NCBI GenBank assembly: GCA_035546775.1
Contig: DASZWD010000071.1
Span: 1 to 50,779, forward strand
Reading direction: 5' to 3'
From: Acidimicrobiales bacterium
Lineage (GTDB): Bacteria; Actinomycetota; Acidimicrobiia; Acidimicrobiales; JACCXE01
DNA length: 50,779 bases
Shown here: piece by piece, positions 1 through 50,779 of the stretch
Numbering within the stretch: position 1 is the stretch's first letter
How the letters are laid out: each line of letters opens with the position of its first letter
Translations under genes and position numbers: made by a program
The notes under the pieces: model-generated
Seen by the model: the letters and a program-made list of their open reading frames with translations, nothing else
Databases searched by the model: none
What the model was told of the DNA's origin: nothing

Positions 1-48
1 CGGCGGTGCCGCGCTTAACGATGCCGGGCGTGGGATCGTGGGAACCCC

Positions 49-1077
49 ATGGCAACGATCGACAGCGCCAAGATCAAAGAGGACGTCGACGCGCTCCTGA
101 CCGAGATGGGCGACATCGCCAATCGCGACGTGCTCGCCGACATCGTCAACACCGCGCTGCGGCTCGCCACCGACAACGCCAACCGGCTGGACCTCAAGAT
201 CACCGCGACGGCCCTGCGCGAGATGCGCGCCGCCTACCGCGCCTTCGCGCCCTACCGCGACCGGCGCAAGGTCACGATGTTCGGCAGCGCCCGTACCAAG
301 CCCGACTCGCCGCTCTACACGCACGCTCGCGAGATGGCGACCGCGCTGTCGGCGGCGGACTGGATGGTCGTGACCGGCGCCGGGCCGGGGATCATGGCCG
401 CCGGCATGGAGGGCGCCGGGCGCGCCAACTCGTTCGGGGTCAACATCCGCCTGCCCTTCGAGCAGTCGGCGAACGCCTTCATCGCCAAGGATCCCAAGCT
501 CGTGGAGATGAAGTACTTCTTCACCCGCAAGCTGATGCTGATCAAGGAGAGCGACGCCTACGTCTGCCTCCCGGGCGGCTTCGGCACGCTGGACGAGTGC
601 TTCGAGCTGCTCACGCTGATCCAGACCGGCAAGGCCGAGCCGGCGCCCGTCGTCCTGCTCGACATGGACGGCGGCACCTACTGGGAGGGCTGGGAGCGTT
701 TCGTCGTCGAGCACGTCGACGGCGGCGGCTTCATCACCAAGGGCGACGAGTGCCTGTGGAAGCGCACGAGCGACGTGGCCGTCGCCACCGAGGAGATCCT
801 CGGCTTCTACCGCAACTATCACTCGCTGCGCTTCGTCGGCAAGGACCTGGTGCTGCGCCTCCGCACGGCGCCGACGGACGAGCAGCTCACCAAGCTCAAC
901 CTCGAGTTCCACGACCTGTTGCAAGAAGGCGCGATCGGCATCACCGAAGCCAGCCGGTCCGAGCGCAACGACAACGACGTCCCCGATCTCGCCCGCATCG
1001 CGTTTCGTTTCGACAAGTTGAGCTACCACCGTCTCCGTCAGCTCATCGACGCGCTCAACCAGCTCGATCAGGCGTAG
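49..1077 (+). CDS. LOG-family (TIGR00730-like) Rossmann-fold protein
   Basis: This is a 342-residue cytoplasmic protein of the LOG / lysine-decarboxylase-like family. Some members are cytokinin-type phosphoribohydrolases that cleave a nucleoside monophosphate to a free base; others have unknown substrates. The family core is clear: TGAGPGIMAAGMEGAG at about residues 109-124 and the signature PGGFGTLDE at 175-183, the nucleotide-binding and catalytic segment. It is much longer than the usual 180-200 residues, with about 70 extra helical N-terminal residues and a C-terminal extension of about 90. The ATG at 49 follows a GGGA stretch. It converges on the ABC permease gene, and the two 3' ends overlap by 10 nt. 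The fold assignment is firm. The substrate is not known, and I do not claim hormone synthesis. Confidence 0.88.
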   Translation: MATIDSAKIKEDVDALLTEMGDIANRDVLADIVNTALRLATDNANRLDLKITATALREMRAAYRAFAPYRDRRKVTMFGSARTKPDSPLYTHAREMATALSAADWMVVTGAGPGIMAAGMEGAGRANSFGVNIRLPFEQSANAFIAKDPKLVEMKYFFTRKLMLIKESDAYVCLPGGFGTLDECFELLTLIQTGKAEPAPVVLLDMDGGTYWEGWERFVVEHVDGGGFITKGDECLWKRTSDVAVATEEILGFYRNYHSLRFVGKDLVLRLRTAPTDEQLTKLNLEFHDLLQEGAIGITEASRSERNDNDVPDLARIAFRFDKLSYHRLRQLIDALNQLDQA

Positions 1078-1865
1078 CGGGTGACGTAGCCCCGCCGGCG
1101 GAACACGCGCAGCATCGACACCACGAAGGCGCCGGCGATGGCCAGCATCACGAGCGCCAGCACGAAGGCGAGGCCGAGTTCGCCCCAGGCGATCCCGTTG
1201 CCGCCGATCGAGGCCCGCAACGCGATGAACGCGTGCGTCGTGGGCAGCGACTTGGCGACGGGCTGGAACGCCACGGGCAGATTCGCCACCGGCGTGAACA
1301 CGCCCGACAGCGGCATCATGGCGAACAGGAGACCCCACGCCAACGCTTCGGCGCCGGTACCGAAGCGCAGGACGAGTCCGATCACGAACAGGCCGATGGC
1401 CCAGCCCACGGTGAGCAAGACCGCCGCGATGGGTACGACGGCCCAGCCGGCGGTGCCGATCGAGAACGAGAACGCCAGCGCGGCCCCCAACGCTGCGACG
1501 CCGACGCCCATCACAATCTTGATGGCGGTGAACAGCGCCACCCCGGCGAAGTATTCGAGCTCGCTGATGGGCGTGACCATGACGTTGATCAGATTGCGCG
1601 TCCAGGTCTCTTCCATGAAGCCCGTGGCGAGCCCGATGCCCGACTGGTACACGACGTGCCACAGGACGGCGCCGCCGAGGACGTAACCCACCACGATGGC
1701 GCCGGCGTTGGCGAGGCGCGACGCGTACACCGCCAGCGTGCCGAACAGCATGATGTCGACGAGGGGCCACAACGTCACGTCGAAGAGCCGGTGCGGGCTG
1801 CGCTTGAGCGCGATGTAGTGCCGCCACGCGATGGCACGAATGCGCCGCATCGCTCCGGGCGTCAT
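1068..1865 (-). CDS. ABC-2 type transporter permease
   Basis: This 265-residue integral membrane protein is the permease half of an ABC-2 exporter. About six hydrophobic segments are visible. The first is preceded by a basic N-terminus (MRRIRAIAWRHYIALKRSPH), and the central MEETWTRNLINVMVTP stretch is the amphipathic region typical of ABC2_membrane proteins. Its ATG overlaps the stop of the ATPase gene as ATGA at 1862-1865, so the two are translationally coupled and should form one exporter. The family includes drug, lipid and polysaccharide exporters, and nothing here fixes the substrate. Its 3' end overlaps the convergent LOG gene. Confidence 0.85.
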   Translation of the reverse strand: MTPGAMRRIRAIAWRHYIALKRSPHRLFDVTLWPLVDIMLFGTLAVYASRLANAGAIVVGYVLGGAVLWHVVYQSGIGLATGFMEETWTRNLINVMVTPISELEYFAGVALFTAIKIVMGVGVAALGAALAFSFSIGTAGWAVVPIAAVLLTVGWAIGLFVIGLVLRFGTGAEALAWGLLFAMMPLSGVFTPVANLPVAFQPVAKSLPTTHAFIALRASIGGNGIAWGELGLAFVLALVMLAIAGAFVVSMLRVFRRRGYVTRYA

Positions 1866-2590
1866 TGCCGCTCCCGCGCCAAGTGGATGAAGACCTCTTC
1901 GAGGTCTTCGCGGCCGAACTGCGCGGCCACCGCCGCCGGGGTGTCGTCAGCCGCCACTTTCCCGGCGCGCACGAACACGACCCGATGCGCCAGGCGCTGC
2001 ACCTCGTCCATGTTGTGCGACGTGATGAGGAGCGCCGCGCCGGTCGACTCGGCGTAGTCGAGCAGGCCGTCGCGCACGCGCGCCGCGACGTCCGGGTCGA
2101 GTGACGCGGTTGGCTCGTCGAGGACGAGCAGCCGCGGCGAGTGCAGCGTCGCCTTCACGATGCCCACCAGCGTCTTCTGGCCCGAGCTCAACTCGCCGCC
2201 CATGGCGTCGGCGAGATGGCCGATCCCGAAGCGGTCGAGCGACGACTGGATCGTGTCGCGCAGGTCCGTCGCGCTGTAGAGCCGCGCGTAGAGGCCTAGG
2301 AACTCGTGCACCTTGAGCCGCTCGGCCAGCGGCAGGTAACCGGCGACGAAGCCGACGTTCTCCATCGCCCGCTGGCGCTGCTTGGGCAGCGGATGGCCGA
2401 AGATCGTGATCGAGCCGGCATCGGGCGTCAGCACGCCGAGCAGCATCAGGAGCGTCGTGGTCTTGCCGGCGCCGTTTGGGCCGAGCAGCGCCACCCGCTC
2501 GCCGGCGTGCACCTGCAGCGAGACGCCGTCGACGGCGCGCACGCGCCGGTACTCCTTGACCAGGCCGGTCGCGTCGAGAACGAGCGTCAC
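1862..2590 (-). CDS. ABC transporter ATP-binding protein
   Basis: This is the ATPase subunit of the exporter, about 242 residues. Walker A (GPNGAGKT), the signature LSSGQ, Walker B (LLVLDEP) and the switch histidine (LLITSHNMDEV) are all present in the order expected of the CcmA/NatA branch that partners ABC-2 permeases. I chose GTG at 2590 because it sits 1 nt after the stop of the small upstream gene, and the protein then begins just before the first beta strand (LVLDATGLVKEY). An in-frame ATG at 2626 and a longer start at 2704 exist, but both lie inside the upstream gene. The gene is coupled to the permease by an ATGA overlap. Confidence 0.88.
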   Translation of the reverse strand: MTLVLDATGLVKEYRRVRAVDGVSLQVHAGERVALLGPNGAGKTTTLLMLLGVLTPDAGSITIFGHPLPKQRQRAMENVGFVAGYLPLAERLKVHEFLGLYARLYSATDLRDTIQSSLDRFGIGHLADAMGGELSSGQKTLVGIVKATLHSPRLLVLDEPTASLDPDVAARVRDGLLDYAESTGAALLITSHNMDEVQRLAHRVVFVRAGKVAADDTPAAVAAQFGREDLEEVFIHLARERQ

Positions 2591-2591
2591 A

Positions 2592-2795
2592 TCAGAATTC
2601 TTCGAGATCGCCGTCGCCGACGCCATCGAGTAATTGCATGGCCTTGGCAACGGCGCGACGCGCCCGCGTGATCCGCCGTTCGTCGACGACGGCGTCCTCG
2701 TCACCGTCGACCGCGGCGCGCAGACGATCCATGGCCGCGTCGGCGAGCTCTTGCTCGATCGCCGCCAGCCGATCGCGAAGCTCAGAATTGATCAC
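2592..2795 (-). CDS. Small helical hypothetical protein upstream of the ABC exporter
   Basis: This is a 67-residue, highly charged, probably all-helical protein (MINSELRDRLAAIEQELADA at the N-terminus, acidic end GDGDLEEF). I do not recognise a family. I call it real because it starts 5 nt after a TANNNT hexamer shared with the divergent gene, fills the space exactly, and stops 1 nt before the ATPase start, so it would be the first gene of the exporter operon. It has no signal peptide or membrane segment. A role as a small partner of the ABC system is only a guess from position. Confidence 0.55.
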   Translation of the reverse strand: MINSELRDRLAAIEQELADAAMDRLRAAVDGDEDAVVDERRITRARRAVAKAMQLLDGVGDGDLEEF

Positions 2796-2800
2796 GACAC

Positions 2801-2810
2801 ACGCTACCGT
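2801..2810. promoter_or_regulatory. Bidirectional -10 region, leaderless type
   Basis: ACGCTACCGT contains TACCGT on the plus strand (2805-2810), 8 nt before the GTG at 2819, and TAGCGT on the minus strand (2806-2801), 5 nt before the GTG at 2795. The two hexamers share the self-complementary TA. These spacings leave no room for a leader, so both transcripts would start at or next to the start codon. This is inferred from sequence only. Confidence 0.5.
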
Positions 2811-2818
2811 CGAACGTT

Positions 2819-3541
2819 GTGACGCAAGCTCGTGAATGGGTCAGCATCGAGGACCCCGTCGAAGAACGCGTGTGGATGTTCGACGTCACCTTCCTGACGA
2901 GTCGGTGGACGTGCATTTTCGGGCAGGGCTGCCAAGGGGTGCTTACTGCGCCCGCACCTGAACTGGTGCAGGGCTGCTGCTCCTACGGCGCCCATTTCAC
3001 CGACGAAGACGACATTGCCCGCGTCAAGGCCGCGGCCAAGACGCTGACCGCCGAGCAGTGGCAGTTCATCGAAGAGGGCAAGAAGGGCATCATCAAGCGC
3101 AAGAAGAGCGGCGAGGTCGTGAGTCGCCTCGTGGACGACGCCTGCATCTTCTTGAACCGCCCGGGGTTCGCCAAGGGCGCCGGGTGCGCCTTCCACGTGG
3201 CCGCGATGGAACGGGGCATCCCCCACGCCGAACTGAAGCCCGACGTGTGCTGGCAGCTACCGCTGCGCCGCTACGACGAGGTCGAGGAGACCACGGGCAA
3301 GGTCACCTCCACGGTGACGGAGTGGTCGCGGGCGCACTGGGGCGAAGGCGGCGAGGAATTCGCCTGGTGGTGTACCGAGGCTCCCGAGGCGTTCGTCGGC
3401 CACCAGCCCGTGTACAAGGAACTCCGCGACGAACTCATCGGGATCGCGGGCGGTGAGGTTTACGACCAGCTGGCGGCGTACCTCGACACGAGGCTGGCGG
3501 GCCCGGGCACGCCACTACCCCACCCGGTCCGCAAAGGGTAG
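2819..3541 (+). CDS. Cysteine-cluster protein, YkgJ/DUF3109-like
   Basis: This 240-residue cytoplasmic protein has eight cysteines in an ordered pattern: C32, C38, C53-C54, C109, C123, C144 and C185. The arrangement (C...C, then CC, then C...C-x-x-H and a C near a proline) resembles the zinc- or iron-binding cysteine clusters of YkgJ / DUF3109 proteins, whose function is not settled. A lysine-rich helix (EEGKKGIIKRKKSGE) follows the CC pair. The GTG start is set by the hexamer at 2805-2810. The gene converges on the small gene at 3549-3722 with a 7-nt gap. Metal binding is inferred from the cysteines; no enzymatic motif is visible. Confidence 0.75.
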   Translation: MTQAREWVSIEDPVEERVWMFDVTFLTSRWTCIFGQGCQGVLTAPAPELVQGCCSYGAHFTDEDDIARVKAAAKTLTAEQWQFIEEGKKGIIKRKKSGEVVSRLVDDACIFLNRPGFAKGAGCAFHVAAMERGIPHAELKPDVCWQLPLRRYDEVEETTGKVTSTVTEWSRAHWGEGGEEFAWWCTEAPEAFVGHQPVYKELRDELIGIAGGEVYDQLAAYLDTRLAGPGTPLPHPVRKG

Positions 3542-3548
3542 AAACGCC

Positions 3549-3722
3549 CTAGTCGAGCAGGCCCTTCAGGCCCAGATCGTCCTCTTCGTCCTCGTACATG
3601 CACCAGGACGCGTGCTCGTCGCCCGGCTCGGCGTGGCACTCGGGGCAAGGCTCAGCCCGGTGCTCACGGGTGTGCTTGAGCGCTCGCGCTTCTTCAAAAC
3701 GGCGGTGCCGACCCTTTTTCAC
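3549..3722 (-). CDS. Small zinc-finger-like hypothetical protein
   Basis: This is a basic-then-acidic protein of about 57 residues with one possible metal site, CPECHAEPGDEHASWC, followed by an acidic tail (EDEEDDLGLKGLLD). The C-x-x-C...H...C spacing suggests a single zinc finger. I chose GTG at 3722 because GGGGAG lies 4 nt upstream and TAGGTT lies 11 nt upstream. The frame stays open to a TTG at 3782, but the extra residues look non-coding and would overlap the promoter of the next gene. The family is not recognised. Confidence 0.5.
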   Translation of the reverse strand: MKKGRHRRFEEARALKHTREHRAEPCPECHAEPGDEHASWCMYEDEEDDLGLKGLLD

Positions 3723-3782
3723 TGGGCTCCCCGAACCTACTGACGACTTGTGCGGGATCCATTCTAGACCTCCGCGCGGCAA

Positions 3783-3788
3783 TAGGTT
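3783..3788 (+). promoter_or_regulatory. -10 hexamer TAGGTT, leaderless type
   Basis: TAGGTT is followed by 6 nt and then the ATG at 3795. No Shine-Dalgarno sequence intervenes. Confidence 0.45.
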
Positions 3789-3794
3789 TGCGGC

Positions 3795-4022
3795 ATGGCT
3801 GGATTTGATCCGGAGGCAATGGTGGCGCGGTTTCGGGAGCGGGCGGAGGCGGTGCGCCGCCGCGGCGTGCCCCCGGTCGAAGGCCCGGAGCGGACCCGAT
3901 TCATGGAGCAGGCGCGGGTCGACTACGCCGATTTCGCCATGCTCGGCGACGCCACCGCCACGCTCGAAGACGGGATCCTGACGCTGCGGGTCGACCTGCG
4001 GCCGCCGCCCCAGGAGGCCTAA
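3795..4022 (+). CDS. Small hypothetical protein
   Basis: This 75-residue cytoplasmic protein has a charged helical N-terminal half (MAGFDPEAMVARFRERAEAV), a middle segment GPERTRFMEQARVDYADFAM and a short beta-like tail (GILTLRVDLRPP). I recognise no family. Its reality is supported by the -10 hexamer 6 nt upstream, by the codon pattern, and by a stop codon interlocked with that of the convergent ribonuclease D gene: CTAA at 4019-4022 serves both. Confidence 0.6.
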   Translation: MAGFDPEAMVARFRERAEAVRRRGVPPVEGPERTRFMEQARVDYADFAMLGDATATLEDGILTLRVDLRPPPQEA

Positions 4023-5203
4023 AGCTTGCCGTTGAGCGGCCGGCGGCTGCGTTCTTCGAGCAGCAGGCCGCCGTTGCCGTCGAAGACGAGGGCGGCGTCG
4101 CCGTCGACCAGCCGCTTGAGCGGCGCCCCGACGAGTTGGGCGCGCCAGCCGTGGCGCAGCTTGGCGTCCGCGTTGCCGGCGAGGAAGGCCGTCAGATCAG
4201 CCCGGGTGGCGAGCATGGTGGCGTCGATGCGCTCCTGGCGGGCCAGCTGGGCCACCCAGGCGGCGGCCAGCGCGGCGGCCGGACGCTGCTCGCGCTCGAT
4301 GTCGTCCGACGCCGGCACCCGAAGCTGTTCGGGCTTCAGCTCTTTGCCCCGGGCAACGGCCGCGAGGATTTCCTCGGCGACGTCGCCCCGCACACCGCGG
4401 CCGCTCAGGCCCCGAACGGCGTTGAGTTGCTGCACGGTGGCGGGCGCCGCCTGGGCGATCGCCGCCACCGCCAGGTCGGCGAGCACGAAGCGAACCGGCA
4501 CGTCGGTGGCCTGGGCTCGGCGCTCGCGCCACGCCGCCAACTCCTGCACGATCGCCCGGGCTTGGCCGCGGCATTGCCGCGCCTCCTTGATGCGCCACCA
4601 GGCGACGTCGGGATCGTTGGGAGTGGCCGCACGTGCCAGGGCGGCGGCGCACTCGGCTTCGGCCCATTCGAGCCGGCCGCGGGCCGCCAAGTCCTCGCTC
4701 AGGTGGATCCGGATGGCGTCGAGGTGGGCGACGTCGGACGCGGCGTAGGTGCGCTGGCTCTCGGTGAGGGGCCGGCGCGTCCAGTCCGTCATCCGGTCGC
4801 CCTTGGGCAGGCGGACGCCGACGACCCGTTCGGTCAGGCTCGCCAGCGACGGTGTCGAAAACCCGGCGAAGTTGGCCACGATCTGGGTGTCGAACATGCG
4901 CGACGGCAGCGTGCCGCACGCGCGCCGGAAGACCTCCAGGTCCTGGTCAGCGGCGTGGAGGATGGGGAGGGCGTCGCTCTTGAGCAGCCCGGCGAGAGGC
5001 GCCATGTCGACCACCAGCGTGTCGACGAGCACCGTCGTGTCGGCCCAGCGCAGCTGGAGCAGGGCGACGTGCGGGTAATAGGTGCGTTCGCGGTGGAACT
5101 CCGTGTCGACGGCGTAGACGGCTTCGGCAGCGGCGGCGCGACAGGCATCGGCGAACGCAGCGTCGTCGTCGAGCCACTCATAAGTTGTCGAACCGCTACC
5201 CAC
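4019..5203 (-). CDS. rnd: Ribonuclease D (3'-5' exoribonuclease, HRDC domain)
   Basis: This is a 394-residue DEDD-family 3'-5' exoribonuclease that trims tRNA and other stable RNA 3' ends. Exo I is AVDTEFHRERTYYP (D33 and E35), Exo II is HAADQDLEVF, and Exo III is YAASDVAHLD with the tyrosine of the DEDDy class, so all catalytic acids are present. An HRDC domain follows at about residues 205-290. The length matches the family. The GTG start is 8 nt after a TAGCTT hexamer. Its stop is interlocked with that of the convergent 75-residue gene. Confidence 0.93.
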   Translation of the reverse strand: MGSGSTTYEWLDDDAAFADACRAAAAEAVYAVDTEFHRERTYYPHVALLQLRWADTTVLVDTLVVDMAPLAGLLKSDALPILHAADQDLEVFRRACGTLPSRMFDTQIVANFAGFSTPSLASLTERVVGVRLPKGDRMTDWTRRPLTESQRTYAASDVAHLDAIRIHLSEDLAARGRLEWAEAECAAALARAATPNDPDVAWWRIKEARQCRGQARAIVQELAAWRERRAQATDVPVRFVLADLAVAAIAQAAPATVQQLNAVRGLSGRGVRGDVAEEILAAVARGKELKPEQLRVPASDDIEREQRPAAALAAAWVAQLARQERIDATMLATRADLTAFLAGNADAKLRHGWRAQLVGAPLKRLVDGDAALVFDGNGGLLLEERSRRPLNGKL

Positions 5204-5211
5204 TACCGACG

Positions 5212-5217
5212 AAGCTA
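5212..5217 (-). promoter_or_regulatory. -10 hexamer TAGCTT of the ribonuclease D gene
   Basis: Read on the minus strand, TAGCTT is followed by 8 nt and then the GTG at 5203, giving a leaderless arrangement. Confidence 0.45.
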
Positions 5218-5275
5218 GTGGCTAACAGTTCTCTAACACTTGACTCACGGGGACATCACAGAAGGGGTCGATCGT

Positions 5276-5542
5276 GTGAGTGTGCGCAAAGCCCTCCCAA
5301 TCACAGTTCTCACGGCGGTGCTCGCCTTTGGCGCCGGCGCCTGCGGGAACAAGACCGTTACCAGCGCGCCGCCGACGACCTCGGCGTCCGTGCAGTCCAG
5401 CAGCAACGGGGCCGCCAGCGACCCCACGGACGGCGCGGATGCCGAGCTGACGCAGGTGGACCAGCTGGTGAAGGACATCGAAGGGGACCTGAGCGCCGTC
5501 GACCAGGACGCCGCCACTCCCGAAGGAGACCCCACCCAATGA
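5276..5542 (+). CDS. Small exported protein, possible lipoprotein
   Basis: This is an 88-residue secreted or membrane-anchored protein. After a short basic start (VSVRK) comes a hydrophobic stretch ending AFGAGAC, so the cysteine could be lipidated, although the -3 residue is Ala rather than the usual Leu. A Ser/Thr-rich spacer and an acidic segment (TQVDQLVKDIEGDLSAVD) follow. I chose GTG at 5276 because GAAGGGG at 5261-5267 lies 8 nt upstream; the earlier start at 5240 adds a polar extension before the signal. The stop overlaps the ATG of the next gene (ATGA), so the two exported proteins are probably made together. The family is not recognised. Confidence 0.7.
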   Translation: MSVRKALPITVLTAVLAFGAGACGNKTVTSAPPTTSASVQSSSNGAASDPTDGADAELTQVDQLVKDIEGDLSAVDQDAATPEGDPTQ

Positions 5543-6252
5543 AGCTCACCACCATCCTCACCGGCACTGCCCTCACCGCCGCGCTGGCGCTCACGCCGGC
5601 CGCGGCGATGGCCCAGACGGGCACCGGCGCCCGGCGTGACGCCACCGTCGATCGGGTGAAGACCCGCTGCCTCGCCGCCATCGACCGGCGCCAGCAGGCG
5701 ATCGTCGAGCTGAACAACCGGCTCGACAACCGCAGCAACCTCCAGGACGCCCACCGCAGCGCCCTCAAGCAGATCGACGACCAGACGTCGGCCGGCCTCA
5801 CGGCGCTGGCCAACACCATCCAGGGCGATACGACCGGCGAGCAGCTGCGGACGGACTGCCGCGCCATCGTCGACGACTACCGCGTCTTCGTCCTGGTCCG
5901 GCCGCGGGCGCGCATCGTCGTCACCGGCGACCGCGAACTTGCCGCCATCGACAAGCTCACCGACGCCGCGGGCCGCATCCAGACGGCGATCGACAAGCAG
6001 AAGGCCGACGGCAAGGACACGTCCAAAGCCGAGGCCGACCTGGCGACGATGAAGTCCGCCATCGCCACGGCGTCGCAGCACGCCGGCGCCGTCTACGACG
6101 AGGTCATCCACATCACGCCTCAGACCTACACCCAGGGCGTGCTGAGCGCGGGACGCAGCGATCTCCAGGCCGGTCGCGACGCGGTACGCAGCGCGGCCAA
6201 GGCGGGCCACGCCGCCGTCGCCGACCTCAAGGGCTCGTCTTCGGCAGCGTGA
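5539..6252 (+). CDS. Exported helical (coiled-coil) hypothetical protein
   Basis: This 237-residue protein has a clear Sec signal peptide (MKLTTILTGTALTAALALTP, then AAAMAQT with a likely cleavage after AMA). The mature part is almost entirely helical and rich in Ala, Asp, Lys and Gln, with heptad-like stretches (LDNRSNLQDAHRSALKQID and IDKQKADGKDTSKAEADLAT). Two cysteines (C in KTRCLAAID and LRTDCRAIVDD) could form one disulfide. GAAGGAGAC at 5522-5530 is a good ribosome-binding site for this ATG, and the gene is coupled to the upstream small exported protein. The 3' end overlaps the convergent histidine kinase gene by 26 nt. No named family is recognised; a structural role outside the membrane is a guess. 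Confidence 0.8.
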   Translation: MKLTTILTGTALTAALALTPAAAMAQTGTGARRDATVDRVKTRCLAAIDRRQQAIVELNNRLDNRSNLQDAHRSALKQIDDQTSAGLTALANTIQGDTTGEQLRTDCRAIVDDYRVFVLVRPRARIVVTGDRELAAIDKLTDAAGRIQTAIDKQKADGKDTSKAEADLATMKSAIATASQHAGAVYDEVIHITPQTYTQGVLSAGRSDLQAGRDAVRSAAKAGHAAVADLKGSSSAA

Positions 6253-7573
6253 CGGTGAAGCGGGTGCCGGTGGCGCCGCCCGGACGCGGCGACGCCACCG
6301 TTACCCGGCCGCCCATGGCGGCGACCAATTCGGTGACGATGGCGAGGCCGAGGCCGGTGCCGATGCGCCGGCCGGGTGCGCGGTCGGATCGGTAGTGCCG
6401 GGCGAACACCGCCTCCTGCTCGTCGGCTGAGATGCCCGGGCCGTCGTCGTCCACGGTGAAGCCGGCGCGGTCGGCGTCGTCGACCACGGTGATGTCGACG
6501 GTGTGGGCGGCGTAGGACAACGCGTTCTCCACGAGATTGGCCACGACCTGTGCCAGCCGGTCCGGATCGGCCCGCACCACGAGGTCGGTGGCCGGCGGGG
6601 CGTGCAGCTCGACGCCGGCGTCCGCCGCCGCGAGGCCCAGTGCGTCAACGGCACCGTGCAGCACGTCGTCGAGGCGCACGGACTGCACTTCGAGCGTGAA
6701 GGTGCCCGCCCCGAGGCGCCCGAGTTCGAGCAGATCGCCGACGAGGCGCTCGAGGCGCCGCGCCTCGCCGGTGAGCACGTTGCCGACCCGGGCGGTGTCG
6801 CCGGGATCGATGGCGCTGTCGGCCAGCGCTTCGCCGTAGCCGCGGATCGCCGTCAGCGGCGTGCGCAGGTCGTGCGAGACCGAAAGGAAGAACTCGCGTT
6901 CGGCGGCCTGGCTGCGTTCGAGGTTGGTGGCGAGCGACGTGATCGACGCCGCCAGCGACGCCACTTCGGGATCGGCGTTCGCCGGCACGGCGATGCGCGC
7001 CGACAAGTCGCCCGCCGCCAGCTTGCGGGTCGTCCGCTCGGCCTCTTCGAGCGGTCGGGCGATGCGGCGTCCGAGGCGGCTGCCGATCAGCGCGGCGAGC
7101 ACGAGGCTTACGAGCGCCGCCAGGGCGAAGAAGGCGATGCCGCGGTTGAGCGACTTGAGCTCGCGGGTGAACACCACCGCGACGGTGCCGTTGCGGACCA
7201 CCGGCAGCGTGACGGGTGACGCCGCGTAGACGAGCGTGCCGCGGGTCCCCGAGACCGTCGAGCCGGCCAGCAGATCTTGCGGCCGCAGGTCGCCGGCCGA
7301 CACGCCGGAGGGCACCGCGGTGAGGATCTCGCCCGTGGCGCTCACGCGGACGATGTCGGCGCCGCGCAGCCGAAGCGCGACTCGTAGCGCCTGCAGCGTC
7401 GCCGGCTGGCGCAGGTCTTCGCTGGCTTGGGCGAACTCGCGCGCCTGGAGCGCCAGGTCGCGACGGGCGTCTTCGAGGGTGGCGCGGCGCACCAGCGCCT
7501 GGCTGCCGACGCCGGCGACGGTCAAGGCGCCGGCGACGACGAGCAGCAGCGTGACGGCGATGCGACGGCGCAC
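6227..7573 (-). CDS. Sensor histidine kinase (HAMP, HisKA, HATPase)
   Basis: This 448-residue membrane kinase is the sensor of a two-component system. Transmembrane segments lie at about residues 6-28 and 144-166 and enclose an extracytoplasmic sensor region of about 115 residues. A HAMP linker (IARPLEEAERTTRKLAAGDL) follows, then the H box SVSHDLRTPLTAIRGYGE with phospho-acceptor H234, then the N box (LVENALSYA) and the G boxes DDGPGIS and GTGLGLAIV. All catalytic motifs are intact. The GTG start lies 1 nt after the stop of the response regulator gene, so the two are co-transcribed. The signal sensed is unknown. Confidence 0.93.
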   Translation of the reverse strand: MRRRIAVTLLLVVAGALTVAGVGSQALVRRATLEDARRDLALQAREFAQASEDLRQPATLQALRVALRLRGADIVRVSATGEILTAVPSGVSAGDLRPQDLLAGSTVSGTRGTLVYAASPVTLPVVRNGTVAVVFTRELKSLNRGIAFFALAALVSLVLAALIGSRLGRRIARPLEEAERTTRKLAAGDLSARIAVPANADPEVASLAASITSLATNLERSQAAEREFFLSVSHDLRTPLTAIRGYGEALADSAIDPGDTARVGNVLTGEARRLERLVGDLLELGRLGAGTFTLEVQSVRLDDVLHGAVDALGLAAADAGVELHAPPATDLVVRADPDRLAQVVANLVENALSYAAHTVDITVVDDADRAGFTVDDDGPGISADEQEAVFARHYRSDRAPGRRIGTGLGLAIVTELVAAMGGRVTVASPRPGGATGTRFTVTLPKTSP

Positions 7574-7574
7574 G

Positions 7575-8243
7575 TCAGCCCAGTCGGTACCCGACGGACC
7601 ACACCGTCGACAGGTCGAGAGCGACGCCCAGCTTGCGCCGCAACTGGCGCACGTGAACGTCCACGGTCCGTTCGTCGCCGAACCAGCCCGGGCCCCACAC
7701 GCCGTCGAGGAGTTGCTGGCGGCTCAGCACGATGCCGGCGTGTTGCATCAGGTACGCCAGGAGGTCGAACTCGCGCGTGGTCAAGCCGACGGCGTCGGCG
7801 CCGACGCGTACCTCCCGGCGGGCGAGGTCGACGGCGATCGCGCCGTGGGTGAGGGTGGATGCCGGCGCCGGCCCGTCGGCGCGGCGCAGGATCGCCTTCA
7901 CGCGGGCCACGACTTCGCGCGGTGAGAACGGTTTGGTGACGTAGTCGTCGGCGCCCAGTTCGAGCCCGAGAATGCGGTCGACCTCGGTGTCGCGCGCCGT
8001 GAGGATCATCACCGGCGTGTTGCTCATCTCGCGGATCTGGCGGCACAGGCCGAGGCCGTCGGTGCTGCCGGGCAAGCCGACGTCGAGGATCACCAACCGC
8101 GGCTGCTCGGCGGTCACCAACTCGGCGCCGCGGTCGGTGTTGTCGGCCAGCAACACGCGGAAGCCCTCGCGCCGCAGGTAGACGTCGAGCAGATCGGCGA
8201 TAGCCGGCTCGTCTTCGACGACGACGATCGTGCCGTCCGCCAC
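7575..8243 (-). CDS. OmpR/PhoB-family response regulator
   Basis: This is a 222-residue DNA-binding response regulator. The receiver domain has the acidic pocket E10-D11, phospho-acceptor D54 (VILDVGLPG), T82 and K104 (VTKPF). A winged-helix Trans_reg_C domain follows at about residues 128-222, with REFDLLAYLMQHAG, GDERTVDVHVRQLRRKLG and VWSVGYRLG. It is the cognate partner of the kinase encoded immediately downstream and is preceded with a 1-nt gap by the AI-2E-type permease gene. The three genes form a compact operon, so the permease may be part of the regulated physiology. No target sites could be identified. Confidence 0.94.
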   Translation of the reverse strand: MADGTIVVVEDEPAIADLLDVYLRREGFRVLLADNTDRGAELVTAEQPRLVILDVGLPGSTDGLGLCRQIREMSNTPVMILTARDTEVDRILGLELGADDYVTKPFSPREVVARVKAILRRADGPAPASTLTHGAIAVDLARREVRVGADAVGLTTREFDLLAYLMQHAGIVLSRQQLLDGVWGPGWFGDERTVDVHVRQLRRKLGVALDLSTVWSVGYRLG

Positions 8244-8244
8244 G

Positions 8245-9324
8245 TCAGGCCGGCTGCGCCGGAGCGGTGGCCCCGCGGCGCTCGAGATAAATCGCCTTGG
8301 CTGCGCCCGTCAGCGGCACGGCGAGCAGCGCGCCCACGACACCGCCGGCCGAGACACCGATGAGGGCGGCGGCCATCGTCGCCGGCGGTGACAGCTGGAC
8401 GGCCCGGCCTACCAGCAGCGGCTGCACGATGTTGTTCTCGAACTGGAGGTACAGCATGAACAGCAGGGCGCAGACGACGCCGGTGAGCGGACTGTGGGTG
8501 AAGGCGAGCAGGACGAAGGGAACGCCGCCGGCGGCGCCGCCGATTTGGGGCACGAGGTCCCACAGCGCCACCCACACGCCGAGCAGCGGCGCCAGCGGCA
8601 CCCGCAGCACGAGTCCGACGACGAGGGTGAACAACCCCGCGATGCCGGCGACCGCCAGCGATCCGGCGACGTAGCGACCTACGACGTCGCGTGCTGCCGT
8701 TGCGGCTTGCGCCGCGGGCGCCCGCGCCTGGAACGGCAGGGCGCGGCGGACATGATCGACGAGGAACGGCCCGTCGATCAGGAGGCCGGCGGTGAAGAGG
8801 AGCACCAGCAACAACGCCGTGACGCCGTGGAATGCGGTGCCCGCGGCGTTGCGCAGCGGCGTCGTATCACCCGAGAGGCGCTTGGGCAGATCCTCGATCC
8901 ACTTGCGCGCCTTGTCCGGCACGCCCGCCTTCTCCAAGCGGTGCCCGACGATGGGCAGCTTCGTGAGGCTCTGGACCACGTGGGGCACGTCGCTGCGGAG
9001 GTGATCGGCTTGCCGGTACGTGGGCGGCGCGATCAGTGCCGCGGCGGCGCTGGCGGCGAGCGCGGCGCCGAGCGCCAGGACGAACACGGCGAAGCCGCGA
9101 CGGACGCGCAGCCGGATCGATATGCGCGTCACGACCGGGTCCAGCGCGATCGAGAGGATCAGCGCGATCCCGAGGGCGGTCACGGTGCGAGGGGCGGAGC
9201 CGATCAACGCCAGGACACCGGCGAGCAGCACCAGTGCGGCCGCCATCTTGACGAGCGTGGCCGGATCGATGTCGACGACGGTGCGATCGCGCCGGTTGCG
9301 CATCCCGGCTCCGCGCGCTGGCAT
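8245..9324 (-). CDS. AI-2E family (PerM-like) transporter
   Basis: This is a polytopic membrane protein of about 359 residues. Paired hydrophobic segments near the N-terminus (LVKMAAALVLLAGVLALIG and RGFAVFVLALGAALAAS), a central extracellular or periplasmic loop (about 115-160) and four or more C-terminal segments match the AI-2E / PerM family. The conserved LGVWVALWDLVPQIGGAAG segment is present. Members export small molecules or ions, and only some handle AI-2. The ATG at 9324 is favoured by a TAGCGT hexamer 6 nt upstream; an internal ATG at 9303 has a GGAG motif and cannot be excluded. It is the first gene of the operon with the two-component system and is divergent from a paralogue. Confidence 0.85.
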   Translation of the reverse strand: MPARGAGMRNRRDRTVVDIDPATLVKMAAALVLLAGVLALIGSAPRTVTALGIALILSIALDPVVTRISIRLRVRRGFAVFVLALGAALAASAAAALIAPPTYRQADHLRSDVPHVVQSLTKLPIVGHRLEKAGVPDKARKWIEDLPKRLSGDTTPLRNAAGTAFHGVTALLLVLLFTAGLLIDGPFLVDHVRRALPFQARAPAAQAATAARDVVGRYVAGSLAVAGIAGLFTLVVGLVLRVPLAPLLGVWVALWDLVPQIGGAAGGVPFVLLAFTHSPLTGVVCALLFMLYLQFENNIVQPLLVGRAVQLSPPATMAAALIGVSAGGVVGALLAVPLTGAAKAIYLERRGATAPAQPA

Positions 9325-9329
9325 GGACG

Positions 9330-9336
9330 TACGCTA
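9330..9336. promoter_or_regulatory. Bidirectional -10 region between the two AI-2E genes
   Basis: TACGCTA reads as TACGCT on the plus strand (9330-9335, 8 nt before the ATG at 9344) and TAGCGT on the minus strand (9336-9331, 6 nt before the ATG at 9324). The two -10 elements overlap by five bases, so only one polymerase could occupy the site at a time. Inferred from sequence only. Confidence 0.5.
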
Positions 9337-9343
9337 CCGGCGC

Positions 9344-10513
9344 ATGTCCGACGCGTCGCCGGATCCCCCGCACACGCGCCTCGCGCTCTCCGGCCGCTCC
9401 ATCGCCCTCATCGTCCTCACGATCGCGGTGACGGGTGCGGTTCTCGGCGTCACCCGCGCCTCAGCGCGCGTGCTCGGCTGGATGGCCGCCGCGGCGTCGA
9501 TCGCGGCGCTGATCGAGCCGCTCGTCGTCGGGCTGTCACGTTTCATGCGCCGCGGCGTCGCCGTGCTCCTCACGTTCTTGCTCCTGTTCGGTCTCGTCGG
9601 CGGCATCGCGTTCTTCACCATCAACGACGTCGTGCGCGAAGTACGTGTTCTCGAACGGGTTGCGCCCGAGCGCGCCCACGCCCTCGAGAAGTCGAAGCGC
9701 TTCGGATCAGCGGCGCGGTCGTTCAAGCTCGAGCAGCGCACGCGTGCGGCCGTGAAAGACATCCCGCAGCGGCTGCGCGGCGGGTCCAGCGCCGACGCGC
9801 TGCGCTCGGCCGGCACGCGCGGCGTCGCCTACCTCGCCACGACGGTGCTCACGGTGTTTCTCGTCCTCAACGGCCGCAAGCTCGTGCTGGCGGGGATTGA
9901 CCAGATCGAGGACGACGACCTCCGCGCGACCGTGCGCTCGATCATCGGCAACGGCGGCCGCCGGGCCGTGCAGTACGCCACCGGCACGCTGGCGATGTCG
10001 GCGTCGGCCGGGATGCTCGTGGGCGTCACCGCCAAGCTCGTGCACGTGCCCGGCGCCGTGCCCCTTGGCCTGTGGGCGGCGTTGTGGGACGTCGTGCCGC
10101 TGATCGGTGCGGTGGCGGGCGCGCTGCCCGTCGCCCTCCTCTCGGCCGCGACGTCGCCGACAACCGGCGTGCTGATCCTGTTGTTCTTCCTGGTTTACGA
10201 AGCGTTCGAAGCCGTCGTCATCCAGAAGAGCCTCGAGCGCCGCACCGTTCATGTCGGGCCGTTTCTCACGCTCGTGGTGGCGAGCGCCGGGCTCGAGCTC
10301 TACGGCCTCGGCGGCGCGCTGTTCGCGCTGTTCGCCACCAGCGTCGCCATCGGGCTGTTCGAGGAATGGCGCAAGGAAGTGCCGCCTAATGAGCCGCCGC
10401 CGCGCCAGCGTGGATCCGCTGAAGGTCGGACTGGTCGGCGGCGTCGAAGTCAACCGGCGGCGGGCCGCCCAGCACCTGCGAAACGAGGTCGGTCTCGACG
10501 GCCCAGTACATGA
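9344..10513 (+). CDS. AI-2E family transporter, second copy
   Basis: This is a paralogue of the divergent permease, about 389 residues, with the same plan: two N-terminal membrane helices, a soluble loop (about 80-150, including SKRFGSAARSFKLEQRTRAA) and C-terminal helices with LGLWAALWDVVPLIGAVAGA. I chose ATG 9344 because TACGCT lies 8 nt upstream; ATG 9323 is also possible. After EEWRKEVPPNE the last 35 or so residues are a basic, low-complexity tail (QRGSAEGRTGRRRRS) that is simply the antisense of the metalloprotease gene. That tail looks like read-through into the neighbour rather than a conserved domain. Confidence 0.83.
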   Translation: MSDASPDPPHTRLALSGRSIALIVLTIAVTGAVLGVTRASARVLGWMAAAASIAALIEPLVVGLSRFMRRGVAVLLTFLLLFGLVGGIAFFTINDVVREVRVLERVAPERAHALEKSKRFGSAARSFKLEQRTRAAVKDIPQRLRGGSSADALRSAGTRGVAYLATTVLTVFLVLNGRKLVLAGIDQIEDDDLRATVRSIIGNGGRRAVQYATGTLAMSASAGMLVGVTAKLVHVPGAVPLGLWAALWDVVPLIGAVAGALPVALLSAATSPTTGVLILLFFLVYEAFEAVVIQKSLERRTVHVGPFLTLVVASAGLELYGLGGALFALFATSVAIGLFEEWRKEVPPNEPPPRQRGSAEGRTGRRRRSQPAAGRPAPAKRGRSRRPST

Positions 10514-11294
10514 CCGAGTGCGGATTGGTCGAGTGGCCGGGGTGCTTCGGGTCGTCGCGGTTGTCGTCGAGGTAGAGGTCGACGAGACCGAGCACGTGGC
10601 CGAGTTCGTGGGTGTCGACGGCCTGCTCGAGTCGCGCGGGCGGCACCAGCGGCGACGACGCTGCGCCGATCTGGTCGGGAAATACGGCGATCGTGTCGGC
10701 GCGCACCGTGATGCCGAGGACGCCGTCGTCGGTGAACCCGCCCTTGAGGTAGAGAAGATGGACGACGGCGGTGCCGTTGGTGGCCTGTGTCATCCCCTGC
10801 TCATCGGCGAGGCGGCGAATCTCGTCGGCGTCGTGGGTCGTCGTCGACGCCCGCAGCGCGGCGGGACCGTGCACCGCCACCGGTTTGCCCGACGACGCCG
10901 CCAGGATCTGGCGCAGGGTATTCAGGACAGAAGTATTGGGTGTCGTCCCGGGCTGCACGAGCACGTCGAGGGCGATGGCGCGCGCTGGGCCGGGCGCCAG
11001 GAGGACTCCGCCGAACATGCCTGGAGCGCCGGCGGCGGTATCGGCGATGGCGTTGGCGTGGGCCGACGGGCTCATCGTCGTCGGCGTCGAGGCACCGGAG
11101 TGGTGCGCCGCGTCCGTGGAGGGTGGCGCCGGCGGCGCGCCGCTCGTGCCGGACGTGCTCGACGTGGTCCCGTCCGCGGCCCGCGTGGTGGCGGTCAGGC
11201 CGTTCGTGGCGCCTCCGTGAGCAGCGCACGCTCCGGGGAGGAGCGCGAGTGCGAGACCGACCGCCCAGCGGCGACGGCTTACGACGGCGTCCAC
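10386..11294 (-). CDS. Exported zinc metalloprotease, snapalysin/matrixin-like
   Basis: This protein of about 302 residues is exported: a basic start (VSRRRW) is followed by a hydrophobic segment AVGLALALLPGACAAHG. A Thr/Ser/Pro-rich spacer (about 30-80) leads to the peptidase region. The zinc motif is HELGHVLGLVD, with H229, E230 and H233 and an aspartate (D239) at the third-ligand position, as in snapalysins (HExxHxxGxxD). MYW further on (HSVMYWAV) fits the Met-turn. The GTG at 11294 is the only common start codon near the signal sequence; it overlaps the upstream DUF3151 gene by 16 nt, so the two are coupled. The 3' end overlaps the convergent AI-2E gene by 128 nt. Substrates are unknown. 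Confidence 0.78.
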   Translation of the reverse strand: MDAVVSRRRWAVGLALALLPGACAAHGGATNGLTATTRAADGTTSSTSGTSGAPPAPPSTDAAHHSGASTPTTMSPSAHANAIADTAAGAPGMFGGVLLAPGPARAIALDVLVQPGTTPNTSVLNTLRQILAASSGKPVAVHGPAALRASTTTHDADEIRRLADEQGMTQATNGTAVVHLLYLKGGFTDDGVLGITVRADTIAVFPDQIGAASSPLVPPARLEQAVDTHELGHVLGLVDLYLDDNRDDPKHPGHSTNPHSVMYWAVETDLVSQVLGGPPPVDFDAADQSDLQRIHAGAAAAH

Positions 11295-11686
11295 CCGGGA
11301 TCGAGTTGCGCGAGGAATTGGGCGCACCGCTCGGCTTCGTCCGTCTCGCCGATCTCGCCCGCGGTAATCCGCAGGCCGTCGAGGCAGCGTAGGAAGCCGA
11401 GGTTGGTGGCCTGCGCGGCCCGCACGTAGCCCGAGCCGCGCCAGCCGGCGGCGCGCAGCGCGTCGAGGCCGCGGTGGTAGCCGACGCGGAAGAAGGCGTA
11501 GCGCGCCATGCGGTCCTGGGCGAGCCCGCCGAGCGTCGCCCACCCCAGCAGCGACCGCGGGTGGGCGGCGACGAGCGCCGCCACGTCCGCGTACTCCATG
11601 TCGGGGGCGTGGGCCAACGCCTCGGCCAGCACGTCGGGTGGCAGGACGGTCTCGGGCAGCCCCGAGGAGAAGTTGACGTTTGACAT
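11279..11686 (-). CDS. DUF3151 protein
   Basis: This 135-residue cytoplasmic protein matches the actinobacterial DUF3151 family. It has two TPR-like helical hairpins (LVAAHPRSLLGWATLGGLAQ and AYAFFRVGYHRGLDALR-like in form), then GWRGSGYVRA, NLGFLRCLDGL and the family ending GETDEAERCAQFL. The family has no assigned biochemical role. It lies 12 nt downstream of tyrS and overlaps the metalloprotease start, so tyrS, DUF3151 and the protease probably share a transcript. Confidence 0.85.
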   Translation of the reverse strand: MSNVNFSSGLPETVLPPDVLAEALAHAPDMEYADVAALVAAHPRSLLGWATLGGLAQDRMARYAFFRVGYHRGLDALRAAGWRGSGYVRAAQATNLGFLRCLDGLRITAGEIGETDEAERCAQFLAQLDPGWTPS

Positions 11687-11698
11687 CGTCGCTATTGG

Positions 11699-12973
11699 TT
11701 AGTCGATGCTGAGGAGCGCGTGGTCGCGCTTGCCGCGGCGCACGACGGCGTAGCGCCCGTGCAGCAGCGTCGCCGTGTCGATGGTGGCATCGACGTCGCT
11801 GACGCGGGCGTTGTTGACGTAGGCGCCGCCCTGCTCGAGCGTGCGGCGGGCGTCGCCCTGGGACTTGGCGAGGCCGCCCGCCACCAGCGCGTCGCGCACG
11901 AGCATGGAATCGGGCATGCGGCCCGACGGCGCGTCGGCGAAGACGTCGAGCAGCAGCTTCTCGTCGAGGCTGGCGATGTCCTCGGTGAAGAGCACTTCGC
12001 TGGCGCGCACGGCGCGGCGCATCTCGTCCTCGCCGTGGACGAGCGCGGTGAGGTGCTCGGCGAGCGCCCGCTGGGCGGCGCGTTGCTCGGGCGCCGTCTC
12101 CGTGGCGCGGTCGAGTTCTTCGATCTCGTCGTGGGCGAGGAACGTGAAGAAGCGCAGGTACGTACCGACGAGGTCGTCGGTCGCCCGGTACCACGATTGG
12201 TAGAAGGCGTACGGACTCGTGCGCGCCGGGTCGAGCCAGATCTGGCCGCCGGCCGACGTCTTGCCGACCTTGGCCCCCGAGGGCAGCGTGACGAGCGGCG
12301 AGGTGAGCCCGAAGGCGACGCCGCCGCGGAGCCGCCGGATCAGGTCGATGCCCTCGATGATGTTGCCCCACTGGTCGCTGCCGCCGAGCTGAAGGGTGCA
12401 GCCCTCGGCGTCGTAGAGGTGCAAGAAGTCGTAGGCCTGGAGGAGCATGTAGCTGAACTCGGTGTAGCTGATGCCCTGGTCGCGGCCTTCGAGGCGGGCG
12501 CGCACTGACTCCTTGCGGATCATCTCGTTGACCGAGAAGAGCTTGCCGATGTCGCGCAGGAACTCGACGACCCGAAGATCGCGCAACCAGTCCTTGTTGT
12601 CGAGCAGCACGACCGAACCGAGGCCCTCGGACGGCCCGGCGAAGAAGCGCTCGACCTGGGCGCGTATGGCGGCGGCGTTGCGCTCGAGGGTGCCGTCGTC
12701 GAGCAGCTGGCGCTCGTCGTCGCGGCCGCTCGGGTCGCCCACCATGCCGGTACCACCTCCGATCACGCCGACGACGCGGTGGCCGGCGAGCTGGAGTCGT
12801 CGCATGGTCGTGAGTTGGAGCAAGCTGCCGATGTGGAGGCTGTCGGCGGTCGGATCGAAGCCGATGTACGCCGTGAGGAAGTCCGAGTCGAGCTTGTCGG
12901 CGAGCTCGGGCGACGTCGTCTGATGCACGAGCCCGCGCCAGTTCAGGTCTTCCCACAACGATTGGCGCGCCAT
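11699..12973 (-). CDS. tyrS: Tyrosine--tRNA ligase
   Basis: This is the class I aminoacyl-tRNA synthetase that charges tRNA-Tyr, 424 residues, the normal bacterial length. The HIGH motif is HIGS at 47-50. The tyrosine site includes GFDPTADS and the QLGGSDQWGNI segment near 196-205. The KMSKS equivalent is KVGKT at 235-239, close to the KFGKS/T seen in bacterial TyrRS. A C-terminal S4 RNA-binding domain covers about 355-424 (VRDALVAGGLAKSQGDARRT). The ATG start is well placed for the family N-terminus. No T-box-like leader is visible upstream, because the divergent glycosylase gene starts only about 30 nt away. Confidence 0.97.
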   Translation of the reverse strand: MARQSLWEDLNWRGLVHQTTSPELADKLDSDFLTAYIGFDPTADSLHIGSLLQLTTMRRLQLAGHRVVGVIGGGTGMVGDPSGRDDERQLLDDGTLERNAAAIRAQVERFFAGPSEGLGSVVLLDNKDWLRDLRVVEFLRDIGKLFSVNEMIRKESVRARLEGRDQGISYTEFSYMLLQAYDFLHLYDAEGCTLQLGGSDQWGNIIEGIDLIRRLRGGVAFGLTSPLVTLPSGAKVGKTSAGGQIWLDPARTSPYAFYQSWYRATDDLVGTYLRFFTFLAHDEIEELDRATETAPEQRAAQRALAEHLTALVHGEDEMRRAVRASEVLFTEDIASLDEKLLLDVFADAPSGRMPDSMLVRDALVAGGLAKSQGDARRTLEQGGAYVNNARVSDVDATIDTATLLHGRYAVVRRGKRDHALLSID

Positions 12974-13005
12974 GCCGCGCAGTGTCGCACGGACCGGCGG
13001 GCGAC

Positions 13006-13998
13006 GTGAACCCGATTGACGCGTCGTGGGCCCTCGACGGGCCGCTCGACCTCGTCGGGAACACCGGTGCCAGCCGCGTCGGGCGGGCCGATCCGACCGG
13101 TTTTATGCGCGACGGGCGCGTCTGGCGCGCCGCCCACTACCCGTCCGGTCCCGCGGTGGTCGCCCTGTGGAGCCGCGACGGGGTGTTGCGCGCCGAGGCG
13201 TGGGGTGACGGTGCCGGCGACGCGTTGGCGGCGGCGCCGGGGCTCGTCGGCCTCGACGACGACGCCACCGGGTTCGACCCATCGCGTCATCCGTTGCTGC
13301 GCGACACCGCGGCCGGGCACCTCGGCGTCCGCCTCGGACGTACCGGCCACGTGTTCGACGCGTTGGTGCCGACGATCCTCGGACAAAAGGTCACCGGCGC
13401 CCAGGCGCTGCGGTCGTACCAGATGCTCGTGCGGCGGGTGCGCCGGCGCGCCCCGCTCCCCCACGTGTCGCGCCGGCCGCTGTTCCTGCCTCCGACGCCC
13501 GACGAGGTCCTCACCGCGCTGTCCGGCCACGGCGCGGCGACACTCGGCATCGACGCGTCACGCACGGCAGCGTTGCGCGAGGTCGCCAACATCGCCGGGC
13601 ATCTCGACGCGCTCGCCACGAAGTCGCCGGCCGAAGCGCAGGCGACCTTGACTGCCATCCCCGGCATCGGTGCGTGGACGGCCAACCGCGTCACGTTCGT
13701 CTCCCACGGCGACCCTGACGCCGTGTGGGTCGGTGACTACCACCTGAAGAACATCGTGGGATTCGCACTGACGGGCGCGGCGCGCAGCACCGACGAGGAG
13801 ATGGTGGCGCTGCTCGAGCCGTACCGGCCCCACCGCGCCCGGGTGCTACGGCTGCTCGAACTCGCCGGGGTGCGGGCGCCGCGCTACGGAGCGAAGACGA
13901 CGATCCCCGATCACTTGCCGCTGGTCACAAGTCACAGACCATCACGTGATGCGGCAGGCCCGTATCGGCGGTCGCGAACCCGTCGCCGTACACGCTGA
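13006..13998 (+). CDS. DNA-3-methyladenine glycosylase II-type (AlkA/HhH-GPD) protein
   Basis: This DNA-repair glycosylase of about 330 residues removes alkylated bases. The helix-hairpin-helix is LTAIPGIGAWTANRVT, followed by the GPD loop DAVWVGDYHLKN. The aspartate of GDYHLK (D244) aligns with catalytic D238 of E. coli AlkA. The N-terminal part replaces the usual AlkA_N with a shorter domain. GTG 13006 is the preferred start; GTG 12982 would add eight residues. The last 25 residues or so (RPSRDAAGPYRRSRTRRRTR) are antisense to the GNAT gene, with a 74-nt convergent overlap, and are probably read-through. Confidence 0.87.
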   Translation: MNPIDASWALDGPLDLVGNTGASRVGRADPTGFMRDGRVWRAAHYPSGPAVVALWSRDGVLRAEAWGDGAGDALAAAPGLVGLDDDATGFDPSRHPLLRDTAAGHLGVRLGRTGHVFDALVPTILGQKVTGAQALRSYQMLVRRVRRRAPLPHVSRRPLFLPPTPDEVLTALSGHGAATLGIDASRTAALREVANIAGHLDALATKSPAEAQATLTAIPGIGAWTANRVTFVSHGDPDAVWVGDYHLKNIVGFALTGAARSTDEEMVALLEPYRPHRARVLRLLELAGVRAPRYGAKTTIPDHLPLVTSHRPSRDAAGPYRRSRTRRRTR

Positions 13999-14365
13999 AC
14001 CCGAGGCGTTCGTAGAACCCGATCGCGGTGTCGCGAGCATTGCACCACAGCACCGTCGCACCGGCCGCCGCGACGCGCGCCTTGGCTTCGGCGATGATCG
14101 CGGCGCCGACGCCGCGCCGCTGCTGAACATCGGCGACGGCCATGCCCCGCAGCTGCCAGGCGTCGGCGCCGGGGCGGTGGTGTGTGGACGCCGGGCTGAA
14201 GCTGGCGACGGCCACCAGCGCCGGTCCCTCGAACACACCTAGGTGGAACGAACGGGCATCGTCGTCCTGGGGGTAGTGGACGTTCGGCGTACCGACGCCG
14301 CGGCGCAACACGTCACGGCGCAGCGGGTGCGCATCGAGCGCGCTGATCTCGCGGACGTCCGGCAT
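13925..14365 (-). CDS. GNAT-family N-acetyltransferase
   Basis: This 146-residue cytoplasmic protein transfers an acetyl group from acetyl-CoA. Motif A is visible as LRGMAVADVQQRRGVGAAIIA, with the Q/RxxGxG/A pyrophosphate loop, and motif B as RDTAIGFYERLGFSVYGD. The ending GLPHHVMVCDL is typical of the family. The ATG at 14365 gives the compact form MPDVREISAL; the frame extends to 14416 but would then run through the divergent promoter. The acceptor substrate is not predictable. Confidence 0.85.
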   Translation of the reverse strand: MPDVREISALDAHPLRRDVLRRGVGTPNVHYPQDDDARSFHLGVFEGPALVAVASFSPASTHHRPGADAWQLRGMAVADVQQRRGVGAAIIAEAKARVAAAGATVLWCNARDTAIGFYERLGFSVYGDGFATADTGLPHHVMVCDL

Positions 14366-14370
14366 AGTCT
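14365..14370 (+). promoter_or_regulatory. -10 hexamer TAGTCT of the acyl-CoA synthetase gene
   Basis: TAGTCT is followed by 8 nt (caactctc) and the ATG at 14379, giving a leaderless arrangement. The hexamer abuts the start codon of the divergent GNAT gene. Confidence 0.45.
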
Positions 14371-14378
14371 CAACTCTC

Positions 14379-15911
14379 ATGTATCCGGGAGCCCACGCCC
14401 AAACCACGCCCGACAAGGCCGCCTACATCATGGCGAGCACCGGCGAAGTCGTCACCTACAAGCAACTCGACGAAGCCTCGAACCGCTTGGCGAACGTCCT
14501 CGTTGATGCGGGCCTCGTCGAGGGCGACAGCATCGCCCTCATGCTCGAAAACAACGTCCACTTCTTCGAGGTGACGTGGGCGGCGCAGCGCGCGGGGCTG
14601 TACTACACCGCCATCTCGTCGCGCCTGACGGCCGAGGAGGCGAGCTACATCGTCAACGACTGCGGCGCCAAGGTGTTCATCACCAGCCACTACCTCGCGC
14701 CGGTCGCCGCCCAGCTCGTCGGGCAGATGCCGAACGTGAAGGTGGCGCTGATGATCGACGGCGTCGTCGACGGTTACGAGAGCTACGAAGCCGTCACTGC
14801 GGCACAGCCCTCGACGCCGATCGCCCACGAACGCGAGGGCGCCGACATGCTGTATTCGTCGGGCACGACCGGCCGACCCAAGGGGGTCAAGGTGCCGCTG
14901 CCGAACGCGGACGCCGGCACCCCGAGCTCGGTGCAGCTGCTCGGCCAGATGCTCTACGGCTTCACCGACGACATGGTGTACCTGTCGCCGGCGCCGCTGT
15001 ACCACGCGGCGCCGCTGCGCTTCTCGATGGCGGTGCAGCGCGTGGGCGGCACGGTCGTCGTCATGGAGCACTTCGATCCGGCGGAGTTCCTGAAGCTCGT
15101 CGAGCAGTACAAGGTCACCCACACCCAGGTCGTCCCCACGATGTTCGTGCGCATGCTCAAGCTGCCCGAAGAAGAGCGTCGCGCCGACGTGTCGTCGCTG
15201 CGGACGGTGATCCACGCCGCGGCGCCGTGTCCTGTCGAGGTGAAGCGCAAGATGATCGAGTGGTGGGGCCCGATCATCTACGAGTACTACGCCGGTACCG
15301 AAGGCAACGGCTTCGTCGCCTGCAACTCCGAGGAGTGGCTGGCCCATCCCGGCACGGTCGGCAAGTCCTTGACCGGCATCGTGCACATCGTCGACGAGGA
15401 ATCGGGTGAGGAGGTGCCCGTCGGCGAGACGGGCACGGTGTACTTCGAAGGCGGCTCGACCTTCGAGTACCACAACGACCCGGAGAAGACCGCCGGTTCC
15501 CGGCTGAAGAACGGCTGGTCGACGCTCGGTGACATCGGTCGCCTCGACGAGGACGGCTTCTTGTACCTCACCGACCGCAAGGCATACATGATCATCAGCG
15601 GCGGCGTGAACATCTATCCGCAGGAAGCCGAGAACCTGCTGGTGACGCATCCGAAGGTGATGGACGTCGCCGTCTTCGGCATCCCCAACGCCGACTTCGG
15701 CGAGGAAGTGAAGGCGGTCGTCCAGCCGATGGAGTGGGACGAGGCCGGCCCCGCGTTGGAACGCGAGCTGATTGCGTTCTGCAAGGAGCACCTGTCAGCT
15801 ATCAAATGCCCGCGCTCGATCGACTTCGAGCCGGAACTCCCCCGTCACCCCACGGGCAAGCTGTACAAGCGCCTCCTGCGCGACCGCTACTGGGCCGACG
15901 CGTCGTCGTAG
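14379..15911 (+). CDS. Acyl-CoA synthetase (AMP-binding, FadD-like)
   Basis: This 510-residue ANL-superfamily enzyme activates a carboxylic acid to an acyl-adenylate and then to the CoA thioester. The P-loop-like motif is YSSGTTGRPKGV (about 159-170). YEYYAGTEG is the A5 motif, LGDIGRLDEDGF carries the ribose-binding Asp, and DRKAYMIISGGVNIYPQEAE is the hinge. The catalytic lysine is in PTGKLYKR near the C-terminus. All parts are intact. It resembles the actinobacterial acyl-CoA synthetases annotated as FadD; chain length cannot be read from sequence. A second member (20820-22367) has the same layout. The ggt gene follows 9 nt downstream and probably shares the transcript. Confidence 0.93.
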   Translation: MYPGAHAQTTPDKAAYIMASTGEVVTYKQLDEASNRLANVLVDAGLVEGDSIALMLENNVHFFEVTWAAQRAGLYYTAISSRLTAEEASYIVNDCGAKVFITSHYLAPVAAQLVGQMPNVKVALMIDGVVDGYESYEAVTAAQPSTPIAHEREGADMLYSSGTTGRPKGVKVPLPNADAGTPSSVQLLGQMLYGFTDDMVYLSPAPLYHAAPLRFSMAVQRVGGTVVVMEHFDPAEFLKLVEQYKVTHTQVVPTMFVRMLKLPEEERRADVSSLRTVIHAAAPCPVEVKRKMIEWWGPIIYEYYAGTEGNGFVACNSEEWLAHPGTVGKSLTGIVHIVDEESGEEVPVGETGTVYFEGGSTFEYHNDPEKTAGSRLKNGWSTLGDIGRLDEDGFLYLTDRKAYMIISGGVNIYPQEAENLLVTHPKVMDVAVFGIPNADFGEEVKAVVQPMEWDEAGPALERELIAFCKEHLSAIKCPRSIDFEPELPRHPTGKLYKRLLRDRYWADASS

Positions 15912-15920
15912 CCGGCGCCG

Positions 15921-17486
15921 ATGATCCCCGTCCCTGAACGCACCGCACCCCACGGGATGGTGGCGGCGGTCAACTACCTCGCGGCCGAGGCAGGCGTGGC
16001 AATGCTGCGGGCCGGTGGGTCGGCGGTCGACGGGGCGATCGCGGCCAACGCGGTGCTGGCCGTGATCGAGCAGCACATGTGCGGGCTGGGCGGCGACTTG
16101 TTCATGGTCATAGCGACTGGCAACCGCGCGCCGGTGGTCTTGAACGCATCGGGACGGGCCGGCAGCGGCGCCTCGGCGCAGCAGCTGCGCGACGAGGGCC
16201 ACACCGTGATGCCGTTCCGCGACGACATCCGGTCGGTGCCGATCCCCGGCTGCGTCGACGGCTGGGTGACGACCCACGCCCGTTTCGGCCGCCTGCCTCT
16301 CGCCGACGTGCTGGCGCCGGCGATCGACTACGCCCGCCACGGCTTCCCGCCGTCGTGGACCGGCGCCATGACGCGCGCCTTCATGGGGCAACTCCCGGGT
16401 GGCGACGACTACGCCGCGCCCGGCGCCACCATGCGCCGCCCGCTGGTGGCTGATGCGCTCGAAGCGATCGCCGCCGACGGACGCGACGCGTTCTACGAAG
16501 GCGCCTTCGGCGAGGGTCTACTGGCCCTGGGCGACGGGCTGTACTCCAAGGACGACCTGGCGCAGTCGCAAGCGGAGTGGGTCGACCCGATCAGCGTCGA
16601 CGCGTTCGGTCACCGCATCTGGGCGGCGCCGCCGAACTCGCAGGCATACCTCGCTCTCGCCGCCGCCTGGATCGCCGAGGGCCTCGACCTGCCGGCGGAT
16701 CCCGACGATCCGCGCTGGGCCCACCTCCTCGTCGAGGCGGCGCGCCAGGCGGCGTTCGACCGCCTCGACGTGCTGCACGACGCGGCCGACGGCGCGGCGT
16801 TGGTGGCGCCGTCGCGGCTTGCCCCGCGCCGCGACGCCATCGACCCGGAACGGGCGGCCGTCCTCGGCGACGCCTACGCCAGCGGCGGAACCATGTGTCT
16901 CTCGGTGGTCGACGCGGACCGGATGGGCGTGACCCTCATCCAGTCCAACGCCAGTGGGTGGGGCTCGAACCTCGTCGAGCCGAACACGCGGATCTTCCTG
17001 CAGAACCGCGGCACCGGCTTCTCGCTCGTTCCCGGCCACCCCGCCGAGTTCGCCCCGGGCCGGCGTCCGCCCCACACCCTCAGCCCGCTCATGGTCACGC
17101 GGCCCGACGGGTCGTTGCGCACCAGCCTCGCCACCATGGGCGGCGACAGCCAGCCGCAGGTGCTGCTGCAGTTGCTCGTCCGCCTGCTGCACCACGGCGA
17201 GTCCGCCGGGCGCGCGGTGGCCCAGGGGCGCTTCGCCCTCGCTTCCCAGGACGTCCCGTCGACGGGGTTCGACACGTGGAACAACCGCGGCCGGGTCAAG
17301 GTGCGGGTCGAGGCGAACGCGCCGGCGGGGTGGGTCGACGGGCTCGCGCGGCGTGGCCACGTCATCGATCCGTCACCGGCGTTCGACTCCGGCTTCGGCC
17401 ACGCTCACGTGGTCGACGTGCAGGCCGACGTTCTCGTCGGCGGCGCGGACCCGCGCTCGCGCAGCGGCGGCATCGCCGGCTACTAG
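15921..17486 (+). CDS. Gamma-glutamyltransferase family protein
   Basis: This 521-residue N-terminal-nucleophile hydrolase belongs to the gamma-glutamyltranspeptidase family, which self-cleaves and transfers or hydrolyses gamma-glutamyl groups. The nucleophile is T324 in SGGTMCLSVVDAD, matching the family TTH-SVVD motif. GGSAVDGAIAANAVLAV near the N-terminus and PPHTLSPLMV in the small subunit are further family marks. No signal peptide is present, unlike many secreted GGTs, so it is probably cytoplasmic. The ATG is 9 nt after the synthetase stop. Its stop is interlocked with that of the convergent PHP gene (CTAG at 17483-17486). Its real substrate could be another gamma-glutamyl or amide compound. 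Confidence 0.88.
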   Translation: MIPVPERTAPHGMVAAVNYLAAEAGVAMLRAGGSAVDGAIAANAVLAVIEQHMCGLGGDLFMVIATGNRAPVVLNASGRAGSGASAQQLRDEGHTVMPFRDDIRSVPIPGCVDGWVTTHARFGRLPLADVLAPAIDYARHGFPPSWTGAMTRAFMGQLPGGDDYAAPGATMRRPLVADALEAIAADGRDAFYEGAFGEGLLALGDGLYSKDDLAQSQAEWVDPISVDAFGHRIWAAPPNSQAYLALAAAWIAEGLDLPADPDDPRWAHLLVEAARQAAFDRLDVLHDAADGAALVAPSRLAPRRDAIDPERAAVLGDAYASGGTMCLSVVDADRMGVTLIQSNASGWGSNLVEPNTRIFLQNRGTGFSLVPGHPAEFAPGRRPPHTLSPLMVTRPDGSLRTSLATMGGDSQPQVLLQLLVRLLHHGESAGRAVAQGRFALASQDVPSTGFDTWNNRGRVKVRVEANAPAGWVDGLARRGHVIDPSPAFDSGFGHAHVVDVQADVLVGGADPRSRSGGIAGY

Positions 17487-18502
17487 GACGCGGCGTGCGA
17501 GGCGGTCCAGGCGAGTAGATCGTCCGCCGACCAGGTGTTGACGACGAGATCGGGGTCGACGTTCTCTTCGACGGCGCGGTCGCAGCCGTAGGGCTGCCAG
17601 TGCAGTTGGCCGGGCGCGTGGGCGTCGGAGTCGACCGACGTCTTGACGCCGGAGTCGACCATCAGGCGCAGGATGCGGCGCGGCGGATCGAGACGCTCGG
17701 GCCGCGAGTTGATCTCGATCGCCTTGTCGAAGCGATGGGCGGCCGCGACCACGATCTCCTCGTCGAAGGTCGACTCCGGACGGCCCTTGCCGACGACGAG
17801 GCGCCCGGTGCAGTGACCAAGGATGTCGACGTGCGGGTTGGCGAGCGCGGCGACCATGCGCTTGGTCATCTCCGGTGCGTCCATGCGCAGCTTCGAGTGC
17901 ACGCTCGCCACGACGACGTCGAGTTCGGCGAGCAGCTTCGGATCCTGGTCGAGGGCGCCGTCGTCGAGGATGTCGACTTCGATGCCGCGCAAGATGCGAA
18001 ACGGCGCCAGCTCCGCGTTGAGTTCGTCGAGGACGCGCAACTGCTCACGCAACCGCTCCGGACTCAGCCCGTTGGCCACGGTGAGCCGCGGCGAATGGTC
18101 CGTCAGCGCCATGTACTCGTGCCCGAGCGCGATGGCGGTCTCGGCCATCTGCTTGATCGGGCTGCCGCCGTCGGACCAGTCGGAATGCAGGTGCAGGTCG
18201 CCCTTCAGCAGGACGCGCAGCGCCGCGCCCGGCCCCTCCGCCTGTTTCGGCTGCCGCTCTTCGAGGCGCAGCAGGTAGTCGGGGGTCTGGCCCTCGACGG
18301 CTTGGCGGATGACCAGCGCCGTCTTGTCGCCGATGCCGGGCAGATCGGTGATCTTGCCCGCGGAGACCAACGCCTCGATCTCGTCGGCGCTGGCGGCGCG
18401 CACGGTCTTGGCGGCATTGCGGAAGGCGCGCACGCGGTAGGTCGGCTCCCGGTTGGTCTCGAGAATCTCCGCAATCGCGTCGAGCGCATCCGCCGGATCC
18501 AC
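17483..18502 (-). CDS. PHP-domain phosphoesterase with PolX-like N-terminal HhH domain
   Basis: This 339-residue protein has two parts. Residues 1-85 form the helix-hairpin-helix '8-kDa' domain of family X DNA polymerases (FRNAAKTVRAASADEIEALV and ITDLPGIGDKTALVIRQAV). After a linker, a complete PHP metal-dependent phosphoesterase domain follows: DLHLHSDWSDG, LTDHS, GIEVDIL, VVASVHS, DILGHCTGR, EINSRPERLDPP and DSDAHAPGQL. The palm/fingers polymerase core found between these in bacterial PolX is absent. It is therefore likely a nuclease or phosphatase acting on DNA ends rather than a polymerase. GTG 18502 lies 6 nt after a TAACTT hexamer. Confidence 0.88.
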   Translation of the reverse strand: MDPADALDAIAEILETNREPTYRVRAFRNAAKTVRAASADEIEALVSAGKITDLPGIGDKTALVIRQAVEGQTPDYLLRLEERQPKQAEGPGAALRVLLKGDLHLHSDWSDGGSPIKQMAETAIALGHEYMALTDHSPRLTVANGLSPERLREQLRVLDELNAELAPFRILRGIEVDILDDGALDQDPKLLAELDVVVASVHSKLRMDAPEMTKRMVAALANPHVDILGHCTGRLVVGKGRPESTFDEEIVVAAAHRFDKAIEINSRPERLDPPRRILRLMVDSGVKTSVDSDAHAPGQLHWQPYGCDRAVEENVDPDLVVNTWSADDLLAWTASHAAS

Positions 18503-18508
18503 CCCGCC

Positions 18509-18514
18509 AAGTTA
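18509..18514 (-). promoter_or_regulatory. -10 hexamer TAACTT of the PHP gene
   Basis: On the minus strand TAACTT is followed by 6 nt (ggcggg) and the GTG at 18502, giving a leaderless arrangement. Confidence 0.45.
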
Positions 18515-19065
18515 CCGTCCGCCTATCGCCGGCTCGCAGACGGAACTCATGCCACTTCTTGGTGGTGAATTCCCGGGAATGGATCCAGTTGACCACCACA
18601 AAGTGGCATGGGTTGTGACGGGCGGCGAACAGCACGCCAGCGCCAGTTCGCCGCCGAAGCCCGCGCGCGCCTTGGCTTCCTCCGCGGAGGTCGCCGTCGC
18701 TCCGGCGCGCAACACGCTCCACACCTGGGGCCGGCCCGGCAGTCCCGAGGTCTCCAGGGCGGCGATGCGCCGAGCGACCAGGGGGTGCGACGACAGTTTC
18801 TCGAGCAGCGCGCCCCACGGGTTCACCGGGTCCCAGCGGATGGCGGCGACGGCGCGCTGGGGGTCGATGCCGCTGGCGAACGCGGCCGACATGGCGTCGG
18901 CTTCTGGATGATGAACGGATTGATCAGGTACTGCAGCCCGATGACGGCAACGGCGAAGGCCACCGGGAACCACATCGGCAACCCCATGTACGCCGCGGCG
19001 ACGAAGCCGACGGCGAGGACGAGGAAGAGCAGACCGCTGATCGAGGGAATCGACCGCTTGAACAC
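18512..19065 (-). pseudogene. Wrecked M48-family zinc metallopeptidase gene
   Basis: The first 54 codons (19065 to 18904) encode an intact-looking M48/HtpX-type N-terminus with two membrane segments (GLLFLVLAVGFVAAAYMGL and a second ending YLINPFIIQ). At about 18904 the reading jumps frame directly to EADAMSAAFASGIDPQRAVA, which matches the ExxAD region that lies well downstream of HEXXH in this family. It continues to LLEKLSSHPLVARRIAALE and FGGELALA (about 18635). The whole central part, including HEXXH, is missing, and the deletion is out of frame. The 3' end then runs into a 61-bp palindrome. The GTG-initiated frame actually stops at 18823 after 80 codons. A functional protease cannot be made; a membrane peptide could. 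Confidence 0.75.
18549..18609. repeat. 61-bp imperfect palindrome (possible small mobile-element remnant)
   Basis: The arms are ATGCCACTT + 2 mismatched bases + TGGTGGT on the left and ACCACCA + 2 bases + AAGTGGCAT on the right, so 16 of 18 positions pair around a 25-nt centre. The centre contains the 10-nt palindrome TTCCCGGGAA. The element is clearly lower in G+C than its surroundings and sits exactly where the M48 remnant loses homology. There is no T-tract, so it is a poor intrinsic terminator, and no target-site duplication is visible. A miniature transposable element or a recombination scar are the main options. Confidence 0.55.
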
Positions 19066-19111
19066 GAATGAGATTGAACGAAGCTCCCGCGGCGCGCAGT
19101 GTACGGCTGGC

Positions 19112-19117
19112 TAACGT
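19112..19117 (+). promoter_or_regulatory. -10 hexamer TAACGT upstream of the YhhN gene
   Basis: TAACGT is followed by 6 nt (ccgccg) and then ATC at 19124, where a start codon would be expected in a leaderless gene. See the YhhN entry. Confidence 0.4.
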
Positions 19118-19123
19118 CCGCCG

Positions 19124-19759
19124 ATCAGCAACTTCACCCTCGCCCTCTTCGCACTCGCCGCCGTCGCGGCGCTGGTGAACTGGTACGCCGTCGAACGCGA
19201 CAGCCGCGCCCTCGAGTACGTCGCGAAACCGGCCACCACGTTGCTCCTCGCGTGCGCCGCGGCAACGTTGCACCCGGCGTGCGGCAGCGAACGTTTCGCC
19301 GTCGTCATCGCGCTCGCGCTGTGCCTCGCCGGCGATGTGTTCTTGATGCTGCCGAACGAGGACTTGTTCGTCGCCGGCCTCGCCAGCTTTCTCGTGGGCC
19401 ACGTGGTCTTCGTCGTCGGGTTCGTCCTCGGGCGCGGCCACGGCCCGTGGTGGCAACTCACCGTGCCGCTCGCCGCGCTCGCCCTGAGCATCTCGGCGCG
19501 ACCGGTGTTGCGCGGCGCCGTCGCCCAGGACGCGCGCCTGCGCATTCCCGTCGTCGCCTACATGGCCGTGATCGGGGTGATGCTCGCCGCTTCCGCGCTA
19601 CCGCCGAACCGGCTGGCGATCGCGGGCGCGGCGACGTTCGTCCTCAGCGATTCGATCCTGGCGCGCAACCGTTTCGTTGCGCCACTGAAGCACGGGCAAC
19701 TCGCGACGATGATGACGTACCACGCCGCGCTGGCGCTGATCGTGCTGTCGCTGCGTTAG
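19124..19759 (+). CDS. YhhN family membrane protein (lysoplasmalogenase-like), unusual start
   Basis: This polytopic membrane protein of about 211 residues belongs to the YhhN / TMEM86 family, some members of which hydrolyse lysoplasmalogens. Family marks are NWYAVERDSRALEYVAKPAT, LCLAGDVFLMLP with the conserved Asp, FLVGHVVFVVGF, YMAVIGVML and the ending ATFVLSDSILARNRF. The first membrane helix (ISNFTLALFALAAVAALV) is coded from 19124, but that codon is ATC and a stop (TAA, 19112-19114) lies just upstream. The first ordinary start, GTG 19175, would delete the first helix. The -10 hexamer at 19112-19117 points to 19124. The gene may use a rare start, be a start-codon mutant, or make the shorter form. 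Its stop is interlocked with the convergent gene (TTAG at 19756-19759). Confidence 0.75.
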   Translation: MSNFTLALFALAAVAALVNWYAVERDSRALEYVAKPATTLLLACAAATLHPACGSERFAVVIALALCLAGDVFLMLPNEDLFVAGLASFLVGHVVFVVGFVLGRGHGPWWQLTVPLAALALSISARPVLRGAVAQDARLRIPVVAYMAVIGVMLAASALPPNRLAIAGAATFVLSDSILARNRFVAPLKHGQLATMMTYHAALALIVLSLR

Positions 19760-19965
19760 CGGTTGAGCTCGCGGCGGCGGCTGCCACCGCTCACCGCGCC
19801 GTACACCCGCACCCCGACACCGACGGCCGCCGCCAACACGATGACCATGATCGCGAGGCGGATCAGGTGCAGCACGAAGCCGAAGATCCCGAGGAGGAAG
19901 AAGGCCCCGACCGCCAGCACCACGATCAGCAGCGCATTGTCTGCCTTTTCCAGAGCTGAACTCAC
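19756..19965 (-). CDS. Small two-helix membrane protein
   Basis: This is a 69-residue protein with a short polar start (VSSALEKADN), two hydrophobic segments (ALLIVVLAVGAFFLLGIFGF and LIRLAIMVIVLAAAVGVGV) and a basic tail (GGSRRRELNR). The GTG at 19965 overlaps the stop of the MaoC gene (GTGA), so it is coupled to that gene. The frame extends further upstream, but that part is inside MaoC. The family is not recognised. It is probably an inner-membrane protein co-made with the lipid-related genes upstream. Confidence 0.65.
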   Translation of the reverse strand: MSSALEKADNALLIVVLAVGAFFLLGIFGFVLHLIRLAIMVIVLAAAVGVGVRVYGAVSGGSRRRELNR

Positions 19966-20810
19966 GCCTTCAGGGTAACCCTGCCTCCGTCGATGACAAC
20001 TCCCTGAACGGTGGAAGTTTGGAAGATGGCCGAGCCGTCTTCCTTCCACACCGACACGGTCAGCTCTTCACCAGGCAGAACAGGCTTCTTGAAGCGTCCG
20101 ACCATGCCGCCGAACTTCGCGGGGTCGCCGTCGCATAGAGCATTCAGCAGGAGTCGACCGGTGAAGCCGTAGGTGCACAGGCCGTGCAGGATCGGGCGGT
20201 CGAAGCCGCCGGCGGCGGCGAACGCGGGATCGGAATGCAGCGGGTTGCGGTCGCCCGACAGCCGATACGTGAGCGCCTGATCGGGACGCGTCTGGGCGCG
20301 CAGCACCAAGTCGGGTTCGCGCTCGGGCGCGGCGTTCGGGTTGCCCGACGGCCCGCGCTCGCCACCGAAGCCGCCTTCACCGCGGATGAACGCCTGGCTG
20401 CGCGTCGTGAACATCGGCTCGCCGGTTTCGGCGTCGACCGATTCGCTCGTGGTCTCGAGCACCGCGCCCGAGCCCTTGTCGTACACGCCGGTGAGCGTGG
20501 ACACTGACTTCACCTTGCCTTCGACCGGGATCGGCCGGTGCAGGATGATCTCCTGCTCACCGTGGAGCAGCATCGCCGGGTTGAAGGTGCCGACGTTGCG
20601 CATGGCGCCGCCGGCGCCGCCGAGGATGACGGCCATCGTGGGCAGCACCTGCTGCTCGATGCCCTTGCTGTTCTCCGTCGTGAACTGGAGCTCCTTCAAC
20701 GGGTCTTCGGAACCAGCGCCGACGCCGACGGCGTAGAGCAGCGCGTCCTTCGACGTCCACGACCGTTCGCCCTCGCCCTTCGAGCCGACAGCATCAGGAT
20801 TGATTGGCAC
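19962..20810 (-). CDS. MaoC-like (R)-specific enoyl-CoA hydratase
   Basis: This 282-residue double hot-dog protein belongs to the hydratase-2 / MaoC group. It adds water to trans-2-enoyl-CoA to give (R)-3-hydroxyacyl-CoA. The hydratase-2 motif is complete: YRLSGDRNPLHSDPAFA with D187 and H192 as the catalytic pair, followed by GFDRPILHGLC. The N-terminal half (residues 1-150) is the degenerate hot-dog repeat typical of two-domain hydratases. GTG 20810 is set by AAGGAG at 20821-20816, 5 nt away; that site overlaps the stop codon of the acyl-CoA synthetase gene. The order synthetase, hydratase, small membrane protein is an operon for CoA-ester metabolism. Confidence 0.9.
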   Translation of the reverse strand: MPINPDAVGSKGEGERSWTSKDALLYAVGVGAGSEDPLKELQFTTENSKGIEQQVLPTMAVILGGAGGAMRNVGTFNPAMLLHGEQEIILHRPIPVEGKVKSVSTLTGVYDKGSGAVLETTSESVDAETGEPMFTTRSQAFIRGEGGFGGERGPSGNPNAAPEREPDLVLRAQTRPDQALTYRLSGDRNPLHSDPAFAAAGGFDRPILHGLCTYGFTGRLLLNALCDGDPAKFGGMVGRFKKPVLPGEELTVSVWKEDGSAIFQTSTVQGVVIDGGRVTLKA

Positions 20811-20819
20811 GGTATCTCC

Positions 20820-22367
20820 TTAGCGATCTGCGATCGCGCTTCGATACTCCTCGCGCAATCGTCTCTTGTATATCTTGCCGTTGTCTTCCCGCGGCAGGCG
20901 GTCGACGAAGTCAAGCGTGCGCGGGCACTTGAAGTGCGCGATGCGCTCGCGGGCGAACGCGATGATGTCCGCCGCCAGTTCGGGCGACGGCGCGTACCCG
21001 TCGCGCAACTCCACCACCGCCTTGACCTCTTCGCCCATGTCGTCGTTGGGCACGCCGATGACGGCGACGTCGCCCACCGCCGGGTGCGCCAGCACGACGG
21101 CGTCGACCTCTGCGGGATAGATGTTGACGCCGCCGCTGATGATCAGGTTGGCCGAGCGGTCGGTGAGGAACAACCATCGGTCCTCGTCGAGGTAGCCGAC
21201 GTCACCGAGACTGAAGTACCGCCCCACGACGGTCTTGGCCGTTTTGGCCTCGTCGCCGAAGTATTCGAACTCGGCGCCGCGCGCGGTGCGAATCCACACG
21301 GTGCCCGGTACGCCCGGTGGGCATTCGTTGCCGTCGTCGTCACGGATGACGATCCCGTCCTCGCGCAGGTGACGCCCGACGGTGCCCGGATGCTCGAGCC
21401 ACGTGTGCGAGTCGACGAGGGTGGCACCACCTTCAGTGGCGGCGTAGTACTCCCACAGGATCGGCCCCCACCACTCGATCATGCGCTGCTTCACGACGAC
21501 GGGACATGGCGCGGCGCCGTGCACCACGATGCGCAACGACGACGTGTCGGCGCGAGCGCGCACGGCGTCGGGCAGGTTGAGCAGGCGGTTGAACATGGTG
21601 GGGACCATGTGGGTGTGGGTGACGCGGTGCTGGGCGATGAGCCGCAGCGTGTCGTCGGGTGACCAGCCGTCCATCAGGACCACCGACGCGCCCCACGTGA
21701 GAGGCGTCGTCAGCGAGACCCCCAGCGGCGCGGCGTGGTACAGCGGCCCGGTGCAGAGGTGCACGCAGTCCTCGTCGTACAGCGACGTGTTGGGCCCGAC
21801 GGCGCCCGGATGGGCGCGGAACACTCCTTTGGGACGACCGGTGGTCCCCGACGTGTACAGCATCGTCGAGCCGCGCTGGGGGTCCTCGATGTCGGAACCG
21901 TCGACGCCGGCGATGAAGTCGTCATAGGGCGTGGCGCGGGGCAACTTGCCGGCGATGCTGACGATCAGCGGCGCGGTGGCGATGTCGGCCACGGCTTCGG
22001 CGCACGGCACGGTGGCGTCGACGAACAGCGCCTTGGCGCCGCAGTCCTCGGCGACGTACTCGACCTCGTCGGCCGTGAGGTGCCAGTTGATTGTGGTGAG
22101 CCAGAAGCCGCCGCGAAAGGCGGCCGCGACGACGTCGACGAACTCGGCGCGGTTGCGGCACAGCAGCGCGATGCGATCGCCGTAGCCGACGCCGTTGTCC
22201 CGCAGCACCCGCACCAGGCGGTTGGCGTTGGCGTTCAATTCGGCGAAGGTGCGGTTGCCGGTCTCGGCGTACACGGCGACACGCTCGGGCGTGCGCGCCG
22301 CCGCGTGCGCGACGGACATGCCGTCTTCCGCCGCCGCGGCGTAGTCGGCGTACTCACTTCCCCCCAT
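20820..22367 (-). CDS. Acyl-CoA synthetase (AMP-binding), second copy
   Basis: This 515-residue ANL-superfamily ligase has the P-loop motif YTSGTTGRPKGVFRA, A5 YEYYAATEGG, the ribose Asp in SLGDVGYLDEDRW, hinge DRSANLIISGGVNIYPAEVD and catalytic Lys in DNGKIYKRRLREEY, all intact. It is a clear paralogue of the 14379-15911 enzyme. I chose ATG 22367 (MGGSEYADYAAAAEDG); the longer frame to 22463 runs into the divergent hydrolase gene. The -10 hexamer TAACGT lies 11 nt upstream. It leads an operon with the MaoC hydratase. The acid substrate is unknown. Confidence 0.92.
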   Translation of the reverse strand: MGGSEYADYAAAAEDGMSVAHAAARTPERVAVYAETGNRTFAELNANANRLVRVLRDNGVGYGDRIALLCRNRAEFVDVVAAAFRGGFWLTTINWHLTADEVEYVAEDCGAKALFVDATVPCAEAVADIATAPLIVSIAGKLPRATPYDDFIAGVDGSDIEDPQRGSTMLYTSGTTGRPKGVFRAHPGAVGPNTSLYDEDCVHLCTGPLYHAAPLGVSLTTPLTWGASVVLMDGWSPDDTLRLIAQHRVTHTHMVPTMFNRLLNLPDAVRARADTSSLRIVVHGAAPCPVVVKQRMIEWWGPILWEYYAATEGGATLVDSHTWLEHPGTVGRHLREDGIVIRDDDGNECPPGVPGTVWIRTARGAEFEYFGDEAKTAKTVVGRYFSLGDVGYLDEDRWLFLTDRSANLIISGGVNIYPAEVDAVVLAHPAVGDVAVIGVPNDDMGEEVKAVVELRDGYAPSPELAADIIAFARERIAHFKCPRTLDFVDRLPREDNGKIYKRRLREEYRSAIADR

Positions 22368-22378
22368 AACGAAGCCGG

Positions 22379-22388
22379 ACGTTATCGT
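22379..22388. promoter_or_regulatory. Bidirectional -10 region between acyl-CoA synthetase and hydrolase
   Basis: ACGTTATCGT gives TATCGT on the plus strand (22383-22388), 7 nt before the ATG at 22396, and TAACGT on the minus strand (22384-22379), 11 nt before the ATG at 22367. The two hexamers share their self-complementary TA. Confidence 0.5.
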
Positions 22389-22395
22389 CCCGTCG

Positions 22396-23307
22396 ATGGC
22401 TGGTGATGAGAGAACGTTTCCGGGCGCCCGGCGACCCGACCGCTTCCGGCGCGTCGACAGCAACGGCTTGTCGATCGCGGCCTACGAGTGGGGCGACGAG
22501 GACGCGCCGCCGGTGCTGCTCGTCCACGGCGGCATGGACTTCGCCGGCACCTACGACCTGTTCGCTCCTCTGCTCGCCGACGCCGGCTGGCGCGTCGTGG
22601 CCTTCGACCAGCGCGGCCACGGTGACTCCGAACACGCCGTCTGCTACAGCTGGGACGCGGATGTGCGCGACACCCTCGCCGTCATCGACAGCGTGACTCC
22701 CGGCGCCATCCCGATCGTGGGCCACTCGAAGGGCGGCGGCCTCATGCTGCAGCTCGCCGATGCGTGCCCGCACCGCGTGACGAAGCTGGTGAACATCGAC
22801 GGCATGCCGGGCAAGCGCAACATGCCCGACCTGTCCGACCACGAACGCACCCGCATGATGTCGACCGAACTGACGAACTGGCTCGACCATCGCGCTCGCA
22901 GCGTCGAGTCCCAGCGCAAGCCGGGTACGCTCGAGGAACTGGCGCAGCGCCGGGCGGTGATGAACCCCCGACTTCCGATCGAGTGGCTCGAGTACCTCGT
23001 CACCATCGGCGCCCGCAAGGATCCCGACGGCTGGCGCTGGAAGATCGACCCGGTGATGCGCTTCGGCGGCTTCGGCCCGTGGCGCCCCGAGTGGTCGCTG
23101 TACCGCCTGGCGAACGTCGGCGTGCCGCTGCTCGGCATTCTCGCCACCGAACCGGAACGCATGGGCTTCGGCACGCGCCTGGTCGACGTGGCGCCGTACC
23201 TACCGCCGGAGTCGACCGTGTACGAGTTCGAGGGCTGCGGCCACTTCATCCACATCGAGCAGCCGCAGCGCACCGCCGATCTCGTCCTCGAATTCCTCGC
23301 GGCGTGA
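22396..23307 (+). CDS. Alpha/beta-hydrolase
   Basis: This 303-residue alpha/beta-hydrolase is probably an esterase or lactone/ester hydrolase. The oxyanion region is VLLVHGGMDFAGT. The nucleophile elbow is IVGHSKGGG with S111, and the catalytic His is in EGCGHFIHIEQP near the C-terminus. DQRGHGDSE is the typical strand-4 motif. A cap insertion covers about 145-240. The ATG is 7 nt after the TATCGT hexamer. The next gene starts in a GTGA overlap, so the two hydrolase-fold proteins are coupled. The substrate is unknown. Confidence 0.88.
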   Translation: MAGDERTFPGARRPDRFRRVDSNGLSIAAYEWGDEDAPPVLLVHGGMDFAGTYDLFAPLLADAGWRVVAFDQRGHGDSEHAVCYSWDADVRDTLAVIDSVTPGAIPIVGHSKGGGLMLQLADACPHRVTKLVNIDGMPGKRNMPDLSDHERTRMMSTELTNWLDHRARSVESQRKPGTLEELAQRRAVMNPRLPIEWLEYLVTIGARKDPDGWRWKIDPVMRFGGFGPWRPEWSLYRLANVGVPLLGILATEPERMGFGTRLVDVAPYLPPESTVYEFEGCGHFIHIEQPQRTADLVLEFLAA

Positions 23308-23990
23308 CGGCTCCAGTGACCGTCCCCGTCATCGTCCGCCACGGCAAGAGCGAACTGGCGCTGCACTGCGTGCGCCCCGGTGAGGGTCCCACCGCGCTCG
23401 TGCTGCACGGACTCGCCGAGAACGCCCTCGGGTGCGTGCTGACTCGCCAAGTCGTCGAAGGCTGGCCCGGCGGCGCGGTGTGGGCGCTCGACTTCCTCGG
23501 CCACGGCGAGTCGACCCGTCCTCCCGGCGGCGGCTACACCGCCGAGACGCTGATGGCCGACGCCGACGCCGCCCTGCGCCACATCGGCCCGGCGACGGTG
23601 ATCGGTCGCGGCCTCGGCGCCTACGTGGCGGTCCTCATCGCCGGGGCGCGGCCCGATCTCGTCCGCGGTGCGGTGCTGTGTGACGGGCCGGGGCTCAACG
23701 GTGGCGGTTCGAATCCGGCGTCGCCCGTCGTCGTCCAGCCCAAGACCAACGACGCGCCCAAGGGTGCGCCCGACCCGTTCGCGCTGGCCGAGCTGTCCCG
23801 CGACGTGCGCCCGCCCGACTACGTCGCCAACTTCCTGCGCCAGGTGCTCGCGCTGTCGTCCCTCGACACGCCGATCACCGTGGCCGCCATCGCGCGCCCC
23901 GAGTGGCTCGAGGCCATCGTCGACCAGCCGGGTGTGCAGGAGGCCTCACTTGCGGACGCGATGAGCCTCTACGGAATCGTGAACGAGTAG
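23304..23990 (+). CDS. Alpha/beta-hydrolase-fold protein lacking the nucleophile
   Basis: This is a 228-residue protein of the alpha/beta-hydrolase fold. ALVLHGLAENA, DFLGHGESTRPPGG and a helix after the elbow are all recognisable, so the fold is clear. At the elbow, however, the sequence is VIGRGLGAYVA: the GxSxG serine is replaced by Gly (G103). No His follows in the C-terminal part (EWLEAIVDQPGVQEASLADA), so the catalytic His is also missing. It is shorter than usual. The gene is coupled to the intact hydrolase by a GTGA overlap, which suggests a non-catalytic partner or a decaying duplicate. It overlaps the convergent deacetylase by 22 nt. Confidence 0.8.
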   Translation: MTAPVTVPVIVRHGKSELALHCVRPGEGPTALVLHGLAENALGCVLTRQVVEGWPGGAVWALDFLGHGESTRPPGGGYTAETLMADADAALRHIGPATVIGRGLGAYVAVLIAGARPDLVRGAVLCDGPGLNGGGSNPASPVVVQPKTNDAPKGAPDPFALAELSRDVRPPDYVANFLRQVLALSSLDTPITVAAIARPEWLEAIVDQPGVQEASLADAMSLYGIVNE

Positions 23991-25060
23991 CCCTCGGCGC
24001 GCAGCCGGTCGATCAGACCGGGCAACTGGGCGACGGTCTGGCTGCGATCGCCGCCGCCGTCGTGCATCAGCGCCACGCCGCCGTTCTTGATCGACAGCGC
24101 GATGCGGTTCTGGATCATCTCGGCGCCCGGCTTGGTGTAGTCGCCCGGGTCGACGTTCCACGCCAGCACCCGCATGCCGAGCCGGTGCGCCTCGGCGATG
24201 ATCGACGGCGACGTGTCGCCGCCCGGGCCGCGGTAGAAGCGCGGCGGCGTACCGGTGATCTGCATGATGAGGTTGAACGGGCCGTCGACCTCGGCGAGCT
24301 GATACGGGATCGGTTTCAGGCTCGCCTTCATGTCGTGGTGCATCGAGTGGTCGCACAGCGTGTGGCCTTCGGCATGGATGCGCTGCACGAGTTGGGGGAA
24401 GCGCTGGATCTGGATGCCGATGAGGCAAAAGACGGCCTTGACGTTCTTGGCCTTGAGGATGTCGAGGACCTGGGGCGTCCAGCGCCCGTCGGGACCGTCG
24501 TCGAAACTGAGCAGGACGACGGGTCGGTGCGTCGGCTCGGCCGGGAGCGCCGGCTTGATCACCTGCTCGGGACCGGCGACCTGGCCGGAATACCGTCCTA
24601 CCAACTCGCGCGCCGTGCCGATGGAACCCGGCTGCCACACCTGCATCTCCACGTCGGGCAAGCCGGCCGGCCTGAGCGGCTTCAGCTGTTCCACCACGGG
24701 TTCGACGAAGTCGCGCCCGTTGATAACGGTGATGTGGTCGCCGTTGCCGAGAGGCCGCGTCACCGGCACGTTCTCGTTGTCGATCAGGATGCGCGGCTCG
24801 CGGACCTGATGCGGGACGGGATCGCCCGTGGCGACTGAGCGCATGAACCCGACGCGCAGCTGGAGGCCGGCGGCCTCGATGGCGTCCTGCACCGTGGCGT
24901 TCGTCGTCGCCAGCTGGATGCGCTTGCCGTTCACGGTGACGCGCATCGCCGACGCGTGCGCCGGCGCCACCGGCCACAACAGCGCGATGGCGCCGATCGC
25001 CACCGTTGCCCTTGCCACGTGCAGGGCGCCCCTTCGGCCCACGTCGTCCTTGCTCCCCAT
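23969..25060 (-). CDS. Exported polysaccharide deacetylase with DUF348/G5-like N-terminus
   Basis: This 363-residue exported protein has a signal peptide (TVAIGAIALLWPVAPAHASA). Residues 39-75 (VTVNGKRIQLATTNATVQDA) resemble DUF348, and 118-165 (VEQLKPLRPAGLPDVEMQV) resemble a G5 domain, the pair found in cell-wall proteins such as RpfB. Residues 180-363 form a NodB deacetylase: LSFDDGPD (D187, D188), DHSMHHDM (H238, H242 as metal ligands), RGPGGD (R277) and ALMHDGGGD. It should remove acetyl groups from peptidoglycan or another glycan at the cell wall. The start ATG has no strong ribosome-binding site; a TACGCT hexamer lies 16 nt upstream. Confidence 0.88.
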   Translation of the reverse strand: MGSKDDVGRRGALHVARATVAIGAIALLWPVAPAHASAMRVTVNGKRIQLATTNATVQDAIEAAGLQLRVGFMRSVATGDPVPHQVREPRILIDNENVPVTRPLGNGDHITVINGRDFVEPVVEQLKPLRPAGLPDVEMQVWQPGSIGTARELVGRYSGQVAGPEQVIKPALPAEPTHRPVVLLSFDDGPDGRWTPQVLDILKAKNVKAVFCLIGIQIQRFPQLVQRIHAEGHTLCDHSMHHDMKASLKPIPYQLAEVDGPFNLIMQITGTPPRFYRGPGGDTSPSIIAEAHRLGMRVLAWNVDPGDYTKPGAEMIQNRIALSIKNGGVALMHDGGGDRSQTVAQLPGLIDRLRAEGYSFTIP

Positions 25061-25116
25061 GCTCGTCGTTCAGCCAAGCGTAAGGCGACAAGCCCCGCCG
25101 ATGCGTGATTCCAGCG

Positions 25117-26352
25117 TCAGCGGCGCAGGAGGTCCTTGGCGATGTGAGTGATCTGGATTTCGTCGGTGCCCGCGTAAATCTGCAGCACCTTGGCGTCGCG
25201 GGCGAGCTGCTCGACGTGGAACTCGGACATGTAGCCGTTGCCGCCGTGCAGCTGGACGGCCTCCATCGCCACTTCGACCGCGGCGCGCGCCGAATACAGC
25301 TTCATCGCGCTCGCCTCGGCCAGCGTGAGACCGCGACCCGCCGCGCCCATCTCCATGAAGCGGAACACGAGGTTCTGCACGTTGAGGCGCGCAACCTCCA
25401 TCTTGGCCAGCTTCTCCTGGATCAGCTGGAACTCCCCGATGGGCTGGCCGAACTGCACGCGGTTCTTGGCGTAGTCGATGCACTTCTCGAGGCACATTTC
25501 GATGATGCCGAGCGACATGGCAGCGACGCCGGAGCGCTCCATCGAGAACGTGTCCTTGGCGCCCGAACGGCCACCACCGGGAATGTCCTCGGTCTCGCCC
25601 AACAGACGGTCCTTGCCGCAGCGCACGTCGTCGAGGAACAACTCCCCGGTCGGCGACGAATGCATACCCATCTTGCGCAGCGGCTTGGACTGCGTGAGGC
25701 CCGGCATCCCCTTGTCGAGCACGAAAGTCAGCACCTTGCGCTCTTCCGGCGGGTTGCCTTCGTCGAGCTTGCAGATGAACACGATCGTGTCGGCGTAAGG
25801 GCCATTGGTGATGAAGGTCTTCGAACCGTTGAGGACGTACTCGTCGCCGTCGCGCCGCGCCGTCGAACGCATCGAACCGAACGCATCCGAACCCGAGCCC
25901 GGTTCGGTGATCGCCCACGCACCGACCTTTTCGAGCGTCAGCAGGTCGCGGGCCCAGCGCTTCTTCTGCGCCGTCGTGCCCTTCGACATGATCGCCGAGC
26001 CGGTGAGGCCCACCGACACGCCCATAGCGGTGATCATGCCGGGGCAGTAGCGGCAGATCTCAATGATCGGCAGCATCATCATGGCGTTGCCCCCGCCGCC
26101 GCCGCCGGACTCCTCGTCGTCTTCCAGCGTGAGCGGCTTGGGCGCTTCGCCCGCTTCCTCCTTGGCGATGCGGCGGTCGAAGCCGGCGGCGGCCATGGCA
26201 TCCATGCCGAAGGTCTTGAACATGAGACGCAGCACGTCGTAGGGCGGCGTGTCGCCGTGTTCGAGTTCGTCGCGGCGCGGCGCGATCTCCTTCTCCACGA
26301 ACTGACGCACCGCGTCCTTGATCATCTTCTGCTCATCGGACCACTCGAACAT
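25117..26352 (-). CDS. Acyl-CoA dehydrogenase
   Basis: This 411-residue FAD enzyme oxidises an acyl-CoA to the trans-2-enoyl-CoA. The FAD/substrate motif AWAITEPGSGSDAFGSM and the ending QIYAGTDEIQITHIAKDL are typical. The base found at this C-terminal site in medium-chain enzymes is Ala here (A394). Instead E272 in FSMERSGVAAMSLG aligns with the helix-G glutamate used by isovaleryl- and long-chain dehydrogenases, so the enzyme should be active. A Gly-rich acidic insert (DDEESGGGGGGNAM, 78-91) is unusual. The ATG is 8 nt after a TAGGTT hexamer that overlaps the stop of the preceding gene. Confidence 0.92.
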   Translation of the reverse strand: MFEWSDEQKMIKDAVRQFVEKEIAPRRDELEHGDTPPYDVLRLMFKTFGMDAMAAAGFDRRIAKEEAGEAPKPLTLEDDEESGGGGGGNAMMMLPIIEICRYCPGMITAMGVSVGLTGSAIMSKGTTAQKKRWARDLLTLEKVGAWAITEPGSGSDAFGSMRSTARRDGDEYVLNGSKTFITNGPYADTIVFICKLDEGNPPEERKVLTFVLDKGMPGLTQSKPLRKMGMHSSPTGELFLDDVRCGKDRLLGETEDIPGGGRSGAKDTFSMERSGVAAMSLGIIEMCLEKCIDYAKNRVQFGQPIGEFQLIQEKLAKMEVARLNVQNLVFRFMEMGAAGRGLTLAEASAMKLYSARAAVEVAMEAVQLHGGNGYMSEFHVEQLARDAKVLQIYAGTDEIQITHIAKDLLRR

Positions 26353-26360
26353 GGGCCGGA

Positions 26361-26366
26361 AACCTA
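26361..26366 (-). promoter_or_regulatory. -10 hexamer TAGGTT of the acyl-CoA dehydrogenase gene
   Basis: On the minus strand TAGGTT is followed by 8 nt and the ATG at 26352. Its first bases are also the TAG stop codon of the upstream kinase/oxidoreductase gene. Confidence 0.45.
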
Positions 26367-27707
26367 GTGGTTGAAGGCGCCGATCACGCGGCCGAACGCC
26401 GCCACGTCAGCGGCTGTCGGCTCGCCGCGGAAGTTGACGATGGCGGTGTGCACGCCCGCATCCGCGAGACCGGCGTAGTGCGGAATCGGATCGGCTGTGG
26501 GTGCCACGGTGCCGAGGTGCGTCACCTCGATCGTCGATGGGTCGCGCCCGACCGCCGCGCAGTGGGAGTGCAACACCGCGAGCTTGCGCCGCAGCGTCGC
26601 AGCGTTGCCGAAGAGATTGCACGCGTCGGCGTACTGCGCCACCAGTCGCAGGGTCTTTCGCTCGCCGGACCCACCGACGAGGATCGGGATGCGCTCCTGC
26701 ACCGGACGTGGGTAGCTCATCGCTTCGGGCACCTCGATGACCCGCCCGGTGAATGCCGGCGCGCCCTTGCCCCACATGAGCGGCAGCAGTTGGAGGGCGT
26801 CTTCGAGCAGCGCGTAGCGCTCCCGCAGCGGTGGGAACGCGAAGCCGTACGCCGCGTGCTCGCGCTCGTACCAGGCGGCGCCGAGACCCGCGATCGCCCG
26901 GCCTTCGGAGAGCACGTCGAGGGTCGCGATCATCTTGCCGAGCAGGGCGACGTTGCGGTACGTGATGCCGGTGACGAGCGCACCGAGGCGCACCCGCGTC
27001 GTCACCCCGGCGAGGAAGCCGAGGGTCGTGTAGCACTCGAGGATGTCGTCCCACTCGCGGCCGGCTTGTGGGATCTGGATGAAGTGATCCATCAAGAACA
27101 TGCTGGAAAAGCCGGCGTCCTCGGCGGCCACCGCGACGTCTCGCAGCGCCCCGGCGCGGCTCCCCTCCCAGCCGTGACGCGGCAGTTGCAGTCCAAAGCG
27201 CAGCGCTGTCTCGTTCGCGGCCCGTCGCCGCAGCGGCGCCGGCTCGTGGAATACCGAGTCGTAGCCTTCGGCGTCGAGCAACGGCAGCACGCGGGCGAAG
27301 TCCTTCAGCTGCTTGTTCAGGATCGGCGCGGGCACGGGCGTGGCGCGAGCGCGGTTGCGGCTTTTGCACGTCGCCGCGTCGGTAGGGAAGGCGATGGCCA
27401 CGCACGTCACGCCAGCGGCCCGGGCGAAGTCGCGGTAACGCTGCCGGCTGGCGTCCTCCAGCGAAGTGGCGTCGATCACGGTGAAGAGTCCGCGGGCCAA
27501 TCGACGCTGCACGATGTCTTCGAGGACGGCGAAGGCGTCGGCGCTGGCTTGTTGGTCGAAGGCCGACTCCCCGACCTGCGCCCGCAGCGCGTCGCTCGAG
27601 ACGATTTCGCCCGGCTCGCAGTTCTGCGCCGCCCACGTCGACTTGCCCGAACCCGATACGCCGACGAGCACGACCAGGCACGGCGTCGGGACACTGAGCG
27701 CGGTCAC
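26364..27707 (-). CDS. P-loop kinase fused to an F420-type luciferase-like oxidoreductase
   Basis: This 447-residue protein has two domains in one unbroken frame. Residues 1-165 are a P-loop NTPase of the polynucleotide-kinase-like AAA_33 type: Walker A GVSGSGKST (16-24), SSDALRA, VIDATSLEDASRQRYRDFA and the lid segment SRNRARATPVPAPIL. Residues 170-447 are a luciferase-like monooxygenase-fold domain of the F420-dependent group: FGLQLPRHGWEGS, FLMDHFIQIP, LGALVTGITYRNVALLGKM, GLGAAWYEREHAAYG, IPILVGGSGERKTLRLVAQY. The second domain is close to the TIGR03560-type family. It probably binds F420 and ATP; how the two activities relate is unknown. GTG 27707 is preceded by TACCGC, a near-consensus hexamer, 7 nt upstream. 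Confidence 0.85.
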   Translation of the reverse strand: MTALSVPTPCLVVLVGVSGSGKSTWAAQNCEPGEIVSSDALRAQVGESAFDQQASADAFAVLEDIVQRRLARGLFTVIDATSLEDASRQRYRDFARAAGVTCVAIAFPTDAATCKSRNRARATPVPAPILNKQLKDFARVLPLLDAEGYDSVFHEPAPLRRRAANETALRFGLQLPRHGWEGSRAGALRDVAVAAEDAGFSSMFLMDHFIQIPQAGREWDDILECYTTLGFLAGVTTRVRLGALVTGITYRNVALLGKMIATLDVLSEGRAIAGLGAAWYEREHAAYGFAFPPLRERYALLEDALQLLPLMWGKGAPAFTGRVIEVPEAMSYPRPVQERIPILVGGSGERKTLRLVAQYADACNLFGNAATLRRKLAVLHSHCAAVGRDPSTIEVTHLGTVAPTADPIPHYAGLADAGVHTAIVNFRGEPTAADVAAFGRVIGAFNH

Positions 27708-27754
27708 GTCAGGCGCGGTACCAGAGAGTCAGACCGTCGCCCACGGGCGCAGCT

Positions 27755-29692
27755 TTACGCGTTCACGACCACCGCGACGGAATCTTCGGCGCCAAGGGTC
27801 ACCACCGTCGACTTCGGCGGGTTGAGCACCACCTCGCCACTGGCGGCGACGCGGTAACCGAACACCGACATCGCCTGTCGCCCACCCGCGGCGACGACTG
27901 CCCCGAACGGCAACGCCTCGGCGGGCACCAGGGCGTTAGCCGGGCGCATCTCGATCACCGCGCCCTCGGCGTCGAAGAAGTCGTCGAAGACCGGGAGCAA
28001 CGCCGGGTTCTCCGACAGCTGCGCCATCAGCAGGCTCGCGAGGGCGTTGCTGACGATGAGGTCGTCCACACCGACGGGCACGGCGAGCGCGAGGTTCTGC
28101 TGGTCGAGCAGCTCGGCGACGATCCGCACACCGTGATCGCCGTTGGCCGGCCACTGCGATCGCAGCGCCAGCAGCGTCACGAGGGTGCGGGCGTCGGCGT
28201 CGTCGACCGACAACGCATCGCGGTAGCCGAGCACGATGACGCGCTTGGGTGCGCCGTCGGCGAGGGCGTGGAAGTCGTCGGGCCCGCCATCGCCGACCGT
28301 GACGGTCAGGGTGGCGTTGGTCAGCGCCACCGTGTCGAGCTCGGCGCCGTCGACCAGTTCGCCGTCGACCACGACCGTCACCCGGGACTCCGGTGGCAGG
28401 AACTCGTCGAGCTCGCGCAAAACGGTGTGACCGAACCGGCTCCAGCCGACGAGCACCACGTCGAGCGGCGGCCGAGGCCGTGCACCCGTAGCCGGCACCG
28501 CCGGGGCGTCGTATGCCTGCACCCCGGTGAAGGCCACCGCCGAGTCGTCGGCCGCGACCAGGATCAGCTGGTCGTCGACGGCCAGAACCGTGTCGGGCGC
28601 CGGGTTCAACTCCACCTCCCCCGTCGCCCGCATGCGCCCGATGACGCTCGACGCCTCGAAAGCCACGAGCGCCTCGGCGTACGTGCGGCCCGCCAGCTGC
28701 GGCACGGGCGTGAAGTAGATCTCGTCGCCGGCGAAGTCGAGCAAGTCGCTGAACACGGCGGCGAGGCCCGGTTGCAGGCACGCCTGCGCCGTGACCTCGG
28801 CGACGACTTCGTCGCTGCACACCGTAAGCACCCGCCCGTCGGTGGCATCACGAATGATGCGCGCCGTGTCGCCTTGGGCCAGTTCGGCAACGACGTGGGT
28901 GTCGAGCAGACCTGGATCGACGGCGCGCACCGCCAGGATGGCCTTGACCACGCCGGCGTCGCCGTCGGTCCCGCGCACCACGATGATGGCGCGCGCGTGG
29001 TGCACCGCGGCGCGCTCGAGATCGGCGGGCGAGCTGGTGCTGCCACTACGGCAGACGAGGCGCGTCGTGCGTGCGTCGCGCACCCGATCGTGCAGCGTCT
29101 CTTCCATCTCGGTCTTGTCGACGTCGGACAGCACGACGATGGCCACGTCGCGCTCGCTGGCGTTCGCCTCCACCAATTCGGCAACGATGCGCGGGACCTG
29201 ATCGGACCAGCCGAGGATGAGCGTGTGGCGCGCTTCGACGACGGTGCTGCGCCCCTTGCGCAAGTCTTCGACCTTTTGGTCGACCGCATTGGCGATAAGA
29301 CCGATCAATGAGCCGGCGAGGAAGATGCCGGCGAGCGTGACGATCAGCGCAACGATGCGGGTGGGCCACGCGGTGTCGGAGGCGAACGAGCCGGAATCGA
29401 GCGTGCGCAGCATCGCCTGCCACAACTCCTCACCGAAGGTGTGCTGCGCTCCGCCGGCGAACGCCAGGTTCGCCACGGTGGCAATGGCCGCGGCGACGAC
29501 GATGACGAGGATGCTCAACGCCGCGAGGTACAAGATCACGACGAGGGGCCCGCGCGCCATGGCGTTGTCGAAGCGGTAACGCAGGCGGGTGAGGAGCGAC
29601 ACGTGTGCCGGCTGCTTCCGCTTCACCGGGCCGGGCGCGGCGTTGTGCATCCGGTTGCGCCGCTGGCTGGCCTTGCTCTGGCGGGCGGTCAT
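27755..29692 (-). CDS. CASTOR/POLLUX-like ion channel with RCK/TrkA-N domains
   Basis: This 645-residue membrane protein has a basic cytoplasmic start (to about residue 45) and two hydrophobic segments (LVVILYLAALSILVIVVAAA and RIVALIVTLAGIFLAGSLIG) flanking a pore-like stretch (TFGEELWQAMLRTLDSGSFA). A first Rossmann/RCK unit starts at HTLILGWSDQVPRIVAELVE, and a second at VVLVGWSRFGHTVLRELDEF. This layout matches the bacterial relatives of plant CASTOR/POLLUX (DUF1012) channels, which are cation or calcium channels in plants. Ion choice here is not predictable. GGAGG lies 12 nt before the ATG, within the short gap after the SDR gene, suggesting co-transcription. Confidence 0.87.
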   Translation of the reverse strand: MTARQSKASQRRNRMHNAAPGPVKRKQPAHVSLLTRLRYRFDNAMARGPLVVILYLAALSILVIVVAAAIATVANLAFAGGAQHTFGEELWQAMLRTLDSGSFASDTAWPTRIVALIVTLAGIFLAGSLIGLIANAVDQKVEDLRKGRSTVVEARHTLILGWSDQVPRIVAELVEANASERDVAIVVLSDVDKTEMEETLHDRVRDARTTRLVCRSGSTSSPADLERAAVHHARAIIVVRGTDGDAGVVKAILAVRAVDPGLLDTHVVAELAQGDTARIIRDATDGRVLTVCSDEVVAEVTAQACLQPGLAAVFSDLLDFAGDEIYFTPVPQLAGRTYAEALVAFEASSVIGRMRATGEVELNPAPDTVLAVDDQLILVAADDSAVAFTGVQAYDAPAVPATGARPRPPLDVVLVGWSRFGHTVLRELDEFLPPESRVTVVVDGELVDGAELDTVALTNATLTVTVGDGGPDDFHALADGAPKRVIVLGYRDALSVDDADARTLVTLLALRSQWPANGDHGVRIVAELLDQQNLALAVPVGVDDLIVSNALASLLMAQLSENPALLPVFDDFFDAEGAVIEMRPANALVPAEALPFGAVVAAGGRQAMSVFGYRVAASGEVVLNPPKSTVVTLGAEDSVAVVVNA

Positions 29693-29699
29693 CGCGCCA

Positions 29700-30440
29700 T
29701 CACCGACCTCCGCTCACATCGAGGATTGCGCCTGTCACGTACGACGCTTCATCCGAACACATCCACACGATGGCGCGCGCGATCTCGACGGGCTCGCCGG
29801 CGCGCTGCATCGGGATCTGGGCGGCAAGGCGCTGGGCGCGGTCGGGCTGGCCGCCGCTGGCGTGGATTTCCGTATCGGTGATGCCCGGGCGCACGCAGTT
29901 CACCCGCACGCCGTCGGCGGCCAACTCCTTGGCGAGCCCGAGCGTCAGCGTGTCGATCGCCGCCTTCGACGCCGCGTAGTCGACGTAGTTGTTCGGGCTG
30001 CCGACACTGGCGGCCACCGAACCGACGTTGACGATGGCGCCCCCGGCCCCGCCGTGGCTGTGCGCCATCCGCCGTGACGCCTCCCGGGCGCACATGAACG
30101 CGCTCAGCACGTTGACCTCGAACATCCGCCGCACCCGCTCCGTCGACATCTCGTCGACTCGCTGGGCAACGTCGACGATCCCGACGTTGTTGACGAGGAC
30201 GCCCAGCGCGCCCAGGCCGTCGGCGGCCGCGAACAGGGCGGCGACGGCTTCGTCAGTGGACACGTCGCCCGCCACCGCGAGAGCGCGCACGCCATGCATG
30301 AGGCAGGCGCGCACGACGTCGTCGGCGCGCGCCGCGTCGCGTTGGTAGCCCACCACGACGTCGTGGCCGGCGGCGGCCAGCAGCTCGCAGGTGGCGGCGC
30401 CGATGCCACGACTGCCGCCGGTGACGATGGCCACGCTCAT
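29700..30440 (-). CDS. Short-chain dehydrogenase/reductase
   Basis: This is a 246-residue classical SDR that uses NAD(P)H on an unknown alcohol or ketone. Cofactor motif TGGSRGIG is at 7-14, VNNVG at about 83-87, and the catalytic YxxxK is Y155-K159 (VDYAASKAAID) with a Ser at 141 or 145. RVNCVRPGITDTEI and GAILDVSGGR at the end are typical of FabG-like enzymes. ATG 30440 overlaps the stop of the EngB gene (ATGA). It could act on 3-ketoacyl esters or other small carbonyls. Confidence 0.9.
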   Translation of the reverse strand: MSVAIVTGGSRGIGAATCELLAAAGHDVVVGYQRDAARADDVVRACLMHGVRALAVAGDVSTDEAVAALFAAADGLGALGVLVNNVGIVDVAQRVDEMSTERVRRMFEVNVLSAFMCAREASRRMAHSHGGAGGAIVNVGSVAASVGSPNNYVDYAASKAAIDTLTLGLAKELAADGVRVNCVRPGITDTEIHASGGQPDRAQRLAAQIPMQRAGEPVEIARAIVWMCSDEASYVTGAILDVSGGR

Positions 30441-31030
30441 GCGGCTAGCCATTCGAGAATCAAGCCGCGCAACCGGTCGATGCCAACTCCCTTGGCGGCG
30501 CTGACCCACACGACCTCGGATGGCGCCACTCCGCACCCGGCAGCGAGCTCGCGCTTGCGCTTCTCGCGCTGGGACGACTTCACCTTGTCGTGCTTCGTCG
30601 CGATCACGGTGAAGGGGCGCTCGTGCGCCCGGAGCCACTCGAAGAGCTGCACGTCGAGCTTCGTCGGCCCGATCTCGCCGTCGACGAGCGCCAGGATATT
30701 GCGCAGCTCGTCGCGCTCGAGCAGGTACTCCTCGGCCATGTGCTGCCAGGCATGGCGCAGCGTCGCCGACGCCTTCGCGTAGCCGTAACCCGGGCAATCC
30801 ACCACCATTCGGCCCCCGCCACGCCCGTCGTCCACGCTGAACTGGTTGAGCAGGCGCGTGCGACCCGGAGTCTTGGACACCATTGCGAGCTTGGCGCTAC
30901 CGCCGAGGGCGTTGACGAGCGACGACTTGCCGACGTTGGAGCGCCCGATGATCGCTACTTCGGCGGCCGCCGGCGCGAGGTCCTGCAGCCGCGGCGCGGA
31001 CAGCACGAAGCGCAGCGGCAGCGGCGGCAC
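30437..31030 (-). CDS. engB: EngB (YihA/YsxC) ribosome-biogenesis GTPase
   Basis: This 197-residue GTPase is needed for large-subunit assembly in well-studied bacteria. G1 is GRSNVGKS (29-36), G2 lies in SKTPGRTRLLNQF, G3 is DCPGYGYA, G4 is TKHDKV, and G5 is VWVSAAKG. The order, spacing and length match the family. The GTG start lies 9 nt after the zinc-ribbon gene's stop, so the upstream zinc-ribbon gene, engB, the SDR and possibly the channel gene form one operon. Confidence 0.94.
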   Translation of the reverse strand: MPPLPLRFVLSAPRLQDLAPAAAEVAIIGRSNVGKSSLVNALGGSAKLAMVSKTPGRTRLLNQFSVDDGRGGGRMVVDCPGYGYAKASATLRHAWQHMAEEYLLERDELRNILALVDGEIGPTKLDVQLFEWLRAHERPFTVIATKHDKVKSSQREKRKRELAAGCGVAPSEVVWVSAAKGVGIDRLRGLILEWLAA

Positions 31031-31039
31031 GGCAACGGT

Positions 31040-31225
31040 TTAGTCGTCGGCTTTGAGGGCGACCGCATTCGGAGTGACGTTCATCTTCGGCACGTAGACC
31101 TCGGCCTCACCACGCTCGGTTGGTTCGCGGAACATGGCGGCGTTGAGCGCCTCGCGACACGTCGGGCACGGGCCGTAGAACGGCGTGTCGATCTCGGGCG
31201 CACCGCAGCGGGGACAGTCGAACAT
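31040..31225 (-). CDS. Small zinc-ribbon protein
   Basis: This 61-residue protein has two CxxC pairs (FDCPRCGAPE and YGPCPTCRE), forming a four-cysteine zinc ribbon, then a polar tail (GEAEVYVPKMNVTPNAVAL). I do not recognise a named family. The ATG is 8 nt after a TACATT hexamer. It is the first gene of the operon with engB, which might point to a link with translation or ribosome assembly, but that is only positional. Confidence 0.7.
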   Translation of the reverse strand: MFDCPRCGAPEIDTPFYGPCPTCREALNAAMFREPTERGEAEVYVPKMNVTPNAVALKADD

Positions 31226-31233
31226 CGCCCGTC

Positions 31234-31239
31234 AATGTA
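31234..31239 (-). promoter_or_regulatory. -10 hexamer TACATT of the zinc-ribbon/engB operon
   Basis: On the minus strand TACATT is followed by 8 nt (gacgggcg) and the ATG at 31225. Confidence 0.45.
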
Positions 31240-31243
31240 GAGA

Positions 31244-31909
31244 TCAGCCGCCGGTGTAGCGCGTACCCTCCGGGTCCACTGCCCAGAGCGCCGGCGCTTC
31301 GTAGGTGTTCTCGTAGACGAGTTCGGGCAGCGGCCGTCGCCGCACCGGTCCGTGCCCGCCCGCCGGCTTGCCCAGCGGGATGACTCCGGCGATGAGCACG
31401 CCGTCGGGCAGCTCGAGGACGCGCGCGAGTTCGTCGCGCACCGGGTGATGCCACTGCGTCATGACCCCGCCGTAGCCCAGCGCCCGCGCCGCCAGGAGCA
31501 GGTTCTGGCACGCCGGGTACACCGACGCGCCGGCGGTGATGTCGGTGCGACCGTGGCGATCGCGGTTACAGGCGATGACGATGACGGGTGCATCCTCGAT
31601 CGAGTCGACGAACGCGTTCATCGTGCGCGCCATGCGGGCGCGGCGGCTGGTGTCGTCCGCCGGCGGGTCCTGCCGCTCGCCCTGCCACGACAACGCGAAT
31701 CCCTTGGCCAGCAACGCCCGCGCTGCCGCCGCCTCGGGTGTGCGGCGCAATACGACGAAACGAAACGGTTGGCTGTTGTGGCCCGACGGGCCGCGGGTGG
31801 CGGCAAACATGATCGCGTTCAGGTCATCGGGCGGGATGTCGTCGGGCAAATAGCGGCGAATCGCCCGAGTCGTCACCAGTCCGTCGTAGAGGCTCAGCGG
31901 TTCGGCCAT
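31244..31909 (-). CDS. Nitroreductase-family flavoprotein
   Basis: This 221-residue FMN enzyme of the nitroreductase family reduces nitro, quinone or similar groups with NAD(P)H. The N-terminal motif TTRAIRRYLPDDIP (the RSIR-type FMN-phosphate site), GPSGHNSQPFRFVVL, an SVYPACQNLLLAARALGYGG helix and a GVIPLGKPAG segment are all present. ATG 31909 is 9 nt downstream of the region shared with the divergent MoxR gene. It is nearest to the flavin reductases often found with F420/actinobacterial redox genes, but the substrate is unknown. The zinc-ribbon operon follows on the same strand. Confidence 0.88.
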   Translation of the reverse strand: MAEPLSLYDGLVTTRAIRRYLPDDIPPDDLNAIMFAATRGPSGHNSQPFRFVVLRRTPEAAAARALLAKGFALSWQGERQDPPADDTSRRARMARTMNAFVDSIEDAPVIVIACNRDRHGRTDITAGASVYPACQNLLLAARALGYGGVMTQWHHPVRDELARVLELPDGVLIAGVIPLGKPAGGHGPVRRRPLPELVYENTYEAPALWAVDPEGTRYTGG

Positions 31910-31915
31910 CCGCAC

Positions 31916-31925
31916 TTTGTATCGT
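31916..31925. promoter_or_regulatory. Probable bidirectional -10 region, nitroreductase/MoxR
   Basis: TATCGT on the plus strand (31920-31925) is 6 nt before the ATG at 31932. On the minus strand TACAAA (31921-31916), an imperfect hexamer, is 6 nt before the ATG at 31909. The two share the TA dyad. Confidence 0.42.
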
Positions 31926-31931
31926 GCGGAG

Positions 31932-32882
31932 ATGGCGCGAGGGGCTGCCGGGGCGGCAGTACGTGAACTGGCCCGCGACGTCGAGTCGGCGGTCAACGCG
32001 GTCGTGCGCGGCCGCGAAGAGGTGGTGGCGCTCACGCTGGTGGCGCTGCTCAGCGGCGGGCACCTGCTGATCGAAGACGTGCCGGGCGTCGGCAAGACGC
32101 TGCTGGCCAAGTCGCTCGCCACCGCCGTGGGCGGCAAGTTCAACCGCGTGCAGGCGACGCCCGACCTGTTGCCCTCTGACATCACCGGCAGTTCGGTGTA
32201 CCAGCCGGTCGACGGAATCTGGGAGTTCCACCCCGGGCCGATCTTCGCCAACGTCGTCGTCGTCGACGAGGTCAACCGCGCCACGCCGCGCACGCAGGCG
32301 GCGGTGCTCGAGGCGATGGAAGAACGCCAGGTGACCGTGGACGGCGTGAGCCGCGCCCTGCCCGAACCGTTTTTCTTGATCGCCACGCAGAACCCGCGCG
32401 AGCACGCCGGCACGTTCCCGCTCCCCGACGGCCAGCTCGATCGCTTCGCCCTCACCACGAGCATGGGGTATCCGGCGCCGGCCCACGAGGCCGACGTGCT
32501 GCTGGGCCAGGGCGGGGTCACCGCCCTCGACTCCGTGACGCAGGTCGTCACCGTCGACCGGCTGGCCGACGCCATCGACGCGGTGCGCCGCCTCCACGTC
32601 GAGCGGGCGGTGGCGGAGTATGTCGTCGCCCTCGTGGCGGCGTCGCGGGCGCACCCCGCAATCTCGCTCGGTGCGAGCCCCCGCGCCGCGACGGCCCTCC
32701 TGCGCGCCGCGCAGGCACACGCCGCCATGGACGGACACGACCACGTGACGCCCCACGACGTCCAAGCTCTGGCGGTGCCCGTCCTGGCGCACCGGCTGGT
32801 GCTGCGCGACGGCGCCGGCGTCGATGCTGCAGCGGCGATCGTGAACGAACTCGTCGGCCGCGTCCCAGTTCCGCGCCAGTAG
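31932..32882 (+). CDS. MoxR-family AAA+ ATPase
   Basis: This MoxR AAA+ chaperone-like ATPase has about 316 residues. Walker A is PGVGKTLLAK (about 51-60), Walker B VVVVDEVNRA (D112, E113), sensor 1 lies in FLIATQNPREHAG, and the arginine finger is in PDGQLDRFALTT. SLGASPRAATALLRAAQAHA is the sensor-2 / lid region. MoxR proteins work with DUF58 and transglutaminase proteins encoded next to them, as here, probably to insert cofactors or remodel partner proteins. The ATG at 31932 follows GGAG directly, but TATCGT 6 nt upstream suggests a leaderless start. An earlier TTG at 31917 is less likely. Confidence 0.93.
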   Translation: MARGAAGAAVRELARDVESAVNAVVRGREEVVALTLVALLSGGHLLIEDVPGVGKTLLAKSLATAVGGKFNRVQATPDLLPSDITGSSVYQPVDGIWEFHPGPIFANVVVVDEVNRATPRTQAAVLEAMEERQVTVDGVSRALPEPFFLIATQNPREHAGTFPLPDGQLDRFALTTSMGYPAPAHEADVLLGQGGVTALDSVTQVVTVDRLADAIDAVRRLHVERAVAEYVVALVAASRAHPAISLGASPRAATALLRAAQAHAAMDGHDHVTPHDVQALAVPVLAHRLVLRDGAGVDAAAAIVNELVGRVPVPRQ

Positions 32883-33781
32883 TGCGCGAGTTGCTGCGTC
32901 GCGTCGGCGCCACGCCGTACGCGGTCGCGGCCGTTGGCCTGGCCGGCATCGCCATGCTCCTGTCACGCGGCGCCGGCTCGGGTTGGCTCGTCGTGATTGC
33001 CGCGGCCTTCATCGGCGTGTTCGTGATCGGCGTCGTCACGGCCGTCGTCGGCCTGGCCGACGTGCGCGTCGAGCTCTTGGTGCCGACCGACGCCACCGTG
33101 GGCGAGCGGATCCCGATCGAGGTCCACTTGCACGCAGCGGTGCGGCAGCTGCGAACGCTCACATTCTGGAATCTCGACGGCTCCACCTATCCCGTCGCGC
33201 GAGGACACGCGACGATTCATGCGGAGGCGCGGCGACGGGGCTTGGTAGATGCGGTCGTGGTCGAGGTGTCAAGCGGCGTGACACTCGGCCTCTTGCGACC
33301 AGTCGCCCGCCGGACGATCGAACTGCCCACGCCGTTGGCGATCGCGCCGCGCCCGACACCCGCCACCCTGTCCGACGCCATCGGCTTCGATGCCGCCGCC
33401 GACGTGCGTTCGGTCCGTTCCTACGTCGCCGGCGATCCGGTGCGGCTCGTGCACTGGCGCAGCACGGCGCGGCGCGGCGAGTTGATGGTGCGCGAACTCG
33501 AGGCCGCCGACCAGGTGCGCGGGACTTTGCTGGTGTTCCGCGTCGCTCTCGGGGACGATGCCGACAACGCGGAAGCGATCGCCAGCCGCGCCGCCGGCCT
33601 TGCCTGCGTCGCGCTCGACGCTGGCCTACGCGTCCGGCTCGACACGCGTGACGCTCGGGGGCCCCAGCGCACGGCCGTCAGCACGCGGCGCGACGTCGGC
33701 CGCTGCCTCGCCGCCGCCGTCCCCGGTCCACTGCCGGCGGGACGCGCCGGCGACCGCGTGCGCGTCGTGGACGTGACGTGA
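32882..33781 (+). CDS. DUF58 membrane protein
   Basis: This is a 299-residue DUF58 protein. Two N-terminal membrane helices (about 12-31 and 36-58) are followed by a soluble domain with the family core VRSYVAGDPVRLVHWRSTAR and a vWA-like ending (LLVFRVALGDDADNAE). GTG 32882 overlaps the MoxR stop by one base (TAGTG). DUF58 partners MoxR ATPases in many bacteria. The downstream gene starts in a GTGA overlap, so all three are tightly coupled. Confidence 0.9.
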   Translation: MRELLRRVGATPYAVAAVGLAGIAMLLSRGAGSGWLVVIAAAFIGVFVIGVVTAVVGLADVRVELLVPTDATVGERIPIEVHLHAAVRQLRTLTFWNLDGSTYPVARGHATIHAEARRRGLVDAVVVEVSSGVTLGLLRPVARRTIELPTPLAIAPRPTPATLSDAIGFDAAADVRSVRSYVAGDPVRLVHWRSTARRGELMVRELEAADQVRGTLLVFRVALGDDADNAEAIASRAAGLACVALDAGLRVRLDTRDARGPQRTAVSTRRDVGRCLAAAVPGPLPAGRAGDRVRVVDVT

Positions 33782-35825
33782 CGGCCACGTTGCTGGGGCG
33801 GATCCGCGAGGCCAACCGCACGCCCGTGGTGGAAGACTCGGTGCCGCTGCGGGTCGCGGTCTTCGTCGCCGTGATGATCGCAACGCAGGGCGCGTTGCGT
33901 CTCGGCATCGGTGGCGTCCCGCTGCAGCTGGCGTGCGTCATCGGCATCCCAGCCGGCTACGTGCTGTCGCATCGGCTGCGTCAGCGCAGCCGCGGCTGGC
34001 TCAAGGCGTTGCTCGCCGTCGGTGCGGTCGCAGCCTTCGTGCAGTTCCTGGCGTTGCTGGCGCCGGCGCTCGGCGGCCAGGTGTTCGGCCTCCAGGCCGG
34101 CCTGATCGAGCTGTTGCTGTGGGTCCAAGTGCTGCACTCGCTCGACCTGCCGGGGCGCCGCGACGTGCTGTTCTCCCTCGGCACGAGCGGCGCGTTGCTG
34201 ATCGTCAGCGCCACGCTCGCCACCACCACCGACTTCGGGGTCACGGTGGCGCTGTGGTTCGCCGCCGCCCTCGTGGCGATCGTGATCGCCAACCTCGACG
34301 ACGCCGGTGTCGTCTTGGGCCGCGTGCGCTACGCCCGCTCGATCCCGACGACGATGGTGGCGTCCCTCGCCGTCGGTGTCCTGGTCTTCTCCGTCTTGCC
34401 GCCGGCAAGGGTGTTCGCCTTCGGCTTGCCGTCGCGCGCCGGCAGCGGGGGGATCAGCACTGGCGGGCAACTGCTCAACCCGGGGTTCAACAGTCTGCCT
34501 ACCGCTCGCGGCAAGACCGGCTCGAACACCACCGGCACGTTCGGATACTTCGGCTACACCGACGACCTTGACCTGGGGTTCCGCGGTCGGCCGGACAACA
34601 CAATCGTCATGCGGGTGCGCGCTCCGGGCCCCGCCTTCTGGCGCGCCCAGAGCTTCGACACCTACGACGGGCAGCACTGGTCCAACAGCGACACGAGGCT
34701 GCACCGCCTCGCCACGAGCGACGGACTCCGCCCCGTGCTGACGCCCGAGGACCGCCCCACCCAAGGTGGCGAGGAGTTCATCCAAACCTTCTACATCGCC
34801 AAGATGGCACCCAACGTCGTGTTCGCCGCGGCCACGCCGTCGGAAGTGTTCTGGCCCTTCGACCAAGCGTACGAACTCTCCGACGGCACACTGCGCGCCG
34901 GCGACACCATGGCGCCGGGCACGGTGTACTCCGTCATCAGCCGGCGCCTACCGATCACGGCCCAGGCGCTGCGCAACGCCGATCCGCGGCGCGGCTTCGT
35001 CAACGCCGACACGGCGGCGCGCTACACGTCTTTGCCGCCGATCCCGACGCGGGTCCGCGCCCTCGCCGAGCAGCTGAACGACGCCGCACCGACGACCTAC
35101 GACGCCGTGCAGTCGATGATCCAATGGATCGCCGCGCATACGCGGTACTCGCTCGACCCGCCGCGCTTGCATCGTGGAGACGACGCGGTCGATCGATTCC
35201 TCTTCGCGGATCGCAAAGGCTTCTGCGAGCAGATCGCGTCGTCCCTCGTCGTGATGCTGCGGTCGGTGGGCGTACCGGCGCGACTGTGGGCTACGCTCCG
35301 GGGCATCGCAATCCTTTCACCGGCATGTACGAGGTGCGGGCGTCGGACGCGCACGCGTACACCGAAGTCTTGTTTCCGGGTATCGGATGGCAGGCCTTCG
35401 ACCCGACCGCCAACGTCCCGTTCGCCGGCGACAGCGGCGCGTTCCCGCGCTTCGCCGGCAGCGGACTGGCGACGTTCGTGGCGCACGCGCTGCCGAGCAC
35501 CACCGCGACAGCGGCGGCGACCGCTGTGATGGTGGCCGTCATCGGCGTTGCCCTGCTACTACGCCGCACCAGTCGTCGCCGACGCCGCTCGTGGCTCGAA
35601 GTGCAACTGGCGCGCCTCGAAGCGTGCGCCGGTGTGCCCATCGACCGCGCCGCGACGCTGCCGGGCTGGCTGGCGACGTTGCCCAGCGTGCAACGTGATG
35701 CATTTACGCCCATCGTGCGCGCTTTGGAACTCGAAGCGTGGTCCGCCACACCGCTGCACGACGAAGATCGCCGCTGGATCGAGCAATCTCTGGCAAAAGT
35801 TCGCCCACCCGCGACGACAACCTGA
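33778..35825 (+). pseudogene. DUF3488/transglutaminase-like protein, frameshifted
   Basis: The first frame (33778 to about 35286) gives several N-terminal membrane helices, an extracytoplasmic region, and a transglutaminase core to C483 (DRKGFCEQIASSLVVM) and GVPARL. Homology then moves to the other frame: VGYAPGHRNPFTGMYEV, SDAHAYTEVLFPGIGWQAFDPTA (the catalytic His and Asp), a membrane helix near the end and a soluble tail ending at 35825. The break lies at 35281-35290 (cgactgtggg). Restoring ACTGACTG would give GVPARL-TV-GYAPG, which fits the family spacing, so loss of a 4-nt repeat is the simplest explanation. As written, no active triad is made. It is the third gene of the MoxR/DUF58 operon. 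A sequencing error cannot be excluded. Confidence 0.8.
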
Positions 35826-35832
35826 CGCGAAC

Positions 35833-36921
35833 ATGGCACCCTGCCATGCCGTGAAGACGCGACTGTTGGCCGCGTCCGTCGCGTTGACGTTGATCGGCGT
35901 GACCGGGGCCGTTTTCCACGCTGATCGTTCGACTCCGGTCGTGGCCGCCCCACCCGGGCGCACGACCACGACCAGCACCTCGACGACGTCCACCACGCTG
36001 CCGCCCACGACGACCACCACCGCACCTCCTCCGCCGCCCGCGCCCGTCCAAGCCGCCGCCGTAACGACGCCACCCACGACCCTGCCGCCGATCCTGCGTA
36101 CGAATGCACCCCTGGTCCCCGGCAACCCCATGGCCTTCGCCGGCTTCGGTGCGTGGGTCGACGTCTACGACTGGAGCAACGAGTACACGGGCGGCAAGCC
36201 GACGGTCGGTCCGGACGATGTCGACCGCATGGCGAAGCTGGGCGTGCAGACGCTCTACATCCAGGCGACCAAGACCAAGTCGCAGACGCTGATCGTGGAC
36301 CCGCAGCTCCTCCACCCGCTCATCGACCGCGCCCACGCCGACGGCATGGGCGTGATCGCCTGGTATGCGCCGTCCTTCGAAGATCCGCTGCTCGACCTGC
36401 GCAAAATGCTCGCCATGCACGCGCTTGGCGTCGAGGGCATCGGCGTCGACATCGAGAGCCGAGTCGTGAGCGACACCGCGGAACGCAATCGTCGTCTTGT
36501 CGACCTCAGTGTCGCGTTACGCCAGCACCTCCCGCAGGTGCCGCTCGCGGCGGTCGTCATGCCGGCGGTCCAGATGGAAGTCGTGAACCCCGCGTTCTGG
36601 CCGGGCTTCCCGTACCGCGATCTCGCGCCCGCCTTCGACGCGTGGATGCCGATGGACTACTGGACGTCGCGCACCGTGGCGTCGGGCTACCACGATGGCT
36701 ACCGCTACACCGCCGAGAACATCGATCGCCTCCGCGCCGACTTGGGCAACGCCAACGCCTACGTGCATCCGGTGGGCGGCATCGGTGACGCGACGACGGA
36801 AGCCGACGTGGACGGGTTCCGCCGCGCCGCGACGGAACGCAACGCCATCGGCGGCTCGGTGTACGACTACCGCACGACCGGCGACGCACTGTGGCCGCAT
36901 CTGGCGGCCTTCCGCCGCTAG
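35833..36921 (+). CDS. Exported TIM-barrel glycoside-hydrolase-like protein
   Basis: This 362-residue exported protein has a short basic start and a hydrophobic signal (LLAASVALTLIGVTGAVF), a Thr/Pro-rich linker (about 40-90) typical of wall-exposed proteins, then a domain of about 260 residues with repeated beta-alpha units. Strand-like segments include FGAWVDVYDWSNEY, VQTLYIQATKT, GVIAWYAPSFED, GVEGIGVDIESR, VPLAAVVMPAV, DAWMPMDYW and YVHPVGGIGD. Acidic residues at strand ends (VDIES, MPMDYW) suit a glycosidase-like TIM barrel, but no exact family is claimed. ATG 35833 is chosen; GTG 35851 is also possible. It follows the transglutaminase by 7 nt. The stop interlocks with the convergent gene (CTAG at 36918-36921). 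Confidence 0.78.
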   Translation: MAPCHAVKTRLLAASVALTLIGVTGAVFHADRSTPVVAAPPGRTTTTSTSTTSTTLPPTTTTTAPPPPPAPVQAAAVTTPPTTLPPILRTNAPLVPGNPMAFAGFGAWVDVYDWSNEYTGGKPTVGPDDVDRMAKLGVQTLYIQATKTKSQTLIVDPQLLHPLIDRAHADGMGVIAWYAPSFEDPLLDLRKMLAMHALGVEGIGVDIESRVVSDTAERNRRLVDLSVALRQHLPQVPLAAVVMPAVQMEVVNPAFWPGFPYRDLAPAFDAWMPMDYWTSRTVASGYHDGYRYTAENIDRLRADLGNANAYVHPVGGIGDATTEADVDGFRRAATERNAIGGSVYDYRTTGDALWPHLAAFRR

Positions 36922-38054
36922 GACACGCGCACCGACCGCAAGATCGCGTCGAGCGTCGCCTGGTCGGCCGCCGGGTGCAGCGAGAGCGCGACGGCGAAGT
37001 ACGTCCAGCCGCTGCGGTCGAACGCGGTGAACGTCTCGACGGCGTTCTTGCCGAGGCCGGCGGCGTTGGGACGGTGCGCTACTTGGTACGCCGTGCCCAC
37101 CGACAGACGCACGGTTTGCACGGCGGACGCGGGCGTCCCCGCGCGCGTCGCCACCTGCGTCACAGTGGTGCGGGCGCTCGCGGTGCGCGGCGTGCGGAAC
37201 AGACTGAAAGTCGTGGCCCCGTCGGTCGCGGTGTCGGCGACAGAAAAGATCAGGCCGAGTTTGTCGTCGACGAGTGAGGCCGCCAGGTTCTTGTCGAGCG
37301 CGAGTGGTTCGAACGTCGCCGGGGCGATGAATCCACACGCGCAGATGCGATCGCGCAGCACGAGGCCTGACGCCGTCACCGGAGCTGGGAAGTAAGGGCC
37401 CAGACGCGGGCGCAGGGCGGCCACCTCTCGGTTCACGATGTCCTGCACGAACGCAGACGTCGTGGCGACGGCCCCGGAGGCACCGACGTTCGTGCCCACG
37501 ATGAGGTTGAACTCCCAGCGCTCGATCCGGAACTCGACCGAGTAGCCGGCTTGCGGGTACTTCCCCGGCAGCTGCGCCGGGTGGTATTCGGCGGCGACGG
37601 CGCCGGTCACGCCGGCGATGGGCACCCGCGCACGCTTCTCCTGCGTCCACGACCGGGCGACGGCCGACTTGTGCGCCGCCGCTCCGGCCGGCGTCTTGAA
37701 CTCGGTGACGCCGACGATGACGAACTGATGCGAGTTCTTGTCGAGCCACGTGGCCGCTGACGCGGCGCGAAAGCCCAGGCGCGCCAACTCGGCGCTGGCA
37801 GCCTTTGGATCGGCCGTGTTGGCCGTTATGTCCCGGACTGTCAGGGGCTGTACGGCCCCGACCGCGCGGAAACCGGGAGGCAGACTCGTCGGCAGGAGCT
37901 TCGCGACCGGCTGGGCGGGCGCCGCTTTGACCGTCGCCAGTTCGGAGGCGGGACCCTGCGCAACCCGACCCGAAACCGCTCGGCCCAGGCCGACGACCTG
38001 GATGGGCGCCATCACGGCGAGCGCGACAATCAGACGGACCCGCAATCTGTCCAT
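36918..38054 (-). CDS. Exported hypothetical protein
   Basis: This 378-residue protein has a signal sequence (VRLIVALAVMAPIQVVGLG) and no other membrane segment. The mature part seems to repeat a fold: TWLDKNSHQFVIVGVTEFKT with PAGAAAHKSAVARSW, and FSVADTATDGATTFSLFRTP with ASARTTVTQVATRAG. Two halves of similar layout would suggest an internal duplication. A short ICACGF motif holds the only two cysteines. I recognise no family. It lies convergent to the TIM-barrel gene and divergent from the FtsH-like gene, with 115 nt between the latter two. Confidence 0.75.
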   Translation of the reverse strand: MDRLRVRLIVALAVMAPIQVVGLGRAVSGRVAQGPASELATVKAAPAQPVAKLLPTSLPPGFRAVGAVQPLTVRDITANTADPKAASAELARLGFRAASAATWLDKNSHQFVIVGVTEFKTPAGAAAHKSAVARSWTQEKRARVPIAGVTGAVAAEYHPAQLPGKYPQAGYSVEFRIERWEFNLIVGTNVGASGAVATTSAFVQDIVNREVAALRPRLGPYFPAPVTASGLVLRDRICACGFIAPATFEPLALDKNLAASLVDDKLGLIFSVADTATDGATTFSLFRTPRTASARTTVTQVATRAGTPASAVQTVRLSVGTAYQVAHRPNAAGLGKNAVETFTAFDRSGWTYFAVALSLHPAADQATLDAILRSVRVS

Positions 38055-38169
38055 TCCGTCCTATCGACGCCGGAACACGAAATGTGATGACTGACGCCTA
38101 AATTGAGTGGGCACCACACCGACGGGTTCTTGTAGCGCGGCGCGCACGTCACGCGGAAAGGGGCTAACG

Positions 38170-39990
38170 GTGGATCTTCAGTTGCTCTCGAACAGCAGCG
38201 TCATCGCCGACGGGACAGCCGACGTGGCCGTCGCCCGCGAGCGCACCCGCGGCCGCCGTCTCGGCAAGGTCGCCTTCATCGGGGGCATCGTCCTGGTCTG
38301 GTTGTGGTCGCGCATCGTCGAGGGCAACCCGCCGTGGCCGCGCTTCCACCTGCCACCCACGATCGGCGCGGCGCTGCCGCTGCTGCTGCTCGTCGTCATC
38401 CTCGGCGTCGCCGTGTTGGCGCCCCTGTTGACCGCCGGGCGCTCGCCCCACGTGCTGTTCCGCTCGACCGAAATCGAGACGTCCTTCGACGACGTCAAGG
38501 GCGCCGGCGTCCTCGTCGAAGAAGTCGTCAAGACGCTCAACCTGTTCCTCGCCCACAAGACCTTCAAGGAGACGATGGGCGGCACGCCCCGCCGCGCCAT
38601 CCTCTTCGAGGGCCCGCCCGGCACCGGCAAGACGTACATGGCCAAGGCGATGGCGAAGGAAGCCGGCGTGCCGTTCCTGTTCGTGTCGTCGTCCGCGTTC
38701 CAGTCGATGTATTACGGCCAGACGAACCGTAAGATCCGCTCCTACTTCAAGGCGTTGCGCGAGATGGCGCGGCGCGAGGGCGGCGCCATCGGCTTCATCG
38801 AAGAGATCGACGCCGTCGGTGGATCCCGCGCTGGGATGGGCCAGGGCCGTGGCGAAGGCGTCACGGGCGTTGTCAACGAACTGCTGATCCAGCTCCAGTC
38901 CTTCGACACGCCGCCCAACGGCGTGCGCATCCACAACTGGTTCGTCGAGCGGCTCAACCGCTTCCTGCCGCCACACCGACAGATGGCCAAGCGCAGGTCG
39001 GTCCCCGCCAACATCCTCGTCATCGGCGCGACCAACCGCGCCGCCGACCTTGACCCCGCGCTCCTGCGGCCCGGCCGCTTCGACCGTTCCATCTACTTCG
39101 ACCTGCCCAACCGCACCGGCCGGCGCGAGATCATCGACTACTACCTGTCGAAGAAGCAGCACGACGCCGAACTCGACGATCCGGCGCGGCGCGACACGCT
39201 CGCCGCCATGACATCGCACTACTCCCCCGTCATGATCGAGCACATCCTCGACGAGGCACTGGTGTGGGCCCTGCGCCGCGGCGCCGATCGCTTGTCGTGG
39301 GCCGACGTGCAGCGGGCGAAGATGGCCGAGGAGATCGGCCTCGCCCAGCCCGTCGAGTACACCGAGGCCGAGCGGCGCACGATCGCCACCCACGAGGCCG
39401 GCCACGCGGTCGTCGCCTGGCTGGCGGGCAAGGGCCGCAAGCTCGAGGTGCTCTCGATTATCAAGCGGAAGGAAGCGCTCGGCCTGCTCGCCCACTCCGA
39501 CGTGGAAGAGCGTTTCTTGAAGTCGGAGTCCGAACTGCGCTCGCTCATCATGATCGCCATGGGCGGCCTCGTCGCCGAGGAAATCTTCTTCGGTGAGATC
39601 ACGTCAGGCCCGAGCAGCGACCTCAAGGCCGCCACCACCTATGCGGCGATGATGATCGGCAGCCTCGGCATGGACGGCAGCCTCTTCTCCTACGAAGCCA
39701 TCCAGACGCCGCAGGCCAACATCGTGGCCAAGGTGTCGTCGACCGAGGATGGCCGCGAGCGCATCGAGGCGCTGCTGCGCCAACTGCACGACGATGCGCG
39801 CGCCACGCTCGAGAGCCATCGCCATCTCGTCGAAGGCCTGCGCGACGCGCTGCTCCAGCGCGACGAACTGATCGGCGACGAGATCGTCGAGATCATCGTG
39901 GCCGCCGCGAGCGGCCGGGGCGACTCAGATGTCGACGCTGCCGCGACCGGCCTGCAGGTCGCGCACCAGTCGACTCAGGTGCTCGAGTAG
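38170..39990 (+). CDS. FtsH-like AAA+ membrane metalloprotease, divergent
   Basis: This is a 606-residue FtsH-like protease. Two membrane helices (about 34-49 and 67-89) are followed by an AAA+ domain with Walker A GPPGTGKT (148-155) and the second region of homology ATNRAADLDPALLRPGRFDR. The M41 zinc site is HEAGH (408-412) with the third ligand D484 in SGPSSDLKAAT. Two features are unusual. Walker B reads FIEEID, with Glu at 211 where FtsH has Asp, and the pore loop is MYYG instead of FVG. An insertion of about 35 residues (SFDTPPNGVRIHNWFVERLN) lies before the SRH. GTG 38170 is set by AAAGGGG at 38157-38163. The last 20 residues or so are antisense to the next gene. Confidence 0.9.
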   Translation: MDLQLLSNSSVIADGTADVAVARERTRGRRLGKVAFIGGIVLVWLWSRIVEGNPPWPRFHLPPTIGAALPLLLLVVILGVAVLAPLLTAGRSPHVLFRSTEIETSFDDVKGAGVLVEEVVKTLNLFLAHKTFKETMGGTPRRAILFEGPPGTGKTYMAKAMAKEAGVPFLFVSSSAFQSMYYGQTNRKIRSYFKALREMARREGGAIGFIEEIDAVGGSRAGMGQGRGEGVTGVVNELLIQLQSFDTPPNGVRIHNWFVERLNRFLPPHRQMAKRRSVPANILVIGATNRAADLDPALLRPGRFDRSIYFDLPNRTGRREIIDYYLSKKQHDAELDDPARRDTLAAMTSHYSPVMIEHILDEALVWALRRGADRLSWADVQRAKMAEEIGLAQPVEYTEAERRTIATHEAGHAVVAWLAGKGRKLEVLSIIKRKEALGLLAHSDVEERFLKSESELRSLIMIAMGGLVAEEIFFGEITSGPSSDLKAATTYAAMMIGSLGMDGSLFSYEAIQTPQANIVAKVSSTEDGRERIEALLRQLHDDARATLESHRHLVEGLRDALLQRDELIGDEIVEIIVAAASGRGDSDVDAAATGLQVAHQSTQVLE

Positions 39991-40356
39991 ACCGCGGGCG
40001 ACCGTCGAAGTCCGCAAGACGTCTTCGAACCGGTCGGCGCTGATCTTGTAGAGGTGCATCGGCGTGCGCGCCGTCACGGTCGCCGAGCGCGGCAGGTGGT
40101 CGACGAGGCCCATCTCGCCGATCGGGCGCCCGGGCCCGGCGCTCGACACGACGCTGCCGCCGACGGCCACGTCAGCCTCGCCCTCGACGATGACGTAGCA
40201 GGCGTCGGCCACTCGCCCTTGGTCGCACAGCACGGTGCCGGCGGGAACGTCGACTTCCTCGACGATGGCGGCGAGCGCTTCGAGGTCCTTCTTGCTGCAG
40301 CGACGGAACAGGTCGATGGCGCCGAGGCGCTCGACGGTTGCTTTGTCAGGTGCCAT
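39925..40356 (-). CDS. Cyclic-nucleotide-binding-domain protein
   Basis: This is a 143-residue single-domain cNMP-binding (cupin-like Crp N-terminal) protein without a DNA-binding domain. [45 protein letters not shown] and the phosphate-binding cassette [21 protein letters not shown] are clear. The GEx6RSA-type motif suggests that it binds cAMP or a similar ligand. The ATG lies inside the end of the dppF-like gene (11-nt overlap) and has its own AGGAG (40367-40363), 6 nt away. It is the last gene of the peptide-importer operon and could be a ligand-dependent regulator of it. Its 3' end overlaps the FtsH-like gene by 66 nt. Confidence 0.9.
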
Positions 40357-41317
40357 CGGTGACTCCTAGCGGGAAGTGACAGGCGACGAAATGTCCGGGC
40401 CGCAACTCTTCGAGGGGCGGTTCCACCTCGGCGCATTTCGCTTCGGCACGCGGGCAGCGCGTCCGGAACCGGCAGCCCGACGGCGGGTCGATCGGCGACG
40501 GCGGGTCGCCCACGACGACGTCGGGCGCGGCGCCGGGACGCACCGTCGGGTCGGGGACCGGTATCGACTCGAGCAGCGCGGCGGTGTAGTGATGCATCGG
40601 CTGGTTGTAGAGCTCGTCGGCCGGCGCCAGCTCGACGAGCTTGCCGAGGTACATCACGGCGACGCGGTCACTGACGTTCTTCACGACGGCGAGGTTGTGC
40701 GACACGAAGACGAGCGTCAGCTTGTAGCGCTGCTTCATGTCCTCGAGCAGGTTGAGGATCTGCGCCTGGACCGACACGTCGAGGGCGGAGACGGGCTCGT
40801 CGCAGATGATGAGGTTCGGGTCGAGCGCCAGGGCGCGGGCGATGCTGATGCGCTGGCACTGGCCGCCGGAGAACTCGTGCGGCCGGCGCTCGGCGGCGCG
40901 GGGATCGAGGCCGACGGCGTCGAGCAGTTCGAGCACTTTGGCCTCGCGCTCTTCCTTGGTGCCGATGTTCCAGATGTTGAGCGGCTCGGCGATGATGTCG
41001 CGGACGCGCCGGCGCGGATTGAGCGATGAGATCGGGTCCTGGAAGATCATCTGCAGCTCGCGGCGCACCGCCCGCAGGTCGTTGCCGTGCAGGTCGGTCA
41101 GCTCCCGCCCGTCGTAGCGCACCGATCCGCCCGTCGGCTTGGGAAGCTGCAGGATGGCGCGTCCCGTCGTCGACTTGCCGCAGCCCGACTCGCCCACCAA
41201 GCCAAGCGTTTCGCCTTGGTGCACGTCGAAGCTCACGCCCGACACGGCGTGCACCTTGCGTCCCGGTCCGGCCGGGAACTCGACGGTGAGGTCGCGGACT
41301 TCGAGCAGCGACGTCAC
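40346..41317 (-). CDS. Oligopeptide/dipeptide ABC importer ATPase (DppF/OppF-like)
   Basis: This 323-residue ATPase of a peptide-type importer has Walker [10 protein letters not shown], signature FSGGQ (with [11 protein letters not shown]), Walker B LIICDEP and switch [16 protein letters not shown]. The C-terminal oligo_HPY segment with [14 protein letters not shown] carries the cysteine cluster seen in this subgroup. GTG 41317 overlaps the stop of the other ATPase gene (GTGA). It works as one half of a heterodimeric ATPase with its upstream partner. Confidence 0.94.
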
Positions 41318-42321
41318 TTCGTACGCGCCTTCTGCTTCTTCGTGCCGACCGGGAACCAGCAGGCGAAGACGTGGTCGTCGCCCACGGTGTCGTCGGACGC
41401 CAGCGGCGGCTCCTCCTCGCGGCACTTGTCCTGCGCGTACGGGCAGCGCGGCGCGAAGTTGCAGCCCGGCGGCGGGTTGACGAGGTCCGGCGGGCGACCG
41501 CCGATCGCCGGCAGCCGGGTGTGGCTCGGCTGATCCGTCTTCGGGATCGAGGTGATGAGCGCCTCGGTGTAGGGCATGCGCATCTCGGTGAACAGCTTGG
41601 CTGTCGGCGCCTTCTCGACGATCTTGCCGGCGTACATGACGGCGATGTGATCGGTGCGGCCGGCCACGACGCCGAGGTCGTGCGTCACGAGGATCATCGC
41701 CATGTGACGCTCGCGCTGCTTGTCCTGGAGCAGATTCAGGATCTGCGCTTGCACGGTGACGTCGAGGGCGGTGGTGGGTTCGTCAGCCATGAGCAGCTTC
41801 GGGCCGCACGCGATCGCGATGGCGATCGTCACGCGCTGGCGCATGCCGCCGGACAACTCGAAGGGGAACTGCTTCATGCGCCGGTCGGGCTCCGGGATAC
41901 CGACGCTGCGCAGCAGCGCCACGGCGGTTTCGTTGGCGCGGTCCTTGTCCATGTCGAGGTGGACACGCAGCCCTTCGGTCACCTGCTTGCCAATCTTCAT
42001 GACCGGGTTGAGCGACGTCATCGGGTCCTGGAACACCATGCCGATCTCCGCGCCCCACACCTCGCGCATCTGCTCCGTCGACAGCGTCGTCAAGTCACGA
42101 CCTTCGAAGCGCACCGACCCGCCGTGTTCGACGTTCTTGGGCGGCAGCAGCCGCATCACCGAGCGAGACAACACCGTCTTGCCGGAACCGGACTCGCCGA
42201 CGATGCCGAGCGTCTGGCCGCGTTCGAGCGTGAACGACACGCCGTCGACGGCGCGCACCATGCCGCGGTCGGTCCGGAAGTGCGTGTACAAATCCTCGAC
42301 GACGAGCAGCGGTTCGGTCAC
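41314..42321 (-). CDS. Oligopeptide/dipeptide ABC importer ATPase (DppD/OppD-like)
   Basis: This 335-residue ATPase is the partner of the DppF-like subunit. Walker A is GESGSGKT, signature [16 protein letters not shown], Walker B LLMADEP and switch [15 protein letters not shown]. The C-terminal [20 protein letters not shown] is the cysteine-rich oligo_HPY end. The gene is coupled at both ends by GTGA overlaps. A long basic tail ([12 protein letters not shown]) is present at the C-terminus. Confidence 0.94.
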
Positions 42322-43187
42322 ACGCTCACGTCCTTGGTGTCGAAGCGGGCTCGCAGCGCGTCACCGGCGAAGTTGAGCGCCAGCACGGTCACGAACAGCA
42401 CCGTCGATGGGATAAGGCTGAGGTTGGGGTGATCCTGCAAGAAGCTGCGGCCGTCGTTGATCATGCCGCCCCACGTCGGCGTCGGGGCGTGGACCGACAA
42501 CCCGAGGAACGCGAGCCCGCCCTCACCCACGATGGCCAGGGCGACGGCAATGAACGAGAACGACGCCACCGGAATCGCGACGTTGGGCAGGATCTCGCGC
42601 ACGATGATGCGCCAGTTGGTGGCGCCGAGCGTGCGCGCCGCCGTCACGAACTCACGCTGGGCGAAGGTGAGGGTGCTGGCGCGCACGATCCGCGCGATTG
42701 GCGCGATCGAGATCACGGCAATGGCGATGGTCACGTTGCGCAGGTTCTGACCGAGGAACGTGACGATGGCGAGGGCGAACACCAGCGCCGGAAACGCCAG
42801 CATCACGTCGGCGATGCCCATGAGCAACCGGTCGACGCGCCCGCGGTAGTAGCCGGCGATGACACCCATCGAACCGCCGACCAGGAGCCCGAGGAAGATC
42901 GACGCGAAGCCGACGGTGAGCGACACCCGCGACGCGTAGATGACCCGCGACAGCATGTCGCGACCCAACGAGTCGGTACCGAGCAGGTGATGGATCGACG
43001 GGTTGAGGTTGATCGCCGCCTTCTGCGCATTCGGATCGGGCAGCGGCAGCACCCCGGCGAACACCGCCAGGAAGATGATGAGGACGACCCATCCGATCGA
43101 CAGCCAGAACATGACGCCGAGGCGGACCCGCTTCTTGGCCGACGCCTCGACGCCGGTGGCGTCGGTGTCAACTGGCGCTGGCAGCAT
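42318..43187 (-). CDS. Peptide-type ABC importer permease (DppC/OppC-like)
   Basis: This is a 289-residue inner-membrane permease with about six helices. The first is WLSIGWVVLIIFLAVFAGVL. The HHLLGTDSLGRDMLSRVIYASRVSLTVGFA-type family segment and the EAA-like loop TLGATNWRIIVREILPN, which contacts the ATPase, are present. It forms the channel with the DppB-like protein. Its start overlaps the end of dppB by 20 nt. Confidence 0.92.
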   Translation of the reverse strand: MLPAPVDTDATGVEASAKKRVRLGVMFWLSIGWVVLIIFLAVFAGVLPLPDPNAQKAAINLNPSIHHLLGTDSLGRDMLSRVIYASRVSLTVGFASIFLGLLVGGSMGVIAGYYRGRVDRLLMGIADVMLAFPALVFALAIVTFLGQNLRNVTIAIAVISIAPIARIVRASTLTFAQREFVTAARTLGATNWRIIVREILPNVAIPVASFSFIAVALAIVGEGGLAFLGLSVHAPTPTWGGMINDGRSFLQDHPNLSLIPSTVLFVTVLALNFAGDALRARFDTKDVSV

Positions 43188-44124
43188 GACGCACCCTCGG
43201 GTCGATGACGACGTACAGCAAGTCGACGAGGAAGTTGACCATCACGTAGCCCACCGCCACGAGTAGCACCGTCCCCTGCACGACGAGGTAGTCGGCGCTG
43301 AAGATCGATTGCACCGTCAACTCGCCGATGCCGGGCAGCGCGAAGAGGATCTCGACGATGAAGGTGCCGCCGATGAGGCGGCCGAAGTTCAAACCGGCGA
43401 CGGTCACCAGCGAGAAGCTCGACGGGCGGAACGCGTGGAGCCACAAGATCCGCCACGGTGGCATGCCCTTGGCCCGCGCCATGGTGATGAAGTCCTCTTG
43501 CAGCGTCATGATCATGTCGGCGCGCAACAGCCGCATGTACGTGGCCAACTCTGCGACCGCCAGCGTGATCGAGGGCAGGGTGAGCGATCGCAGGTTCTCG
43601 ACCGGGTTCTGCGTCAGCGGCACGTACCCCGTCGCCGGGAAGAGGTGGAACTGCACGGCGAACACCAGCACGAGCACGACGCCCACGACGTAGGACGGCA
43701 ACGCCAGGAACCCGAAGGACACGCCCGTCGAGATGCGGTCGAGCAAGCCGTCGGGCCGAGTTGCCGCCCGGATCGCCAGCGGAATCGACACGACGAGCGC
43801 CAAAAATTGCGAGAGCACCAGCAGTTCAAGGGTGACGGGCAAGCGCTGGCGCAGCGCCTCGAGCGTCGGTTGGTTGTTCTGGTACGAGCGACCGAAGTCA
43901 CCGTGCAGCGCGTTCCACACGAAGTGCCAGTACTGCGAGAGCACCGGCTTGTCGAGACCCAGGGACTTGTGCAACGCCCGCACGGCGGCGGGCGTTGCAC
44001 TGGGTCCGAGAATGTTGACCGCCGGGTCGCCCGGCAGCAGCTTGAGCAGCAGGAACGACAGCGCGGTCACCGCGATCAGTACCGGGATGAGGTACAGGAC
44101 CTTCCCGGCGAATGAGCGCAGCAC
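43168..44124 (-). CDS. Peptide-type ABC importer permease (DppB/OppB-like)
   Basis: This is a 318-residue permease with a first helix KVLYLIPVLIAVTALSFLLL and the family opening KLLPGDPAVNILGP. The EAA-like loop is ARAKGMPPWRILWLHAFRPS, and the final segment is LVVQGTVLLVAVGYVMVNFL. The GTG start is 9 nt after the binding-protein gene. It pairs with the DppC-like subunit; helix count and length fit the family. Confidence 0.92.
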   Translation of the reverse strand: MLRSFAGKVLYLIPVLIAVTALSFLLLKLLPGDPAVNILGPSATPAAVRALHKSLGLDKPVLSQYWHFVWNALHGDFGRSYQNNQPTLEALRQRLPVTLELLVLSQFLALVVSIPLAIRAATRPDGLLDRISTGVSFGFLALPSYVVGVVLVLVFAVQFHLFPATGYVPLTQNPVENLRSLTLPSITLAVAELATYMRLLRADMIMTLQEDFITMARAKGMPPWRILWLHAFRPSSFSLVTVAGLNFGRLIGGTFIVEILFALPGIGELTVQSIFSADYLVVQGTVLLVAVGYVMVNFLVDLLYVVIDPRVRHAASAS

Positions 44125-44133
44125 GAAGGCTGG

Positions 44134-45783
44134 TTAGTTGACGCCCACGTGCGTCAGCAGGAAGAAGCCGCCGATGGTGTGGTCGACGCCCGCGGCGCCG
44201 TCGGGCAACGTCCAGTTGGTCACGCCCTTCACCTTCGGCTTGAAGGCGATCTGCCACGCCGTCTCGCCGAGCCACAGGTACGGGAAGTCCTTCGTGCCGA
44301 ACTGCTTGGCGATGTCCTCGTACGCCGCCTTACGGTCGGCGTCGTTGGGCGACGTGCGGCCCTTCAGCAGGTCAGCGTCGACCTGCGGGTCCTTGTTGCG
44401 GGCGAAGTTGAGCGCCAGCTGACCGATCGGCGACGCCGTCTTGGACGTCCACCACACGAAGTCGGCGTCAGGATCCGGCTCGCCGAACTGCCGCCAGTCG
44501 TAGGCGTCGTAGGCGCCGTTGAGCGCGTTCAGGATGTACTCGCTCTGCTGGACCTGCTTGATGGTGACGTTGATGCCGGCGTCCTTCCACATCGACTGGA
44601 TGAGCGACATGTCCTGGAGGTTGCGGCCCGTGTTGGTCGTACCGAGTTCGAACGAAATCGTGTTGACGCCCTTGTCCTTCTCGTACGCCGCCACGAGATC
44701 CTTGGCCTTCTGGAGGCTGAAGCTCGGGTAGCCGGTGTCGCCGTGGAACGCCGAGCCGACGTTGCCGAAGGGGCCCGTCGAGTCGGGGGTGAGACCGAAG
44801 TCGATGGTGTCGTTCACCCGCTTGCGGTCGGTGGCGTAGGCCAGCGCTTGGCGCACCCGCACGTCGTCGAGCGGCGCCTTGGCGGTGTTGAGCATGATGA
44901 AGTGCTCTTCGCCTTCGCCGGCGACCTTCTCGTCGGTGATCGAGGCGATCGACCCGTTGCCCTTGAGGTCCTTGATCGTCTGCACGTCGGACGAGTGCAT
45001 GAGGTCGATGGTGCCGGCCTTGAGACTGGATTCACGCGACTGGGTCTCGACGATCGGGCGCAACTCGACGGAGTCGAGGTACGGCAGGCCCTTCTGCCAG
45101 TAGTTCGGGTTCTTGGTGGCGATCATGTGATTGCCCGGGACCCACTCCTTGAGGATGAACGGGCCCGTCCCGATCGGGTTGCGGGGCGCGTTCTTGGGGT
45201 CGTCGAGCATCTTGTGCGAGAACACGAAGCCCAACTGGCCGGTGAGGTAGCTCGGGAACGGCACCCACGGGCCCGCCATGGTGAACTGCGCCGTCAGGTC
45301 GTCGACCTTGGTGACGGACTTCAGGTAGCCCGCGATCGCGGGACTGGTGAGCGGCGACTTGAGGTGGGCGGTCCAGTCGGCCACGACGTCGTCGGCCGTG
45401 AGCGGGTCACCGTTGCTGAACTTCACGTTCGGGCGCAGCTTGACGGTCCACACCGAGTAGTCGGCGTTGTGGTCAATCGACTCGGCGAGGTACGGGTGCA
45501 CCTTGCCGTCTTTGCCGAAGGTCCCGAGCGAGTCGTAGACGATCGACGCGTAGGTCAGACCGGTGACGTCCATGCGGTTCTGCGTCGGATCGAAACCGTC
45601 GACTTCCGCCTCGACACCCATCACGAGCTTGCCGCCCGCTTTGGGCGTTTCGGTCGAGACCGAAGCACCTCCGCCGTCGCTGCTGGATTTGTTGTCCGAG
45701 CCGCACCCGGCAGCGAGGAGCGAAAGAGCGAGGATCGCGGCCATCGCCTTCGCGACGGTTCTTGCTCGGGACGTAGCACTCAT
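44134..45783 (-). CDS. Peptide-type ABC importer substrate-binding lipoprotein
   Basis: This 549-residue lipoprotein of the SBP_bac_5 family delivers substrate to the importer. The lipobox LAAGC (C27) follows a basic/hydrophobic signal, and a Ser/Gly spacer leads to GGKLVMGVEAEVDGFDPTQN. ESIDHNADYSVWTVKLRPNV and FSNGDPLTADDV are family marks near the N-terminus. An AGGAG at 45797-45793 is the ribosome-binding site, 9 nt from the ATG. The family binds peptides, but also nickel, glycans or other solutes, so the substrate is not fixed. It heads the five-gene importer operon plus the cNMP-binding gene. Confidence 0.94.
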   Translation of the reverse strand: MSATSRARTVAKAMAAILALSLLAAGCGSDNKSSSDGGGASVSTETPKAGGKLVMGVEAEVDGFDPTQNRMDVTGLTYASIVYDSLGTFGKDGKVHPYLAESIDHNADYSVWTVKLRPNVKFSNGDPLTADDVVADWTAHLKSPLTSPAIAGYLKSVTKVDDLTAQFTMAGPWVPFPSYLTGQLGFVFSHKMLDDPKNAPRNPIGTGPFILKEWVPGNHMIATKNPNYWQKGLPYLDSVELRPIVETQSRESSLKAGTIDLMHSSDVQTIKDLKGNGSIASITDEKVAGEGEEHFIMLNTAKAPLDDVRVRQALAYATDRKRVNDTIDFGLTPDSTGPFGNVGSAFHGDTGYPSFSLQKAKDLVAAYEKDKGVNTISFELGTTNTGRNLQDMSLIQSMWKDAGINVTIKQVQQSEYILNALNGAYDAYDWRQFGEPDPDADFVWWTSKTASPIGQLALNFARNKDPQVDADLLKGRTSPNDADRKAAYEDIAKQFGTKDFPYLWLGETAWQIAFKPKVKGVTNWTLPDGAAGVDHTIGGFFLLTHVGVN

Positions 45784-45908
45784 AGTTGCTCTCTCCTGTC
45801 GCCCCAGCCCGTTTGGTTTTGTCGTGAACTTAGCGTGACGAATGTGTGACGCGGGCGGACGCTCTCACCACAGAGCCAGAGGACGCGCAACTGGGCACAC
45901 CAGCCGTT

Positions 45909-45914
45909 TAGTGT
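45909..45914 (+). promoter_or_regulatory. -10 hexamer TAGTGT of the envelope cluster
   Basis: TAGTGT is followed by 7 nt (cctaccg) and the GTG at 45922, giving a leaderless arrangement for the first gene of the cluster. Confidence 0.5.
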
Positions 45915-45921
45915 CCTACCG

Positions 45922-46686
45922 GTGGCGAACACGACGCCGGGGCCCTCCTCGTTCTCGATTTCGATTGTGCTGCCCGCCCTCAACGAGGAGGCAAACATCG
46001 AACAAGCGCTGAAGTCGGCCACCACCGTGGCGGACCGCCTCTGCCGCGACCACGAGATCCTCGTCGTCGACGACGGGTCGACCGACGGCACGGCGACGGT
46101 CGTGCGCGCCGCGGCTGCGGCCGATACCCGCGTCAAGTTGCTCTCTCATCCGTTCAACCGTGGGTACGGCGAAGCACTGCGAACCGGGTTCCGCGCCGCC
46201 ACAATGGATCTGGTGTTCTTCACCGACGCCGACAACCAGTTCGACCTGAACGAGCTGGAGGCGTTCCTGCCCTTCGCCGCCACCGTCGACGTGGTCGCGG
46301 GCTACCGCATCAACCGTCAGGATCCGCCGCTGCGGCGCCTCGCGGCGTGGGCCTGGAATCACCTGGTCCGGGTGGTGTTCTACGTCCCCGTGCGCGACAT
46401 CGACTGCGCCTTCAAGCTGTTCCGCCGCGACGTGTTCGAAGACATCGACCTCGAGAGCGTCGGTGCCATGGTCAACACCGAGCTGATGGTGAAGGTCGGG
46501 CGCTCCGGGCGCAGCATCGTGGAACTCGGTGTGCGGCACTACCCCCGCCTGGCCGGATCGCCCCGCGGCGCCCACCCCAAGGTTGTGGCGCGGGCCCTGT
46601 ACGAACTGGTGCGCATGCGGGGCCGCCTGCGCGGCGTCGGACCGGGTCGCGCGGGCGACCTCATGCAGCCGAGACCCGATTCGTGA
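45922..46686 (+). CDS. Family 2 glycosyltransferase (dolichyl-phosphate-mannose-synthase-like)
   Basis: This 254-residue GT-A glycosyltransferase transfers a sugar from a nucleotide donor, probably to a lipid-phosphate carrier. ISIVLPALNEEANIEQAL, ILVVDDGSTDGTATV and VFFTDADNQF (the DxD-type metal site) are present, with FNRGYGEALRTGFRAA and the IDCAFKLFRRDVF acceptor region. No membrane tail is visible, so it is the soluble DPM1-like type. The GTG follows a leaderless -10. The FAD oxidoreductase gene starts in a GTGA overlap. Confidence 0.92.
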   Translation: MANTTPGPSSFSISIVLPALNEEANIEQALKSATTVADRLCRDHEILVVDDGSTDGTATVVRAAAAADTRVKLLSHPFNRGYGEALRTGFRAATMDLVFFTDADNQFDLNELEAFLPFAATVDVVAGYRINRQDPPLRRLAAWAWNHLVRVVFYVPVRDIDCAFKLFRRDVFEDIDLESVGAMVNTELMVKVGRSGRSIVELGVRHYPRLAGSPRGAHPKVVARALYELVRMRGRLRGVGPGRAGDLMQPRPDS

Positions 46687-47996
46687 CGTGGCGCGTGGCG
46701 GTGGTCGGCGGCGGCATCGGCGGTGCCGCGGCGGCGCGCCGGCTCGCAGGAGACGGAGCGGAAGTCACCTTGCTCGAGCGCTCGCCCACGCTCGGCGGGC
46801 TCGTCGTGAGCTTCGCCGTCGGCGGCACGCCGCTCGAATGCTTCTACCACCACGTGTTCCCGCACGAGCACCACGTGATTGGCCTTATCGACGAACTCGG
46901 GCTCGGCGCGGACCTCGACTGGCACGCCACGAACATGGGCGTATTCGTCGACGGGAAGCCGTGGCCCTTCACGTCGCCGCTCGACCTCCTGCGCTTCCGG
47001 CCGCTGCCGTTTGTCGACCGCCTGCGCACCGGCGTCGGCGCGCTCCGGCTCGGGCGCGTCAAGGACTGGCAAGCGCTCGACGACGTAGCAGCGCGCGACT
47101 GGCTCACCGCCTACACCAGCCCGCGCGCCGGCACACTCGTGTGGGATCCGCTGCTGCGCGCCAAGTTCGGTTCCGCCGCGCCCGCGGTCCCGGCAGCGTG
47201 GATGTGGGGACGCTTCCAGCAACGCGCCGCGGCGCGCAGCGCCGGCCGCGAGAAGCTCGGATACCTCCGCGGGGGTTTTCGTCGCCTCTTCGACGCACTC
47301 GACACCGATCTGCGGGCGCGCGGCGTCGACGTCCGTCTCGGCTGCGCGGTGGAGTCGATCGTGGTCGAGGGCACGCGCGTGGTCGGCGTGCGCGTCAGCG
47401 GCGAGACGCTCGCGTTCGATCACGTTGTCTTCGCGGGGACGCTCAACGGGCTCGCGTCTCTGGTGCCGGCGCAGCATCACGACGCGCGATGGACGGCGAT
47501 CGACGCGCTCGGCGTGCAGTGCGTCGTGCTCGAGCTCGCGCGGCCGTTGACCGACGCCTACTGGACCAACGTCTGCGACGCCCGCCTTCCGTTCGGCGGC
47601 ATCATCGAACACACGAACATGATCCCGGCGGCGGACTACGGCGGGCGCCACGTCGTGTACCTGAGTCGCTACTTCACGGCCGAAGAGCCGTTGGCTCACG
47701 CGGACCCGGCGCAAGAGACACAGCGCTGGATCGACGCGCTCGCCGCGACGTTCCCCGGCTTCGATCGCCGCGACGTACTCGCCGCGCACCCGTTCAAGAC
47801 GCCGTACGCTGCGCCCGTCGTCACGCGCGGATACGCGTCGAAGATCCCGCCGGCGGCGACGCACCTCGACGGCCTGACGATCAGCACGACCGCGCAGATC
47901 TACCCGCAGGATCGCGGCATGAGCGAGGCGATCCGCACCGGCTTGGTGGCCGCCGGTATCGCGCGCGCCCGCGCCCACGCGCCGCGCCCGGCATGA
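46683..47996 (+). CDS. FAD-dependent oxidoreductase of an envelope-glycan cluster
   Basis: This is a flavoprotein of about 437 residues with an N-terminal Rossmann motif (VVGGGIGGAAAARRL, then VTLLERSPTLGGL). The amino-oxidase / protoporphyrinogen-oxidase-like layout follows, with GGFRRLFDALD, GVDVRLGCAVESIVVEG and a C-terminal FAD segment LTISTTAQIYPQDRGMSEAI. Related proteins occur beside glycosyltransferases in polysaccharide loci, where some act on lipid-linked sugars or prenyl carriers. The substrate here is unknown. The gene is coupled to GT2 (GTGA overlap) and to the methyltransferase (ATGA overlap). Confidence 0.88.
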   Translation: MTWRVAVVGGGIGGAAAARRLAGDGAEVTLLERSPTLGGLVVSFAVGGTPLECFYHHVFPHEHHVIGLIDELGLGADLDWHATNMGVFVDGKPWPFTSPLDLLRFRPLPFVDRLRTGVGALRLGRVKDWQALDDVAARDWLTAYTSPRAGTLVWDPLLRAKFGSAAPAVPAAWMWGRFQQRAAARSAGREKLGYLRGGFRRLFDALDTDLRARGVDVRLGCAVESIVVEGTRVVGVRVSGETLAFDHVVFAGTLNGLASLVPAQHHDARWTAIDALGVQCVVLELARPLTDAYWTNVCDARLPFGGIIEHTNMIPAADYGGRHVVYLSRYFTAEEPLAHADPAQETQRWIDALAATFPGFDRRDVLAAHPFKTPYAAPVVTRGYASKIPPAATHLDGLTISTTAQIYPQDRGMSEAIRTGLVAAGIARARAHAPRPA

Positions 47997-48895
47997 CGTG
48001 GGCGTGCCCCGTGTGTCACGGGACCGACGCAGCGACGCGCTGGACCGGCCTACCTACTGCGGCCGCCGACGACCTGCGCCCGAGTTCGGAGCAGTTCGGC
48101 GCCACGCTCGCAGCGACACTGCGGTGCGGGTCGTGCGGGCACGTGAGTCTCGCGGCCGCGCCCGCCGAGGAGGTGCTCGCCGAGTCGTACGGCGACACCG
48201 CCGACCCGGTGTCGCTGCGCGAGGAAGCCGGCCAGGTGGAAACCGCACGGCGCGCCCTCGCCGTCGCCGAGCGGTTTGTGACGCCGGGTCGGCTCGCCGA
48301 CCTCGGATGCTGGACCGGCTCCCTGCTCGTGGCGGCCCGCGCCCGCGGGTGGGACGTGACCGGCGTCGAGCCGTCGCGCTGGGCGTCGGAGCGGGCGCGC
48401 GCCCGCGGGCTCGACGTCGTCACCGCGGACCTGCACGACCTCGCACTCCCCCGCGGCGTGTTCCGGCTCGTGGCGATGTGCGACGTGATCGAACACCTCG
48501 TCGACCCCGGCGCGGCGCTGGCCACCGTCAGGGAACTGCTCGATCCGCAGGGCGCGTTGCTGCTGACGCTGCCCGACGCCGGCAGCCGCGTCGCGCGCGT
48601 GCTCGGCCGCCGCTGGTGGTCGGTGTTGCCGATGCACGTGCAGTACTTCAGCCGCGCCTCGCTCACCGAACTCCTGAGGCGCCACGGCTTCGACGTGCGG
48701 CTCGTCACCACTCACGCCAAGGTCTTCTCGCTGCGTTACTACGTCGAGCGTCTCGGCGGCTACTCCGACGCCGTCGCCCGCGCCGCGGTCGGCGCGGTGA
48801 CGCGCTTCGGCTGGGCGGAACGGCTCGTCGCTCCCGACTTCCGTGATCGGATGCTCGTCGTCGCCACGCCCACCGCTGCGGACGCCGCCGCGTGA
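47993..48895 (+). CDS. Class I SAM-dependent methyltransferase with N-terminal zinc ribbon
   Basis: This is a 300-residue SAM methyltransferase. An N-terminal CPVCHG ... LRCGSCGH pair (two CxxC motifs) suggests a zinc ribbon, as in Methyltransf_13/23-type sugar methyltransferases. Motif I is LADLGCWTGSLLVAAR, followed by VTGVEPSRWASERARARG, AMCDVIEHLVDP and LLLTLPDAGS. GRRWWSVLPMHVQYFSRASL is typical of the group acting on sugars or lipid-linked glycans. Both gene ends are 4-nt overlaps, so it is co-made with its neighbours. Confidence 0.9.
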   Translation: MTWACPVCHGTDAATRWTGLPTAAADDLRPSSEQFGATLAATLRCGSCGHVSLAAAPAEEVLAESYGDTADPVSLREEAGQVETARRALAVAERFVTPGRLADLGCWTGSLLVAARARGWDVTGVEPSRWASERARARGLDVVTADLHDLALPRGVFRLVAMCDVIEHLVDPGAALATVRELLDPQGALLLTLPDAGSRVARVLGRRWWSVLPMHVQYFSRASLTELLRRHGFDVRLVTTHAKVFSLRYYVERLGGYSDAVARAAVGAVTRFGWAERLVAPDFRDRMLVVATPTAADAAA

Positions 48896-50779
48896 GCGTC
48901 GCCGCCTACGCCGCCGGGGTCGCCTCGTTCCTCCTCGTCGTTGGCCCGTGGGCGTGGGCAGGCCGGACGGTGGCGCGCACGGTCGGCGGGCGGTGGCCGA
49001 CGGCGGACCGCGCGCTCGCGGCGTGCGTTGTCGCCCTCGCGGGCCTCGTCGTGACCGCTGAAGCCGTGGGTTGCGTCGGGCAGTTCCGCCGCGTACCGCT
49101 GGCGCTCGCGTGCGTCGCGGCCGCGGCGGCGACGGTGGTGCTCGCGCGCCGCTTCGCCGCGCCGGCGCGGCCCGTAGCGGCGCGCCCGCGCACCGTCGTG
49201 TGGCAAGGCCTGCCCCTCGCCGCCAAACTGGCGGTCGTCGCCGGTTGCCTCGCCGCGGCGCAATGGTCGCTCGGCTCCTGGACCGCACTCCGTCACGGGA
49301 TCCTCGACGTCGACTCGGTGTCGTACCACCTCCCGCAGGCGGTGCGGTTCGTCCAGGACCATCGCACGACGTCGCTCGCCTACGCCAGCGCCAACGCCGG
49401 CACCGCCTACTACCCGGCCAACTCCGAGCTGCTGCACGCCATCGCCATGGTGACGCTGCGCAGCGACGTGCTATCGCCCTTCATCACGTTCTTCTCCATG
49501 GTGCTCGGCCTCCTGGCCGCGTACTGCGCCGGCCGCCGCGTCGCCGCCGGAGCGACTGCGGTCATCGGCTACAGCATCCTCCTCCTGGCGCCGCTCTTCG
49601 CCGCCGGCATCGGTGGGTCGGCCTTCAGCGACTTCACGGCGATCACGCTGTTCGTCGCCGCGCTCGCGTTCGCGTTCCGACTCGACGAGCCCGAGGCACC
49701 CGCCGCACTGGCGCTCGCCGGATTGGCGGCGGGTTTCGCGCTCGGCACCAAGCTGACGATGGTCGCCCCCGTGGGCGGTCTCGCGGTGACCATCTGGTGG
49801 CTCACCCGGCGTCGCCTGGTCGACGCGTCGCTCTTCACCGGTGGCCTCGTCGTCGGTGGGGCGTTCTGGTTCGTCCGCAATCTCGTGCAGGTCGGCAATC
49901 CCGTGCCGACGCTGCACACCGGCATCCTGCCCGCGCCGCCGATGACGCTGCTGCAGCTCACCGCCCCGTCGGTGGCCGACAATCTGAGCCGGCACGCCTT
50001 CGTGTTCCACAGCGCACCCCAAGGACTCCTGCGCTTCTTCGGCGTCGCGTGGCCGGTGGTGCTCCTGCTCGTCGGGTTCGCGATCGTGGCGTGGCTGGTC
50101 GCGCTCCGAAGCGACGCCGCGACCCCGCACCGCGCGTTGCTCGTCGGGGTCACGCTGACGATCGCGGCGTCGGTGGCGGCGTATGTGGTTACGCCGACGA
50201 CTGCGGGCGACACCACCGGGCACGCGTTCTTGTTCGCCTACAACCTGCGTTACGCGCTGCCGGCGTTTATCGCCGCGTTCGTCCTCTTGCCCGGGCTCCC
50301 GCTCCTGCGGGACAAGCAGGACGCCGTCGCCGCCGTCGGCGTGGCCCTCGTGGCCGCGGCGTTGCTGAGCACGCCGCGAGTGGAACTGCGCGCCCTCGCC
50401 GTCGCCGCGCTACTGGTCGCCGTCGTGCTGCTGGCGGTCTCGCTGCCGGCGGCGATGCGGCGCGGCGCCCTGGCCGGGCTCGCCGTCGTCGCGCTAATCG
50501 CGGGTCTTCCCGTGATACACGCCTTCGAGCGCAACCGCTTCGCCGACGTGTCGACGCCGCGGGCGAAGCTGTTCGCATGGGGACGGTTCGTCCCGCCGCA
50601 CACGCGGGTGGCGCTCGTCGGGCTCGCGCTCCAGTATCCGTTCACCGGACCGCACTTCGAAACACGCGTCGAGTATCTCGGACAATTCCGGGCGCACCAC
50701 GAGTTCACGAACTTCACGTCGTGCGCCGCGTGGCGGCGGGCGCTGCGGCTCGGCGACTACGACTTCGTCGTCGCCGAGC
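48892..50779 (+). CDS. GT-C type membrane glycosyltransferase, 3' end missing
   Basis: This frame is open from GTG 48892 to the window edge (629 codons without a stop). It is strongly hydrophobic, with ten or more predicted helices (for example SFLLVVGPWAWAG, FITFFSMVLGLLAAYCAG, PVVLLLVGFAIVAWLVALRS). DVDSVSYHLPQAVRFVQDH near residue 140 resembles the acidic first-loop motif of GT-C / PMT-like glycosyltransferases. The last residues read LGDYDFVVAE, as in the extracytoplasmic tail of such enzymes. GTG overlaps the methyltransferase stop (GTGA). It should add sugars from a lipid carrier on the outer face; donor and acceptor are unknown. Confidence 0.82.
   Translation, partial: MSVAAYAAGVASFLLVVGPWAWAGRTVARTVGGRWPTADRALAACVVALAGLVVTAEAVGCVGQFRRVPLALACVAAAAATVVLARRFAAPARPVAARPRTVVWQGLPLAAKLAVVAGCLAAAQWSLGSWTALRHGILDVDSVSYHLPQAVRFVQDHRTTSLAYASANAGTAYYPANSELLHAIAMVTLRSDVLSPFITFFSMVLGLLAAYCAGRRVAAGATAVIGYSILLLAPLFAAGIGGSAFSDFTAITLFVAALAFAFRLDEPEAPAALALAGLAAGFALGTKLTMVAPVGGLAVTIWWLTRRRLVDASLFTGGLVVGGAFWFVRNLVQVGNPVPTLHTGILPAPPMTLLQLTAPSVADNLSRHAFVFHSAPQGLLRFFGVAWPVVLLLVGFAIVAWLVALRSDAATPHRALLVGVTLTIAASVAAYVVTPTTAGDTTGHAFLFAYNLRYALPAFIAAFVLLPGLPLLRDKQDAVAAVGVALVAAALLSTPRVELRALAVAALLVAVVLLAVSLPAAMRRGALAGLAVVALIAGLPVIHAFERNRFADVSTPRAKLFAWGRFVPPHTRVALVGLALQYPFTGPHFETRVEYLGQFRAHHEFTNFTSCAAWRRALRLGDYDFVVAE

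Follow-up and report, generated by a model that had tools for sequence, protein, structure and literature searches.

The window, that is, the whole 50,779 nt stretch of Acidimicrobiales DNA that was analysed, carries on its minus strand a fusion gene at 26364..27707 (447 aa, GTG start at 27707, stop codon at 26364–26366), the product of which joins an AAA_33 kinase to a TIGR03560-type luciferase-like (LLM) oxidoreductase. It is followed on the same strand by an acyl-CoA dehydrogenase gene (25117..26352) that begins 11 bp past the fusion stop, and it is possible that these two genes are co-transcribed in the window. Further along lies a gene for a polysaccharide deacetylase that has a DUF348 domain at its N-terminus (23969–25060, minus strand), and directly upstream of the fusion is a Castor/Pollux-type channel gene with Castor_Poll_mid and TrkA_N domains (27755–29692, minus strand). 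An open reading frame of 496 aa on the plus strand (26367–27857) overlaps the same bases as the fusion gene and was taken for its shadow, the gene being GC-rich. The GC contents at the three codon positions are alike in the two halves (0.68/0.51/0.88 and 0.71/0.50/0.88) and in the flanking genes.

All parts of the protein described below are read from the minus strand. The kinase domain at residues 11–139 (27291..27677) scores 104.3 bits with AAA_33 (cut-off 27), and in the second half Bac_luciferase is matched at residues 184–406 with 133.4 bits (cut-off 27.9) and TIGR03560 at residues 186–396 with 255 bits, above the NCBI curated cut-off of 231.4. The earlier note had claimed a P-loop kinase joined in frame to an F420-type LLM enzyme and had proposed a search of both halves against domain databases; with AAA_33, Bac_luciferase and TIGR03560 all matched and both domains far over the curated cut-offs, this claim stands. 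The LLM domain, delimited by profile matches and by the tree, covers residues 169–447 (26367..27203), and the two domains are connected by a linker at about residues 155–168 (27204..27245). Measured between the best-matching segments, the linker of the window copy is 5 aa, compared to mostly 15–33 aa in the other fusions. The LLM half also has a shortened variable segment at residues 399–417 (26457..26513), the distance from 398 to 418 being 21 aa with a fusion median of 53. The LLM domain had been called full, which is slightly generous for a copy with so short a linker and only 21 aa in the 398–418 segment. The loss in this segment need not kill the enzyme, since several stand-alone LLMs also have 21–24 aa there.

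In a first draw of 99 genomes, its own and 98 relatives, a search with the kinase half matched 19, and a full in-frame fusion was found in 7 of the 98 others with a local tblastn identity of 46–56% (50–59% in the alignment). A later search with a kinase-half profile covered three overlapping draws at differing thresholds and matched 53 genomes in the order draw (n = 397), 32 in the class draw (n = 296) and 40 in the phylum draw (n = 396). Fusions were counted among the returned loci that were inspected, so that the counts are lower bounds, and with the own genome and repeats included in each draw there were 23 intact fusions in the order, 28 in the class and 10 in the phylum; the other 10 inspected loci of the phylum draw (L102–L111) are kinases without an LLM. 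Together, and counting the genome of the window, the draws yield at least 55 distinct genomes that encode the two halves in a single frame, in the same domain order in all 55. According to the labels of the search tool itself, these genomes span 21 families of Actinomycetota, of which 12 belong to the order, 5 to the remainder of the class and 4 to the remainder of the phylum. Among the 55 are two copies that are cut short, L050 by a contig end and L097 in the LLM half, and the count leaves aside L053 and L077, where the kinase lies at a contig end, together with L092, L093 and G046. Broken or partial copies occur as well, G046 having an internal TGA and L092 its halves in different, overlapping frames. 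When 44 of the 55 members were scanned, all matched both Pfam families and TIGR03560 with E ≤ 1e-5 (L037 scores 260.5 with TIGR03560), a consistency check since members had been picked by matching both halves. A scan of named genomes with one short Walker A pattern confirmed at least 6 loci, with one fusion among the matches listed, in an Acidimicrobiia MAG (JAOTZB010000278.1; 48% identity over residues 11–446). Among plasmids 239 records match, none of them covering 80% of the protein. The fusion is dispensable, since just 23 of the 397 genomes in the order draw showed an intact copy among the inspected loci.

The fusion is thus real, a single protein made up of a P-loop kinase and an F420-type LLM enzyme. 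A chimeric contig, a read-through or a pseudogene might be suspected from the reduced C-terminal LLM segment of the window copy, but the same architecture in 54 other genomes, the uniform codon-position GC over the join and the intact active-site residues leave an artefact of this kind with next to no probability. The in-frame fusions in the 54 further genomes also exclude the case, considered in the earlier note, that the halves are separate genes in every relative and were joined here at residues 165–170.

In the LLM tree a branch with SH-aLRT 100 puts the 55 fusion halves on one side and 29 stand-alone LLMs from 11 genomes on the other, and none of these 29 kinase-less LLMs falls inside the fusion clade. 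In a first kinase tree the window row was placed beside very long branches; in a tree rebuilt after removal of eight distant rows (L024, L025, L027, L030 and L033–L036) it lies among the fusions, and 24 Pnkp-type rows split off with a branch support of 100. The fusion label still needs two changes on the kinase tree because L093, a degenerate kinase on its own, is placed within the fusion group. This protein of 189 aa (G581:C25) has lost D39 and R42, with no LLM attached to it or detected in the locus, and is most simply read as a decayed descendant of the fusion kinases. The distances in the two halves correlate with a Mantel r of 0.55 (a value that none of 999 permutations reached; n = 53 with the two early-ending copies omitted), a moderate value that is expected if the halves travel together at different rates and that is no proof against any exchange. 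The trees and distances point to one old fusion that has been kept across distantly related actinobacteria.

The kinase half belongs to the AAA_33/polynucleotide-kinase-like kinases, having a Walker A motif with its lysine, a D-x-x-R motif and the lid arginines. In the Walker A motif GVSGSGKS at residues 16–23 (27639..27662), G16, G21 and K22 are found in 55 of 55 fusions and residue 23 is S or T, and W25, D39, R42, D51, R69 and D79 are equally invariant. D39-x-x-R42 (27582..27593) should provide the putative general base and an acceptor or phosphate contact, and the lid residues R117, N118 and R121 (27345..27359) are present in 52, 54 and 49 of the 55 fusions, respectively. The suggestion that the kinase half is not dead is well supported by these counts, and judged from its residues it keeps its active site; the kinase is under selection, given that the catalytic positions are invariant. 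The nearest solved kinase is the kinase domain of Clostridium thermocellum Pnkp (4gp6), which aligns over residues 4–154 with E 1.6e-22 (further PDB relatives are 4gp7, 4jst and 4mde) and has in common with the fusion kinase the Walker A motif, D39, R42, D79, R117, N118 and R121. K21, D38, R41, R116 and R120 of this enzyme, which we take to be its catalytic set, match residues of the fusion kinase, and the roles given above for D39 and R42 come from there. One of the PDB matches (u67808) carries asparagine at the matching aspartate position.

The term polynucleotide-kinase-like, used in the earlier note, is apt with regard to descent and active site, the best PDB match being the CthPnkp kinase, but the fusion kinases form a separate group and the diagnostic changes relative to Pnkp mean that an RNA or DNA acceptor should not be assumed. 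Two positions past the Walker A serine, all 55 fusions have W and all 24 Pnkp rows have F, and D-A-T-N/S, found in 23 of 24 Pnkp rows, is mostly D-T/S-L/T-G in the fusions, where only the main classes are meaningful as the pattern misread some fusion rows. The window copy is the exception in that it retains D-A-T-S, residue 80 being A in 1 of 55. From these differences we infer that the acceptor of the fusion kinases has changed. A filing under bacterial Pnkp (TIGR04075) was rejected, the score being 129 bits against a cut-off of 750 over positions 2–154 of 851 only, and the tree separates the two. A nucleic-acid enzyme, with a kinase for the 5'-OH of RNA or DNA and a reductase for nucleotides or ends that are modified or damaged, would account for the closest solved relatives being the kinase domain of C. 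thermocellum Pnkp and that of mammalian PNKP and for the retained D-x-x-R acceptor motif. We regard such an enzyme as improbable, as the kinase branches apart from Pnkp (support 100) with the F to W and D-A-T changes and falls far short of the TIGR04075 cut-off, the phosphatase and ligase domains of Pnkp are missing, and the redox half resembles LLM enzymes that act on small molecules.

In the redox half D207 and H208 (27084..27089) are present in 55 of 55 fusions and in 29 of 29 stand-alone LLMs, H208 being by analogy with other F420 LLM enzymes the probable active-site histidine, and S267, G269-R270 and E283 are likewise shared with all 29 stand-alone LLMs. Stand-alone members of the TIGR03560 (Rv1855c) subfamily lack the kinase, and other positions set the fusion clade apart from the 29 stand-alone LLMs: W219 (27051..27053) and Y332 (26712..26714) are invariant in the 55 fusions and found in 0 of 29 stand-alone LLMs, G315 is present in 55 of 55 versus 1 of 29, and G313 in 50 of 55 versus 0 of 29. 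By these residues the fused redox half is a distinct LLM subtype with its own conserved sites, which possibly belong to a substrate pocket or an interface. Mer (8qpl, 1z69), FGD1 (3b4y, 5lxe), a hydroxymycolic acid dehydrogenase (9fp4) and a secondary alcohol dehydrogenase (1rhc) are sequence matches to the LLM half, but the scores lie far under the equivalog cut-offs for Mer (NF002619, 48 of 276 bits) and for FGD (TIGR03554, 43 of 420 bits), and a filing as FGD was rejected on this low score.

An AlphaFold2 model of the relative L037 has a pLDDT of 93.9 and a pTM of 0.91, the linker being predicted with high confidence to form strands and a helix, and this typical relative is thus predicted to be one rigid two-domain unit. 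In structure comparisons the L037 model matches LLM enzymes best, among them the F420-dependent Mer, FGD and secondary alcohol dehydrogenase, which align with 18–22% identity. For the window protein the model gives a pLDDT of 94.0 and a pTM of 0.75, in line with the shorter linker, and by its lower pTM, short linker and reduced C-terminal LLM region the window copy may differ from the rest of the family. The rigid coupling predicted for L037 would also suit a kinase half that serves as an NTP sensor for regulation or as a clamp in the structure, where binding or hydrolysis of NTP opens or closes the redox site and no phosphorylated product is made. A pure sensor needs no general base, however, and the conservation of D39 and R42 equals that of the Walker A lysine (55 of 55), which makes a purely regulatory role unlikely.

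The surroundings of the fusion were compared all against all for the window and 20 other fusion loci of 8.6–14 kb. In these 20 loci no neighbours recur beyond those shared by near relatives (L118/L119, L120/L121 and L131/L132), and neither the channel gene nor the acyl-CoA dehydrogenase is found beside the fusion, so the fusion enzyme seems to work as a stand-alone gene. The neighbours, showing no shared pathway, would fit two unrelated activities on one polypeptide, with the fusion merely keeping a kinase and an oxidoreductase co-expressed, and there is a precedent in FbiC, where, in the part of the F420 review that we draw on, the two fused domains seem to act independently, by diffusion (PMC8498797). 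Against this stand the order of the domains, kept in all 55 proteins, the ordered linker in the L037 model and a fusion clade in which none of the 29 stand-alone LLMs is found, and we consider independent activities fairly unlikely.

The host itself should make F420, since CofD/FbiA, one family of the biosynthesis, is over its cut-off in the genome of the window (G000) with E 3e-98. Of the fusion genomes, 52 were examined for this protein (all but G456, G532 and G891), and 50 have a strong match, 48 over the cut-off and 2 just under, while the other two have weak matches. There is no enrichment of CofD with the fusion, as 48 of 51 genomes of the order that lack the fusion are also strong, and the association therefore says nothing specific. 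The ribityl 5'-OH of FO is chemically like a nucleoside 5'-OH, and the kinase half might phosphorylate the deazaflavin itself at this hydroxyl, or another cofactor precursor, and so supply the fused redox half with an F420-like cofactor of its own. Such a supply is less needed in genomes that probably make ordinary F420, as 50 of the 52 do, and we think it very unlikely. The genome of the window (3.7 Mb) has a large LLM repertoire, with about 20 further LLM-type matches (22 in total, of which one is the fusion and one has an internal stop).

The reading that we prefer, and which we are about equally ready to believe or to doubt, is a bifunctional enzyme with its halves in a fixed arrangement, one adding a phosphate to a small metabolite and the other transferring a hydride to this compound or away from it. 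The N-terminal half would be an NTP-dependent kinase of the polynucleotide-kinase/AAA_33 type acting on a hydroxyl of the metabolite, and the C-terminal half, of the TIGR03560 type, would use F420(H2) for the hydride transfer, either ahead of the phosphorylation or following it, and the fixed arrangement of the domains would let the product of one half reach the other. The compound might be phosphorylated and then oxidised, as when a sugar kinase is paired with a later FGD-like step, or a carbonyl might be reduced and the resulting alcohol trapped as a phosphate. We infer that both halves are active, that the substrate is shared and that the cofactor is F420 rather than FMN, the last because of the TIGR03560 membership and of a host that makes F420; the two chemistries probably serve one pathway.

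To our knowledge TIGR03560 enzymes have no assigned substrate. The F420 review, in the part consulted, counts other LLM-type enzymes of Actinomycetales among those without a known role (PMC8498797). No paper on a kinase-LLM fusion was found by title or abstract, in a search that covered few subscription journals, and the parts consulted of this review and of a paper on the evolution of F420-dehydrogenases (PMC6279831) make no mention of a fused kinase. Both domains are already known and the joined architecture may be visible in public domain databases. A fusion retained over much of the phylum is a strong functional clue for the TIGR03560 redox clade, and from its conservation it is probable that a phosphate is present on, or added to, the substrate, the product or the cofactor of these enzymes. 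The open problem of assigning TIGR03560 thereby narrows to the kinase and F420 activity of one protein. For stand-alone LLMs, the TIGR03560 match on two Halocatena marina plasmids (H5 and H6) continues into a gene with the annotation L-rhamnonate dehydratase, possibly a hint at sugar-acid chemistry.
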